DNA of 64,000 nucleotides, from the NCBI RefSeq assembly GCF_019059575.1, contig NW_024881615.1:620001-684000 (forward strand). Reading direction: 5' to 3'. Every line of letters begins with the position of its first letter. Positions within the stretch are counted from its first letter, which is position 1. The notes below the pieces were generated by a model. The model did no database searches. It was not told the DNA's origin and worked only from the letters and a program-made list of their open reading frames with translations. Made by a program: the position numbers and the translations under genes. Shown piece after piece: positions 1 through 64,000 of the stretch. The DNA comes from Amphibalanus amphitrite (taxonomy: Eukaryota > Arthropoda > Thecostraca > Balanomorpha > Balanidae).

Positions 1-213
1 AATCAATTCTCCGACATCTAATAATGTTGCCAGAAGACTTAGACTTAGACTTATTTCGTCGACTCCATCCATCTAGTAGATGCAGGATCATTTCTGATCG
101 TCTTCCAATTATGTTGGCTGTCTGGATGATAAAAATTCTGCCAGAAGGCAGAAACGTTGATCCTTTAAAGCCTACCCCCATAAATCCCTCGCGTTCACCT
201 TCTTCACCCGTAC

Positions 214-813
214 CTGGTTCTCGGCGCCGGAGGCGGCGGCCGGCCGTTTCCCGGCCCGCGGCGCCGCCGGTACGTTGGTGTCCCGTGCCGTGAGTGGCGC
301 CGGCCCCGCCTGCTGTGGCTGCTGGCCGCCCGCCTGCTGTCCCTGCAGCTTTCCCAGCTGGTCGGCGGTGAGCGGACTGACCTCGTCCAGCCTGCGGTCG
401 GCCGGCGCCCGCAGAAGACGGTCCCGGACGCAGGTCGGCCGGCCCGCCGCTGTCTGCAGCGCCAGTTTGGCTGACAGCACGCGGAGGAAGGTGAGCAGCT
501 GCGCGGGCGGCGCGTTCGAGACGAGCAGCCGCAGCTGCTGGCCGCGCACCACCAGCGTGGCCTTGCCCTCGCGCAGGAAGCGCCGGTGCAGCGTCACCTC
601 TTTGAGCACCACCTTGATCTGGTGCTGGCGCGCCGTCTGCAGCAGCAGCACCAGCTCGCGCTGCTCGCTGCGGCACAGCGACAGCGAGGCGGTCGGGTGA
701 CGCGCAGAGCGCAGCACGCTCCCTTTGCCGTCCAGCTGGTCGATCGTCACAGAGGCCGAGATCACCGGGCACGAGAGCGAGCTCTTCGGAGACTCGCCTG
801 TCGCCGCCGACAT
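214..813 (-). CDS. PIF1: PIF1 5'-to-3' DNA helicase, first coding exon (partial gene)
   Basis: This is the N-terminal part of a PIF1-type helicase, an ATP-dependent 5'-to-3' DNA helicase acting at telomeres, G-quadruplexes, forks and in mitochondria. The exon encodes 200 residues. Residues ~15-125 match the animal PIF1 N-terminal (PINT) domain as I recall it: a SLSLCRSEQRELVLLLQ segment, then FLREGKATLVVRGQQL and APPAQLLTFLRVLSAKLAL. A basic linker (KRPAAASGAENQ) follows. I chose the ATG at 811-813 (GCCATGT context) over an in-frame ATG 19 codons upstream because the domain starts soon after. A strong donor, CAG|GTACGG, ends the exon at 214 in phase 0; reading through gives 14 unrelated residues and a stop at about 172. 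The helicase motifs (Walker A onward) are not in the window and should lie to the left. The gene call rests on the PINT domain only. Confidence 0.8.
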
Positions 814-869
814 GGCGACCCGCAACACTGTGGGGGTGAGGCGTGGGGTTCCTGTGAGGATGTGTCGCA

Positions 870-1500
870 CAAGCTTCAGCTTGCTAGGAAAATGACTGAA
901 CCTTTCCAGTTTCCTTCAACCATTTCCTGAAATCTCTCCAATGTCCCCTGCCTAGGCAGGAAAAGTCTTAACTGTTTAACTTGTAGTGACATAACCTGTC
1001 TTTCTTCCTTTTTAAAATGTCACACCATCATCTATTATGAAGGATGATGAAACAAATTGAATAACACATACCGTACACTGTATAGGTATAGGTACTGTAT
1101 AGGTACACTGATGTGAATTGATTGTGATGCATGTACTATATGCATTGAGGGATGGCACCAACTACTATTGGTTGGTGAAAGTTATCACTTAGGTAATTGT
1201 TTTGTGTATTAATTATATTTAGACAAAGTTTCATCATGGAAAAACCTGCATTTGTTCTACCTTTTAGATTAGGTACTGAATTCAATCACAGGTAGGACAG
1301 CTAAGTCTGAAGGCTGCTGTTGTTGAGAACATTAGGTTTGGGCAGGTAAAAAAAGGCTTGGGCAGCTCAAAGTGAAAAAATGTGATGCAACCTAGCATTT
1401 GTGATGTGGCTAATTAGCTTTCAAATCCTACTACATGCTAAAAGACATCAATTGGAATGGTTTTCAAATATTACACCACGATATAACCAGACACACCTAA
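870..1500. other. AT-rich spacer upstream of PIF1
   Basis: This is the presumed promoter side of PIF1. It holds no ORF or conserved protein match that I can see. A short direct repeat (TATAGGTA, TATAGGTACTG) lies near 1080-1100. I recognise no TATA box with correct spacing. Confidence 0.4.
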
Positions 1501-1516
1501 AAAAAACATACAAAAT

Positions 1517-2515
1517 ATGCCACAAAATATACAAAAATATGAATACATGATACTGCACGGTGCTCTCAACAAGGACAGGAGCTCGAGCATACTAAGGCAA
1601 TGGGAACATTACTTTACCGCATTGAAGCTACCAGGCATAATACAAATGATGACAACAAATGGAGTACAGGGTAAGAGCTGGTATAAAGTTTGCAAACAAG
1701 CCATCAACGCGTATACTAAAGCAATGATTATAGAAGAAGCTAGCAAGAGACAAACTATACAGTGGATCGCCGATATTGCACAAAATATGGAAGAATACGA
1801 GCCAGCGGATCAATTCTGGCCGAAAAACAGACTAAGTGTTATTGGCAGACAAGCGACAGGCACGAGGATACGACTTCTAACGGAGCAGTCGCTTCTTGCC
1901 ACAGGAGTCTTAAGAAGGCACGCTGAGCGAAATGAGATCTGTCCATTATGCATGAAAGCAACAGAAACTCTTGAACACTTTCTTTATGAGTGTGTGGAAC
2001 TGCGGCAAGAACGTGAGGAAGGACAGAGGAGGAGGAATGCGAGGTTAAATAGGACTCTACCTGCGAAGCTGACTGTCCGCAATGCTGACTCAGAAGAGGC
2101 CTTGTTGATCAATTACCTATACAAGACAAGGATACAAAAGGAACTGCAGTCTGCATGTCGACAGCAGTTGAAACGAGCAGGACAAGAAAAGAATCCTGTC
2201 CTCATCCTCCCAGTCTCTCCTTGCCTGGTGCCACCACTAGCGTCTTGCACAGTACCTAACGTAAAGGCTGAGATAAGGGACAGCAGAGGGTCATCAGGGA
2301 GGACAACCTGATGGTGCACCCGATGGGTGGAACCGACGACTGAGAAGCCACAGATTTACTCATTCCCGCTGATCGGTCATATGACCGATGAGCGGGAATT
2401 TTGAGCCGGAATCCCTCTTCTTTTTTCGCAAATGCAATTCTAATGATTGTGATTGTTTGATGGATGATATGAATGAATTGGGAATATTTTTTAAATAAAA
2501 ACTTTCTCAATTCAA
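1517..2515 (+). mobile_element. 5'-truncated non-LTR retrotransposon (LINE) 3' end
   Basis: An uninterrupted 264-codon frame (1517-2311) looks like the C-terminal end of a LINE polyprotein. It has a GRQATGTRIRLLTEQSLL-like segment followed by the zinc-binding tail found after reverse transcriptases (zf-RVT), CPLCMKATETLEHFLYEC, i.e. Cx2C..H..C. No reverse transcriptase core lies upstream, so the copy is 5'-truncated, the usual outcome of target-primed reverse transcription. About 180 bp after the stop there is an AATAAA signal (2494-2499) and the repeat-like character ends soon after. The intact frame suggests a fairly recent copy. The clade cannot be set from this fragment. A single-exon host gene is a less likely alternative. 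Confidence 0.7.
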
Positions 2516-2519
2516 TAGA

Positions 2520-3550
2520 GTAAAGTAGTGAAAGTCACGGTGAACATAAACAAAGTTAAAGTTGGGTTTTTCATAAGCTCGTAAGAACTCATAGAATGTA
2601 AAATTGAATTGAAATTCATTGCTGATCAAATAAAAAACAAGCAGGTCCTTTACTAAAATATGAGCGAAAAAACCAGTTAATGTCTGGATAGCAGCTTAAA
2701 ACCTTGTTTTTAGACTTAAGAGATGTGACAACCTAAAACATTTGGGTAAATTGCATCTCAACCTCTACATAAATGGCGCGGATGGGCAATCCCGGTATCT
2801 TTTGACCACAATTTTTGCAAAATACGATGGGAGCAAAAGGAACTTGACTAGTTTAAACGCATTTTCGACATTCAGACGAACCATTTAACCACAAATACGA
2901 ACCTCAGAAAAAATATAAAAGAAAGAAACCAGCTATGAAAACATGGAAAACCGCAGCAGACATCCGAGACTTTTAAATGTAAACTACTGCCATATCGACT
3001 CGATAGGGTAAAAGTGCTGCCACATGAAGGCATTACTCTGCATTTCTTTTTGCCGTAGTAAAGTAATCTTGCTTTTTGCCACCAATGCTCTTGACGTGGG
3101 CCGACCCGGCCGACCAAAACCAAAATCGGCAGAACTGTTTGGAATACGGAGTGAAATATGGGGCGGTGAGCCTACTAGAGGGGGATGGGGAGGGGATGTT
3201 AGGTTCCTTGTGGAATCTTTTTACACCTATGACGAATCTTGCGTGAATTCAAGGTGGGGTGTGCCAGTTATCTGCCACTTTACCAGGACGATGGGATGAA
3301 ACGGCGATCAGTGGTGCCATGATTCTAGACCCAGTACGATACACTCAAGGTCGTGGCCAATCTGAGTCACGCCATTGAAGAACAGAGTGGAAAACAGAGC
3401 TACCAGTATTGAGCACGACTCGCTCAGTCACTTGTCCAGTGAACAGCTTTCACCACACGTCTAACAGCAGCTCAGTTTCCGCCTCTCCCGAGCCCAAAAC
3501 GTTCTAGTCTAAGCAAGCCGTGAAACAACTATCAGACATTCATTGAATCA
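2520..3550. other. Spacer without recognised genes
   Basis: This is AT-rich intergenic sequence. The short frames around 2872-3299 overlap on both strands and show no domain or codon signal. I see nothing I can support. Confidence 0.35.
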
Positions 3551-3747
3551 TGTATTTACCACCACATCACATGTCAGTGTGGCGACTGGCACACAGTAAT
3601 CCAATCCGCGTACCCTCCGACAGTTCAAAAACGCTCACGCGAACCCGCGAGTCACTGGCAGAAAGGGCAGCAGGCAGTTCGATGTCAGTCAGCAGTTCCG
3701 GTAGACAACTTTGTATCAGCTGCATGACGTGCCTCTCTGAGAGGGAC
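3550..3747 (-). CDS. Possible orphan terminal exon, unknown protein
   Basis: A minus-strand frame preceded by a good acceptor (TTCTCTGTTGCCAG, cut just above 3747) encodes about 60 residues with protein-like composition, including SLSERHVMQLIQSCLPELL and DSRVRVSVFELSEG, and ends at a TGA near 3565. I do not recognise the family. It could be the last exon of an unseen gene between here and the transposase-derived gene, an alternative 3' exon of that gene, or chance. The upstream 40 codons of the same open frame look intronic. Confidence 0.25.
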
Positions 3748-4261
3748 CTGGCAACAGAGAAAAATGACGACGACAATGATGTTGATATAGGTTGATTGAA
3801 TGATACCCAGACTACAGTACAGTGGTCACTGGTCATCAGCGCTCCACAGTTTGCCAATAGAACCATGACAACAATAACACAGCACCAACTAACACAGGAC
3901 GGCTCATAGACTGCTACCGGAACCTAGAGACGTCTGTTATAGCGACTCGCGATTCATAAACCTATAACTTACCGAGATTGCGCGTTGTCCAGTCCAGGTT
4001 AGCCGATCGCCGATAGTTTTGGTTTCGAGCAGTTCTGGACCCATCTGGGGCGGAAGTTCCCTCCTAGGTCAGCTGGGCACCTCCTTCCGTTTCCATCATC
4101 CGGCAAACCTGTGTAGGTTCCATTCCAGTAAGTCTCCGATATACAAAATCAACGCAAGAGAAAAAGAAAAACAAATGCTATAGCCATTAGAAATAACAGT
4201 TGGCAGCACTTGACCGCGAAATAAGAAAGCTGTAATCGCCACGCCATATGTGGAAGGCTTT

Positions 4262-4352
4262 TGCTGGGACACATACATACATACACACATACATACATAC
4301 ATACATACACACATACATACATACACACATACATACATGCATACATACATGA
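4262..4352. repeat. (CATA)n / (CACA) microsatellite
   Basis: Interrupted tandem CATA with CACA variants. The long MYVCMYVC-type frames across it are translations of the repeat, not genes. Confidence 0.95.
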
Positions 4353-4612
4353 TACGTAGTCTTATAAGTCCTAACTCACCTTCTTTCGAAGATCAGCTCC
4401 CTAGGCTGTTCTAGGATCTCGAGACGCAAACCGGAGTCCATCCCCCTTCTGATCTGGTACTCTGATCTCTTCGCACTGCAGTCCAAACGCCTGACATCCC
4501 CGTGCCGCTGTAGGCGGGTCGTTCTCAGGGCTAACGATCGGCTAGTGTCTCCTCCCAGTTCTATCTCCGCTGTTGGTCTATGCCGGGTCGGTAGGCCAGT
4601 CCCCGCAGCCCC

Positions 4613-7600
4613 TCAGCCGCCCGGCGCCCGGTACAGCCGCTCCACCCTAGCCAGCTCGTGTCTCAGCTGTACCGGGTCGCCCCAGTCGGCCAGCTGTGCC
4701 CTCACGGCCGCCAGCAGGTCAGCGTCAGCGCGGCCCTCGCTCAGGGCGGTGGCTATCGCCAGCTGAGGACACACAGGAGCGGCCGGGGTTACAGGACGTC
4801 ACGAGCGTTAGAGACACAAAGAGACACATCTGCATCACACGACACTCGAAAGTGCCAGCCACCGAACCTGGTTGGCGGTATTACAACAACTCACAAATTG
4901 ATCCATTAACATAGCAGCTAGCAAACGAAAATTCTGAGAATCTCAAGTGCTGTCGCCATGTTATTAGCCATCACTACGTGCCAGAGATCATGCACGCCCG
5001 CATGCACCACACAGCCGGTGCCGACGAACAAAAAAGAGGGTCAGTGTATGCATTGATCAGTACAACTTCTAACATTCTGTCCCGGAGTCCCGACTCCACT
5101 CACCATCAGTCGCTGCCGGCTGGCCATGAGCGGGTTGGCGGCAGCGGCCAATCCGGGCGGTATCAGAGCCACCCGTCGGCCGGCAGCGGCCGCCTGGCTG
5201 CGCAGCTGCTCGGGCCGCGGCGCGCAGCAGCTGTTGAGCAGCAGCAGCTGCGCCGGGCCGCGGCAGCCGACCAGCTGCAGCCAGAGGCCGGCGCGGGCGG
5301 CGTCCAGCCGTCCGTCCTCCTGCTGGGCCGTCAGCAGCCCGCTGCTGTCCGAGTAAACCTGACGGCCGCCGCCCTGAACAATACACGATACAAACCACAG
5401 TCACTACACCTGGGTCATGGGTGTAATTATACAAAAAACTTCAGTCTGAGCACACCCGCCGGGCACCGCCCAACTTAATACGTACCACAGACCGCTATAA
5501 GTGCACTCGGGTGTGATACAAACTGCTTCTAACAGAGTTAACTCACACACTTTAGTGTTTTATGCAACGGCTCACGGCTATCAAAGCAAGAACATCTACA
5601 TGTAATAGAGACGCCCAAATGCAATGTATCCTGTCTTGCAACAGATTTGCAACACACAGCCATATGTCTGCAGGCCTCCCATCCCCACTAACCTTCATAA
5701 TGAGCATCGGTGGCTGTACGGATCCTTCCAGCGTGCAGCTGATGAGCAGTGTGGCCAAATGTTCCGAGTCCTCAGACCTCCAAACGGCGCACGGCGCTGA
5801 AAATGAAAATAAAGGGGATACGTGGCGTTGATGTCAGAAATAAGAGCCACTTTCGCGGATGCTCTACGGATGTTTAATACATACACTTTGCATAAAATGG
5901 CAATGAAGTGCCAGGACCAGAAATAAGTTTGTAGATAAGCACAGGTATACCACATATGCTACGATACACACCAATAACACAAAGAATAGAAGATTGAGTG
6001 AATTTACTACAATAAAAAACAATCGCCCATAAAACATCGCCTTACCTGGCCTGGTTGAGATGGGTACGTCCGCCATGACGACAACTGCGTGCGGCGGCGG
6101 CGGCTGCAGCCTGCCGGCCCAGTGCTCTGCCTCCGCCAGCAGCGGCTCGGGCAGCTGCATCTGCCAGGTGGCCAGCGGGCGGCCGAGCGGCCGGTGGCGC
6201 GCCAGCAGCCGCGCCGCCCAGAACTGGCCGCCCGGCTGCTGGCCGTACGCGGCCAGCGCCGGCCGGCTGGTGGCGCGGCCCTGCTCAAACTCGGTCAGCA
6301 GCCAGCGGACGGCTGTGTGCTCGCGGCGCCGGTCCGTCACGTCCGGCACCTGACGCTGCCAGTGGCGGCTGTGCGGCACGCTCAGCCCGGCGTCCACGTA
6401 CATCCGTCGGGCCACCCGCCGCACCTCCTGGTAGGTGGGCGGCGCGGCGGTGTCCCGTCGGCGGCGCTGCAGCCAGTCGGCGAACTCGGCGTCCACCTCC
6501 GTGGGGCGCCGCTTCTTGCCGCCGCCCTTGGCGCGCACACACACGGCTGCCGAGGCGGCCATTTCGGCCAGCTGCCGCCGAGCCGCGCGCCACTTGTAGA
6601 CGACGGCCAGCGGCACGCAGAACGCGGCAGCCACCTCCTCCGCCGTCATGAACTCGACGAACCGCAGCAGCAGCAGTTTGAACTGGGGCGGGTAACCTAT
6701 CCGCACCGGTTTTCCCCCGGAGTCATTCTCAGTGACTCTCTTCCCCTGCACAGCGGCCAGTCTGTCGAGCCATAGCGCCAGGTAGGAGCCGTCCTCAGAC
6801 AGCCGGCGGCGGCCGTCGGGGCCAAGAAGAGCGGCCAGCTCGGCGCTCAGGCCGGCCCGGGTCACCGGCTGCTGGGCGGCGGCGCGCTGCCTCAGCCAGG
6901 CGAGCACAGCGGTCGCCGGGTCGCGCTCCGGCAGTCGCGGCGGAGAGAGGTCATCGGCCGCGGGCCGAGAGATGACTATGTTGGTGGAGAGGCACGCTGA
7001 GGTCTTTGTCACAGAAGGAGCCGCTGATCGTGCGGGCTGTAACTGTGCTGGCGCTGTCGTGTCTGGGCACTGTGATACTACAGCAGCGGTTATGGACTCT
7101 GCAGCTTCAGCTGGCCAGTCGTATGACATGGCGGACGAGACCGCAATTTCGAATGGAGTACTCTGGGGGTGTACGCGAGCACATGTGGTATCCCGCACCA
7201 GTGGAGGGTCCGCGACTGTCACCGCTTTAGCGGTCTCAGTCGTTGGAGCGTACGACGTTTCGACCGGGAAATCATCCAAGACGTTTGATGCAACCGAGGC
7301 CAGAGCGGCGAGTGCCGATAGGTTATCAGTTGCCAGGGTGGACGTCGCTGATTCGTTGGCCGTGCGAGCTGGCTGATCGGTCGCGGGAAGTTGTAACACC
7401 TCAGTCTCAGCTTCTTTGTCTGACTTCTCCGACTGGACCGAGCTCAGAGACGGCTCAGACTCTATCGCAGGGACATCACTCTCGGAGGAGAGCAGCGCAG
7501 AGCCAGCCACGGCCCACAACAGCTGAGTGAGCTCCGAGTCGGATTCTGAGACCGCTGGATCGGAGCCGACGGGACGGGCGGGCGTCTCGGCCGCTGCCAA

Positions 7601-9249
7601 AGTCTTCTTATCAACGGGCGTCGGCTCAGCGTCACTTATACCACTATCCTGCCACTCCATACGAGTGGCCTCATTCAGCTCTTCTTCACTCGGTTGGACC
7701 ACATCAAGGACCAGGTATTTCTCGCCCTCTTCATCCAACACCTCCAGTCCCGACTCCCAGAGAGCCTCGTCAAGAAACACAGCGTCGGCTCCGTCCAGCA
7801 GGTCCGCTGTTCCTTCCCCAGCCTCGTCCCCTGCACCGACCTCCTCTTCCCGCTGCCACCCGGAGGTCAGACCCATCACCAGGTTAGGGTCCACCCAGTG
7901 GCCGGCCGGCTCGTCCAGCATCGGCTCCCAGTCCGGCGGACAAGACTCCGTCACCAGACTCGGCTCCGGGACCAGCTCCGGCGGCGGCTCCGTGCTCTGG
8001 CTCGGAGCTGCAGGAGCCGGCAGCGGCTGCGGAGCGACCGGTGCCGCCGCCGGGCCCTGTCGCTGCGAGTAGCCGTGGTCCTGGGGCAGGCCGAGCTGGT
8101 CCGAGATACTGCGGATCAGGTCCTCCTCAGTGAGCGCCGCCGGCGGGCTGTAGGCGTACCGGTGGTCGGTGGCCGAGCACGCGTCGCCGCCCGGGGAGGC
8201 CGGCCGCGAGGCGTACTGGTGGTCGGCGCTCGGGCGCACCTCGCCGGCCACCAGCGGCTCCAGCGGGTAGTCGTAGTTGTGCTCCTGGTAGGGGGTCGGC
8301 TCCCCGGACGGCGGCACGCTGCCCGGCGGCGCCACCTCCTGCTCCGTCTCCTCGCTGACGGTCAGCTCACACTCGACCTCGGAGAGTCGCGCCGCGGCCG
8401 GCGGCGTCCAGACGGCGCGACCCTCTGACGGCGCGGGATACTGGAGACGGGAGTGGCTGAACTCCCGGGATACGGAGCTGGCAGGGATATCCACTGGTGC
8501 CTGACACACCTGGTGACCCAGGAGTGGGGAGGGACCATCGGGGCGCTCTGCCCAGCTGGAAGATGTCAGCACTGGTAGGGGAGAGGACGATGGCCGGAGT
8601 TGACCGGAGGCACCGAAACAGTCCTTGACATCTGCTTGGTGGGTTTCTGGAGTACACTGGACCACATGAGGCTGAACAGAATCTGTGGCATCATGTTGTG
8701 CACTTATCTCTGCCTCACTAATGGCAGACATGGGTGGGCTGTCTTCTTCTGTGGGCTCATTTTCCAGCATCTGAAAATGTCCGGCCTCCAAATTTTCCAG
8801 TGACATGGGCTCCTGAACATTTTCCTGAAAGATTATCCTGTCCCAGCTCTCCACTGAGACCATGCTAGGGGCCAGCAACGCCAAACCATCCACAGCCTCT
8901 GTAAGAGTACTGGAATCATGGATGACATCTAGTGTCTGCACACACTGCTCAATGAACTCTGAGGAAAGACCAACAGGCCACAGCTCATCAGCTGTAGCAT
9001 CAGTTACCAGGAGCTGAGTGTATTCAGTACATGGCTGGTTCAAAAGCAGCTCAGTGCATTCTGCATCCAACTGATTTTGAGGTGGTGCTTGTGTATACTG
9101 CATGTCTGAGCTTGCCACATCTTCAAAAGCAGCATGATTAGATTCTTCCATAAGCATCTGGGGAGAAATTGTACTGCATGCTTCATCTGGATGTTGTGGA
9201 GAAACTATATCATATTTTGTGTCACTCCTTCCTGCATCCATTTTTCATC
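4613..9249 (-). CDS. Tc5/pogo-type (CENP-B/jerky/tigger-like) transposase-derived protein with degenerate DDE core
   Basis: There are four coding exons: 9241-6046, 5796-5693, 5373-5104 and 4762-4613, giving 1,239 residues with phases that join exactly. An acceptor (TTCTTCCAG) lies 9 bp above the ATG at 9239-9241, so there is a 5' UTR intron. Residues 1-~770 are long, acidic and low-complexity (Ser/Pro/Glu). A CENP-B-type DNA-binding segment follows (~776-835, with SEDGSYLALWLDRL), then a psq/CENP-B N-type helix-turn-helix (~850-895, FCVPLAVVYKWRAARRQL), then a Tc5-type HTH (~902-965, GGGKKRRPTEVDAEFADWL). The DDE_1-like core starts at MADVP (Asp1058) and contains ATLLISCTLEGSVQPPMLIM, matching the TVLLC..DG..KLPPLVIGK strand of pogo-type transposases. 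The second catalytic position reads LLLLNSCCA (Asn1147 instead of Asp) and the third reads NPLMAS (Met1183 where QPLDQ is usual). No terminal inverted repeats flank it, introns interrupt it and the frame is long and intact. I infer a domesticated, catalytically dead DNA-binding protein, probably nuclear. Confidence 0.72.
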
Positions 9250-9259
9250 CTGGAAGAAT

Positions 9260-10640
9260 TAAGATAATTTGGTGAGTGTCACATGTGGAATCTGGCCATT
9301 CATGGAAGCAGCGAGGATCAATGTTAAGACATGTTCAAACTGAGAAAAGAACTATTTCAACAATTTTCAGAAAAAAATACAGCATAAAAAAGAAAATAAA
9401 TTGATACCTACCTAACTTACAACTAGATTGAGACAAAAAATCAGCAGTAGGAAAAAATATCAGCTTTGGGAGCTGCAAGATATTGTCATGGGATGCAGCT
9501 CAAATTGAAGAAGCATCTGCATCCAGCATCTCTGGACATGCAAGTTATGGGTGGGGGTGGGGGACCAAGGACAAAACTAAGTGTTAGTATTTAAGCAGGC
9601 ATCACACCTACTGAAACAACACCTTAATCAGGCTTAACTACAATAATATGAACATTCACAAAGCATTTCTCCATTGATGCCAGATTGAGATCAAATGAAC
9701 CAATCAAATTGTCTGTCATGTCATTCATTGTCTGATTCAATGTCTGATTCAATAGCCTCCAGCTCAGCTAGTGGAAACTAAGAAGTTCCACTCAGCTTGA
9801 GCTAGTGGAAAGAAAGCTCCAGTTGAGGTGAGCTTTCTTTCCACTAAGCCAGCCATTTGATGACTTATAAGTCAATATAGACCCATCCGACCCATCAGAC
9901 CCATCTAGTGCCCCAAGTGAACTGATTCATGATAACAAACTTCATGATCTTCTTGTTCTTGTTGGATTAGGGCGCGTAGCTGCCAGGGCTGCCAGGGCTC
10001 AAGCGTCCATCAAACTTCATGATCGCAAATGATCGCAAAATGATCGCAAAACGCTTCAATTTTCACTTATATTGATATGAACTCAAGCAGATTAAAATTG
10101 CAGGTGTACTGATAATTCCATTAGGATAAAAGTAATCGCATTGCTATCAAGCATAAAACCTGCTTACCCCTTCCCAATTTCGATTTTTATCCCCCAAATC
10201 CCACAAATCCGCGGCCGCCCCGACCACAATTCAAAATAAAAACAACAACGCGCAAATTCCAAACAAAATATATCTAACTGCTGTTCACTACTTATCTCAC
10301 AGGAGAACGCTGCCAGGCTGCAGATGACTCTCGTCTTTTCATTGGTGAAATTTTCTTACAAGTGGCGTTTGACCAATAAGAGGCCGACGCTGACAAGCAT
10401 CATACCAAATGTCGAACAGCAGATACATTTTACAGAAATGGCGCACAAGAAACATAAACGGAGGATGACACAACTGTGTAGGCTGCTAAATAGAAAATAC
10501 CTTTTGTGATGTGGAAATATTTCAATTTACAATTCGTGCCCCTAGTTCAAGTTCAAGGGCATAGGCCAGTATTGTGCTTCAGGGAATTCTGAACTCTGCC
10601 GAAGCGTTAAATATTTGTTAAGGTTTGCTTTCACCAGGCA
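9260..10640. other. Upstream/5' UTR intron region of the transposase-derived gene
   Basis: No supported coding exon is seen. A perfect 16-bp hairpin stem lies at 9803-9846. A short plus frame at 10324-10509 has no domain. The 5' UTR exon and promoter of the minus-strand gene probably lie here, but I cannot place them. Confidence 0.35.
9803..9846. repeat. Perfect 16-bp hairpin
   Basis: TAGTGGAAAGAAAGCT (9803-9818) is followed after 12 bases by its exact reverse complement (9831-9846). A partial relative (TAGTGGAAACTAAGAAGTTCCACT) sits just to the left. Confidence 0.9.
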
Positions 10641-10651
10641 TTCTTAGATTT

Positions 10652-11585
10652 CAGTTGGGCAAACTAGACTTTTGGAATCAAAATATGGAGGCATCAATAA
10701 TTTGATTCTGGTGGGAGGAGCCATGACCAAATATGGGCATGGAATCAATTTTTTGATTCATTTGGGTACACTTTTGACTTCAAATGAATCGTTACGGTTG
10801 AAAAAAGGCCCATGACGGTGAGATTTTTTCTTTTAAAAGGTAGAAAAATGTGGTAGGTTTGCAAAAAGTGTTACCTCAAAGCTAAGAAATTGTCCCTTTG
10901 GCCTTGTGAATGGGAAAAAGACATAGCCACTGTCCATCACGTAAAAGCTGTTTTGAGGAAATCACACTGTATGTTATTTTTGTATCATGAATCACATACT
11001 AACCAATCAGTATTTGTGTAAAATGGCAAAATGAAATTTTTAAACCCCTAATTATCATTGTTGTAGTGCTTGTATATTATTTATATGGTTTTTACATGTT
11101 GCTTCAGTTTTTGTATTCTTCACATTTAAAAATTGTGAATTGTTATGAAATGTGGTGAAGGTAAAGTACAACAATGCTATAGGTATCAGTTGTGGTGCTG
11201 AGGATACCACTAAATGAGAATAATAGCAAGATAAATGCTGTATTCTTGCAAGTCATTGTTGCCTATCTGTTAACATTACCTGTGAATCAAAATAATGATT
11301 AGCCAGCTGATGGGGAATCAATATTATGATTATCTGTTTAAAGTGAATCAATTCCTTGATTGCCTTTCACTACCTATATAATTCAAATTGTTATGATAGG
11401 AGCAATATTATTTTGCTTAGGAGATAGTTCAAGCATTTCTGTTCAAGATCAGGCATGCTCTTTCTTGAAACACTCTCTTATTTTTATGTGATTGGTAAGT
11501 TAGAAATGGTCTGCATTTATGCCCAAAAGGAATCAATCTTTTGATGCCTCCATATTTTGATTCCAAAGGTCTAGTTTGCCCAACT
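10652..11585. mobile_element. Non-autonomous inverted-repeat element (MITE)
   Basis: Terminal inverted repeats of about 45 bp bound it: 10652-10697 starts CAGTTGGGCAAACTAGAC, and 11541-11585 is its reverse complement with one visible mismatch (Ctttt vs Ccttt). ATTT flanks both ends, a possible 4-bp target duplication. The interior is AT-rich and non-coding, with several TTTTGATTC/GAATCAA repeats. It ends 58 bp before the predicted kish start codon, so it may overlap that promoter. Confidence 0.8.
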
Positions 11586-11642
11586 GATTTCCCATTCAAA
11601 CAATTCACCGAATTTTGCCAAGGCAACACACTGCGATCAGCA

Positions 11643-12689
11643 ATGGTAAGCTTTAAAAAATTCGAATATAAATTCCACTGAAATACTATCCACAATGCAT
11701 TGGTTTTACCTGATACGTGAAAGGTTGTCAATGGTATCATCTATCAATGCAGAACTTACGTGGTAGGTAGAACCCATGAATCTTGCATTGGCAGCACACC
11801 TGCGAGCTATCCTTTCCTTACCTTCTTTTATATAGTATACAGGATTTATTTAAATAGACCAATTGGCCTATAGGGCGAGGTCTAGTCAAGCACCTTGTTC
11901 AATGACCACATTCTGTTCATCTGCATAAGGTCTGGTGCAAGTTTGGTGTAAGCTATGTTTAGGTGTCAGGTGTGTCCATTGTGTCATAGCTGGACGCTGA
12001 TTTTGAACCTGGAAAGCATGTTAGGGGCTATACTGGTGTTGGCAGTAGTCTGTTTCAGCCATTTAGCACCCTGACAGAGAAGGCATTGCTACTGTTTCTG
12101 ACTGCTCTGGCATTTAGTTTCTCCATTGTTGAGTTGTCATGTCTGATAACAAGTGCTTTGTCCCTTTTCAGTCAGCCATCTTCAACTTCCAGTCTCTTCT
12201 GACAGTGGTGTTACTGATGATCTGCACCTGCACATTCATCCATGCCATTTTTCCAAGCATACTGGACCGAAACAAGACAGGGTAGGCATGAGTGTGAAAT
12301 CTGGTGGCACTGCTTGGCATACCTACCCTACCAGCCCAATTACTAGCTACACACACTGATTTTCGTGGCATGGTTGCCCCCAATGCCCATCCATACCTAT
12401 ACTTGTCCATTTCACTATTCAAGAGGTACCCACTTAATGCTCACCTTTAATAGGGCTTACCATTAGCAATACTTACCCTATATGCTTACTCCCAAGAACA
12501 TTTCCCGCTGAGAACAGTCTGGCGTGCAACCGATTCCCTCTGGCCCCTGCCGCGCTTCTGACCGCCTCTCTCCTCCCCGGCAGTGTGATGGGCACCTTCT
12601 GGAAGTTTGCGCGCATCGGAGAGCGTCTCAGCCCGTACGTCTGCGTGGCCTGCTGCATGATGGCCTTCTCAGTGCTGTTCCTGTCGTGA
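11643..12689 (+). CDS. kish: TMEM167 / kish, small Golgi membrane protein
   Basis: Two coding exons are clear: 12172-12281 ([20 protein letters not shown].., ending DRNKTG) and 12584-12689 ([20 protein letters not shown].., ending FSVLFLS then TGA). With an initiator ATG supplied by a separate exon this makes 72 residues, the length I recall for kish/TMEM167. An ATG directly followed by GTAAGC at 11643-11645 fits as that first exon in phase 0 (inferred). The protein has an N-terminal hydrophobic segment (~6-25), a short loop with the conserved LDRNKTG and WK.ARIGER.SPYV motifs, and a second membrane segment (~50-70). Family knowledge: Golgi-resident, needed for the early secretory pathway. 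The donor of exon 2 (GG|GTAGGC) and acceptor of exon 3 (CCCGGCAG) are in phase. Confidence 0.9.
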
Positions 12690-12699
12690 CCTCGGTGCG

Positions 12700-13690
12700 C
12701 CGGTGGCTTATTTATACACACTTAAACCCTGGTGGCGAGGCCAGGCCTCGCGGCGCGGTATCAGAAAAGAACTGAAGTGTCAGCCGACCGCGGTCGGTCG
12801 GCGGCCGGGACCAACTGTGATGTGACCGACGCCCGAGAGCCGTCAGACGGCAACGCTACTGTGCTGACTGGACGGGTCAGCGAGACCCAACGCGGACGAC
12901 AATGTGGGGGTTATATTCATCGGTTAAAATACTACAAAACAATGAACACAAATGAATACAAATGATGGTATGACTGCGTGACTGACTGCCACTCGCCCGC
13001 GTTCACACACACGCCGACGCGGCCAGGCGGCGCCCGCAGCTCCCTGCGGCTCGGGCTGCGGCTACAGGAAAGCAATACGTATCACGGAGCGGTCGGGCGG
13101 GGCCGCGGCGCCCGACGCACGGGGAGACGGAACACGACGCCAACTGAGCGGACACCGGCGAGCGCCGCGCCGGAACCTGAGAGCACCATTATGACGCCAG
13201 CGCGCAAGCATCGACACCGAAAGGTGCGCAAAGACAGCGGGAAAAGACTGAGGCAACAGATCTGTTCGGCACAACACAGCGGAACCGCGACGTCAAAAGC
13301 GCCGCCAACGATTGGAAACACCTAATTCATGCGCTTGAAGCGTTTCAAACTAAGGTTTCACCCGATTATGACAGATCGTTACACCGACACTGGGCCATGC
13401 GCACACGTAAATCGAGGCGATTCCAACCTGTCGCGGCGCGGTGCGTCCACCTCAGACTGCCACATTCGCCGACCGCGCAGCCACTCGGCGCCGACTCGCA
13501 CCAACCAACACATTTGGCACAGCAAACAAACGCTCTCGCTCGCTCGCGCCAGTAGAAAACAGCCAGTCCGGGCCGGCGAGCGGCCCCGATAATATCGCGT
13601 TGGGCGCGCACGTGCGCGTGGGTGCGCGCCCGGTCTGTCAGCCAGCCACTCGGTCTCTCAGTCGCTCTGTGCGTGAAGTGTCTGAGGCGG
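12700..13690. other. GC-rich spacer between kish and RASA1 3' ends
   Basis: This should hold the 3' UTRs of the convergent kish (plus) and RASA1 (minus) genes. It has several CpG-rich overlapping frames but no domain or splice-supported exon. Confidence 0.4.
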
Positions 13691-13699
13691 GAGGGCCGG

Positions 13700-16600
13700 T
13701 CAGACGAGCGGCGTGGAGGGCGCCGGCGGCCGCGAGCCCATCGTGCTGCCGGTGGTCGCGCCGCTCGCCGCCTGCCGGATCATCTCCTGGTACGTCTTCT
13801 TATGCTTGTCCAGGATCTGAGTGACCGTCACCAGCTTCCGCAGGCTCGGCTGTGGGGCGGACGGAGGAGGTGACGTTACAAAAGGTGCGCGGTACAGGAG
13901 AATGGAGTGGGGGATTACAGTTTACCGGCTACATCGAATTGAACCGGCGCTACAGGCTTCCTTTCAGATAGCCAGCATGATGAGCGATGCCTTATGTCTG
14001 CGTGGTATGATTCATTCAGAAAGCTGCTACAATGAGAACATGTAATGCTAAGCCTAATTTCATTCCGTCACCGTAATTCCTTCCTTCATTCGTTCGCTCG
14101 TAATTACTTCATACAGTATTAAGCACAATACTAACTATGAACTCTAGGTACGGGAAATCTCCTTCATTCATGAATCGATTCGTCGACCGATTGATCGTTG
14201 ATTCATTCGTGCATCCATTTACCCATCCTCCCACCCTGTTTCCATCACCTGTGTCCTGCACTGGTCCTGGATGTGTTTGAGATGCTGTGAGCAGATCTGG
14301 TGGATGATGCCCAGCTCCCTGGCCGGGTCTCCTTTGAGCGGCAGGTCCTCCGGCTCGGGCCGAACCTGCACGTTCTGTGGAGTCAGGGTGGCAAAGTCAG
14401 TTGAGACGAGGTGGTGGAGGTAAAACTCGCTCACCACCTACATTGTTTTCGCCCAGAGAGTAACCATGACACCTTTAGTACCAGCCGTGTCGGCGCCGTC
14501 AGTACCAGGCATCAGCGTCCCCCCCCTTACTCACCGAGAGGTGGTCCAGGAAGCCGACCATACGCTCGCGGTTTTTGATGATGAACGGGTTGACCACCTC
14601 CATGTAGGGCTCTTTGCCGCCAAACTCGACCAAGTTGGCCAGGTTCTGCAGACACTTGGCGACCATGACCAGCGAGCGGGCGCCCTGCAGTGGCGGCGGC
14701 TCTGAAAGATACAGACACAACGGTCACGTCGGTGGGGACTGAGCGGGAAGCCGGCAGTCGGAGAGGACAGTAATTGTATGCATTACAGCAGGACAATAAA
14801 CATACAGCTTATCTATACAGCAGTGCTGCCGATCCGCTCACTCCAATAATTTGCGTCCTTTGCTCGATTTACCACTGCCGCCATAACCTCACAACCCGAA
14901 CAACAGCGGTGGCGACTCACCACTCTCTCACAACACTCACCAGTGAGCAATCCGAACTGCCGCGGGTTCAGGATGGCCGGACAGATGAGCCGCAGGAACA
15001 CGAACCCGGAGACGACTCGCGTGCGCACCAGCTTCTCGTTGGGCCACTTGGCGGCCACGCTGCGCTGCAGGCAGCCGCAGATGTAGCGCAGAGTCCTGTA
15101 GGATGGGGAGGGTGGAATGTGGATAGTCGTCAGACTCGGGACACCGGTACAGACCACCGCCTTGGCAGGCGCGTGCACTTTATGAACAGTAGACGCACAG
15201 AGACGCACCGAGAGAAAACTCGTTGACCAGCACCATGGGTAATCACAATGCAGCACGGAGATTGAACGATACAAAATTTTCCGAAAGACTGCAATCTTCG
15301 GTCGGTCCTGGTCCCGAATTCAATCCTTATGAAAAACACCGTTCCTTTTCGTCACTGGCCATGCCACTGTCCTGGAACCCATCAGCTGTCACCATCTCTG
15401 TTGTCGTACAATACTTGCCTACCCTGTCACCTTCCGCGGCCGCCGGTGACCATGACCCACCTGGGACAGTCCTCTGCGGACAGGAAGATGGAGTCGGTGA
15501 TCCTGTCCAGAACCTCCAGCAGGTACTCGGCGTTACTACACGCGTCGTCCTGGTGGTCCATCTTGGACGGGTTCAGCTGGGAGAACAAAGCGAGATGGTG
15601 CGTCACATACGGGGTGAATGAGCAACTGGTACGGCTATTTATTAATGTGCAACGGCGAACTGCAGCCGACGTGACTACAACTGGCAGCAGCGGCGGCTTT
15701 TAAAGTGTAACCCACTGCCCACAACGCGCTGGAACATCACGCTCACGGGCCACACAATAAGCTTGAAATCTTATCACTAACCGCAATCCTATCCCAAGCA
15801 TCAAATCAACCAGCTACGCCAGTATCCTCCGACCTCCTCCTCAACACTGCTCTCACCCCATCCCATGGCCTCGCTATTCGTCTCTCACCTCACACGTCTG
15901 TTTGGACTCGACGATCTTGTTGACCATGTCGGAGATGGCCACGTGGAGGAAGCCGGTGCAGACCGACTTCATGTAGAGGTCGAGCAGCGCCGTGGTGAGC
16001 GTGGCGCCGCGGAACAGCGTCGACTTGTCCTCCTCCGTCTCGATCTCCAGGTCGTTGAGCGTCTGTAGCAGTTCGGCCTCCTTCTTTTCGAACCTGAACA
16101 GACGGCGAGGCCAGAGGTCAGGGGTCAGTCAGAGGGACAATATGGCCGGTCAGACGGCTGGTCAAACATTTTGGAGCCGAGAATGGATCACTCGTGCATT
16201 TACAATGCTGACGCCAAATAAAACACTAAACTTGCGACGATAATCTTCAAAATGCACTAACCGACTCGAGCCTTCATAACACTCCTGCCAGCACCCCTTA
16301 CCTCCCGTTCTAGCAGCCTGTCAAGCCACGCCGTAGGCGGCCTGCTGGAACTGACCTGAAGACCTTGAGTACTGAGCACTGAGCAGTGAGCAGGGCGGTT
16401 GAGGCAGTAGGAACTGACCTGAACACCTTGAGCAGGGCGGCCGCCAGCGGCAGCCGGTCGACGTGCCGCAGTCCGGCCAGGGCGCGCACCACCTCCAGTT
16501 GACCGTCGAGCAGCAGCTCCTTGAGTGACGAGTACTCGTCGCAGGGCATGGCCAGGTCGTGACTGTAGCGCAGCCGCAGCCGCAGCGAGCCCCACTCGCC

Positions 16601-19600
16601 GATCGGCGTAATGCCCGACAGCTGGTACCAGTTCTCCGTCTGGGCAAACGACAGCGGAGGAGAGTGAACAACTAGACCAATCGTGAGCGAATAACACCCC
16701 AAGCGGCAGTCTCTAGTGGATCAAAGTCTGAGAATATAATTATACAGCCATTGATAATAAGAGGCATAGCGATCCATAAAAGCCATAAGCCTCTCAAATG
16801 TGGGCGGTTAATTTTATCAGTCTACTCCTCAGCTATATTCTACGAGGCTAGGCACAATGCTAAAGGTATCGTTGCGCGCCCCAACCCATGAATCTTCAAT
16901 TCTAGCCACGGCTACTTTGCAGCGCTACCACCCCGGTCTCACCTCCTCGCCGCTGGTGAGGTCCTTCAGTTCGACGGTGACCTCGGCCACCTCGCTGTCC
17001 TTGGAGCGCTTGCCCTTGTTGTAGATCATGGCGCTGAACGTCAGCACGTCCGGTGGAAGGTCGCTGCGGAACACATCGGACATATACATGATTAGACAAT
17101 AGATGCGTAGACACGAAGCCTATGAACGGGACATGATGAGTATGACCTACTATCCAACAGGGTAAGCATAAAACAAACGAGACGAGGTTTTCTCAGCTCG
17201 TCGTGATGAAAGTGTTCCTGCATTCCAGCACAAACACGTTATGGTCTCGTTAGTTGAGTTCCGTCGTACTACGAAAAAAAAGAAGAAAATATAGCACAAC
17301 GCATTGTTTCTTTTCGAAGTTAGATACAATGTCACCTAACCGGCCTCATCCTCCCACACCAGCCGCTGACGCCGCCTACCACGTCCACCACCCACCCTAC
17401 GGGTTTTGGGCGTCCGGACCGCAGGGGCCTACTCACTCTAGAACAAAGTCCTCTCCCCAGACAGGGTCGGGTCCAGTTTTGACCTTGGTGCGCGCCACCT
17501 TGACCTGATTGACGGCGATCACACAGAAGGGACTGGGCACCAGCTTCAGCGGCAGCCGGTACGCCTCGAGAACGGTGATCTGCAGACAGCGCAGCTCGCG
17601 CAGGTTGGCCACCTTGGGCAGCCGCGCGTTCTGCGGCACGCACAGCGGCTTCAGCGCCGACACCCAGTCCTGCCGGAGGGGGGAAGGGGAGGGTCAGTCC
17701 TGCCGAATGCCAGCGTCAGTGTCGTACAGCTTCGATGCATTAATGGTATTAGCGTAATTAACAACGCCGATATCCTTAAATTCTGTCGGAGAACTCTAGA
17801 AACCGGGTGAGCGAACAACCGATGGAACATTCGGCGTTTAATACGCCTTCCATTGCGCCCGAGTCCCAGCTCCGACACCCGTAACTGTCTCGGCCTATCT
17901 AGAGATTGCAATCTCGGGATCGGGATCCCGGCAGGATTTTAATCCCGATCCCGATCCCGAAATTCCGCCAATACCGGGATCTAGAAAAAAAACGTTTTTC
18001 ACCACAAAAAGAATGCAGCCGCTGCACGAGTCTTGTTTACACTGTTCATGGTGCTGCGTGACATAAAGCAGAGAAACTATTTAGCTGGCGCCCCGTCTTG
18101 GCCGTCCACGGTCGACCGTGTTGGTAGCTCCCGGGTATCACCCACAGCGGATAAGCCGCTTAAATGCGTACGAAAAAGGGTCCCCGAACGCCAAAAACAA
18201 AACAAAAATGCAACATAAGTGCTGCAACATCTTTATCAGGATCACGGATCTTTCCGCGATTCTGACTTATTCGTCCGTGGCCGGAACAAAAGAGGCCATC
18301 AAGACAGTCTTTGAGCTCGTGTCGCAGAAAGATGTCACATGTCACGCATGCCGCAAGTGACGGCAGAGCTCACTGATTCAAACGTTGAAGACGGTAGAGT
18401 GGAGCTCTCCCAGTCAGTGACTCTGCCCTCAAAGCGACTTTGGAGCAAAGTCTGAGAGACATTAGTGATGAAAGCGGAACCGGAAGGAGGTGAAGTGACC
18501 AAGCGACGTCTTGAAAACATTGTGAAATAGGGAGCTGCCAAATTTGGCGTACACTGGTCGCGAGTTTTAAAATAGACAGACTTACCAACAATGGCTTAAA
18601 ACTGCCGCGCCAACTACGAGTAGCGTAGACGAAGAGTGAGTGAGGCGTGGATGTGCTGGAACCCGTCTTAATGACAAGATAGTAAACGCACTGGTCGACG
18701 CACAGTTTTATAAAGGCTAATTAGGAATAAATACTAATCAAATAGAAACGTTTCCTTCGCAAATTTAATCGTTTTTAATGCAAATGACATGGTCTAAGGA
18801 TGGCTTTTGGTTGCCTCTTTGTTTGTGGTAAGCTAAAAGACGCAAAATATGTCAGTAGAAAATCATTCTTACAACCTTTAGCGACAAGACTGGGATCCCG
18901 GGATCCCGAAATAAAACTTTTTTCGGGATCCCGGGATTGGCAAAACGTTCCGGGACTGTAATCTCTAGGCCTATCCCCCCCAAAACTCCCCCCTCCCTCA
19001 CTCGGGTGTGTTCCCACCAGCATCGAGTCCTGGCAGCCAGCGCACAGGTAGGTGACGGTGGCCAGGCATCCGTAATTGTCTCTCCCTATCCCTCCCCACA
19101 TTCCCCCTCCCCTCAGGTGTGTTCCCACCTGCATCGAGTCCTGGCAGCCGGCGCACAGGTAGGTGACGGTGGCCAGGCACGGCAGCGCCTTCTCGACGAT
19201 TTGGAAGCAGAAGGACCGGTCGAACAGCGAGTCGTCCACCGGATACACATAGGCACAGCTGAGGTCCATCAGACCCTTGGGCTTCATACGCTGCCAGGCC
19301 ACACACACGGGGTCAGACCGCCGCCGGCCAACAAACAGTGAAATTTATTTAAAAAAAAACATGTTGATGTAGATCTTATTCGTTTGGTGCAGACACCTAG
19401 TAAGATCAGCCACGTTTACAGCCTGATCTTATGGACTGACTTGATCTCAGACAATTTACTGAGTGGTCCTTTACTGCGATAATTTTTCTTAAAACTACTA
19501 AAGAGACATTGGTCGCTGTTTTACGGCAATGAGTAACATCGGTGACTTACCTTGGGGTTATCATAAAACAGAAGATGAGTATCGGTGCCCTCCACTTGCA

Positions 19601-22600
19601 ACACAAAGTACATGGTCTTCCACTTCTTATTCTTCTCATTTTTCTTGCTAAGATATCCCTGCATTTTAATACCTGAAGAAAACAAGTACATCAGTAAGGT
19701 CACGATCAAACACAGACTCATAAAAATAAACATTTCCATGGTAACCAAATAAATAATGAAATCGTATCATCCCACTCGTGCAAAAGTGGCTGCCGACCTG
19801 TGAGCTGACATCCATGAGACGTTCACATCTTCATTCTGTATCTGTCCTTTACCTCCCAAGCAAACACCACGTCCATCTATAAATTACATTTTATGCATTC
19901 TTACGCAACTCTGGGCTATAACACCCGTGCTGACCTTTGCTCTTTTTGAGTCCCTGCATCTCCCTGCACTCGCGCAGTGTGGCGTAGATCTCGTCGGCGT
20001 GGTGGACGACCCGCGATTGGACGGGGCCGTCCAGCTCCGAGCTGACCTTCTGCGGGTCACATGAGGTCACAGCGGTGTCATACAGGGTTACGACGTCGCA
20101 CATAGCATCACGAGCCAGTGCACAGGGCTGACATTGCTGGCGATATGGGTGCTTGAGTTACAATCGCAGGGGTTTGGCCGGCTTAGCGGAGCCAATGATG
20201 AAGCGCCTTGATAATGACGGGTTAAAGGGCTCGAAACAAAACCGATTATAGGATAAAAGCCAGCTTATTACGGATAGGCAACGGGAAATGCAATAATCGC
20301 TTCTAACTAGACGTATCATAACCCGGTGCCTCCCAGCCCTGAGCGATCCCTACCGCTGCGCAAAGCCGCCCTGCTGTGCAGCTGACCGGGGGCAGAGCCA
20401 CACCAACCGGACGGCCGCCTGCTGACCCCACAATGCCTACTGACCTACGGCGGCCGCTTACTGACCTTGACCGGCTGCGAGAGCGTGTGTCCCTCGACGA
20501 TCTGCTCGACCTTGTAGCGGTTGATGACCGCCTCCAGACACTCGAACGTCCGGCCGCCCATCACGTACCTGGCGACATAGTGAGGGAGGGTCAGAGTGAA
20601 TGCAGCCACAGGAAAGGACGTGATGTCAGATTATACTTAAATCATATAAGGTAAAGGAAGAAGCTCAGACGGCGACTTACTGGGCGTGGTAAAATAGTCC
20701 ATTTAACGCAGCGAAATGCCACGTTTTTTTTTTTGCCGGTAGCACAAGGCTATTGCCGGGAAAATGCTGCCATTTTCTTGGATAAAACGTTAAAACCCGT
20801 GCAGTGTTGCATCAGCCATGCCTATGCGTAGGCCACACAGCAGCGCCATGCCGCCATCGACAACGGAATGCTGTCCGTGTGCGGTGTCGGCGCTAATCCG
20901 GGCACTCACCGGACGCCGCGTTTCTCTATCCGGAAGCGCTGGATCTGGTTGTTGATGTGGAAGAACAGAGAGTAGTCGCCGGGAGAGTTGTCGCTGGGAC
21001 GGACCAGGTAGCTGCCCGGACCAGCTGAAAAACGATAGAGTACACACGTCAACGAGGTGGTTGAAGTAGCTGCAACTATACGTTAAATGTTCTAGGTAAG
21101 ACGCATAAACAATCAGCTGTGCAGCTTACAGTCCGTGTCAAATATTTTTTTACGAAAAAAAAAAAAACACCAGTCATGCAGTCTATATATCCTTACGCAG
21201 CGATATGCTTAAAGTGAGCTGATAAGCAAACGGCAGACATCAATTGACCTATGCGCGGTCCATCACTTGACAACATCTGACAATCCGCACGATAACACAA
21301 ACAGACCACTGTCTGTTTCACAATCATAACACAGACCTCCGAGACAAAAACACGGCACCGAGACAATATACAGCTGTCCTGCTGAGGGGACGAGATTCAA
21401 GACCCAACAGAGAGATGCGAATATACTGAACTTTGCCTGCAACCAAATGCGTTCACACAAACTTTTATACATGTGCTGTGATGTGTTTTATACTTTTTTT
21501 GACGACATGAACTGAATCGCTCAAACTACCCGATTTATTGTCGCACTTCGTCGAAAGTGCGACAATATCGGCAATATTCCATCGACACTATTCATGAACC
21601 ATCGACAATATTCATTGATAACTTGTGTCTGTGTGTCCCAAAAACTGTTGGCAACACACATAAAGTCGCTTCAGTCAAAACGTTCCTTTTCACAAAGCGC
21701 TTGTACTGACACGTGCCAGAGTCACACAACGAGCCACAGTCCATGGTTTCACGGGCCGGGTGGGCCACCGAGCCCCAGCTCACCTTTGACTAGAAGATCG
21801 ACGGCCTCGTTTTTAGATACGGTGCCGTGGAACCAGGGGTAGACCGAGTTGGGGTCGACCGTCTCGTCCAGGGTCTCGGTCAGCTCCTGGAAGATGAGGC
21901 CCTGCTCGCCGGAGCGGTGTGCCGTCACCCACAGCCAGCCGTCGCCGCAGTCGTTGTGCACGAAGAAGATGTCGCCCTTCTGGAAACTGCGCCGAGAAGG
22001 AACGAGGAGAGAAACAAAAGTCAGATGAGGATATGTGAACGAAAATACTTATTGCCTGGTGACATTCACTTGAAGCTGATTGTAAACTCGATGTTTTTTA
22101 TGTCACTAACAAAAGACCAGAAGCATCGAGTGCAAACGGTGCAATTACGCACCTTGTTGTGAACAGGGCAGGTAAATCAGCTTTCACACATTCCGATCAC
22201 AGATATCCATATAAAAATAATAAAACTCTGTGAAGGCATGCCAATGTCCGAATACAGCTAGGAATCCTAATTCCTAACAGCATTTATACCTCACCATTGT
22301 CATGCGTTGTACACACGTCAACGATCATACTAACGGCGACCGATGGAAAAATCCACCGGTCGACAATCACAACTCGAAACAATGCCGCGCCAGCGGCTGA
22401 TCCCCGCCCCCTGCGGCACTTAGAGGCGATAAACATCAGGTAAGAACGTCCCAGTATCGCGGTAATCCACCCTCAGCACGGATTACTCAGTCAGCAGCAC
22501 ACCTGGTAGACGGTAAACAAACCTCTTCAACACAGGTCTGCACCAGTACCACTCGGGGTCTCAGTGCTCTGTATGATAACTAAGTCCCAGACCAGCTGCC

Positions 22601-25600
22601 ACGGCGAACAACAACAAGCCATCAACCCAGCCCCTCTGACCAGCTGACCGACTCATGAGGTCTTTTCCCGTTTACCTAACCTCTACTTTACGCACCATTG
22701 CAATTCAGCTCATCAAGCGCCAGCCGCCCCCTTAATTCCACCCACCACCGCCCCCTTATCTCTCAAGCTCTTTACCGCAACACCCCTCGGAGTCGGCACC
22801 CACCTGAGCTCCTCAGTGTCGGGCATCTTGGTATAGGGCAGCACTGCGACGGCCTTCCTGCGGTCATTGACGGGCTCCGGCGGCGGCACCGGGTGCTCCA
22901 GCCGCTCCCGTTTCAGCAGGTCCGAGTACTGCGTGTAGTAGCCGATCAGGTCCGAGAGCGAGGCGAACTGGCGGCCGCCGATGTAAAAGTCGCCGTACAC
23001 GGCCGTGATCCTGACGCGAGACGGAAAACGTCAACACGTGTGTATGGTCGGGGAAGGCGGGTGATGGGACGCAAATTACATACCATGGGTGTAAAGGACG
23101 GTCTAAGATGGTTGCAGCGATAATGAACATCGGGCCACGTTGTGTTGCCCTGTGCCTTGTTGTTAAACACAACCAGCATATAGTAAGAGATATGGTTATA
23201 TGCTTAACTTTAGTAGTTAAATGCGTGTGTATTAAGAAGTCACGTCTACGAATGAGGATAAATAACCAACAGCCACCTAGCCACATGATTCACGCTATCG
23301 TTTATCCGCGGCTGTTGCAGAATTATGCGACATCCGATATCGTCATCTCGGTGCCCCCCACTGCACAAGGTCACTGCGGACCGTTCGGGATACCACGCCA
23401 TCAGATAACCCCACCCCCGCTAAGAGACAGAGACCGGCGGCGTCTCGGGCCTACTCACCAGCTGCAGCCCCCCCCCCCACTCTCCCCCCGCCAGTCACCC
23501 TGCGGGTGTGAGTCAGCGGCAAAAACGGCCGGTTACACCGCCGAACCGGGCCGGCCGACGGCGATAAAACGGCGCCCGCCTCCCGCCGAGTGCCGCCGGC
23601 TGGAAGGCCGCGGGCGGTGTCGGACGGCCGTGGTGGGGAGCGCCGAACACTCAGACAGGGCGATTTTGGGGGACATACGAGTAAACATCGACCTGTGAGC
23701 CCGAGTCTTTCCGAGTTCTGACCGTGATAAACATCAGAAATAAACTGCCGTAGACTAAAATAAAAACTCATCAAAACAGCACAGGCGCACATTCCTAACG
23801 ACACAAATACACGTTTCATAAGCGAATAAGTGACCGACTAGCAAACTGGTAAGCGGGCGACAGAACGTGTTAGCCGACGGGCCGTACCGGAAGTGATTGA
23901 CGCCGGTGCGGCCGAGGAAGGAGAGCACGTAGGAGCCGGGCTTGCGGTCCGACTCGCGGATCAGGTAGGCGCCCGTCTTGCCGAAGTTGCGCAGCCTCTC
24001 CTCGGAGCCCTGCCGATCGAGACGGCCGTGGTACCATCTGCCGGGGGAGAGACGAGACGGGCGTCAATCACAGGCGCACAGGGTGTCTGTCTGTAACGGG
24101 CGCATGAGGTGTCGGACGGCACTAGACCGGAGCACGAACAGCACGCCGCAGAACAGCACGAGTTATTGGAGGTCAATACGAAGTGGAATAAGTATGGTAA
24201 ACCGGAAGGGAGGGGAAAAGCACAATACAGGTGTTGCTTGAAGGAAAAGATGACCTGGATGTTAATGAGACCACTCAGTAAGCCTATATGCATACAGAGA
24301 ACAGCAGGGAATATATTTAGAATAGAGCATTGCCGATAGGAATGCGCAGAGCTCAGCGGTGGTAACACGGTGCCGGAGCGTTACGACACGTGCCGATACC
24401 TACATGAGCTACATGAAGGGCAGAAGGACCCATGCAGCGACACAGGGCCGCCAAACTACCATTGGGGACACGAACAACGGGACAATGAAGCACCAGCTGT
24501 GCAACATTCCAGTCTGTCACCGGAAATCACATGGACAGATAAATTTATTCCATGGCCGGACAACCGAATCTATGCCGTGACCCGACGTGTGCAGTTACTG
24601 TGTGCGATATAATATGCTGATAAATCTGGCGCAATAACTGTTATCTTACCATGACGCTAAACGGACCCTGTTTGAAAACTGTATTCAAGTGTTAATATCC
24701 CATAAGTGAAGAGTGAGGACGCGTTTTGAAGTGCCAACAACCGTAAACAAGCAAGAAAACGCATGGAAATTCGTCAATCAAGGCAACTGATTCCCTGTCC
24801 TAGCGCAGAGTGCCATGCACGCGACACGCCGGCACTTTAGGCCGGTCCGTGTTTTCCTCGTGCCGACGACTCTTCCCGTTGCCGCCGGTCAGGGGATGAC
24901 TCATGTGGCCGCCGGCAGGGAAGGATTGGGCAGGGTCCGGAAAGTCGGTCAGGCACCACTGGAAAGGAGCGGATGGACGCACAACAGATAGTGAGGCACA
25001 ACGTAGGCGGAAGATAACGTCATAGTTCATACTCTACAGTTCTCAGGACGGCAGCCAACGCATTTGTTACCATTATACTAAAAAATAGGTGCTATGTGAT
25101 ACAAACGTTAACCAAAGGAATCTTCCCGAATGCTAGTATTACGCTAACTTTGGCTTCACGACCTTTAAGAAAGTTCAGTTCAGAATCATGGCTGATTCTA
25201 CACAAAAGGTTTTGTAAATAATGTGCGGTGAAGTGAGTCTAGGAAAAGAAAAGGTATCTAAATATATGTATGATGCAGTCAAATGTTCTCAACGTCGAAA
25301 CTTTCGTTACGAGCTTGAACACGAGTTACAGACTAAAAAGCTAAACAAATTAATCGTAATACTTTCCTGTGCACTTTTGTTCCAATACATTGAATCGGAA
25401 AATTGATAACGCCCCAGCCCACGTAATGCACGCTGGTCGTAAAGGCCCTGGCCTACACTGTCCCAAATGTGAAATTATGTGTTCTACCTAAGTCAAAATT
25501 TGTTGACATCAACCAGCTAAGTCTGCTTCCACCAAAGCTTGTGTAATGTGTTCATGCAATCATCCATTTCGATTAAATCTCCAGAACGCGTAAAATGATG

Positions 25601-27801
25601 CCGCCAAAATTCGGACAGCTTACATTCTTTACACAAATAACCTGAATATCTCGATGCCCTACCAGGACAGGTCAGTCAGGTCATGCCCTGCCTAAATCGG
25701 CAGCTTTTGTGATCTGGGCGAGCTTCCTTGCCTTCTAGCATAAGTATGCTTTTGCATTTCAAGTGAGATTATTAGTGTTTATCGATATCCAGGTCCGTGA
25801 ACAGCGCCCACGAGCAAGGCTGCGGAGTCGATGTTTTTGTAATTCCTACTCCAGCTTCTATGGTCAACTCCGACTTTGAGTCCAGATCCGACTCCGGACA
25901 TTTCTCTAAGTCGATATCATTATAGTAAAGCTCATGTCCAAGATCCATATTTTTATCTTTCTATCTAGCATCTTTTATCTAGCCTTTTTATTTGAGCTCT
26001 CACTCGAAGCTTGCTAATGAAACAAACGTGAAATGCGCGGATGGACGTCTACGCAACTACCGCAAATTTGTGAGAGTGCTCAGTGCTGCGCTGTTCATTG
26101 CGATTAAATGTGCGAATGTGACAGAAATTCCAGCGTTTTCACTGTGGCTGGCATAATATATGTGATTGGGCGGAGGAACCTCTGTCTGACGGTGGACCTC
26201 GGTTCGGTCGGGCCCCTCCCGACCGCTCGACCCTTACCCTTTATCGAGATAGAGCCTTGCAGAAAAATAGAGCATTGCTGCTCCGTGACGAGAGGAAGCA
26301 AATGCTAACCGATCTTGAGATCTTACGATTGAGCATTGTAGATGGCTGATCTCCCAGGTCAGGTCAATGACCTATTTCATATGTCAGGAAAATCAGGACC
26401 TGCTCAATCTTCTTGGGGGTGGAGCAGATGAGTCTTTTCTTCTATGGAGTATTTTGGGGTCTTGATTCTGATTTTCACACTAGTTTTGTTTGATAACGCA
26501 TATGTGCATTTGGGATGGGCTGGGTGCTAGTGACTGGTCACTTCAGGTAAACCAGCATTTGTCCCACTAGTTATTCTCAGCAATATTTCTTATTTACCAC
26601 CAATGATGCATTTACCAGTCAACCAAGGTCATCAAGTAACAGCCTAGTCTGAGTTCGTCAGGCACATTGGAACCCTACCCCCACTATAAGTGTGATGGTT
26701 AGGTACCTACCTAATCTATGAAAGACACTGCTGACTTTAATCGCTGACTGACTTTGCTCAACATCACTTTCAACATCACTGGCTGTCACTAGCTGAGACT
26801 TTCTATGCCGTCTAGTCTTGTATGATGTTCAATATCATGCTTGTGCGGGGCATGTAAGCTTGAACTTGAAACGTCAGTCGGGGAAACTATGGTAAAATCT
26901 GCTATTTTTAGCAGTCTGCTATTTTTAGCAGAAATCTGCTAAAAATGGGTACGCATGTGACGTCATCGTACCCAAATATAGCAGATTTGGGTACGGCCCC
27001 ATACAAAAGCAGATCTGCACCCTAATTGAAGCAAATGCGCATCAAATGCCTGGCAGATTCATGATGAGAATAGTGCTGAGAATGTCCTCTGATATTTTTG
27101 TTCAGATCCGACTATTTTCAAATAATGAATTTGAAAATAGTCGGATCTGAACAAAAATAGCAGAGATCACTCTCAGCACTATTCTCATTATGAATCTGCC
27201 AGGCATTTGATGCGCATTTGCTTCAATTAGGGTGCAGATCTGCTTTTGTATGGGGCCGTACCCAAATCTGCTATATTTGGGTACGATGACGTCACATGCG
27301 TACCCATTTTTAGCAGATTTCTGCTAAAAATAGCAGACTGCTAAAAATAGCAGATTTTACCATAGCTTCCCCGACTGACGTTGCATGCCATCTGAGGCGT
27401 GCACTCAGTAGTCAGTCTCAGTCCCCCAGCAAACTTGGCGCACCTGGTGCGTGCACATGACATGCTTTGCAGTATGGGGTGAGGTTTATGAATTTGCAAA
27501 CACAAATGCAAATAAACTGATCCAAACGATCACAAGGCAAGATCTAAATCGTAGATGCAAAGCATCTTTGCTTATTGCTCAGGCCAATATTGAAATAACA
27601 TAAGAATAAATATGAAAAATGAAGTACTTACTCTTTTTCTGGTGGAGGCTCGTATGTAGGATCTTCATCGACATCTACATTATTCTGATCTTGAAATGGA
27701 TCAAATTCGTCCACGACAGGCTCGGTGGGATCAATATCCACGCTTGTTACATGATGACCGGCCGACCGATGTCTTCCTGTTCCAGGTCTGGCGGAAGCCA
27801 T
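13700..27801 (-). CDS. RASA1: RASA1 / p120 RasGAP (SH2-SH3-SH2-PH-C2-RasGAP)
   Basis: There are eighteen coding exons: 27801-27632, 24037-23888, 23010-22804, 21986-21784, 21024-20910, 20568-20466, 20049-19935, 19672-19551, 19290-19129, 17669-17437, 17063-16943, 16639-16419, 16093-15889, 15576-15461, 15095-14941, 14701-14535, 14374-14249 and 13849-13700. Total 2,841 nt, 946 residues; human is 1,047, with a longer N-terminus. Domains: SH2-N ~58-150 (YLIRES, pTyr-binding Arg84); SH3 ~158-215 (AVAVLPYTKMPDTEEL..); SH2-C ~230-320 (YLVRPSDN, Arg252); PH ~356-460; C2 ~470-590; RasGAP ~620-870 with arginine finger Arg669 in STLFRGATL and the signature FVFLRLICPAILNP. All catalytic landmarks are present, so it should stimulate Ras GTP hydrolysis at receptor complexes. 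The ATG (GCTCATGG) begins a short acidic, disordered leader. Intron 1 (~3.6 kb) and intron 9 hold mobile elements, and the 3' ends of exons 9 and 12 are partly duplicated in their introns. Confidence 0.93.
16347..16432 (-). repeat. Duplicated 3' end of RASA1 exon 12 and its splice donor
   Basis: The 23-bp segment spanning the exon 12 donor (16410-16432) recurs at 16347-16369 with one difference, 63 bp further into the intron. The copy keeps a donor-like CTTCAG|GTCAGTTCC. Confidence 0.85.
17892..18975. mobile_element. Non-autonomous hAT-like element with 8-bp target duplication, in RASA1 intron 9
   Basis: An exact 8-bp direct repeat GGCCTATC (17892-17899 and 18968-18975) flanks an element of 1,068 bp (17900-18967) that starts TAGAGATTGCAATC and ends GGACTGTAATCTCTA. 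Next to both ends are GGGATCCCGG-rich palindromic stretches (17912-17985, 18893-18957). An 8-bp target duplication and short TIRs are typical of hAT transposons. The interior has only broken frames, with no recognisable transposase, so it is non-autonomous or decayed. Confidence 0.85.
19002..19179 (-). repeat. Duplicated 3' end of RASA1 exon 9 and its splice donor
   Basis: A 67-bp segment containing the last ~50 bp of exon 9 plus the donor (19113-19179) is repeated almost exactly 111 bp downstream in the intron (19002-19068). The copy retains the reading TVTYLCAGCQDSM and a GTGGGAAC donor-like sequence but has no acceptor of its own. The hAT-like element begins 27 bp beyond it. Confidence 0.9.
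24120..26860. other. RASA1 intron 1, left part
   Basis: This is non-coding intron. A GACTCC-rich dispersed repeat lies at ~25815-25900, related to one at ~43425-43530. No exon with splice support is seen between exons 1 and 2, whose phases join directly (GA|A TGG). Confidence 0.5.
26870..27382. mobile_element. Near-perfect 513-bp palindrome (foldback element) in RASA1 intron 1
   Basis: The left arm starts AACGTCAGTCGGGG (26870) and the right arm ends CCCCGACTGACGTT (27382). The arms are reverse complements over almost their whole ~250 bp, meeting at ~27126 in AAATAATGAATTT. One short stretch (~27085-27110 against 27160-27175) has diverged. The arms contain repeated TCTGCTATTTTTAGCAG units and a TGACGTCA site. 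I could not identify a target duplication. Confidence 0.92.
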
Positions 27802-27819
27802 GAGCTGTACTTGTATAAT

Positions 27820-28519
27820 GTATCTATGGCTTCAGCTGAATTAAAATACAAAGACACAACTACGTTCCAGCCCCGCCCCGGCTTTCAAAACTCTTCGGCG
27901 AGCAACAAGAGACACTCCGCCCAGCTGAGGGAAATGTTTATAAAGAAACTGTCGACAATTCTAACGCACATATGTCGATAATTTCTCTAAAGGAATTACT
28001 TTACTCATTTTTAACGTTATAATTAACTTAAGACATCTTAAATGTATTAGGCAATGAATTAAAAAATGGTCAAGGAATAAGTAAGAGGAAATGAGAATAA
28101 ATTGATCTTTCAAGAAAAATTTTAACAGTTGATATCAAGTAAGATACAAGTAAGTTATACTTTCAAAGTAAAGTGGAAGGTCGTTAAAGAAAAACTGCTT
28201 CCATATATCGTAGTAGGACTACCAAATCAAAATAGCAAAGCTTTGAGACGTTTTGCAGGGCATATTGCGAATGAGTTTGTGAGTTCATTGTGTTTATTGG
28301 ATAAACAGCTACAAATATTGAAAAAACGTCCGGGGTCGTACGTCCCTGATCTGTCCATTTGGTCTTCGCCACCCTCTTGTTATCTGCTAGTCAATTTTGC
28401 CGCAATTAATACATAACATTGTGCATGTCCATAAAAAAGCAGCAATTCTCCAGCTGTCTATTTAAAAAAAAATCAGTATAAAATCGAAAATGATCTAGAT
28501 TTAGCACAGCAAATCAGAG
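27820..28519. other. Promoter side of RASA1
   Basis: AT-rich sequence upstream of the RASA1 start. It has no supported ORF; a 95-codon frame at 28129-28416 shows no domain. No clear TATA box. Confidence 0.35.
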
Positions 28520-29635
28520 GCCAGTTTTACCAACAGAAAAATAGCCGCCTGCCGGAACCTTTTGCCTAAAAGACTGCTTCGCATACAGCACGTGAACAGT
28601 AAAGCCCTATCCGCTCCCGACTGGAAAAAATGCACGCTTTCGTCGAGAACTCGAGCGTAGTTGGGCGTTTGCGCCGAAAATTTTCGGCGTACTTCGGCGT
28701 AAATCGACGGCTTGCGCCGAAAGTTTCGGCGTACTTCGGCGTAAATCGCGAAAAAACCGTCAGGGGGTGGCACCAACCCCCCCTCGGCCGGCGAGGATTA
28801 AATGTCTTCGGGAGTTAAACATCTTAAATATCACTTATCTTGTCTCGTGTTCGTCTCAGGGTATTTAAGTCATGTTCAGTGAACCTGATTGTGACTCTCC
28901 CACGGCGGGAACAGTTCACCGGTCGAGAGTGAGGTTATGGATTGTCGGATTCCCTAGTTCAGATAACGTATGCTATCGTGTGCGTATTGACCGTTGTGAT
29001 TCCTGTACTTCCGGCGTGTGGTTTGCGAGCGGACGCTGGCAATCGGTCCCGCGTGGCCTGGTATCTGCCCGATCCCATCGGCCGTGCTTGCACCACGCCT
29101 GTTGAAGGCCCCGTCAGGCGTCAGTCACCGGTTGGGCACTACTGCTGATCAGAGCCGGGCAACAAAATAAAGGTTACATTATGGAACATGCCAGTGAGTT
29201 TGTGAGTCAGGAGATTATGTGATAGCGAACGCTGGTGCTCGGTCCCGCATGGCCTGCTGATGTCTATTGTCCGCCCGATCCCGTCGACCGTGCCAACAAC
29301 CGTCTGTAGACAGTAGTCACTGGAAGACAGCCACACACACACGCCAGCCCCCCCTCGACGAAAAGTGCGTGGCTACAGCCTACAGTCATCAGTAAGCCTT
29401 GAAAATTTTCGGCGCATGAAGCATGGCTTGGTAAAATAATTTCGGCGCATAAACCCTTGCGCCGAAATTTCGGCGCATCACCTCCGCCGAGAACTTCAGC
29501 GTAGTGGAGGCATTTTTCCAGTCGGGTATCCGCTTAGGTACTGGCATGTGCCCATCGCGTTTATGCTCAGCATGTGAAGCAGTCTTGAGGCAAAAAATTC
29601 TGGCAGGTGGCTATTTTTCTGTTGGTAAAACTGGC
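28520..29635. mobile_element. Non-autonomous element with ~130-bp inverted ends, between RASA1 and ZNHIT3
   Basis: The left end GCCAGTTTTACCAACAG (28520) is the reverse complement of the right end CTGTTGGTAAAACTGGC (29635). Similarity continues inward for ~130 bp (TTTTTCCAGTCGGG and GAAGCAGTCTT are shared). ATCAGA occurs next to both ends, a possible target duplication. The interior carries repeated TTCGGCG(T/C)A motifs on both sides (28665-28750, 29405-29500) and no intact frame. Confidence 0.8.
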
Positions 29636-29955
29636 ATCAGATCAAGATTTCCTGTCCTGTTTCCAAGCACTTGCTTCAAAATGACCTAAACACAAATAAC
29701 CTCCACATCATGACCTAATATCCCAATAGTGTGGTTACCTGCTTAAAAAAAGCAAGTTCTGATTTCCTTACTTTCCATAGATATTTATCTCAATCTTCAA
29801 GCACTTGCAAATCAGGGAAATTGTTTTATACCTGCCTAATGTTTGTTTGATTTGTGTTGCATTGAAAACTTCACAGAAAGGAATACCTAGCATTACATCC
29901 AGGGAAGGGAGGAAGATGGGATGATTGTCTTGATCTCACTTCTACTTTTTCAGAT

Positions 29956-29997
29956 ATGTACCAGCATGGAGCCTGCCCAAAGTTGTACTGTATGTAG
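29956..29997 (+). promoter_or_regulatory. Overlapping upstream ORF at ZNHIT3 start
   Basis: ATG at 29956 opens a 13-codon frame in another phase that overlaps the ZNHIT3 start and stops at 29997. If the predicted exon start (29954) is right, this ATG is only 2 nt from the splice junction and would be scanned first. Confidence 0.45.
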
Positions 29998-30816
29998 CAG
30001 TGAAAGGCCAAAGTACAGATGTCCAATCTGCAGACTGATGTAGTAAGTAGCTCAATGATTTAGTGTAATATTAATAGCACTACTTGTTCTCTCCATGTTC
30101 AATGATGGTAGGCATTTCAAGAAAAGTGAGAACTTGCAAGTTAAACATTATTCCTTCTTCAACCAGCAATTCAATAATCTTCAATTGTCAACCACAAATT
30201 ATGTCCTGCATGTCTATGTTGAATAGCTCACAAACTGTACACTAATGTTTTTTTTACTTATCACCAAACTGCACTGAACCAGTGTACTTTTCAATTTCAG
30301 CTGCTGCTCCAGCTGCTGTCAGGCCCACAAGTTGGCGTGTGTGGCTCCAGAGGCTGCCAAGAGCGGCCAGCCAGCCGAGAAGAGGGAGCAGCGTGTGCTC
30401 TGGGATGAGTCCTCGGACCAGGTGGTCTCTGCACAGGCTCTCAGCTGGCTCAGTGAGTCTGCCACGCCGGCTGGTGCCGTAACCCGGCGTAGCTGTAAAA
30501 TTGAGCCACGTCAGTGCTGTGTTAGTTGTCTCCAATCTCACCATCGTTTCACATCAGCAGTACGACTTTCGATCGCCCCACTTCAAGCCCCGATTTTCAC
30601 CTGACGCCCGTCCCCTCCCCCGCAGGCGAGTCGCGGCGGCTGCGGCAGCTACTGAACAACCCTCACCTGCGGGAGCTGGTCCAACAGGCGGATACCACGC
30701 CGCACCCCGACGACGACCTGCGCCGGCTCATGGTCGAGCCGCTGTTTGTCGAGTTCGCCGACGAGTGTCTGCGTGTTGTAGAGGGTCGGCCCGAACCCAT
30801 GGAGGAGAGCGACTGA
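29966..30816 (+). CDS. ZNHIT3: ZNHIT3, zinc finger HIT-domain protein
   Basis: Three coding exons, 29966-30042, 30301-30452 and 30626-30816, give 139 residues; human is about 155. The N-terminal HIT zinc finger is spread over exons 1-2: CTVCSSERPKYRCPICRLMY then CCSSCCQAHKLAC. The C-terminal part has LRQLLNNPHLRELV and MVEPLFVEFADECL, which closely match the conserved C-terminus of ZNHIT3. Family role: partner of NUFIP1 in box C/D snoRNP assembly and a thyroid-receptor/HNF4 cofactor, in the nucleus. A CAG acceptor just before 29954 indicates a 5' UTR intron. An out-of-frame ATG lies 10 bp upstream of the chosen ATG. It is divergent from RASA1 and convergent with SWT1. Confidence 0.92.
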
Positions 30817-30829
30817 CAGAACGGTGTGA

Positions 30830-31270
30830 GTGGAGATGGAAGGGACGGGTACGATCTGACGGCGCGAAGACGAGCATCAGGTACGATGACGGGTTATGAT
30901 ATGGTTGTGGGGACTTCCAGTCTTAAGATGTGTCAAAACCGTCGAATACATTGAACTCTTTGTCGAAATGTGTTGATAGATGAGTGGTGATGTAGCACGG
31001 GGTAGATGTAGCACGGGGTAGTTGACGCAAAATGTTAGCTTAGAAACTACCTACTCAATATTTCCCAATAGTATATTACCAAGCTCAAGGTCTGGACCAT
31101 ATCAAATATAAATAACAGTCATCACAGCACACTGGTAACCTGCATATACGTCTCTGCGCACTTATCAACATCTGAACTTGAGAACTGGGTCATATCACAT
31201 GCAGGGAGCCTGAGGCTTTGTACTGTGCGTGTGCGAGGCACGTTTGATCACGGGACGGCATGGCGCGGGT
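30830..31270. other. Convergent 3' UTR spacer of ZNHIT3 and SWT1
   Basis: About 460 bp between the two stop codons. A direct repeat GATGTAGCACGGGGTAG lies at ~30989-31021. I see no canonical AATAAA; an ATATAAATAA variant is near 31105. Confidence 0.4.
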
Positions 31271-31275
31271 CGTCG

Positions 31276-34200
31276 TCAGGAGACCATCCTGTGCAGCTCC
31301 TCCAGGGTGTGCAGGAAGCCGGACAGCTGCTCCAGACCCTTTCCGAGCAGCAGTCTGAAACGCGCCGGTGCCGCCGGGTCAGTCTGCCGTCCGAACGTCA
31401 CCGGGAAACGCGGCCAATTCTCGATACACCGACTTAGTGCCCGGTAAAAACACCCGGCACACTAAAAACACCACTATTCGGTGCCCCGCCTCCGCTCATT
31501 AGCCAGCGTACTGTCCATAATCGGTAGATACACGGCATAATATATGAATCGAACACCGCTCAGGCGCCTTCTTTGAGGCATTAATGCCGAATATAATACC
31601 GTCGCTCTACATGAATGGCATGAGCAACGTGAAACCGTAAACTGGACCCAGCAAGTCTCGAGTGGCACCTGCACCCCATTGCGACCCTTTCCCGAGGCCG
31701 GTGGCCAGTACCTGTTGGCGGGTGAGCGGAGGAACCGGAGTAGATTCAGAGGCGCCAGGGTGACCTCGTGGCCGGCGAGGGCCACCAGGGCACCCAACGC
31801 GTCACACGCGGCCACCAGTGGTGCGTGGTCAGATGTGAGGGCCACCACCGAGACCGACATCAGCCTGGGGACAGGGCAGGTCAGGGGTCAGATGGGACAG
31901 GTCACAACGACTGATGCAACCATCAGTCTGGAGACACGAGTCAAGCTTGTCGTGTTGTAAGACATGTTGACACGTAAAAGGGTCGCTACACAAATAGCCA
32001 GTCATGTCCTGGCCACACCGATAACTCAAACGGCAGATGTGAAAGGCAACAGACACCTACTGAACACCATTTCTCACCGTTTGAGCGCACCGTTGAGGTT
32101 TTGTACCGCAGTGCCCAGCTCTGGGAGGAACGCGGCGCACTGTTCTGGGCTGGGCGGTACCGACGGCCGCTCGTACTCGTACTGATGGGGTACTCCGGCG
32201 GCATCCAGCAGCAGGCCGCTGTCGGGGGGGGGGGGGGGGAATATCAGTCAACAGAGCGGTCCAGCAGCGCCCGTCTCGAACCCGTCACTCGTTAGCTGCA
32301 GCGCTTACTACGCGAAATCTAACCAACGACCAGGCGCGTCTTCCCAGCTGAGACTGATGAGACCAATGTTACTCTGATGCGACTAAAGCCTGGACTTCAC
32401 CCTGAATGAAGAAACCAAATTTGATGTTTGTTTTGGGTTATTATCAGCACTAAGTCATGTCTTCAACGAGTCATCGAGTCCATGTCCTCATTAACACACG
32501 CACTGCAGCGGGTCTGAGCCGAACACGAACTGCAGGGGGGGGGGGGGGTTGAAAACAACCCCCCCCCCCCCTGAGATCTCGAAAACGGCGCAACGTAGCG
32601 ACAAACGGTAAACGGCGTTAGATAGGTGGAGATGTTATTTAGAGGAAATACTAGGTCATTTTTGTCTCAGGTCAAAAACGAGGTCACCAGAGGTCACCGA
32701 AGACAAAATGTTACGATTTTCACAACAGGAATTTCGCGGTAGTTTTTCTTGAATAACTTGTCTTGCACACAAGACAGAGGATCGATTCGAACGCCATCGT
32801 TCTTAGCTCGTCAAGGCGCATCGAATGATATATAATATGACCTCGAAAGGTCAAGTTGAAAATTTGACCTCAGGTCAAGGTCATGACCTGACCGAAATAG
32901 GTCCTGTTGCATATCATTCGATCCGCATTGACGAGAAAAACACGATAAACGTCGAACGGAGTCTCTATCTCTATTCAATCTCAAGTTATTGAAGAAAAAC
33001 CGCTGGTTCAAGTTCAAGTTCAAGTTCAAGTTCAATGTATTTCGAATCATTCCATTGCATGGTTTAGTATTTGATTCGATCACACACACAAAAGACATGG
33101 TACACCTAGCCCGTCCCCCCCCCCACACACACGTACACGCACACATGCACAAACACTGCCGCAGTAGACTGATGAGTGCAGAGCAGCCAGCGCGTCACAA
33201 TTTTCACGGATATGACAGAAGGCAAAAGCGCTAGGCAGCAAGGTGGCGAAGAAACTCAGCGTGTGTTCCAGAGCTAGTGGTGGTGGGTGGGAGGTGGTTC
33301 CAGGAGGTTGCCGCTCGGTAGGAAAAAGCTCGTCTCGACATTGATAAGCGATAATTTGGTAACTCTAATGCACCCGACAGCGTGGAGCGTGTGGCGCGCG
33401 CAGACACAGCCGCCCGTGTTGTGAACAAAGTGCGTAATGCCGCGGGAGCGAGCGGGTCCTTCAGCGCTCTGAAAACACGAATGTTGTCGCGATAGGTGAC
33501 TAAATCCGTGATTTTGGGCCAGCCCAGTGCAGACAACACGGGGGAAATGTGATCACGGTGTTTCGCCCCAGATACGATTCTAGCTGCGAAATTAATGACT
33601 TTCTGCACCCGCTTGAGGTGACAACCTACAGCCCCGCCCCAGACTGAGAGGCAGTAAATGATGTGGGGGAAGACATGACATTGAATGAGAAGTTTCAAAA
33701 CATCAGCTGAGAGGTGATGTCGAATTTTGTAGAGAGAAATAAGGACGGCATTGCATTTTTTGACGACACTGGAAATGTGCTTTTCCCAGGATAGGCTGGG
33801 ATCAATGGTTACACCTAGCATCTTCACTTGAGAAGATGGCTTGAGTACATGTCCCGGTAGGTTTAAATGGAAAGCTGAGGCTTTCTTCAGGTTCTGGGGG
33901 GTGCTAGAAATGAGAAGGCTAGTCTTCGATGGGTTCATTTTCAAAGAGTTTGACGTGAAGTAGTTGAGAACAGCACTGAGGCTTTCCTCCTGTCTCGCTT
34001 TTAGGGTAGACAGAGATGCGGGGTCGGTGGAATCTAGTAACTGTGTATCGTCGGCATAAGAAACCAAGCGTCCGTGGGGAACATATGCTGGAAGATCATT
34101 TGTGAAGATGCTGAAGAGGATGGGACCAACTAAGGAGCCCTGTGGAACACCGTGAGACAGAGGCAAAGATAGAGACCCGCCTCTCACTACCTGTTGCCGA

Positions 34201-37200
34201 CCAGACAGGTAGCTTCGGAACCAATTCGGATCTATTCCATACCAGCAGAGTTTCGTAAGGAGGACGTCGTGATCAACGCTATCAAAAGCGCGGCTCAAGT
34301 CAATTGAAGTTACAGCTACGATGTCCCCCTCGTCGATGCGCCGCGTCATCCACTCGACAGCATCGGTCAAAGCATCCTCCGTCGAGTGAGCAGCTCTATA
34401 TGCATATTGCGAATTGACCAACAGGTGATTAGTAGCAAGAAAGGACGACAGCTGCATACAAACAACTTTTTCACATAACTTCGAGAGCACCGACAGGAGA
34501 GAGATGGGCCGGAAATTACTCGGGTTATCTATGTCGCCGGACTTATGAAGTGGTACGACGGTCGCGAGTTTCCATGATAATGGAAAATACCTAAGATGAC
34601 CTTGAGATCACCTTCCAAAGGTCATAAGTGATATGTTTCGGTGAAATCACCAACAGGGACCTGTAATACTATGATCCTGAGCGTATTGAAGTCATAGGAT
34701 GGCATTCCGAGTAAGTTGAAATTTCTCCCATTGACTTATAATGGGCCGGTCGCAAAAATGAACTGACCTTAGGTCATCGATATAAAAATTCCGAGATATA
34801 CAAGTTGTAGCTCGTGATGACTTTACTATTTCCTGTGGGTCTCAAGATCATATCTCAACAACTGTGGGCTTGGTGGGATTGCAAACTTCGAAATTTACGT
34901 TTCGAGGTAGGGTCACTTGACCTGACCTTGTGACCTGACCATAGGTCACCTGGGGTCAAAATTTTTACTCAAGGTGTGCAAAGGTTGGGGGAACAGGTAT
35001 GCAAAATTTGGCGGCGCGTAGCGCCGCCGTTTTCTCGCGATTTGCGAAAAACCACAGGGGGGGGGGGGGTGAAAACAACCCCCCTGCAGTGCGCGTGTTA
35101 ATGTCCGTCCATCCATGTCGTCATCCGTGTCCATCCATGTCGTCATCCGTGTCCATGCCATGAGTCATCCGAGTCCATGTAGTCATGCCATGTCCTCATC
35201 AAGTCGTAAGGCATATGCGTTGTCACCTAGTATTCTTATAAATGTATCGATCATTGTGAAAACGATCAAGTGGCAACTGGCAAGTAAAGTACGCATATAT
35301 CGATATGTTTAACGCCGCCCCGCCGTCCATCCCCAGCAGCAGCAGGTCTCTTACCAGCACGTGTTGACGTATCTCCACACGGCCTGGAACAGGTCGAGCA
35401 CCTCTGCCGGGTCCATGTCCTGCTGCGACTCTCCACCGGACCCCATCACGGCGTCATCATCGTCGGGTGGCGGCGGCGTGCCGGTCGTCCTGTCGGCGTC
35501 CTCCGCCGGGGCGGGGCTGCCCGGTCCCGGCCGAGGACCCTCCGCGGAGCCGGCACCGTTCTGACGGTCCAGCTGCCGGACTGCTGCCGCCAGGGACACG
35601 GCGCGACCCTCGGGAGGGTCGGAGGGACCGCCCTCAGACGGAGCAGGGGACGGGTCGGAGTGTGCGGCAGCCCGGCCCCCCAGGGAGGGTCCCAGGGCGG
35701 CGAGCGCAGCGGCCGGCGGCGCGGCGCCCGAGCGGAGAGCTTCCACCAGCGGCTGCACCCGCGGCAGGTAGTGGTCAGAGGGTTGGAGCAGCGGCAGCAG
35801 CGTCACCAGACCGGAGCACAGCGAGAGCCGCTCCTCCGCAGTCAGCACCGTACGCACTGGAGGGACAGCGGGGAGCGGTCAGACACACCCGGTTGAGACG
35901 GAACGGGGGCAGCGCTTACAGGACCAGCCAGCAGTCAGGATGGCCGGGAATCGTCACACGGCTAGGACCGGGAGGAAGAGCGGCGTGACTGCGGTACATC
36001 CAAAGTTCAACTCTACATACATATGACATCAACTACCGTAATCAGGTAGGTAACTATTTAACAGCCGATATGCCATGTCAAAATAAATGAGGCGCATCTT
36101 AATGACATGCATCCGCTATATGCTAAAAAAGGCACAGCAATATCTCATAAACCTCAGTCACAATTACGCACCTCCCCTTCATAAGAACACCGGCAAGGTA
36201 CGTACCCTCCAGTAACTCACCGGATAGTTTGAGGACCTGTTGCCAGTGCGACCACCGGTCTGCGAACGCGGCCTTGAACACGGTCCGGTGGCTGCAGACC
36301 ACCGAGACCAGGTCCCTCAGGGACCACCAGGGCCGGCGGAGACCGGGCAGCGCCAGCCACGCGACGCCGTAGGTGAGGGCCATCTCACGGCGGATCACCT
36401 GGGGGTCGGGCAGTGGGGAGGGATAGTAAGGGAGCCGGCGAGACACGGGCGGATAGTACAGGGGCAATCAGACGGCGAGAAATAACAGCCACCATATGAG
36501 GAGGGACGTCAGGGAAGGGAAGGTCAGGGAACGCCAGAGCGACAGGGAAACTGCCTTTGTGTGGACAGGGAAGGCTAGGAACCCGGGAAATGGAGGGAAG
36601 ACAGCCGAGGAGCAAACATATCTGGGCGAGGTCAGAAAAGGAATATCGAAACCTATCATGAACGCCGAATGTTTCTTGCACATTCGCGGTAGAAAGCACG
36701 ATGAAACGAAAGCACGTCGCAACTAGCAACACTACGAAAAAAAATGTTCCTAATGAAATTACGTCCCATTTTTTTAATGGCATCGGGCAAGACAAAATAG
36801 CTTACATAGGACAGCACTTTCCGCAGCACGATCTTGGCGAAGCAGATCTGGTTCTCTTCCGTCATTGTTAGCTCATCCGTAATGCCTGTCAATACAGCGT
36901 TTACCGATGACAAAATCACATCGTTTCTTTACTCGCTCAATACTCAACACATGTCGACAGCAATTAACTGGTGGTACAACGACGCTAATGCTCTGGCATA
37001 ACGTGCCCAGGCTGCATGCGACCAACTCGTTCTTCCTTCACCCTCATGTCTCACGACAGAGCCACTGTGCATCCCGTCCCGTTCCCACTTGGCAATAGAG
37101 GCAACATCCACACTCCATCCCATTCCCAACTGACCGCAGGAGGCACTATCCACCCCGCTCGCTCCCAACTCACCGCAGAGGTCGGTGTTCTCGAGCAGCT

Positions 37201-40200
37201 GCTGTCGGTTGACGCCGGTCAGACCGTGCAGCAGCACCTTGGTCAGCAGGTTCTTATCGTCAGAGACCAGCAGCAGGTGGTCGCGCCGGCCGGCCGCCAG
37301 GCAGCACTCGAGGATGGCGTCATCGGCCACGCGGCCCTCCATTCGACCGCGCGCCGCCGCCGCCTCCTCGGTCGTCTGGCCTGAGCGCCGCGGGCAAAGG
37401 CGAGCTCAGGATCATCGGATACCCAGAAGTGCAAAGTTACAAACAGATGTTTGAAAACAGAAGCTTGGCAAGTAGCTGAATTCCTGATTATCCACCTAAT
37501 ATCCGAAAGTGGTCAGCATCTCAGCAAGTTGATCTTTCGCTTTATCGTGTGAACTCGTTCACATCATGACAACTAGCCTACGATAGTGGGTTAATCATTA
37601 CCCTGACCTGTAGGCTGTAACCTCTTCGATTTTACGGTAACTGACCTCTGACAGCGGGATGACGCGCCTGGAGACACTCGAGCAGGAAATTGATGGCGGC
37701 GCGCGCCTTCGTGCAGACAGTGGGGTCACGTGAGGGCCCGTCCTGCTTCAGTCGATCCAGCTCCTGGACGACTACCCAGGGTATCAGCAGCTGAGGCCGC
37801 ATACCTGGACACAGACAAACATTAGCAACATGACGGAGAGCATTGCGGAAGAGGGAAACGGACCGATCTCATCGGAAAACAAGAAAAAATATTACACATA
37901 AGTCGATTCCGAAGAACAAACACGAATGACGAGCGTGCTATCTGACCAAGAACTAGAAAGTGAGGCCGACACAAACACAAACAAATTTTTATGTGCAAAA
38001 GCATGTCGCATCAGCCATCCTGGCTCGAGACGAACCTGAAATAACACTCCACGACCTTTAACCACAGCTCAAGAGTGCTCACCCTCTATGTATGATACAT
38101 AAGTCGATTCCGAAGAACAAACACGAATGACGAGCGTGCTATCGGACCAAGAACTACATAGAAAGACTGAGGCCGACACTAACACAAACAAATTTGTATG
38201 TGCAAAAGCATGTCGCACCAGTCATCCTGGCTCGTGACAAACCTGAAATAACACTCCACGACCTTTAACCACAGTTAAAGAGTGCTCACCCTCTATGAAC
38301 GAGTCTCGCAGGTCCAGCACGAAGCCCACGCCGTGGATCAGCACGTTCGTGTCCAGTACAACCGTGAGGTGTGTGGGCGCAGCCGGCTCGGCGGCCGGGG
38401 GAGCCGGCTGGGTGGGACTCCAGCCGGACTGAGGAGCCCCAGTACCGGCGGAGGCGAGCTGGTGACTCCAGGGCAGCTCGGCGACCGGGGCACCACCGTC
38501 GGCGTCCCGGACACAGGCGATCTGGCCGGAGTGAGGACGTGTCAATGAACGGAACCGTAACGCACGCATAAAGCGTAAAAACAGCAGCTTTGAACATATT
38601 TAGGCTAATACAATTTACATTTTACATGAAAGAAACCAGATTAATTTTAAAAGTTCAAATGCATTATGTGACTGAGCGTCTCGATTACATTAGGCTTAAA
38701 CTGCAGCTGAAACCAATGCAATATCAGAACATACACCCATCCGGAGTTCGAACGACCATCAGCTGCTGATGACACTAGCGCATAGCGACTTTCGGTCGCC
38801 AATCAAGGTGAACTCGCAAGTACTGTTCTAAATCTGTGGTCTACGCGTTTAACGTTGTTTAGCCGCGGGAACTGACCTGCGAGAGCACTTGGTCGTCGTT
38901 CAGGTCCGGCTCATCCAGCTCCATCAGTTCCTCCTCATCCAGCGCCTCCTCCTCTGGCGGGGGCGGGGGCGGTGGCGGGGGCGGCAGCAGGAGTGCAGGC
39001 GGCAGCAGTGGTGGTGGGAGCGGTGGCTGCAGCGTCGGAGGGGCCGGGGGAGGCGGCGGCGGAGGAGGCTGAGATGGAGGCTGCTGTGGGGGTAGCGGTG
39101 GCGGCAGTGGCGGCACGACAGTCTCCGCGCATATCGTCATGTCTGTAGCAGGCTGCTGCCGCCGCTGACTGGTTCCCACCGAGCCATTCACCCAGGAGGC
39201 CTCTGTCACAGCTGAGGCCGTGGCTGCCGCCCTCGCCGCCGCTGGGGAGCCGTCAGCGGGCGGCGCGGTGGGAGGGAGCGGCGGCACCACCGCCACCCGA
39301 GAAGGAGAGCCTGACGGAGCGGACCCATCAGCCCCCGGCACGGCGGACGGATGAGTCGGAGGGGCGCTTTGTGAAGGGACCCCCGGCTCCGAGACAGGCG
39401 GCCGCTTCGGGATGGTGTAGTGCTTGAGTGCGGCGCTGGGCTGCTGGGGGAGAGGCGGCACCGGAGGTTCCTGCGCCGGGCGTCTGGCTTTCGGCAATGG
39501 GATGTCGTCGTACAGCTGAGGACCCCTGCTGACCACCAGGCCACTTTTCTGGGCATTCAGAGCCCGTTTCGCTCCTGCTGTTGGAGTCTGTGTCGGCGCG
39601 GTGACCGCTCCCTTGGAGGGGGCGCCGGTCTGCGCGCCCTGAGCAGTCGTAGCCGGTACCGAGCCTGCACAGCTCGCCGCTTTGCTCGGTGGCGCAGAGT
39701 GAGAGCCGGACTTCTCAGGAGGTCGCCGTGCCTCAGTTCCACCGGCCGGGGACTGCGGTTTGCTGCTTGGAGCGATATACTGACTGGAGAAAGCATTGCT
39801 TTGACTGTCGATTCTAGCTCTGATTGCTGCTAACCTTTCTTGAATCTGTGATGCTTTTGTGACTGTCTGCTTCTGTGTCTTGTCATCAGTAGACTTTCCA
39901 GTGACTTTGGTTTTTCCTGGAAACAATTTGCCCCAAAGCTTGGATGCAGAAGCACCCACCTGAGATGCACGGATTTCGACCGCCGGCTTTTTCTTGTTGT
40001 TACCAGGCGGCGATTTCTGAGCGTGTTTAGTGGTTTCATCTTCCTTGCATGTGTCTGAAAAAGATCGTTTTCCCGATGATGTTGGCGAAGACAGTCCTTT
40101 CTGTTTCTTTGAGACAACTTTGTCAGATGAATCCTGTTTCAAATATTTTGAGGGTAGCTTAGCTGCTGTAGCCTCATCACTAGCTGAGTAGCACACTTCT

Positions 40201-40946
40201 GCTTCAGAATTGCAGTCCTTGAGGGTTGGCTTTGATAGTGGCAGCTTTCTTGCTGCTTTCAACACCATTCTGAATGGTTTTTGCTCTTGTTTTGTACAGC
40301 CATTAGATGACACTGCTGTTTCTGGACCAGTATCAGAGCTGGCAAGGTCCTTATCTTTTGCCTCAGAATTACTGGCCACAGGCTTAAACTTCTTAGATGG
40401 ACTTGTCTGAAACACAAAAATTGTCATTACAATGGTAAAAGGAAAAAAGATACATTCATGCTGTGCATTGAATGTATCATCATAGGCTCTAAAAAAACTC
40501 AGATATGCATTGAGATTGAACATCAGTACCACTATTGAGATCTGTCTATGCTTGTATCCTGCATGTATTTGTAGTTTATCATGGAATGAATTGCCAGTTA
40601 TGCACAAATGACAAATAAGTGATTTCATGCTTGATGAAACATCAGTAGAAAAAGATAACCAGTGACTTTACATGTTAAAGAGAGTAACAAATCAATCAAA
40701 TCCTGGTTGCATGCACAGTACCTGTACCATCATTTTGTGGCTTATAAAAGTACAATATAAAAGCACTTAAAACAACATGCTTACATTTTCAAGTTGTTTG
40801 AGCCCACGCTCAAAGGCCAGCACTTCAGGAAGACTCCAGAGTGATATTTTCCTGCTGGGGTTGCAGAAATACTCTTTTCCTTTTTGAGAGCGAGATGTCT
40901 TGATAACCCATCCCTCAGGCAAAGACCCAATTACAGAATTATCCAT
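31276..40946 (-). CDS. SWT1: SWT1, PIN-domain RNA endoribonuclease with WW-like N-terminus
   Basis: Eleven coding exons: 40946-40785, 40406-38877, 38521-38290, 37804-37646, 37380-37174, 36885-36806, 36398-36221, 35856-35355, 32218-32078, 31864-31712 and 31354-31276. Total 3,423 nt, 1,140 residues, all phases joining. Residues ~8-45 form a WW-like domain (LPEGWVIKTSRSQKGKEYF..). The 510-residue exon 2 is basic and low-complexity, ending in long proline runs and an acidic stretch. The PIN domain (~616-765) shows the acidic set: Asp621 in VVLDTNVLIHG, Glu656 in LIPWVVVQELDRLK, Asp714/715 in VADDAILECC and Asp735/736 in LLVSDDKNL. The C-terminal third matches the helical SWT1 tail only loosely. 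Family role: perinuclear endonuclease destroying defective nuclear pre-mRNPs. The 3 kb intron 8 houses a TTAA-flanked element, and a stop in frame at the exon 8 donor (TGGTAA) could give a short isoform. Confidence 0.86.
32491..35101. mobile_element. TTAA-flanked element with G-run/C-run ends, in SWT1 intron 8
   Basis: The left end is TTAACACACGCACTGCAG (32491) and the right end CTGCAGTGCGCGTGTTAA (35101): inverted repeats bounded by TTAA, the target of piggyBac-type transposons. Just inside each end lies a poly-G/poly-C hairpin around GAAAACAAC (32535-32572, 35056-35084) and GAAAACGGCG-like sequence. It also contains TGACCT/AGGTCA-rich sequence (32640-32900, 34590-34950) and a LINE fragment. 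No transposase is seen. Confidence 0.7.
33005..34590 (-). mobile_element. 5'-truncated LINE with intact reverse transcriptase fragment
   Basis: The minus-strand frame from ~34590 to 33231 reads through the C-terminal two thirds of a non-LTR reverse transcriptase: HKSGDIDNPSNFRPISLL, TSIDLSRAFDSVDHDVLL (catalytic Asp), GVPQGSLVGPILFSI and the YADDTQLL active site, followed by a thumb-like tail. Upstream endonuclease sequence is absent. A (TTGAAC)n-like tract at 33005-33036 follows the stop by ~195 bp and resembles the short tandem-repeat tail of CR1/jockey-like LINEs. It is nested in the TTAA-flanked element inside a SWT1 intron, in the same strand as the gene. Confidence 0.88.
37896..38297 (-). 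repeat. ~200-bp tandem duplication including the SWT1 exon 3 splice donor
   Basis: Copy B (38097-38297) spans the last 8 bp of exon 3, its donor and the first part of intron 3. Copy A (37896-38090) repeats it with few differences, including CATAGAGG|GTGAGCACTC. Small indels make the offset 201-207 bp. Confidence 0.92.
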
Positions 40947-40959
40947 TTTTTAATTCAAG

Positions 40960-42480
40960 ATAATCATTTAATTTATATTTTAATACTGACCTACATAGCT
41001 TGTCTCCTGAAACAAAATCAATTAAACTTTCAACCAATTATTCTGTGTGTGTTCACTGTTCAGGATGGTGATAAAGATATCTGGCCATCTGGGGGCCAGG
41101 GGGGGGGGGCAGAAGTATGTACAAATCCATGGGTATGGCTAGCTAGCTTACACGCTACACGCTAGCTGGAGTATGGCTCCCAAATATCTGGAAAAACACA
41201 ACACTTACATACAGAACAGAGATCCCACAAGTATATAAATTCTGATGAAACATAAACCACACATTGTTTCCCGCAGAGCTAAGCAAAGAAAAAGTAAACA
41301 TTTGTTCAAATTGATAGTGACATTAAAGGGAACTTGCATGAGTTTCTGGAATCAGAAAAAAAATGTTCAAAGACTATGACTCAATGTTTTGAGCCGTGGT
41401 GCTGACTGGATTATTTGCCAGCTGGCGCTGTATGCTGGTGCAAGCAGAGCTTATTATATATCAATGTTAGGCATAAAAGACTAAATATCTCTGTCAATTT
41501 CTGTATTCAAAGCCATTTTTGTGTTTATATCTATCCACTACTATGCTTATATGTAAAAGCACAGTAGGTACGTACCTATCACATATTGCCAGCTAGCCAG
41601 CTAGCTGACGCAATCCAGATATTACCGAGGCCCAATGTTTTTAGTCAAGAATATCTTGCTGGTTGTCTGGTTCTGTAAATGTTAACTGTTAAGAGTGGCA
41701 GTGCTTTGACAAAACAAAAATATGGGCATGACCCCTGCATTGAAAAATACTACCTACTGATACGCTAATCCAGTCCCAGAGGTATCAGAGGCCTCACAAT
41801 TAATCATTATCATCAACGCAATGTGAATGCTGAGATCATGAGATGAGATGAACTGACTTTCACCCAGTAGGTATCAATAATTTCGCAATTCCAATTCCAC
41901 CCCACACGGCGAATGGCGATGTTGTTGATTTTTTGTGTGTTACCACGTTTACCAAGCTGGCAATAATTGAAGATATTTTAGCCTGATCCCTTTCATAAAA
42001 GGAAAGGCATGTTTCGCTCAATTCGCCAGTACAATTGGTTTATTTTATGAACTCACGCTTTCACTAACTGTAAAGTGTAAGTTAGAACATGTATCTAAAT
42101 GCAATAGCTGCGCAGTATCTGCCTACATTTTTTGAAGTCCAGCTATTCTTTTGGCCTCCATATCAGAATTAAATACATTACTTTTTAATTTTATTTTTAG
42201 CTATTTTGCGCAACTTAAATAGATAAGCACGTAGAAAATAATAATAAGTTAAGAAACGCGTGGTAACGTAAGGAAGATGGCGCATTATTTCATTTGTGAC
42301 GCAGCAGAAACGACCAGTAAAGAAACGAGAACGACAGTTATTTCGGTTTGATTTCAAGTCGGGTTGGGGATGAAATCGTAAATAGATTAGAAGAATAATA
42401 AATACCTTAACATATTCATTCTATAAGGCTCAGAATAACTATAAGACACAACTTCAAATCGAAATTAGCATCAAGAAGCC
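40960..42480. other. Upstream region of SWT1
   Basis: AT-rich, with GCTAGCT repeats near 41140-41170 and 41590. No coding signal. The SWT1 promoter probably lies here. Confidence 0.4.
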
Positions 42481-42485
42481 GCAAA

Positions 42486-42501
42486 ATGTGTAACAATCAA
42501 G
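42486..42501 (+). CDS. Weak candidate first coding exon on plus strand
   Basis: ATGTGTAACAATCAAG (MCNNQ, phase 1) is followed by a perfect GTAAGT donor and sits on the promoter side of SWT1, as expected for a divergent gene. I could not find a downstream exon that continues it, so this may be chance. Confidence 0.15.
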
Positions 42502-42509
42502 GTAAGTTT

Positions 42510-45280
42510 GCGTCGGTCTCCACTCTGGCTCTCTTCAACAGTTCTCAACGCCTTGTTGGGGCGCCATCCATAATGTGTTCCAGAATGTCCAACGTTTGTA
42601 GTTACAGAAAGTCTGGAAATGCATGGATAATGTGACTGACCTAAGTCAATCCGCTGTTCTGGTGGTTCTGGTCATGTTCTCGAGCAATACGTAAGTCGTT
42701 GGTCCGTCGGTTGGTCCGAGCTCATTTTGATTTAGGTTCTAGGGTCGTGAAGTTTTTAGAGAAGATGTGAATTTGAATAAGGGAGGTGCTGAAAGTATCG
42801 TCACGACCCGCCGCATTTAACACGAGTTATTCCCAAAGACTGGGGGGGGGGGGGGTCCGTTCAACCCCCTTTACCTAAGTGCGAGGGTTAAGATCGTTCT
42901 GCCGGCCTATTAACATGCCTTCCGAGTTCCGATAGAAAGAGGCTGGCGTTCTGATTCTGATCCATAAGCTAGTCTCGGTGCCGGTGGTTCTGGTGATTCT
43001 GAATCTGGTGTCAGCCCCCCCCCCCGTACATCACGCTCAACAAATTTCAAGTGTCGCTGACGACCAACTATCACCCGAGGCAGCCGCCCACTTCACTTTT
43101 TTGACTTACCTACTGCACTTTCCCAGACTCGGTTGCAATGGGACCTAGACCAAAGTATTATGGGCTGCAACTGCACGCCGGTCATATTTATAGTCACCGT
43201 GGCACCGGGCACGCCGTTTATGGTCGCGTCTAACTCTGGTCTCTCCCAATTGGATTGATTGAGACCGCTGTTTGGTTTGAGGGTGGTGATGCAGGGTGCC
43301 TTGATCGTCCCATCGTTTCTTCCCGAGAGCGAGCGCCCCAGATCGCTCCTCCAAAAGATTATTCATTGGGCCGAACTTTGACTTCTGTAGCTAGCTGTCA
43401 CCTCCAGGACTGAGGAGTGCAGAATCGATGGATTTTTGGTGACTCCGACTGCGCCTCCAACTTCCAAAAATCAACTCCGATTCCGGCTCCGACTACGGGG
43501 GCAGAATTGTCGCGACTCCGACTTCGTAGCCCTGGCTCAGCATTTGTGACCACGAGCGGAGTGATCTTTCTCTCCTCTGCTCTGAGACATAACAGTCATC
43601 TTCGTAACCCAGACTGCCTTCACAGTTCGTTTTAGCCTGCGTCACGCTGGGGGGCGGGGGAGGGCCAGTCTCGAGACTGAGCAGTGAGCACCTACAATAT
43701 TTTGCAATTTGCAATATCTAGACCAGCATTTTTGCAGATGTCGGTGTCCATAATCGGTGTGAAACACTGTGAAGTATGTTTTGCTGCATCAGCTTTGTAT
43801 CGGCTGTCCAGACCGTTTCATCGTGGCCGGGTCCTCCCGTATCGTTGCATTGCAGGTGCCATCGCCCCTTCTCAGCCTCTATCCCATAATCTGGTCTGTG
43901 TAGACGGCAAACAGGTATCTCGCTGACCCCAGGTGCAATGTTTTGGTACGTCGCGACAACTTTTTAAGTGGCGTTTCAGTTTGTTACACTGCAACTGGCG
44001 ACCGACGGCTCTGCGGTCTGTAAGCCCCCTCAATCCTCATAGCCCGCTTATCGCAACGTCCTGACCGCCGACTTTCTCCTTATTTAAAAAAAAGATGTGT
44101 TCTTTGGAAAGGATTCGGTCGCGCTCTCACTTCTGATCTGTGTCTCGATTGGTAGTATCGTGGAGAAGAGAAGCAATATACGTTTTTGGTAATAATAAAT
44201 TTTGTTGTTTTAGGTTATGCACTTAACTTGGCATCATTACTGATGAAGTTCAATTATGCTGTGAGAGGTTGAGTGCCGCAGTCTTACTAGTTTGAATTTC
44301 CGTTGCATGTACCTATCTGGTCGGGATTGGTTGCGTGGTGGATGACAGCAGCCAACAATTACAAAGCAAACGTTTGTGCTGATTTCAGATAAATTAAAGG
44401 TCTTTCCGTCAGTTACAACCTGTTTTTGGTTTTTGCAAGTCATTGTGACTGGTGTCTGCTAACCACATTCCGTTACGCTCGCCGTTGCATCAGTTTCTAG
44501 GTGGATATGAATCATGGCCGACATACGTCCACCGACATACGCGAACGGTGAACTTGTGGTTTATCGTTCAATTCATCATCATTCACTCGATCTCCTTCAT
44601 GTCCTTCTACCCGTCCTTTACACCAACCCTAATCCACTGGATCTAAAGAGATAAGCAAAATATATTGCGATTTGCGAATACTAATAAAGCCAGGGTTTTG
44701 GTGTTTGTTTATTTTTCCAACTAAACAAACAAACAAACTGTTCACGAACAATTGTGTTCGCGGACAAATGACGTCATCAGCCAAATTTTGGTAGGGGAAG
44801 TTATGGTAATTTGGCCGCGTTTTTTAGAAAACGATGTAACTTAAAATTGACAACACATTTCTGCATTTTCTCAACGCTGGCAGGTGTCGCATTCATTCTA
44901 ATTTACTGGACAGTGAACTTGAAATGATAGAGTAATTACTTATATTGTAATTGTGACGTATTACAAAGGTCTGCAGGGCGGCCAAATTACCCCACTAGCA
45001 GGGTTATTTGGCCGGGGGTGTGGGGCAATTTGGCCGGTGTTAGTTTGAGGCCGAGATTTTTTGTTATAGGCGAGTCAGCTTCGCATTCAGCGATGACGTG
45101 TGTCCTACGACGCATCTGACGCATTTCGGAGGTTGACTTAACCAATTACAGGGGTCGAAAATTGTCAAAATAGTGGCTCTATATGCGATCACAGTTTTTT
45201 AACGAATAATTTTTGAAGCAATCAAGCTAGGTCAAAACTAAAAGATTCATCGTAATTCTCTCGTCAGTCCGCATCAAAAT
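42510..45280. other. Repeat-rich gene-poor stretch
   Basis: It holds a poly-G/CCCCC hairpin ending in TTAA (42840-42891), a GACTCC-rich dispersed repeat (~43425-43530) and AAACAAACAAAC/TGTTCACGAACA sequence near 44710-44760. A 64-codon frame (44452-44646) with a hydrophobic end (WFIVQFIIIHSISFM) lacks an ATG; I do not support it as a gene. Confidence 0.4.
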
Positions 45281-45284
45281 ATAT

Positions 45285-46100
45285 GTGTTGACCTCGAGAG
45301 GTCAAGGTCAAAGGTTGACTTAAGGTCACGCTACCTCAAGTCGCTTGACCTCAAGGTCACGTGATTTCAAGGTCATCATGCATATCATTCGATGCGCCTT
45401 GACGAGCTGAACACAATGAGACCATTTGCGCGGCTGTATCTTTTTTCTGTTAGGATTTATTAGCAAAAAAAAAAAAAAACGTTTGGTTGTCTTTGATGAC
45501 GTCACCTGCTCTTACAGCTGTCCAATAGGAAATAAGGCATCAAGGTAGTCAAAGTTGGTCATGAATTATGTCACTTATGGTATAATTGACCATGACAACT
45601 CGGCCGTCCCAGCAAAGCGACCCTGAGCCAAGTTGCCCCGGTACTAGCGGGCGTTCCCGAACGTTCATGAACTGTTTGCAAACACGGTAACCAGGGGGTG
45701 GATAAGACCACCTCCTAAGCCGTTTTGCTTTTAATCGAGCTAGAACCTTGCATAAAAGTAGGGCGTTTGCGGCGCTACGAGATACAGTGGCTGTTATCCG
45801 ATTTTAAGGTCTTAGGCTAAACGGTGACCCCTGGGTCAGGTCAAAGTCAAGTGCCCCAAAATAGAAGCTTGTTTTTTTTTTGGTAAATAACTTCGCCACA
45901 CATGGGGTCAGAGCCGTGATTGTGGCACCATCGTGCCCGTAGGGGCCAGTCGAATGCCATATGCCTACTTTTGTTTGGGTTAGGTCATTTTATATATCGA
46001 CTTCAGGTCAAGGTCAGATCAGATCAAAGCCACTCGGTTCACAAAACTGCTTGGAGGGTGTTAGGCTGCATATCATTCGATATGGCAGTTCGTTCTGAGT
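45285..46100. repeat. TGACCT/AGGTCA-rich dispersed repeat
   Basis: Multiple GGTCAAGGTCA and TGACCTCAAGGTCA strings are followed by GCATATCATTCGATGCGCC (45381) and GCATATCATTCGATATGGC (46068). The same core recurs at 32820 (reverse) and 32910. Confidence 0.75.
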
Positions 46101-46689
46101 CAGTAGATGACTCAACCGACTCGCTAACTCAATTTGTTCGGGGGTTATTGGCGAAACTCCCAATGCACCTAACAACCTAAGTGACGTCTTATATGACGTC
46201 ATGCAAGGTCCGAAATGCACAATTTAAGCTTCAGCATTGTAATGTAAGAGCATTATAAATTACGAATCCGTGTGCTTGAGATACGGTTGGCGCATTTTCA
46301 CATGTAAAACATGCTTTCAACCGTGTGTGTCACTGTATGAGAAAAATAAAGCGAAATATAGGTATATAAGAAACGATTACTTGTTCATGAACGCTCATGA
46401 ACGTTCACTAACTGCTCATGAACAGAGCATTGCTCGTGAACATGTGACCTTGAATGAAGGACTTCGTTAACTATCAAATAAACAAATAACCATTGTTCAC
46501 GAACTGTTCACAACAAATATCCAAACATCAAACACTGAATAAATCCGATAGCCCAGTATGTTCGATGGGGCGAGTAAGTGCGAAATGGTAAATAGTCAGG
46601 ATGAACCAAAAGAGCCGAAATGAGCAATGCCACCAATTACCAAACCAGTATAACGCCTTTTGGGGCGACTAACGGAGCGAGCGAGGGGG

Positions 46690-47290
46690 TGAGTCTTGCA
46701 CGTGCGAAATTTCGAGGGGGTACCTCCAACTGACTTGTGCACGGCACCCTACTGACCGGTTTCTAGCGATGTGCCAAATTTGAGCACAATCGGCCCAGCC
46801 GTTCTCGAGATCTGGAAGTGGCACCCTGCACGTGCGCACGTGCAAAATGGGTCCCAACTGACTTGTGCACGGCACCCTACTAACTGGTCCCTAATCGTGT
46901 ACCAAATTTGAGCGCCATCGGTCCAGCCGTTCTCGAGATCTGGAAACGACCCCTGCACGTGCGCACGTGCAGCAGCACCCCAACTCTGGCACATGGATAT
47001 GCAGTGCCTAGTGGGTGCCTATCTACATGCCAACTTTCAGCGCAATCGGCCAAGTAGTTACCGAGATATTGCAACAATTACAAAACTGACACCTCTTCGT
47101 TTTGCACGTGGCACGTGCATAAGGGGTCATCCACATGCATCGGGAATAGTCCAATACTTGGTAGAAGGAATGAAGCTACCCTACAAAATTTACCGCGTGT
47201 AAATCGGTCAAGTGGTTGCTGAGATATAAGCCTCGCAAAAGCGTCCGCACGGCCGGCCGGCCGGCCGGCCGGCCGGCCGGCCGGCCGCTC
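46690..47290. repeat. 127-bp tandem repeat with CACGTGC palindromes, ending in (CCGG)n
   Basis: AACTGACTTGTGCACGGCAC recurs at 46728 and 46855. Each unit carries ATTTGAGC.CCATCGG(C/T)CCAGCCG, CTCGAGATCTGGAA and GCACGTGCGCACGTGC. A degraded third unit and a (CCGG)n run (47251-47287) follow. GGAGCGAGCGAG at 46675 and its inverse near 47328-47347 may mark element ends. Confidence 0.8.
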
Positions 47291-47573
47291 ATACTCAGAA
47301 ATTTCTGTTAATCTAAGGAAAGACTACGCTCGCTTCGCTCGCTCCGTAATCAGTGGCTTGCTGGAGCAAAACAAGCCAAAGTACCAAAAGAATCCATGCC
47401 AAAACATAATCAAAGGAAGCCAAATTCAGGCATCGGAATGTGACATCCGAAACAGAGGAAACGAATCGTAATATCGAAACGTCCAAAAGTGCCGAAAACA
47501 GATTGAGTCGAATCCACACAAGCGAGATGAGACAACTGGTCGAATCACGCTGGCAGATACCGTGCCACGACCG

Positions 47574-49378
47574 GGGCATTCCACGTCAAATCGAACAAAA
47601 ATCGGCTGCTTTGCACCTTACCATCAGCGATTTCATTATAAATTTGTGAGCGAGTTCCTGTGTCGCCCCGGACATTACATTGATGTTTTTTGCACATTCT
47701 GACCACAGGTCTTCTAAATATAGGGCATCAAATTTTTACAAAATGTTGCATCTTTATATTTTTGAACGACCATAACTTTGGTTGTACTTGTTTGATTTGA
47801 ATGAAATAAACCTTACTGTTTAGGTAATTTCTTAAGCATTTGTTTAGAATTGCATCGACTTAAATATATGACCTTGAAATTTGCTTAACTCTGTTCTTAA
47901 GCACAAAAATTGAAATAGCAAAAAACACGCCACCTTCGATTTGGCTCATTTTCATATATTTTATTGCCTACCATATTCTTAACAACCTGTGAAAAAATTA
48001 GAGTGGGCCATTCATAAGTTTTGAAGAAAATGGCACATATGCAAACGTATGTTAGCACGCGCAGTGGAGGGGGAAGAGTGAATTTCGCCCCACCCCTCCT
48101 GTTTTTCGCCAATATCTCATAATATTGATGCGAAATTACTTATGGCTACCTGTCCAGAATTGAATTGCACATCTCATCGTGCAAGCAATAAGAAAATCGG
48201 TTCACAACTGTTCTAGTAATAGCGGTGTAAAGTGAACATCCTGTCGCCGCGGCGACGCGGCGACTCGGCAGCCGGCGCCGACCGCTACGCGCCGCCTGAA
48301 TAATTGTAGACTGTGCCGGGACGGAACGGAACGGTTCCGTCTTTACATCGCGCTCCTTACCGCTGATTACGTTCGATTCGCGTCAAATTTTGTGAGAAGA
48401 CTAAGAAATGTACAGGCAATCTTATGGTGAAAGAATTCTGAAAATAGGTTGGTAAACAATTGAAATATGAACGTGTAAACACAAAATTGTGACTGCTGCG
48501 TTTCCCGCGTCGGCCGATCCCGCCTCAGCCGGCGACATGTTACTCTTAGCAGGACTCTAACTGCCATATTTATTATCGGATTAACTAGAAATTCCCCATA
48601 CATACTCAAAAATGTATGTTCTTTCGTATAGTGAAGATCAAAAGACGTGAAGATATCGTTGCGTGATAATGTTTTCGTTGAATTTATTTCATGATGCATT
48701 TCCACACGGCTCAAAATTCACCGCAAAATACCGTTTGCCTGAGACACTTTTACAATGGAACGTGAATGCTTGACTACGATGACTATGCATTTCCATTCTC
48801 GCAGAGTTTGGGATATCACTAATCAGCAATCATTCATTTCAGAAAGTGTACACAAGCAAGCATGTCTTGACTCTGTCTTTCAAGGTTACGCGCGGTTGCG
48901 TGATGTTGATGCATGAAAACGGCGTTTGCCGCGAAAGTTATGAATGGCCCACTCCAATTTTTTCACAGATGGTTAGGAACATTGTGACGGACATAATATG
49001 TAAAAATTACTCAAATCGAAGGTGGTGTGTTTTTTGCTATTTAAATTTTTCTGTTTTAATTCAAGGTCAAATGCATTTCAAGGTCACTTCAATTTAATTT
49101 TATAATTAAAAATCAAAGCCTTAGGTATCAATTGCCTACAAGACCCTGTTAATATCATTTTGATACCAGAAAAGGAACCAGAGTTATAAGCATTTAAAAA
49201 ATGATGTGTGGCATTTTTGGCTATATTCGATGACCTATATCTCGGCGATACGTTATCAAGTTTCGAAAATATTATACGTAACTCAGTTTTGAACCATGCC
49301 CAGTCCGCCTACAAATTTTCAGAAAAATCGAAGGGGATGACGGATTTCGGTGTTTGATTTGACGTGGAATGCCCCGAC
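47574..49378. mobile_element. 1.8-kb foldback element with long inverted arms
   Basis: CGGGGCATTCCACGTCAAAT (47574) is matched by the exact reverse complement at 49359-49378. Inversion continues far inside: 47920-48030 (AATTAGAGTGGGCCATTCAT) pairs with 48935-49050 (ATGAATGGCCCACTCCAATT). Arms of ~450 bp enclose a ~900-bp loop with a GC-rich core at 48245-48330. There is no transposase-like frame. Confidence 0.88.
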
Positions 49379-49974
49379 CATGAAAGTGTTTGTGGGGTGG
49401 GCGCCCTTGTCCAGTGATTCAACCAAATGGAGTCTCAAACCAAAAGGACCGCCTAAACCCTCTCAGTCCATCGGCTGAGTGACCGATAGCTACTAGGGCC
49501 CAATGCTGCCAATCGTGTAAGATCCGGCAAGGGCTGAATATGGAGCTCAGGTATGTACTTACATGTTGACAGTGTGGCAGATCCCACACCGTTCACTCTC
49601 GTCGGCTGCGACACCACAGCTTCCCTGAGCGCCTCTCCCTACACAACCGCGACTCTGAGTGAGCCACCCAAAGAGAATAGAAAGAGAGCCTGGAATGAGA
49701 GCCAGAAAGAGAATGTGCGCTACAAAGGGAATGTCCCCCGCCGCTCGAACGCACTCCTCTTATACCGTACGCGCATTTCCCAACGCAAGGCCAGGTCTGA
49801 GGTCATGGTCTCGCCAACAGACAACAGTGGTGAGTGGGGCTGGCTGGCCCGCCTCGCGGAGCCGTGTGGACGGTCACAAACTAAACGCATTACGACTATA
49901 ACATACAAAAATTGTCACCATATGCGAGGGCGGGTTATGCTAGAAACCGCCCTTCATAGGTACGTAATACATGC

Positions 49975-50145
49975 ATGATGCATTCATACATACATCTATA
50001 AAATGCATGCATATATACGTAAATATGTACGTGCATACATACAGACATTTATACATACATACGTATACATGCACACATAGTACATACATACATACATACA
50101 TACATACATACATACATACATACATACATACATACATACATACGG
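49975..50145. repeat. (CATA)n microsatellite
   Basis: The longest pure tract is 50081-50142; imperfect CATA/CGTA units lie to the left. Confidence 0.95.
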
Positions 50146-51160
50146 GGGGATGCATACGGGGGAGGGGGCGGGGAGGGAGGAGAGGGAGAGGTGTTACGGC
50201 TTCGTAGATAACGTTCATACCAAGGCCCGTAGAACCCGCTAAGAAGTTTCAATCACCATCACATAAACCCGCGCCCCGTGGGGGGGGGGGCGCGAAACGG
50301 CCCCTGTCCTTTTCCGAAGGTAACACATAAACGACTGCAGATATCGTCACCAAACTTTCAAGTTTTAGGACGCCTCCGGGCATCAATGTTACACATTGTG
50401 ACAAAAAAAAATCAAAGGCTATGATAGGCTGGCCACAAATGACGTCAGAATGACGTCATGTTCTGTCATTTTCGACCCCATAAAAGGTTTCGCGGGAAGA
50501 GCGGATTCAGATAGAACCTAGCTTTGCCGTGTTATACCTACCTATCTTTACCAGCCATATAAAGATTGAAGTGCGTTGGGAGCACTGCCACTGCCAAATA
50601 ACACATGATGATTTAAGAATCAGGATTCATCCAGCCGTCTGATAGTCTGATGTTAACCATTTACCTTTGCCTTCACATTTTTACCAGATCTCGCAAGTCC
50701 TGATCGGTAGCGGGTAGCACTGCACGCCGTGCACGGTAAAGCCTCCGCGTGCGCCTGGGGTAGTTTTGTGAGTGAGAGCAAAGTCACCCTTACCCTGTTC
50801 CCGGGTCTCATAATTCTTCCGAGTCTATGCCAAAGTCCTTGTAACTTGTAAGTTACTTTCGAGATCTGTAAGATTTATTCAGTCTTTTTATATAAAAACT
50901 CACTTTTCAGATGTCACGTGGCGGTGAAGTCGCTCCATAGATATAATTAAATCATTATTTGTTTCACAAGCTTACGAAAACGCTGGAAAGCAGTCATGGC
51001 ATCTCGCTGATGCGCACAAATAGCATCACGGTAATTATTCTGGGTTTGGCAATCTCCAAGCGTTGAGACTCGAGGACGAAGAACTAGGTCATCCTGGCGT
51101 TCAGCGCCTGTCCCTCACCGCACCAGAGTGGATGTGTGTTGGGAGAGAGAGGGAGGGAGA

Positions 51161-51162
<2 letters not shown>

Positions 51163-51225
<63 letters not shown>

Positions 51226-51357
51226 AAGAGAGAGAGAGAGAGAGGGAGAGAAAGAGAGAGAGAGAGGGAGAGAGAGAGGGAGAGAGGGAGAGAGAGAGAG
51301 AGAGGGAGAGAGAGAGGGAGAGAGGGAGAGAGAGAGAGAGAGAGGGAGAGAGAGAGG

Positions 51358-51388
<31 letters not shown>

Positions 51389-51408
51389 TGGGAGAGAGAG
51401 GGAGTGGC

Positions 51409-51457
<49 letters not shown>

Positions 51458-51462
51458 GGCAG
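51163..51462. repeat. (GA)n and (GACA)n compound microsatellite
   Basis: About 240 bp of GA with regular GG interruptions pass into (CAGA)n at 51408-51462. Arg/Glu-only and Ser/Leu-only frames across it are not genes. Confidence 0.97.
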
Positions 51463-52209
51463 GCAGAGCACACCACTCGCTGCTTTTCATTACGTCAGGT
51501 GTCTGTGTCTGGAGCTTTGCACCGTCTATCCGAGGCACAACTACGCTTTGTACTTACCATGGGTGCTCCGAAAGGTTTGCACTCCAACATAGCCAGGAAC
51601 CAACTTTCTTGCGTAGAAACCTTTCTGTTGAAAAATTTAAACTGCAAAATTTTATCTTTTTACCGTGACCTGACCTGATCTAAGTGACCTAACCTGAGCT
51701 ATATTCGGCTAAAATGGCCTCAGATGAAACAAACGACGCTGAATTCGAAATCTATTGCCGAAATGGATCATGAAACATGTGTCACGTAGGTACCTTACCC
51801 ATGCATATCAAATTTCCGTGACCTAGACTAACCTAGCCTTGACCTGAAAAATTCGAGGGACCTACAAGCCAAGCTCGGTACCCTCAGGGCGTGTTAGGCA
51901 TATATTCACAAGTGTGTAGGCCCAAAATGAGCTTGATGTGACTTGTAAGCCGGCGGCCAGAGCCCAAATTGTGAATGGGCCAAAATGCTGATACTTTTTA
52001 CTTTGACCTGACCTGCGATGTCATTGGTGTCCTCGAGGTCAATAAAATTATAATTGAATAACAGTTTTTCCAGGGCTATCTAACGTCGTCTGAATTTTGA
52101 CAATCGGGCCAGTGGTTTCGGCGATAGGAGGGGGCTTTGTAGAACCCCCCTCCCCCACTGATCGGCCTTATGAAAAATACCCCAGTCATGCGTGGGTTAA
52201 TGAACTAGC

Positions 52210-55200
52210 CTCGTGGCACAAGCACGACGGTAGATGATATTTTTCTAAGCCATGTAGCCACCGAATAAGTTATGTGAGCACTGAGCATGTGGTCGAATCT
52301 GGTTGCACTAGTCAACAGCTGGTCGTTGCATCAGCATTTCCGTCTGATGATCTCGTCAGTCTTGTCGTACGCCCGACGATCGTCGAACAAGCTACACAAA
52401 TCTGAGAACCATCAGTCATCCGACCTACAGCTATCGCGGTGTCCCTGCCATGTCAATGTCCCCCGCGTTTCCCCAGCCCCGGTCACTCGGCCCCAGAGCT
52501 TGCACGGCAGTGGGCGGGGCCTACAGCTGACCAATTGGAGGAGGTCCGGTGTCTGCCGGGCCGGAGGCCTCCCAGCCCGGGGCTGCGGCACGGGGCAGTC
52601 AGTCGGCGGCGGGTCCCAGCGGGCGGTAGTTGTGGTGGTCTCTGTCGCGTTACTCCCAGGTTAGTTTCTGGTCTAGTGGAGCTGTTTGGGAAGGGTGTGA
52701 CTGGTGACAGACAAATGTGCAATTATTGGGTTAGCGACACCTTTGTTCGGTAACGGTTTTCCACTTTCTGAGTGCATAGTTTACATGTTACGCTTTCTCA
52801 GCCTGCATTCGTTGAATACATGTTCATGGGCTTTTTATTGCATGTATTTAACAAAGTCAAAAATAGATCGCAAAAATGGTTTAGCTCGAACACTGCTTGA
52901 TATTTCCGGGCCTTCGACCGACACGACGGATTATTAATATTGCCTTGATACAAAACATTAAACAGCCCCATTTGGGCTGTCCATTATGTATAGTTAGGTA
53001 CAGAAGGTTGAACCCATTGCCCACTTTTCTGGGCGTTCGAAGACGGCGCAGTTACTGTGCTGGCCTCGTGGGGGAGTCGGGAACACAGCGTTTTCCGTCC
53101 GGTCTCTGGAAGCCGGTTTCATGCTCGGATGATAATAGCCCCTTATCGCTGCCACCATGCGTCTAATATTGCATGTATGTTGCGTCAGCTCCGACTGAGT
53201 CGTCACGAAATTCTTCTTTGGAAACACACTTCCTGTAGGCAGATCGATGTCGGCGTATGTGACGAGCATTTCATTTTGTAATTGCTTGCGTGATCCTCTC
53301 CTGCATGCGTGCACCTTACGTCGTCCACCTTACTTTCGTGCACCTTCCACTTATGACTGCGTTTGATATCGTCTTAATTCCCTTGACTGTTATTTCATGC
53401 GTGTTTAAAACACTTTGTAATTCTAGTTAGTTATTTCGAATGTAAACATGCTCAATTTCTAAGTAATGAACATTACCTAACATTTGGCGGATGATTGTTG
53501 GCAACTGAGGCGGCCCAGTCTAACTACGAAGGTATTGATAGTTTTGCCCAGCTTGTTTCCAACTGCGGTCTGATGAGAAGGTTGGCATCATACCGGGCAA
53601 CCATATTCCTGGAGGTGGTCAGATTCATCTTGCCTCAATCATTTCATACCCTACATACTCTTCACTCTTGTGTAGAGCGTACTTATCTTACGCTGGTAGC
53701 TTACTAAGCTGTTATGTCAGCTCATGCTCGTCAGCTTCACTGATAGTCGTAATCGTTATCCTTGTCATTGATCGCGCTGATCGTCCGGAACTGTTGACAC
53801 GATCGATCGAGATTACAAGCACTTCAATGGTGCAGAATTGTACCATAAGTGCACTGTGCAGGTTCTTGACCGAAACCCTGTGTTGCGTGCCCAGTATTCG
53901 AACCAAATTATGTCCGCCTTCAATGTCCTATAGGTTCAGTGGTGACCCTTTCCGACGGAGATTTTCGGCCTCTATTGGTGCCGACCGCGTCCGGCTAATA
54001 GGCATTAATCGATGGTACTCATCTGAGTGACCCCAGACCTCCTACCCGTGCGCCGTTGTACTGCATCAGACGCCAGATTTATCTCGGCACTGCCCCGGTA
54101 TGGTGCACACCATTGTCCAACTAGCTGAAGTGTTTTGCTTGCGTCCATACCCACCGGCTATCCGTCCCTCCGGCTCCGTCCCCCTCCCCTCCACACAATG
54201 CCCCATAATATCTCATTACACCTTCTCTAGTCTCATAAATATGATGCGTTTCCAGGGCCACTGACCTTTAGTTTCTCTATTCCCTTTAATAGTGGGCCTA
54301 TAATTTCACAAGTATTGCCCTCGTTTGGTCCAATTTCTCCTGAATGGTCGGCAAGTGTCTCCTATTTCCCGTCTGATTTCACTTCATTCGGTACGGCTCA
54401 GGAATGAGGAGCGACTGGTCACTGTGTCCCAGTGCTGTGGTCCCGACGACCCGGAGATTACGGCCAAATCCGGTTCCCTGGCTGTGATGAGTATCCGATA
54501 AATATCCAGTTTTTGTTTATTCCTATCAAATGTTGTTATTCGCCGGCCCGTATGATTTTTGGTTCCAGGTCCGAGTTCTTGCATAAGTGTGCATAAGTGC
54601 ACTTATGTGGGGATTGAGCTAGCCCAGAAGATTTGCCAATCGCAATATGTACACTGATTGCGAAATTATTTTCACCGTGGTGTGTCAGTCAGCCATATCT
54701 GCATTCAGTGGCAGGTCTTGCAATTTGTTTGTGTGTGTGTGTTTTTTTTTTTTTGGACGTCGCGTGTGCAATTTTATGCTTTTGATAAAGCGTTTCATGT
54801 CCCATGTCATGACGCCCTCCTGGCGCGCGACCGACTACCAGCCTGCAGCGCTCCCAGCCTGACATATAAGCCATCATTGAGGCAGACATCGCTGCTCTCG
54901 CATTCCGTCGGGCCGGCTGCGTTTTTGTCCCTGGACCGTTCAGTAGCGAGCCGTGCTCGTGTACAGTTTTTGCTACCCGTCTGGCCACTGCCCTCCGACC
55001 CCAAGATCAATCACGGAGCATGTCGTCCCTACCACACGCGCCAGATACATTCAGACAGCTCCGTAATCTAATAAAACCGTCTTTTGCCATTCTTGTTTTG
55101 CAATATTAAGCCACTTGTCATTGTGACCTGTTTTGAAACTCTGACATCCTTTAGGCCAATGCGTGACCATTTTCCGGGTGATTTATGCCTTGGTACAAGA

Positions 55201-55690
55201 TACGGTTCTTTGATAAAGGACGGTACCTACTCTTCAATTTTGGATGGGGCAAAGATATGACTACATATAGGGTTCTTTGATAAAGGACGGTACTCTTCAA
55301 TTTTGGATGGGGCAAAGATACGACTACATATAGGCTTCAGAGTACTGATACAGAATTCTCAGGTGATACTGTACGAGTTACGGAAACTTGCCTAGCAAAG
55401 TGCATATTCGGATTTATAGCACAGCTTTAGCACTTGGCTCCTATATCTATCGTGTTTACAACTCGGCCCTGCTACCGGGGGTTACTGGTCCGGGGGTTAT
55501 CAGTGTTATGACGGCGCGGGTTGCGGATGTAATCCCTCGTCTTATTTAGGCGGCACGGCGGCCATCACTGCCAATTTAGTCTGACAGGGCGAGGATTGCC
55601 AGTTGCCACCGTAGTAGCTCGTCGCTGCTCTCACTGTCCATGTTTAAAGAAAAGTTGACTACCAACGCAGTGCGGGCGGCTGCGTTATTT
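52210..55690. other. Gene-poor spacer left of PRDX6
   Basis: It contains a GC-rich patch at 52470-52640 with GGGCGGGGC and CCAAT-like GACCAATTGG (promoter-like, target unknown) and a tandem duplication at 55203-55337. AATAAA near 55069 follows no recognised gene. Confidence 0.4.
55203..55337. repeat. Two-copy ~67-71-bp tandem duplication
   Basis: GGTTCTTTGATAAAGGACGG..CTACATATAGG occurs twice head to tail; the first copy has a 4-bp insertion (CTAC) and one substitution. Confidence 0.93.
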
Positions 55691-55712
55691 TAGCCCTACT
55701 CGTTCGCACCGG

Positions 55713-55718
55713 TATAAA
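55713..55718 (+). promoter_or_regulatory. TATA box, likely PRDX6 promoter
   Basis: GGTATAAATG lies ~375 bp upstream of the PRDX6 first clear coding exon. A start ~30 bp downstream would give a 5' exon that can end at the GTAACT donor after 55900. Confidence 0.5.
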
Positions 55719-55890
55719 TGCTCGGTCGATTTTAGCTGCACGCAGGTGTAGCGAACAAGGCGTAACGGCCCAAATTACTCAGTCAGGAATATTGAGGGGA
55801 GTGGAAGAACTGCACGCTGCGTCGTTTTCGTAAAATCAATATTAGGGTGTGGACACTGGACTGTGCGCTGGTACGCAGAGTGCACTGTGC

Positions 55891-58680
55891 ATGTCTGAAG
55901 GTAACTGACCCGCAGTATCGTTCGGCGCACCACGTTAACTAGCCCTTATCCTACCCTGGCTGTTAGTCGTGTTTACCGTCCGTCGTTACGCGTGCTGAAG
56001 CTGGCTCCGGTCCCTGCTCCAGCTCCACTCCCATATTCCGGCTTGACGGGCGTATATGCTGACTGTGTTTATCCCTTGGTTGTTTCAGCCAACATGGTGC
56101 TCCTGGGCGAGGTGTTCCCCAACTTCGAGGCCGAGACCACCGAAGGCCCGATCAAGTTTCACGACTGGCTCGGTGGATCGTGAGTAACTTGTCTCATCTG
56201 CGACACTTATTCGCGGCACTCCTCCTTCTCGGAGACGACAGGTCCGGGATTTGAGCCTCTGGTAATAGGACGGTCGCTTTGCGGAACACGTTGCTAATTA
56301 CCGATCGAGACTCCAACTTATATACCTGGCGTCACCGTGTTTGCCATAGGACCTACTTCAAACAAGCTGTTTGTTCGAACTTTCATCGCATTTACCGAGC
56401 ATGACTGCTTCATCAGCGCCGTTAGCTTCTTTCTGGCTTATGTATTTTCCAGTAGGTACTTGTTCACCGTCCACTGCAACAGAGCAAACAGCCCTAACCT
56501 TTTCTCGTTCAGTGACGCTGCTGTCCACCCTGTCACAGGTGGGGTATTTTGTTCTCCCACCCCGCCGACTTCACCCCCGTCTGCACCACGGAGCTCGGGG
56601 CCGCCGCACAGCTGGCCCCCGAGTTCGCCAAACGTGGCGTCAAGATGATCGCCGTCTCCTGCGATCCAGTGCAGTCGCACAAGTAAGCCGCCGTCCACTG
56701 TGTGAGGTGGGAGAGTGAAGAGTGTTTTGGTTTGTGGGGAGGGCACTGAGCCAGGTATGTGTGGTCTGGTGGGTGGAAGTTATGGCATAATTTGCGGTAG
56801 TTTGTGCGACGTAACCAAGATGCTATTTTTGGAAGCGAGCTCGACAGCTCACTGCCACTAGGTTTCGCATGCATTTGTGACTTACGAAACATGTGCTTGT
56901 TTTGTTGGTTCGGTATCAATTTTGCTACCCAAAGGGTAATATGTGACTGCCAGCGAATTCGTTTGTGAAAGTTTATGGGAAATGGATTTGCATTACAAAG
57001 GCGCATTTGTTACACAACCCTATTGCGTAGTTTGGATGCTGCCATGCATGTCCGTTTGCCCTTGATGACGCTGCGTCGTTCACCAATGGCGACCATAACT
57101 GTTGTGTTATTGACGGCTGCAGCGTGAGACCGACGACTGAATGACATACGAGCGATAGCGTCGGCGTGCCTACGTCGCATGACTGCACCGCTGCTAACTA
57201 TGACTCGCTCGGCCTGTCCACTGTCCAGTGTCCACCACCCGCCCGTCCCGTCGTATGTCCACGTGCTGTGCTGCGCAGGTGTGGGAACCAAGGATGAACA
57301 AAAATTGCTGGCTTGCTCTCATCCCCGTAATCGGTAGAGGCCGAAATGTTCTCCGGCTATTCGGCATGCAGATGTTTCGCTTATCCTCATGGCTTCCCCG
57401 CTTCAGCAACTCATACCCCCCCCCCCTCCCTCCGCTCCTCAGGGACTGGATCAAAGACATCGAGGCGTACAACCACCTGGCCGGCGCGTTCCCGTACCCG
57501 ATTATTGCCGACGAGGAGCGGCGCCTGGCGGTGCAGCTGGGCATGCTCGACTCTGACGAGCGCACCGCCGAGGGACTCTGCCTGACGGCGCGCGCCGTGT
57601 TCGTCGTCGGGCCCGACAACCGACTGAAGCTGTCCATCCTGTACCCGGCCACCACCGGACGCAACTTCCAGTGAGTCGAGCTGCTGTAGTGGCGAGCCTG
57701 AAGTCGGGCAGTCGAGGTTTTAGCGTGAGGCATAGACTTAGCGGATTATACTGGTCTGACTACTTATGATAGTTGCATGCGGTGATGTTATTTTAGCATT
57801 GCCTGGGATGTAATTATGTCGCTCTCGTCGGTGCGCTCAGGGTCGTGTTGTGGTTTATTTTGCTCATCGCCTAGCGATGCGTCAGAGCCCTCATCAATCG
57901 GTCTGTATTTGCAGCGGAGGGTTGACGTTGCATCCTAATGACCGCCGTGTCAACATAGCATCAGTGCGGTTTACATTTGAGGTCATGATGTTATCCAAAC
58001 ACCGGATGCCTTTTGCGTCACCCTGCACCTCATCAGACGGTGGCTACATATTTCTAAGAGGAAGTTGAGACATTCAGTCCGCGTGTTTTGTAATAACTGT
58101 TGCCCCATCGAACTTTCTGCCTAGTCATGCAGAAAGTCATGTCGAGAGCTCTACCGTATTATCATTGTGCACGTTTTCCCGATGGTGAACACTGAACCGT
58201 CGTGCACGTGCATGTTGATCGCGGTTTGTTGCTGCAGAGGAGTCCGGTTTGGAGCCTGGCAAAGCGAGTCGCCGAGAATTGAATATCTGATGGGCCGCTA
58301 TTACATAACAATAGGCTCACCTTGGGAGAGATGTCATGTCTCTCGCTCATAAGCTTATCTCAAGGAAGCATTCTGATGTTTTTTTAGGCGTATGCGGTGC
58401 ACTGTAAGAAATTTATAAATATGTTTTTTTCTGCCATGTGTCTGAATATGACCGTAAAACGTCTACCGTACTGATTTCCATGCACTTCCGATAATCATTA
58501 CGCGAGACATGGCCATGTAAACTTCGGACTGTAACCATTTGTTGATGAATTTTCATCCGAGCTTACTCACTCAGTGCCTGACGTGCCATTTTGACTGTGC
58601 GTTTCAGTGAGATTCTGAGGGCGATCGACTCACTGCAGTTGACAGCTCAGAAGAAGGTGGCCACCCCGGTCAACTGGAAG
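55891..58680 (+). CDS. PRDX6: PRDX6, 1-Cys peroxiredoxin (3' exon not in view)
   Basis: Coding exons are 56094-56179, 56539-56682, 57443-57670 and 58608-58680, in phase. They encode [18 protein letters not shown].., [15 protein letters not shown] with peroxidatic Cys44, [16 protein letters not shown], the [19 protein letters not shown] segment, [15 protein letters not shown], and VATPVNWK. The conserved Thr41/Cys44 and downstream Arg of the peroxiredoxin active site are visible. The family reduces H2O2 and phospholipid hydroperoxides in the cytosol. The final ~45 residues (starting after PVNWK) were not found before the retrotransposon or within the window. An upstream exon ending ATGTCTGAAG|GTAACT (55891-55900) splices in frame to CCAACATGG, which would add MSEAN before the Met, so the start is uncertain; I give the longer span. 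Confidence 0.9.
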
Positions 58681-58689
58681 GTGAGAGAG

Positions 58690-59840
58690 CCAACATAACA
58701 TCGTCATCAAACCTGGACGATACAGACGTGAACGTTTTCCCAGCAACATGTCAAAAAGCGGGCAGTTTTGTCCGCACCCGCCAACTATCCAGAAATCACT
58801 CTGAGTGAGGTGTAGACCGGTTAGAGCAGCTGGGCTTTACCAGTCTCCCGTTAGTGACGCCGCCGACCATGACTGGCAAAGATCGGAGCGGCGTGCAGGA
58901 AATAATACTCAGTCCGGTGAAACGGAGAGTCGCGTCGCCACTCCGGAAAGGTCGGTCTGATTTTGCCAGTCATCGCCGCTGGAAAACCGGCCGTCCTTTT
59001 GTCCGCCGGCGAACCGGCCGTTTCTGCAGCTGCGGAATAGAGCCGCGGAGGGGACGGGACGGGGCTGTGATAGGGGTCCGTGGGACTGGGACCAGGCTGG
59101 GGCGGACGGCCGGGCCGACTTATGTGGACCGGCGGATGCAGAGGTGTAGCGTCTCAAAGGAAACAGTTCACTTTCCTGAAATTAGTATTTTGCTATGGAT
59201 TTACGATTTTTTATGCTCAAAATGATCAGAAAATAAAATAAAACCTTTTTGTAAAAACAATTATTTTCTATATTTTAATATAGGACGAACTATATTCTAT
59301 GTAAAATAATGTTTGACGCGGAAGCTTATTACGCGTTGACCAATCATATTGCGTAGTTCAAACCTACGCATGCTGCATTAGCTGTAAGCAGCATGCTCAT
59401 TGGCTGACGATGATGTGGCTGCATTCCTGTGCAAGGCACACATTCCTCTGCAAGGCACTCTTTTCGGAACGAGAAATGGAATATCTTCGTCTAGGGTGAT
59501 CGTTGAGCCGTAAAAGCTCCTGATTTGTGCTAGTCTCAGCTCAAGCTACGAAACTGCTATTCCAGTTCAAAATCCCATGTTAAAAGTGAACTATTTCCTT
59601 TAAGATCTAGTTATCTTAGAAGCTGAGCTACTACCAATGCTCACCGGGTTCTGAAATTCGGCAATGTTTTGATTTTCGACATTATGACGCTGGTTGTCCT
59701 AAAATGTTGGGAATGCCGAGCCGACGGGCCAACCGTAAATAACTAACGATTACTTCTTTGGAACCGGCCTGACGTGCAACTGCGACGTTGCATTATTGCA
59801 TAACTGCAACGCAGCGCTACTACGCTGGACGGTCTGGGAC
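58690..59840. other. PRDX6 last intron, left part
   Basis: No exon matching the PRDX6 C-terminus was found. A 123-codon frame at 58854-59225 has no domain. ~59400-59470 has a duplicated TGTGCAAGGCACACATTCCTCTGC-like motif. Confidence 0.4.
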
Positions 59841-59850
59841 GGAATGCAAC

Positions 59851-60520
59851 TGTGAAACTGTTTTTTCTCTCTATAAGTTGTTACGTTCCTTATTTCTATC
59901 ATTGCTACGGTTGGGATTACTGTTGGTAGCGTGGCGTGCCGAAGTTAACCGTGACGTTTAAAAGGTAGCGTTTGTTTGAGCTTCCGAGCTGCTCTATGTT
60001 ACGTTTGCCAAGTTCGGTGCCGTTCAGTTCAGTTCGCCGTTCATTCTCTCCCCCACCATTTGTCCCACAACAGACTGTGCAAGTTTTCAAGGTAATTATT
60101 TACATGCGCACACATTATTACACTGGTCACGGCTATATACAAAGCCCCAATAAGGGCCGCACCCTTCTACTTAGTACTTACATGGCTGCAGTGCGTAGGT
60201 ATGAGGGACGCACAACGCGCACGGGCAGTCGACTCCAACACGTAGCTCCCGAGGAGCGCGAAGAGAGCGAGATCACTGCGGGACTCAGCTTATATACCGC
60301 GCCTCCGGCGGTTGGCATTTGCCTCGGGCGCGGCACGCAAGGCTAGTCCCGCAGGACAGAGCGCACAGAACATGGCAGGGCAGAACAGGACAGAGCAGAA
60401 CAGTGCAGAGCAGAACAGTGCAGAGCAGAACGAGGAAGTAGATGGTGCCGCCGACTCGACCTAGTAACGGTCCGTCCGGCCGCCGGCCTGCCCTGATTGC
60501 TGCCCAGAGGGGTTGTTGTT
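59851..60520 (-). mobile_element. 3' LTR of a minus-strand LTR retrotransposon
   Basis: The first 167 bp (59851-60017) are identical to 63834-64000. On the minus strand the LTR ends in ..TTTCACA. A TATATAAG box (around 60295-60303, minus) with a downstream start-like region fits an LTR promoter. A purine-rich tract (minus TTGGAGGGGAACAACAACAA, ~60507-60526) likely is the polypurine tract, so the inner LTR border near 60510 is approximate. Confidence 0.8.
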
Positions 60521-63500
60521 GTTCCCCTCCAAGTGACAGGCGGCGCCGAACGGTGGGAGTCGGCCGGCCAGGTGATCGTAACAGGTAATGAAGAAGATGA
60601 GCTCGCAGGGGCGGTGCCAGGTGGCCCGGCTGGGTCCACCCGCGCCGGCGGAGGCACCTGGGTCTCATGGACTCTCCGCTGGTCGCGCTGCTGCGCCGCT
60701 CCGTGGTTTCGCCGCGCCGCGTCCTCCCCTGCGGATGTTTGCGCGGCCCAGCGCGGCCGCTGCCGCATTCCGCCCCCGGCCTCCAGCAATGCGGGGCGGA
60801 AGGGATGGTTCTACGCCCATCAGCTGGTGGGGTGACGATGCGGTCGCGTAGCGGTCCGCCGGGTCCGGCGGCAGCCACGGCCTGGCCGCGTTGGAGGGAA
60901 AAGTTTCCCACATCCCTCCGATGAATATAGATGACAGAGCGATTCCGAACTCCGGGTAGATCTGTGGGTCATAGAGTACCTGTCAAATCCTGGACATGTT
61001 GATATTTCAACTGAATTGGGAGATCCAAAACTCAGTTTAGCTCTGCCCCGGGTACTGCTTCCACTAGTCATTTAATTATGGTTTAGTATTTCTTACTGCG
61101 TTACTGCGTTGCTGTCGCTTTGGTACTGCATGACATGCGTTACGTCCTCGTCATTTTACATTTACAAAACAAATGGCCATTTGGAACCAAAGTGGAAACT
61201 AGGATTTAAACTTGGTCGTGAGAGGAGCGGAATGGCGTCAATCAGTCGAGCCTCAGTAATAACTGGTTATGACTTTGCTTAATTTTGGGTATTGGCTTCT
61301 TGTGCCTTTGAATGTGCGAGTAGCGCTCTCAGCTCTGCCGTATATTCGCATCCTTATCCCAAACTCGGACAATTAAACACAAAGTATCGGCTTCTTGCCT
61401 TGCCACGTTAACAAACGTTTCACTGGATTCTAGTCCTTAAGCATTGTACAACTTATATGTATATTAATGTAATTTTTGGGCGACTCCGTGACGTCCCATC
61501 ACTGATGCCATTTTAGTGACAGCCGAGCATCTCTGTCCCGAGCGTAATTGACCGTCCCATTTGTTGGACTACACAAGACTGCCGGTGTGCAGGTGCCAGT
61601 ACCATTGTGCTTGGACAGTTTGCCATGACTTTGTGACCCTTTTAGCCCGCTAATGGTGACCTTCCAGACAGTGATAGCTCACTCTGACGCGAACTCCTCC
61701 TATCTGCAATGGAGTCGACCCATGTTGAAGACGGAGACCACCGCTGTGGACGCCGATGGGTTTCACTGCTGTAGGGTCCCAAAGAGCGAGCAGCAGGTGT
61801 GCACTTTGTGCTGCCTGGGCTGTCTTTGCAACCCTTTGGCGCTTGGCTATCTGCCACTGCAAGTAGGTATTGCAACTAGAGCCGACGCTCCATACACCGG
61901 ACAGCTGTGAGTCATGATATCGCGGGAGGCTGAGCTTGCTCAGAACATCGTTGCTCAAATCTCGTCATTTTTAAACGGCCAGGGATGGACATTGCCGCGG
62001 AATTGATCTAGTTGTTCAAATATGCTTGTTTCGATAGAGCTGTACTTTTATGACCGTTACCTGGCGTTCTAGTTAGTCTCGGCAGTTCAGCGTTCGGATG
62101 CAATTATTGGCCTTCTGGCAGCGCTCACTCTTATTCATGGCACTCCATTTAGACTGACTGAAAAAAGACATTGACTTCGCCGGAAGGCATAGGTATGCAG
62201 ACGGTATTTGGTAAAATAAATGTGCTGTACCTACCTTGGACAAGGTTAGGAGCAAATAGGCCACCACGTCCTTTACATTCATTAACAACATCATAGTCCT
62301 CTAGGCAAAATGATTCAACACATTTAATCACATTTCTGTTACGGTAACTTTAGCAGCTAATGCACTGTACCCTTGCATCTGACCACTTGATTGGCCGATG
62401 TTGCAACGCTTGCATGTTTGGCAGTAAGCAATATTAAACCATCAAGAACGTTTTAGACACTTGCGACTTGCGAGCCCTACAGTCTGTTACCTACCTGCGT
62501 ACTTGTTTCTCCGCTAACGATAGCCGTGCTAAGGCACTGGAATCAATATCCACTGGAATGTCTGTTCGCCTTATAAACACATTTATACACTTGAAGCCAT
62601 GTACCATCGTACTGGGGCGCAAACTGATTGCTAATGCTATCCTTACTTTACTCCCAACTCAGTTTCCTCAGGGCAAGGCCATATAGGTCTTCAGGGACTA
62701 TAACGGTCAGGGGGTCTCCTATCCGTTGAGACCTCGTGGGCTGCCGCCGCCTCCTCTCTTGGGGGACCTGTGGAGTCAGCTCGGTCACTACCACCTGTGG
62801 CTCTGCGTCCGAGGAGGACGAATAGTCCTCCCGGAGCTGCGGCTCCTCCACCGCCTCCAGCCCGTTCTCATTCCGAGGCTGGCGTCTCCAGCAGCGGTCT
62901 CGCATCATGACCAACGCGTGGTCCGGTAATGCTCTGGAAGAAACTGTCATCCTATTATTTCCCATGGTCAGTGTTCCCCGTTCGCAGTTTCCGGGTTTCC
63001 GGTTCGGTCATTGTGCTGAAAGCCCTAAATAAGAAACGAGTAGCGTTATGGACACACGGCCTCTACCCCCGAACCAACCCATCTCTAGTCGGGTATTGAC
63101 TCACACAGGACGATTGTTTATGCCCACTTCGCTCTGATGGGCTGCAGTCCCAATCAGGCGTGGAGCAGCGCTTCACCCCACACAACGTTTGGCCCGAAGC
63201 CGCGCTTGGCCTACCGCTCAGTTGATGGGCTTTTGGGGCGTGTACACTTTGCAATATGAGACGGCAGCCGGTCCCTCATAAATAATCGTCCCGGGTCACT
63301 GGTAGGGCAATCGCGACTTCGATAAGTGCGAATTCCATCGCTCACCTCAAAACTCGTTGCTTTCAGCACAAAGCACGAATGGACCCGAGAAACCTCAGTG
63401 ATGACGCGGAAAGAACACCTGGACATACACTGTCCTCAGAGGTACCCCTCAGCCCCACACTCAATTTGGCCACGCCCATCCTCCGTCCCTACACCAATCA

Positions 63501-63814
63501 GACAGAGCGGAGGGCAGGGCCTAATTGCCGCGGGACCGCCGCGAGCCGGCGCTGGCACCCCACGGTGACTGACCGCGAGGGCCGAGCCGCCCGCCTGGCC
63601 CACTGGCCGGGACAGCTGGGGGAGATGAACCACTGCGAACATGAACGGCCCGATACCTACATACATGACTTACATTTAAAGGGAAAACAAAATCACAATC
63701 TAAGAAATATATTGCAAAAAAAACGTTGGGTTCGCCGCCCTGTTTGGAGCGGAACCGACAATAAATTAATTAGCTCGCCTTAGGCGTGCTTAAAATAAAA
63801 CAAGTCAGTTTTAA
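60521..63814 (-). mobile_element. Internal region of the LTR retrotransposon, apparently non-autonomous
   Basis: Only ~3.3 kb lies between the LTRs, and I find no protease, reverse transcriptase or integrase. A minus frame at 62965-62648 ends in ERRRRQPTRSQRIGDPLTV, like the basic C-terminal end of a Gypsy-type pol, but alone it proves little. Cargo or leftover host intron cannot be excluded. Confidence 0.55.
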
Positions 63815-63832
63815 ATCCCACCGCTGTCACCA
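63815..63832 (-). other. Primer binding site of the LTR retrotransposon
   Basis: Just inside the right LTR (one base from its ..CA end), the minus strand reads TGGTGACAGCGGTGGGAT. It begins TGG, as expected for pairing with a tRNA CCA end. I cannot name the tRNA. Confidence 0.65.
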
Positions 63833-63833
63833 C

Positions 63834-64000
63834 TGTGAAACTGTTTTTTCTCTCTATAAGTTGTTACGTTCCTTATTTCTATCATTGCTACGGTTGGGAT
63901 TACTGTTGGTAGCGTGGCGTGCCGAAGTTAACCGTGACGTTTAAAAGGTAGCGTTTGTTTGAGCTTCCGAGCTGCTCTATGTTACGTTTGCCAAGTTCGG
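63834..64000 (-). mobile_element. 5' LTR (partial, runs off the window)
   Basis: Identical over all 167 visible bases to 59851-60017, showing a recent insertion or recent gene conversion. Confidence 0.92.

Follow-up and report, generated by a model that had tools for sequence, protein, structure and literature searches.

A putative host gene with remote pogo transposase ancestry, a degenerate catalytic triad and a long acidic leader in Amphibalanus amphitrite

CENP-B binds the CENP-B box and has acidic regions of its own, and the well-studied pogo domestications known to us are vertebrate genes. In the excerpts of two studies on which we draw (PMC7386202, PMC9976928), POGK and POGZ appear as vertebrate genes derived from Passer, that is, as pogo-derived chimeras with added domains, which retain the DDE domain while transposition has been lost and which are under purifying selection. 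The excerpts of PMC7386202 further describe CENP-B as a pogoR-derived protein that combines HTH modules with a DDE_1 domain whose triad is unrecognisable, and JRK, JRKL and TIGD2-7 as domesticated pogo transposases of HTH plus DDE type, in each case with low Ka/Ks. Apart from descent from Passer or pogoR in particular, the gene described here probably resembles them in these respects. We found no description of it in the literature on pogo domestication, although, being nameless, it could not be looked up directly. We consider it likely that it is a host gene, present once per haplotype as searched, whose C-terminal 460 residues come from a pogo-type (DDE_1) transposase with a lost triad and are preceded by an acidic leader.

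The gene lies on the minus strand at positions 4613-9241 of the window, as we call the whole stretch of 64,000 nucleotides that was analysed (contig NW_024881615.1). As originally predicted, four exons with GT..AG joins form an intact frame of 1,239 codons with a terminal stop only (Table 1). The open frame of exon 1 spans 1,065 codons, compared to 529 for the longest frame in 500 locally matched Markov shuffles. All three introns fall within the DDE-like part, and the composition is GC-rich.

Table 1. Features of the gene, with positions in the window.
Feature	Residues	Positions	Strand	Remarks
Acidic leader	1-775	6917..9241	-	132 D/E vs 31 K/R in residues 1-770
HTH-like module i (Tc5-HTH-like)	776-840	6722..6916	-	Best position of two-sequence Tc5-HTH block in whole protein (3/500 shuffles)
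HTH-like module ii	848-905	6527..6700	-	Pfam HTH_23 E=0.058, below cut-off; paired by hhalign with pogo N-terminal HTH
HTH-like module iii	909-973	6323..6517	-	Pfam HTH_Tnp_Tc5 E=0.11, below cut-off; predicted helices, low confidence
HTH-like module iv	974-1021	6179..6322	-	Second-best and best positions of two Tc5-HTH half blocks (5/500 shuffles each)
Putative D1-equivalent codon	Ala1057 (Val in C604 copy)	6071..6073	-	Register test; hhalign prefers neighbouring Asp1058
Putative D2-equivalent codon	Asn1147	5233..5235	-	hhalign alignment and 35-residue spacing to Met1183
Putative D3-equivalent codon	Met1183	5125..5127	-	NPLMAS vs pogo QPLDVS; rank 1 of 1219 block positions
Exon 1, coding part	1-1065 plus one base	6046..9241	-	ATG at 9241; donor CAG|GTAAGG
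Exon 2		5693..5796	-	Acceptor TTTTCAG, donor AAG|GTTAGT; length equal in C604 copy
Exon 3		5104..5373	-	Carries D2 and D3 positions; 97.8% identity with C604 copy
Exon 4		4613..4762	-	Ends with stop codon

Searches of Pfam and NCBIfam with parts and pieces of the protein, including exon 1 and the spliced DDE part, gave nothing above the curated cut-offs, and the sub-threshold rows include unrelated families (GvpG 0.15, PIN_10 0.23, DUF4148 0.024 and 4PPT_N 0.79). The locus is absent among the 100 matches listed in a genome search with PF03184, PDB sequence searches returned nothing relevant, and the viral contig collection contained no relative. An AlphaFold2 model of residues 780-1065 was poor (pLDDT 50.8). 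A scan with a pogo D1 motif yielded 11 stretches, none of them pogo-transposase-like.

Comparison by hhalign with a profile of pogo sequences from the same genome, built from 20 of the 44 that were retrieved, gave a score of 47.2 (E = 2.3e-5), with an alignment ordered from module ii through D3. All controls scored lower: at most 23.8 for 100 shuffles that preserve local composition, 22.3 for the reversed protein, at most 21.6 for 40 decoy frames from the window (cut at 500 residues, minus-strand frames starting at 4600-9300 excluded) and 14.3 for the leader. When the degenerate relatives L066 and L054 were left out of the profile, the score dropped to 35.0 and concerned the DDE part only. A remote pogo (DDE_1) ancestry of the C-terminal part is well supported by these sequence comparisons, and there is moderate support for the presence of a DDE_1-like domain. 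The predicted host-like gene of pogo origin stands as far as ancestry (47.2 versus at most 23.8 in shuffles), lost catalytic residues and purifying selection are concerned, with the qualification that it stays below the Pfam cut-off and that the ancestry is remote.

The best D1-D2-D3 triple with pogo spacing falls exactly on residues 1057, 1147 and 1183, and is equalled by 1 of 500 shuffles. Single blocks are less telling, their values being reached by 107 (D1), 492 (D2) and 39 (D3) of 500 shuffles, and we do not accept the D3 block score by itself as proof, given those 39 shuffles and an equally high score in an unrelated stretch of L066. Asn1147 and Met1183 are spaced by 35 residues, which is also the D2-D3 spacing in 36 of the 38 pogo sequences of this genome with three motifs found (36 residues in the other two); these 38, out of 44 examined, comprise many near-identical copies. 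The D1-D2 stretch is ∼20 residues shorter than in the pogo elements of the same genome. Within residues 776-1239 the Ala1057 block ranks first of 448 positions and the Asp1058 register 214th. Loss of D2 (Asn1147) and of D3 (Met1183) is a well-supported reading of the alignment; that D1 has also been lost (Ala1057, Val in the C604 copy, see below) is likely but not certain, because hhalign itself placed Asp1058, and not Ala1057, at this position. The DDD of an active pogo transposon would be absent, with Asn1147, Met1183 and most likely Ala1057 or Val in its place. The original prediction of Asn at D2 and Met at D3 thereby gains moderate support from the best triple, while the first Asp, which it had implied to survive, gives way to Ala in the favoured register.

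These data bear on a rather different explanation, namely a conserved HTH host gene whose Ala/Leu/Arg-rich C-terminal sequence resembles DDE by chance. In its favour are the lack of a Pfam call, the GC-rich composition, the single-block values that between 39 and 492 of the 500 shuffles attain, and the L066 stretch that equals the D3 block. However, the local-composition shuffles, the reversed protein, the 40 decoys and the leader all remain far lower in the profile comparison, and the alignment is ordered from module ii to D3 with spacing as in pogo; we regard this explanation as fairly unlikely.

Upstream of the DDE-like part, we tentatively read four HTH-like modules rather than the three predicted. 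Module i aligns with L066 at 38% identity over 52 columns (E = 0.027), and Pfam finds there DUF4148 only (E = 0.024, below cut-off). The local alignment of module ii with BrkDBD from the same genome stays under the 95% point of shuffles, and BrkDBD (PF09607) has no match in the protein by Pfam or at the locus in a genome search. HTH_Tnp_Tc5 reached E = 0.025, again below cut-off, in a piece of the C604 copy; module iii of the window alone gave no Pfam match, module iv was not called Tc5 by Pfam, and the locus is not among the matches listed in the genome search with HTH_Tnp_Tc5 (PF03221). A profile of the DNA-binding domains of six elements from this genome gave a best value of 3.5 for the modules versus up to 3.1 for shuffles, which is near noise. 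The evidence for the predicted modules is weak: the Tc5 block scans do better (3/500 and 5/500 shuffles), the first half block having been made from L066 and L054 after the L066 match had already been seen, whereas Pfam values lie below cut-off, the DNA-binding profile is near noise, and unrelated families give similar values. Basic runs are located in the HTH region and suggest that the protein most likely enters the nucleus.

Copy number in the 807.6-Mb genome was assessed with two exon-1 queries. Residues 780-1065 gave strong matches to the window and to a second place, C604, only, and leader residues 1-458 matched the same two places, plus a weak match with E = 0.162. The third match of each query was set aside as noise (L003, E = 0.126, with an internal stop, for the C-terminal query; L069, E = 0.162, with two internal stops, for the leader query). 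Judged by these queries, the gene is of low copy number, present once per haplotype. No exact inverted repeats of at least 12 bases occur between the near flanks of 2.1 kb and 1.4 kb. Instead of the many near-identical copies with TIRs that had been named as evidence against a host gene, we thus observe two places and near flanks free of such repeats.

The C604 copy keeps the splice sites and the frame, with exon-1 indels of +12 and +6 nt only, and there are indels in the introns; this conservation of the joins serves here in place of junction reads. The window and C604 run colinear for ∼20 kb and differ by a mobile element, whose empty site is clean. As this is the pattern expected between two haplotypes, C604 looks like the other haplotype of the window locus. 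Differences of 2-17% between the aligned flanks, and some 35 kb of additional sequence next to the C604 gene, could also mean that C604 is a recent segmental duplicate and the gene a two-copy family. Against this, the flanks are colinear and the empty site is clean, an unrelated gene (L040/L041) likewise accounts for two of the scored matches, with 92-96% identity between the pieces that align, and haplotype divergence of comparable size is published for a barnacle according to an excerpt of PMC8270832; duplication therefore seems quite improbable to us.

The two copies, a single pair, show that the gene is under purifying selection. We obtained a dN/dS of 0.317 (bootstrap 0.23-0.43) for the whole protein, 0.155 (0.07-0.28) for residues 781-1239 and 0.049 (0.00-0.14) for the DDE-like residues 1045-1239, in which 2 non-synonymous differences face 15 synonymous ones. 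In the C-terminal part, substitutions at codon positions 1, 2 and 3 number 8, 8 and 30. The values of 0.317 overall and 0.155 for residues 781-1239 differ from the dN/dS near 1 that had been listed as contrary evidence, and the conclusion of constraint holds whether C604 is a haplotype or a duplicate. It had also been proposed that DNA binding was kept while catalysis was lost. The loss of catalytic residues agrees with our data, but the pattern of constraint is not one that this idea predicts, since the dead DDE-like domain (0.05) is tighter than the DNA-binding modules (0.21), with overlapping intervals.

Remote pogo similarity and the many open-frame pogo elements elsewhere in the genome would also fit a pogo element that was immobilised not long ago, or is in decay, and has not yet become a host gene. 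Yet decay is not seen: one intact frame is found in two copies that differ by in-frame indels only, the domain with the lost triad is strongly constrained, three introns and a 775-residue leader are present, and neither terminal repeats (exact, in the near flanks) nor sister copies (with exon-1 queries) were found. Such an element is highly improbable.

On the best reading, the product is a DNA-binding protein that was domesticated from pogo and is catalytically dead; it would work in the manner of CENP-B, jerky or POGK but is assignable to none of them, and by analogy it probably acts as a DNA-binding regulator. Most likely, the HTH modules would bind a DNA site, the dead DDE fold would provide a platform for structure or for protein-protein contacts, and the acidic leader would act on chromatin or transcription. 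The leader is acidic as predicted (Table 1), and Pfam, searched up to E = 10, returned nothing for residues 1-458 and 459-779, KRAB and zinc fingers included.

Several features set the gene apart from its described counterparts. Whereas POGK and POGZ, in the excerpts of PMC7386202 and PMC9976928, carry KRAB or zinc fingers and a conserved or partly conserved triad, the present gene has an acidic leader lacking Pfam domains and reads Asn/Met at D2/D3. JRK, JRKL and TIGD2-7 are about 470-670 residues long, compared to 1,239 here, and in five of these eight the triad is wholly or partly recognisable (excerpts of PMC7386202). Unlike POGK with its BrkDBD, the present gene has no PF09607 match. In contrast to CENP-B, its long acidic part is N-terminal, and neither CENP-B_N (Pfam, E up to 10) nor the dimerisation domain is called.

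The HTH-HTH-DDE order is common to POGK, JRK and CENP-B in the excerpts of PMC7386202, and three introns in the DDE part may point to age, both of which would suit an old gene that is not lineage-specific but orthologous to one of the pogo-derived genes shared widely among animals (POGK/POGZ-, jerky- or CENP-B-like). As module ii does not resemble this genome's own BrkDBD, and as Pfam matches nothing in the leader, neither KRAB nor zinc fingers, we think this origin unlikely. A more specific form of the domestication reading, which we put forward as possible though doubtful, is a lineage-specific chimeric regulator built around its fully disarmed pogo DDE domain, which would form the functional core and a selected interaction platform, combined with duplicated Tc5-type HTH modules and the new 775-residue acidic effector. 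On this view pogo would have been domesticated at least twice, independently, in this genome, L066 being the other case. The dead RNase H-like shell is proposed as the selected platform because residues 1045-1239 are the most constrained between the copies while the D1 site itself varies. A pogo derivative under selection and without a triad would be an independent case beside the vertebrate pogo domestications, in a highly polymorphic animal, and would make it a testable point that selection keeps a dead catalytic domain besides the DNA-binding part. As the gene is beyond the reach of Pfam, similar genes may be undercounted.

L066 itself (C10:1750357) combines a Tc5-type HTH with DDE_1 and reads Ala at D1, as the present gene probably does, and occupies one place among the matches listed in each of the DDE_1 and HTH_Tnp_Tc5 genome searches. 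In contrast to the present gene, it has clear Pfam matches (DDE_1, 57.9 bits; HTH_Tnp_Tc5, 53 bits). Its open frame has 607 codons, and its similarity to the present gene is weak (the 52 columns of module i).

Joining the four exons (see table) reproduced the 1,239-codon frame that had been claimed for this gene, with a single, terminal stop, and the 1,065-codon frame of exon 1 is twice as long as the longest frame (529 codons) among 500 shuffles preserving local trinucleotide habits. A stop codon adjoins this frame on its upstream side, where a good acceptor, TTCTTCCAG, adjoins GATGAAAAATGG, so that a further, non-coding exon probably lies 5′ of it; the first ATG past the acceptor lies in another reading frame.

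Exons of the gene and other features of the window
Feature	Position	Strand	Remark
Exon 1	9241–6046	minus	coding, 1,065-codon frame
Exon 2	5796–5693	minus	
Exon 3	5373–5104	minus	
Exon 4	4762–4613	minus	ends in stop
ACAT microsatellite	4271–4350		~260 bases past the gene's stop codon
0.94-kb element	10651–11587		58-base inverted ends, 93% complementary
Zinc-binding-in-RT match	1487–2308	plus	below its cut-off
Reverse transcriptase frame	33231–34604	minus	RVT_1, E 1.4e-30
Frame with PIN_4 match	36947–37405	minus	E 6.8e-5

No part of the protein reaches a Pfam cut-off. The pogo elements of the same genome, which gave at least 100 matches to PF03184 (DDE_1), were represented by 44 sequences (30 loci from the PF03184 search and 14 further stretches), and 20 of these, comprising a single representative for each cluster among the first 30 plus 12 of the 14, formed a profile. 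Residues 776–1239 scored 47.2 against it by hhalign (E 2.3e-5, probability 76%), aligning from module ii through D3, the third catalytic Asp position, and a second copy of the gene on contig C604 scored 47.9. Controls were lower (best of 100 block shuffles, 23.8; reversed protein, 22.3; acidic leader, 14.3; best of 40 decoy window frames, 21.6). After removal of two degenerate members, L066 and L054, the score was 35.0 with only the DDE part aligned, and an earlier eight-sequence profile gave 35.3, with 100 shuffles at or below 29.9. The link to DDE transposases is thus well supported but remote.

Half blocks of the Tc5 HTH have their best places at 776 and 974, and at 1002, scores reached by 3, 5 and 5 of 500 shuffles, respectively. 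Pfam matches of Tc5 to module iii (909–973) and HTH_23 to module ii (848–905) stay below cut-off, unrelated families score similarly on other pieces, and a DBD profile hardly distinguishes the modules from shuffles, so that HTH identity seems likely by position and motif. AlphaFold2 on residues 780–1065 alone returned an all-helical model (pLDDT 50.8, poor), whose 15 predicted helices we tentatively read as four HTH-sized groups, rather than the predicted three, plus two more.

The three triad motifs were located in 38 of the 44 own-genome sequences, many of them near-identical copies, with D2 and D3 separated by 35 residues in 36 and by 36 in two, and D1 and D2 by 108–112. As predicted, Asn and Met occupy the second and third positions: Asn1147 and Met1183 stand at the 35-residue pogo spacing, and 1057-1147-1183, the best triple with this spacing, is reached by one of 500 shuffles (single blocks: D1 107, D2 492, D3 39). 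In VVVMADVPIS, Ala1057 ranks 1 of 448 as D1 against the NxDETG block, is Val in the C604 copy, and places D1 90 residues from D2, ~20 fewer than in pogo elements; L066, with VVAEMGLVF, also has Ala here. Asp1058, which hhalign itself placed at D1, fits the block poorly (rank 214 of 448). Judged by sequence, D2 and D3 are lost whichever D1 register holds, and loss of both suffices to abolish the two-metal DDE mechanism; the predicted triad is fully or nearly fully dismantled.

Searching the genome (807.6 Mb, 2,644 contigs, window included) for the many near-identical copies expected of a transposon, we found strong matches only in the window and C604 (299154–300011, 97%) with residues 780–1065, plus a weak one (E=0.126), and again only these two with residues 1–458, plus a weak one (E=0.162). 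Window positions 130–9425 and 11.6–20 kb align with C604 in colinear blocks, C604 has a clean empty site in place of the 0.94-kb terminal-repeat element, and an unrelated gene with a Brinker-type domain (BrkDBD; L040/L041) is likewise present twice, its aligned pieces 92–96% identical; we therefore read the C604 copy as the other haplotype. Between matches to window 9425 and 10366, C604 carries ~35 kb extra (302544–338516, partly read), absent from the window haplotype except for one 0.26-kb match. The copies differ by a dS of 0.085; PMC8270832 gives 0.06–0.12 for a barnacle gene within one individual, so that such a value is possible between haplotypes on this published precedent only. That C604 instead holds a recent duplicate we consider improbable.

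All selection estimates come from this one pair, window versus C604. Splice-site dinucleotides are kept at six of six positions, the exons carry indels of +12 and +6, and intron lengths are 249/213, 319/255 and 341/356. Whole-protein dN/dS (Nei-Gojobori, bootstrap ranges) is 0.317 (0.23–0.43) rather than near 1. It is 0.155 (0.07–0.28) for residues 781–1239, 0.207 (0.07–0.51) for the HTH part (830–1010) and 0.049 (0.00–0.14; 2.0 non-synonymous, 15.0 synonymous) for residues 1045–1239. Constraint is less clear for the leader by parts, with 0.47 (0.19–1.32) for residues 1–300, compatible with neutrality, 0.31 (0.11–0.78) for 301–560 and 0.49 (0.28–0.87) for 561–780.

The strong constraint on the apparently dead DDE-like domain points towards a role for it in structure or interactions. 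Most likely, the HTH modules would bind DNA, the DDE shell would serve as a platform, and the leader, as acidic as claimed (132 D/E versus 31 K/R in residues 1–770), would be the effector through which the protein acts. The gene adds to a known group of pogo-derived host genes. PMC7386202 lists 12 in vertebrates, with POGK, POGZ and CENPB chimeric and triads unrecognisable in CENPB, TIGD3, TIGD4 and TIGD5; PMC9976928 reports no transposition by POGK or POGZ, and PMC10027918 counts 788 transposon-derived transcription factors across animals. The leader here is unusual, and the triad is fully or nearly fully dismantled.

L066 (G000:C10:1750250-1751450; also L070) is a second DDE_1 gene with a clear HTH_Tnp_Tc5 (E 2.7e-11); besides Ala at D1, its D2 and D3 look altered by eye, and it is possibly another pogo domestication. 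L054 (G000:C2134:23100-24300) combines DDE_1 and HTH_Tnp_Tc5 in an 824-codon frame, without a clear D1 motif and with Val at the best D2 place; it recurs in C2209 (3,177 bases identical), and C176 has a DDE_1 match of equal extent. L040 (G000:C1266) and L041 (C111), apparently two haplotypes of one locus, match PF09607 (E 1e-7), with a zinc-finger-like CRACRALFRSVANLLAHKRRYC stretch in a separate frame nearby. Within the window, the reverse transcriptase frame and the zinc-binding match are by sequence retroelement pieces, and the 0.94-kb element, with an ATTT-like target duplication and at least 38 copies of near-equal length elsewhere in the genome (98–100% identity), looks recently mobile and non-autonomous.
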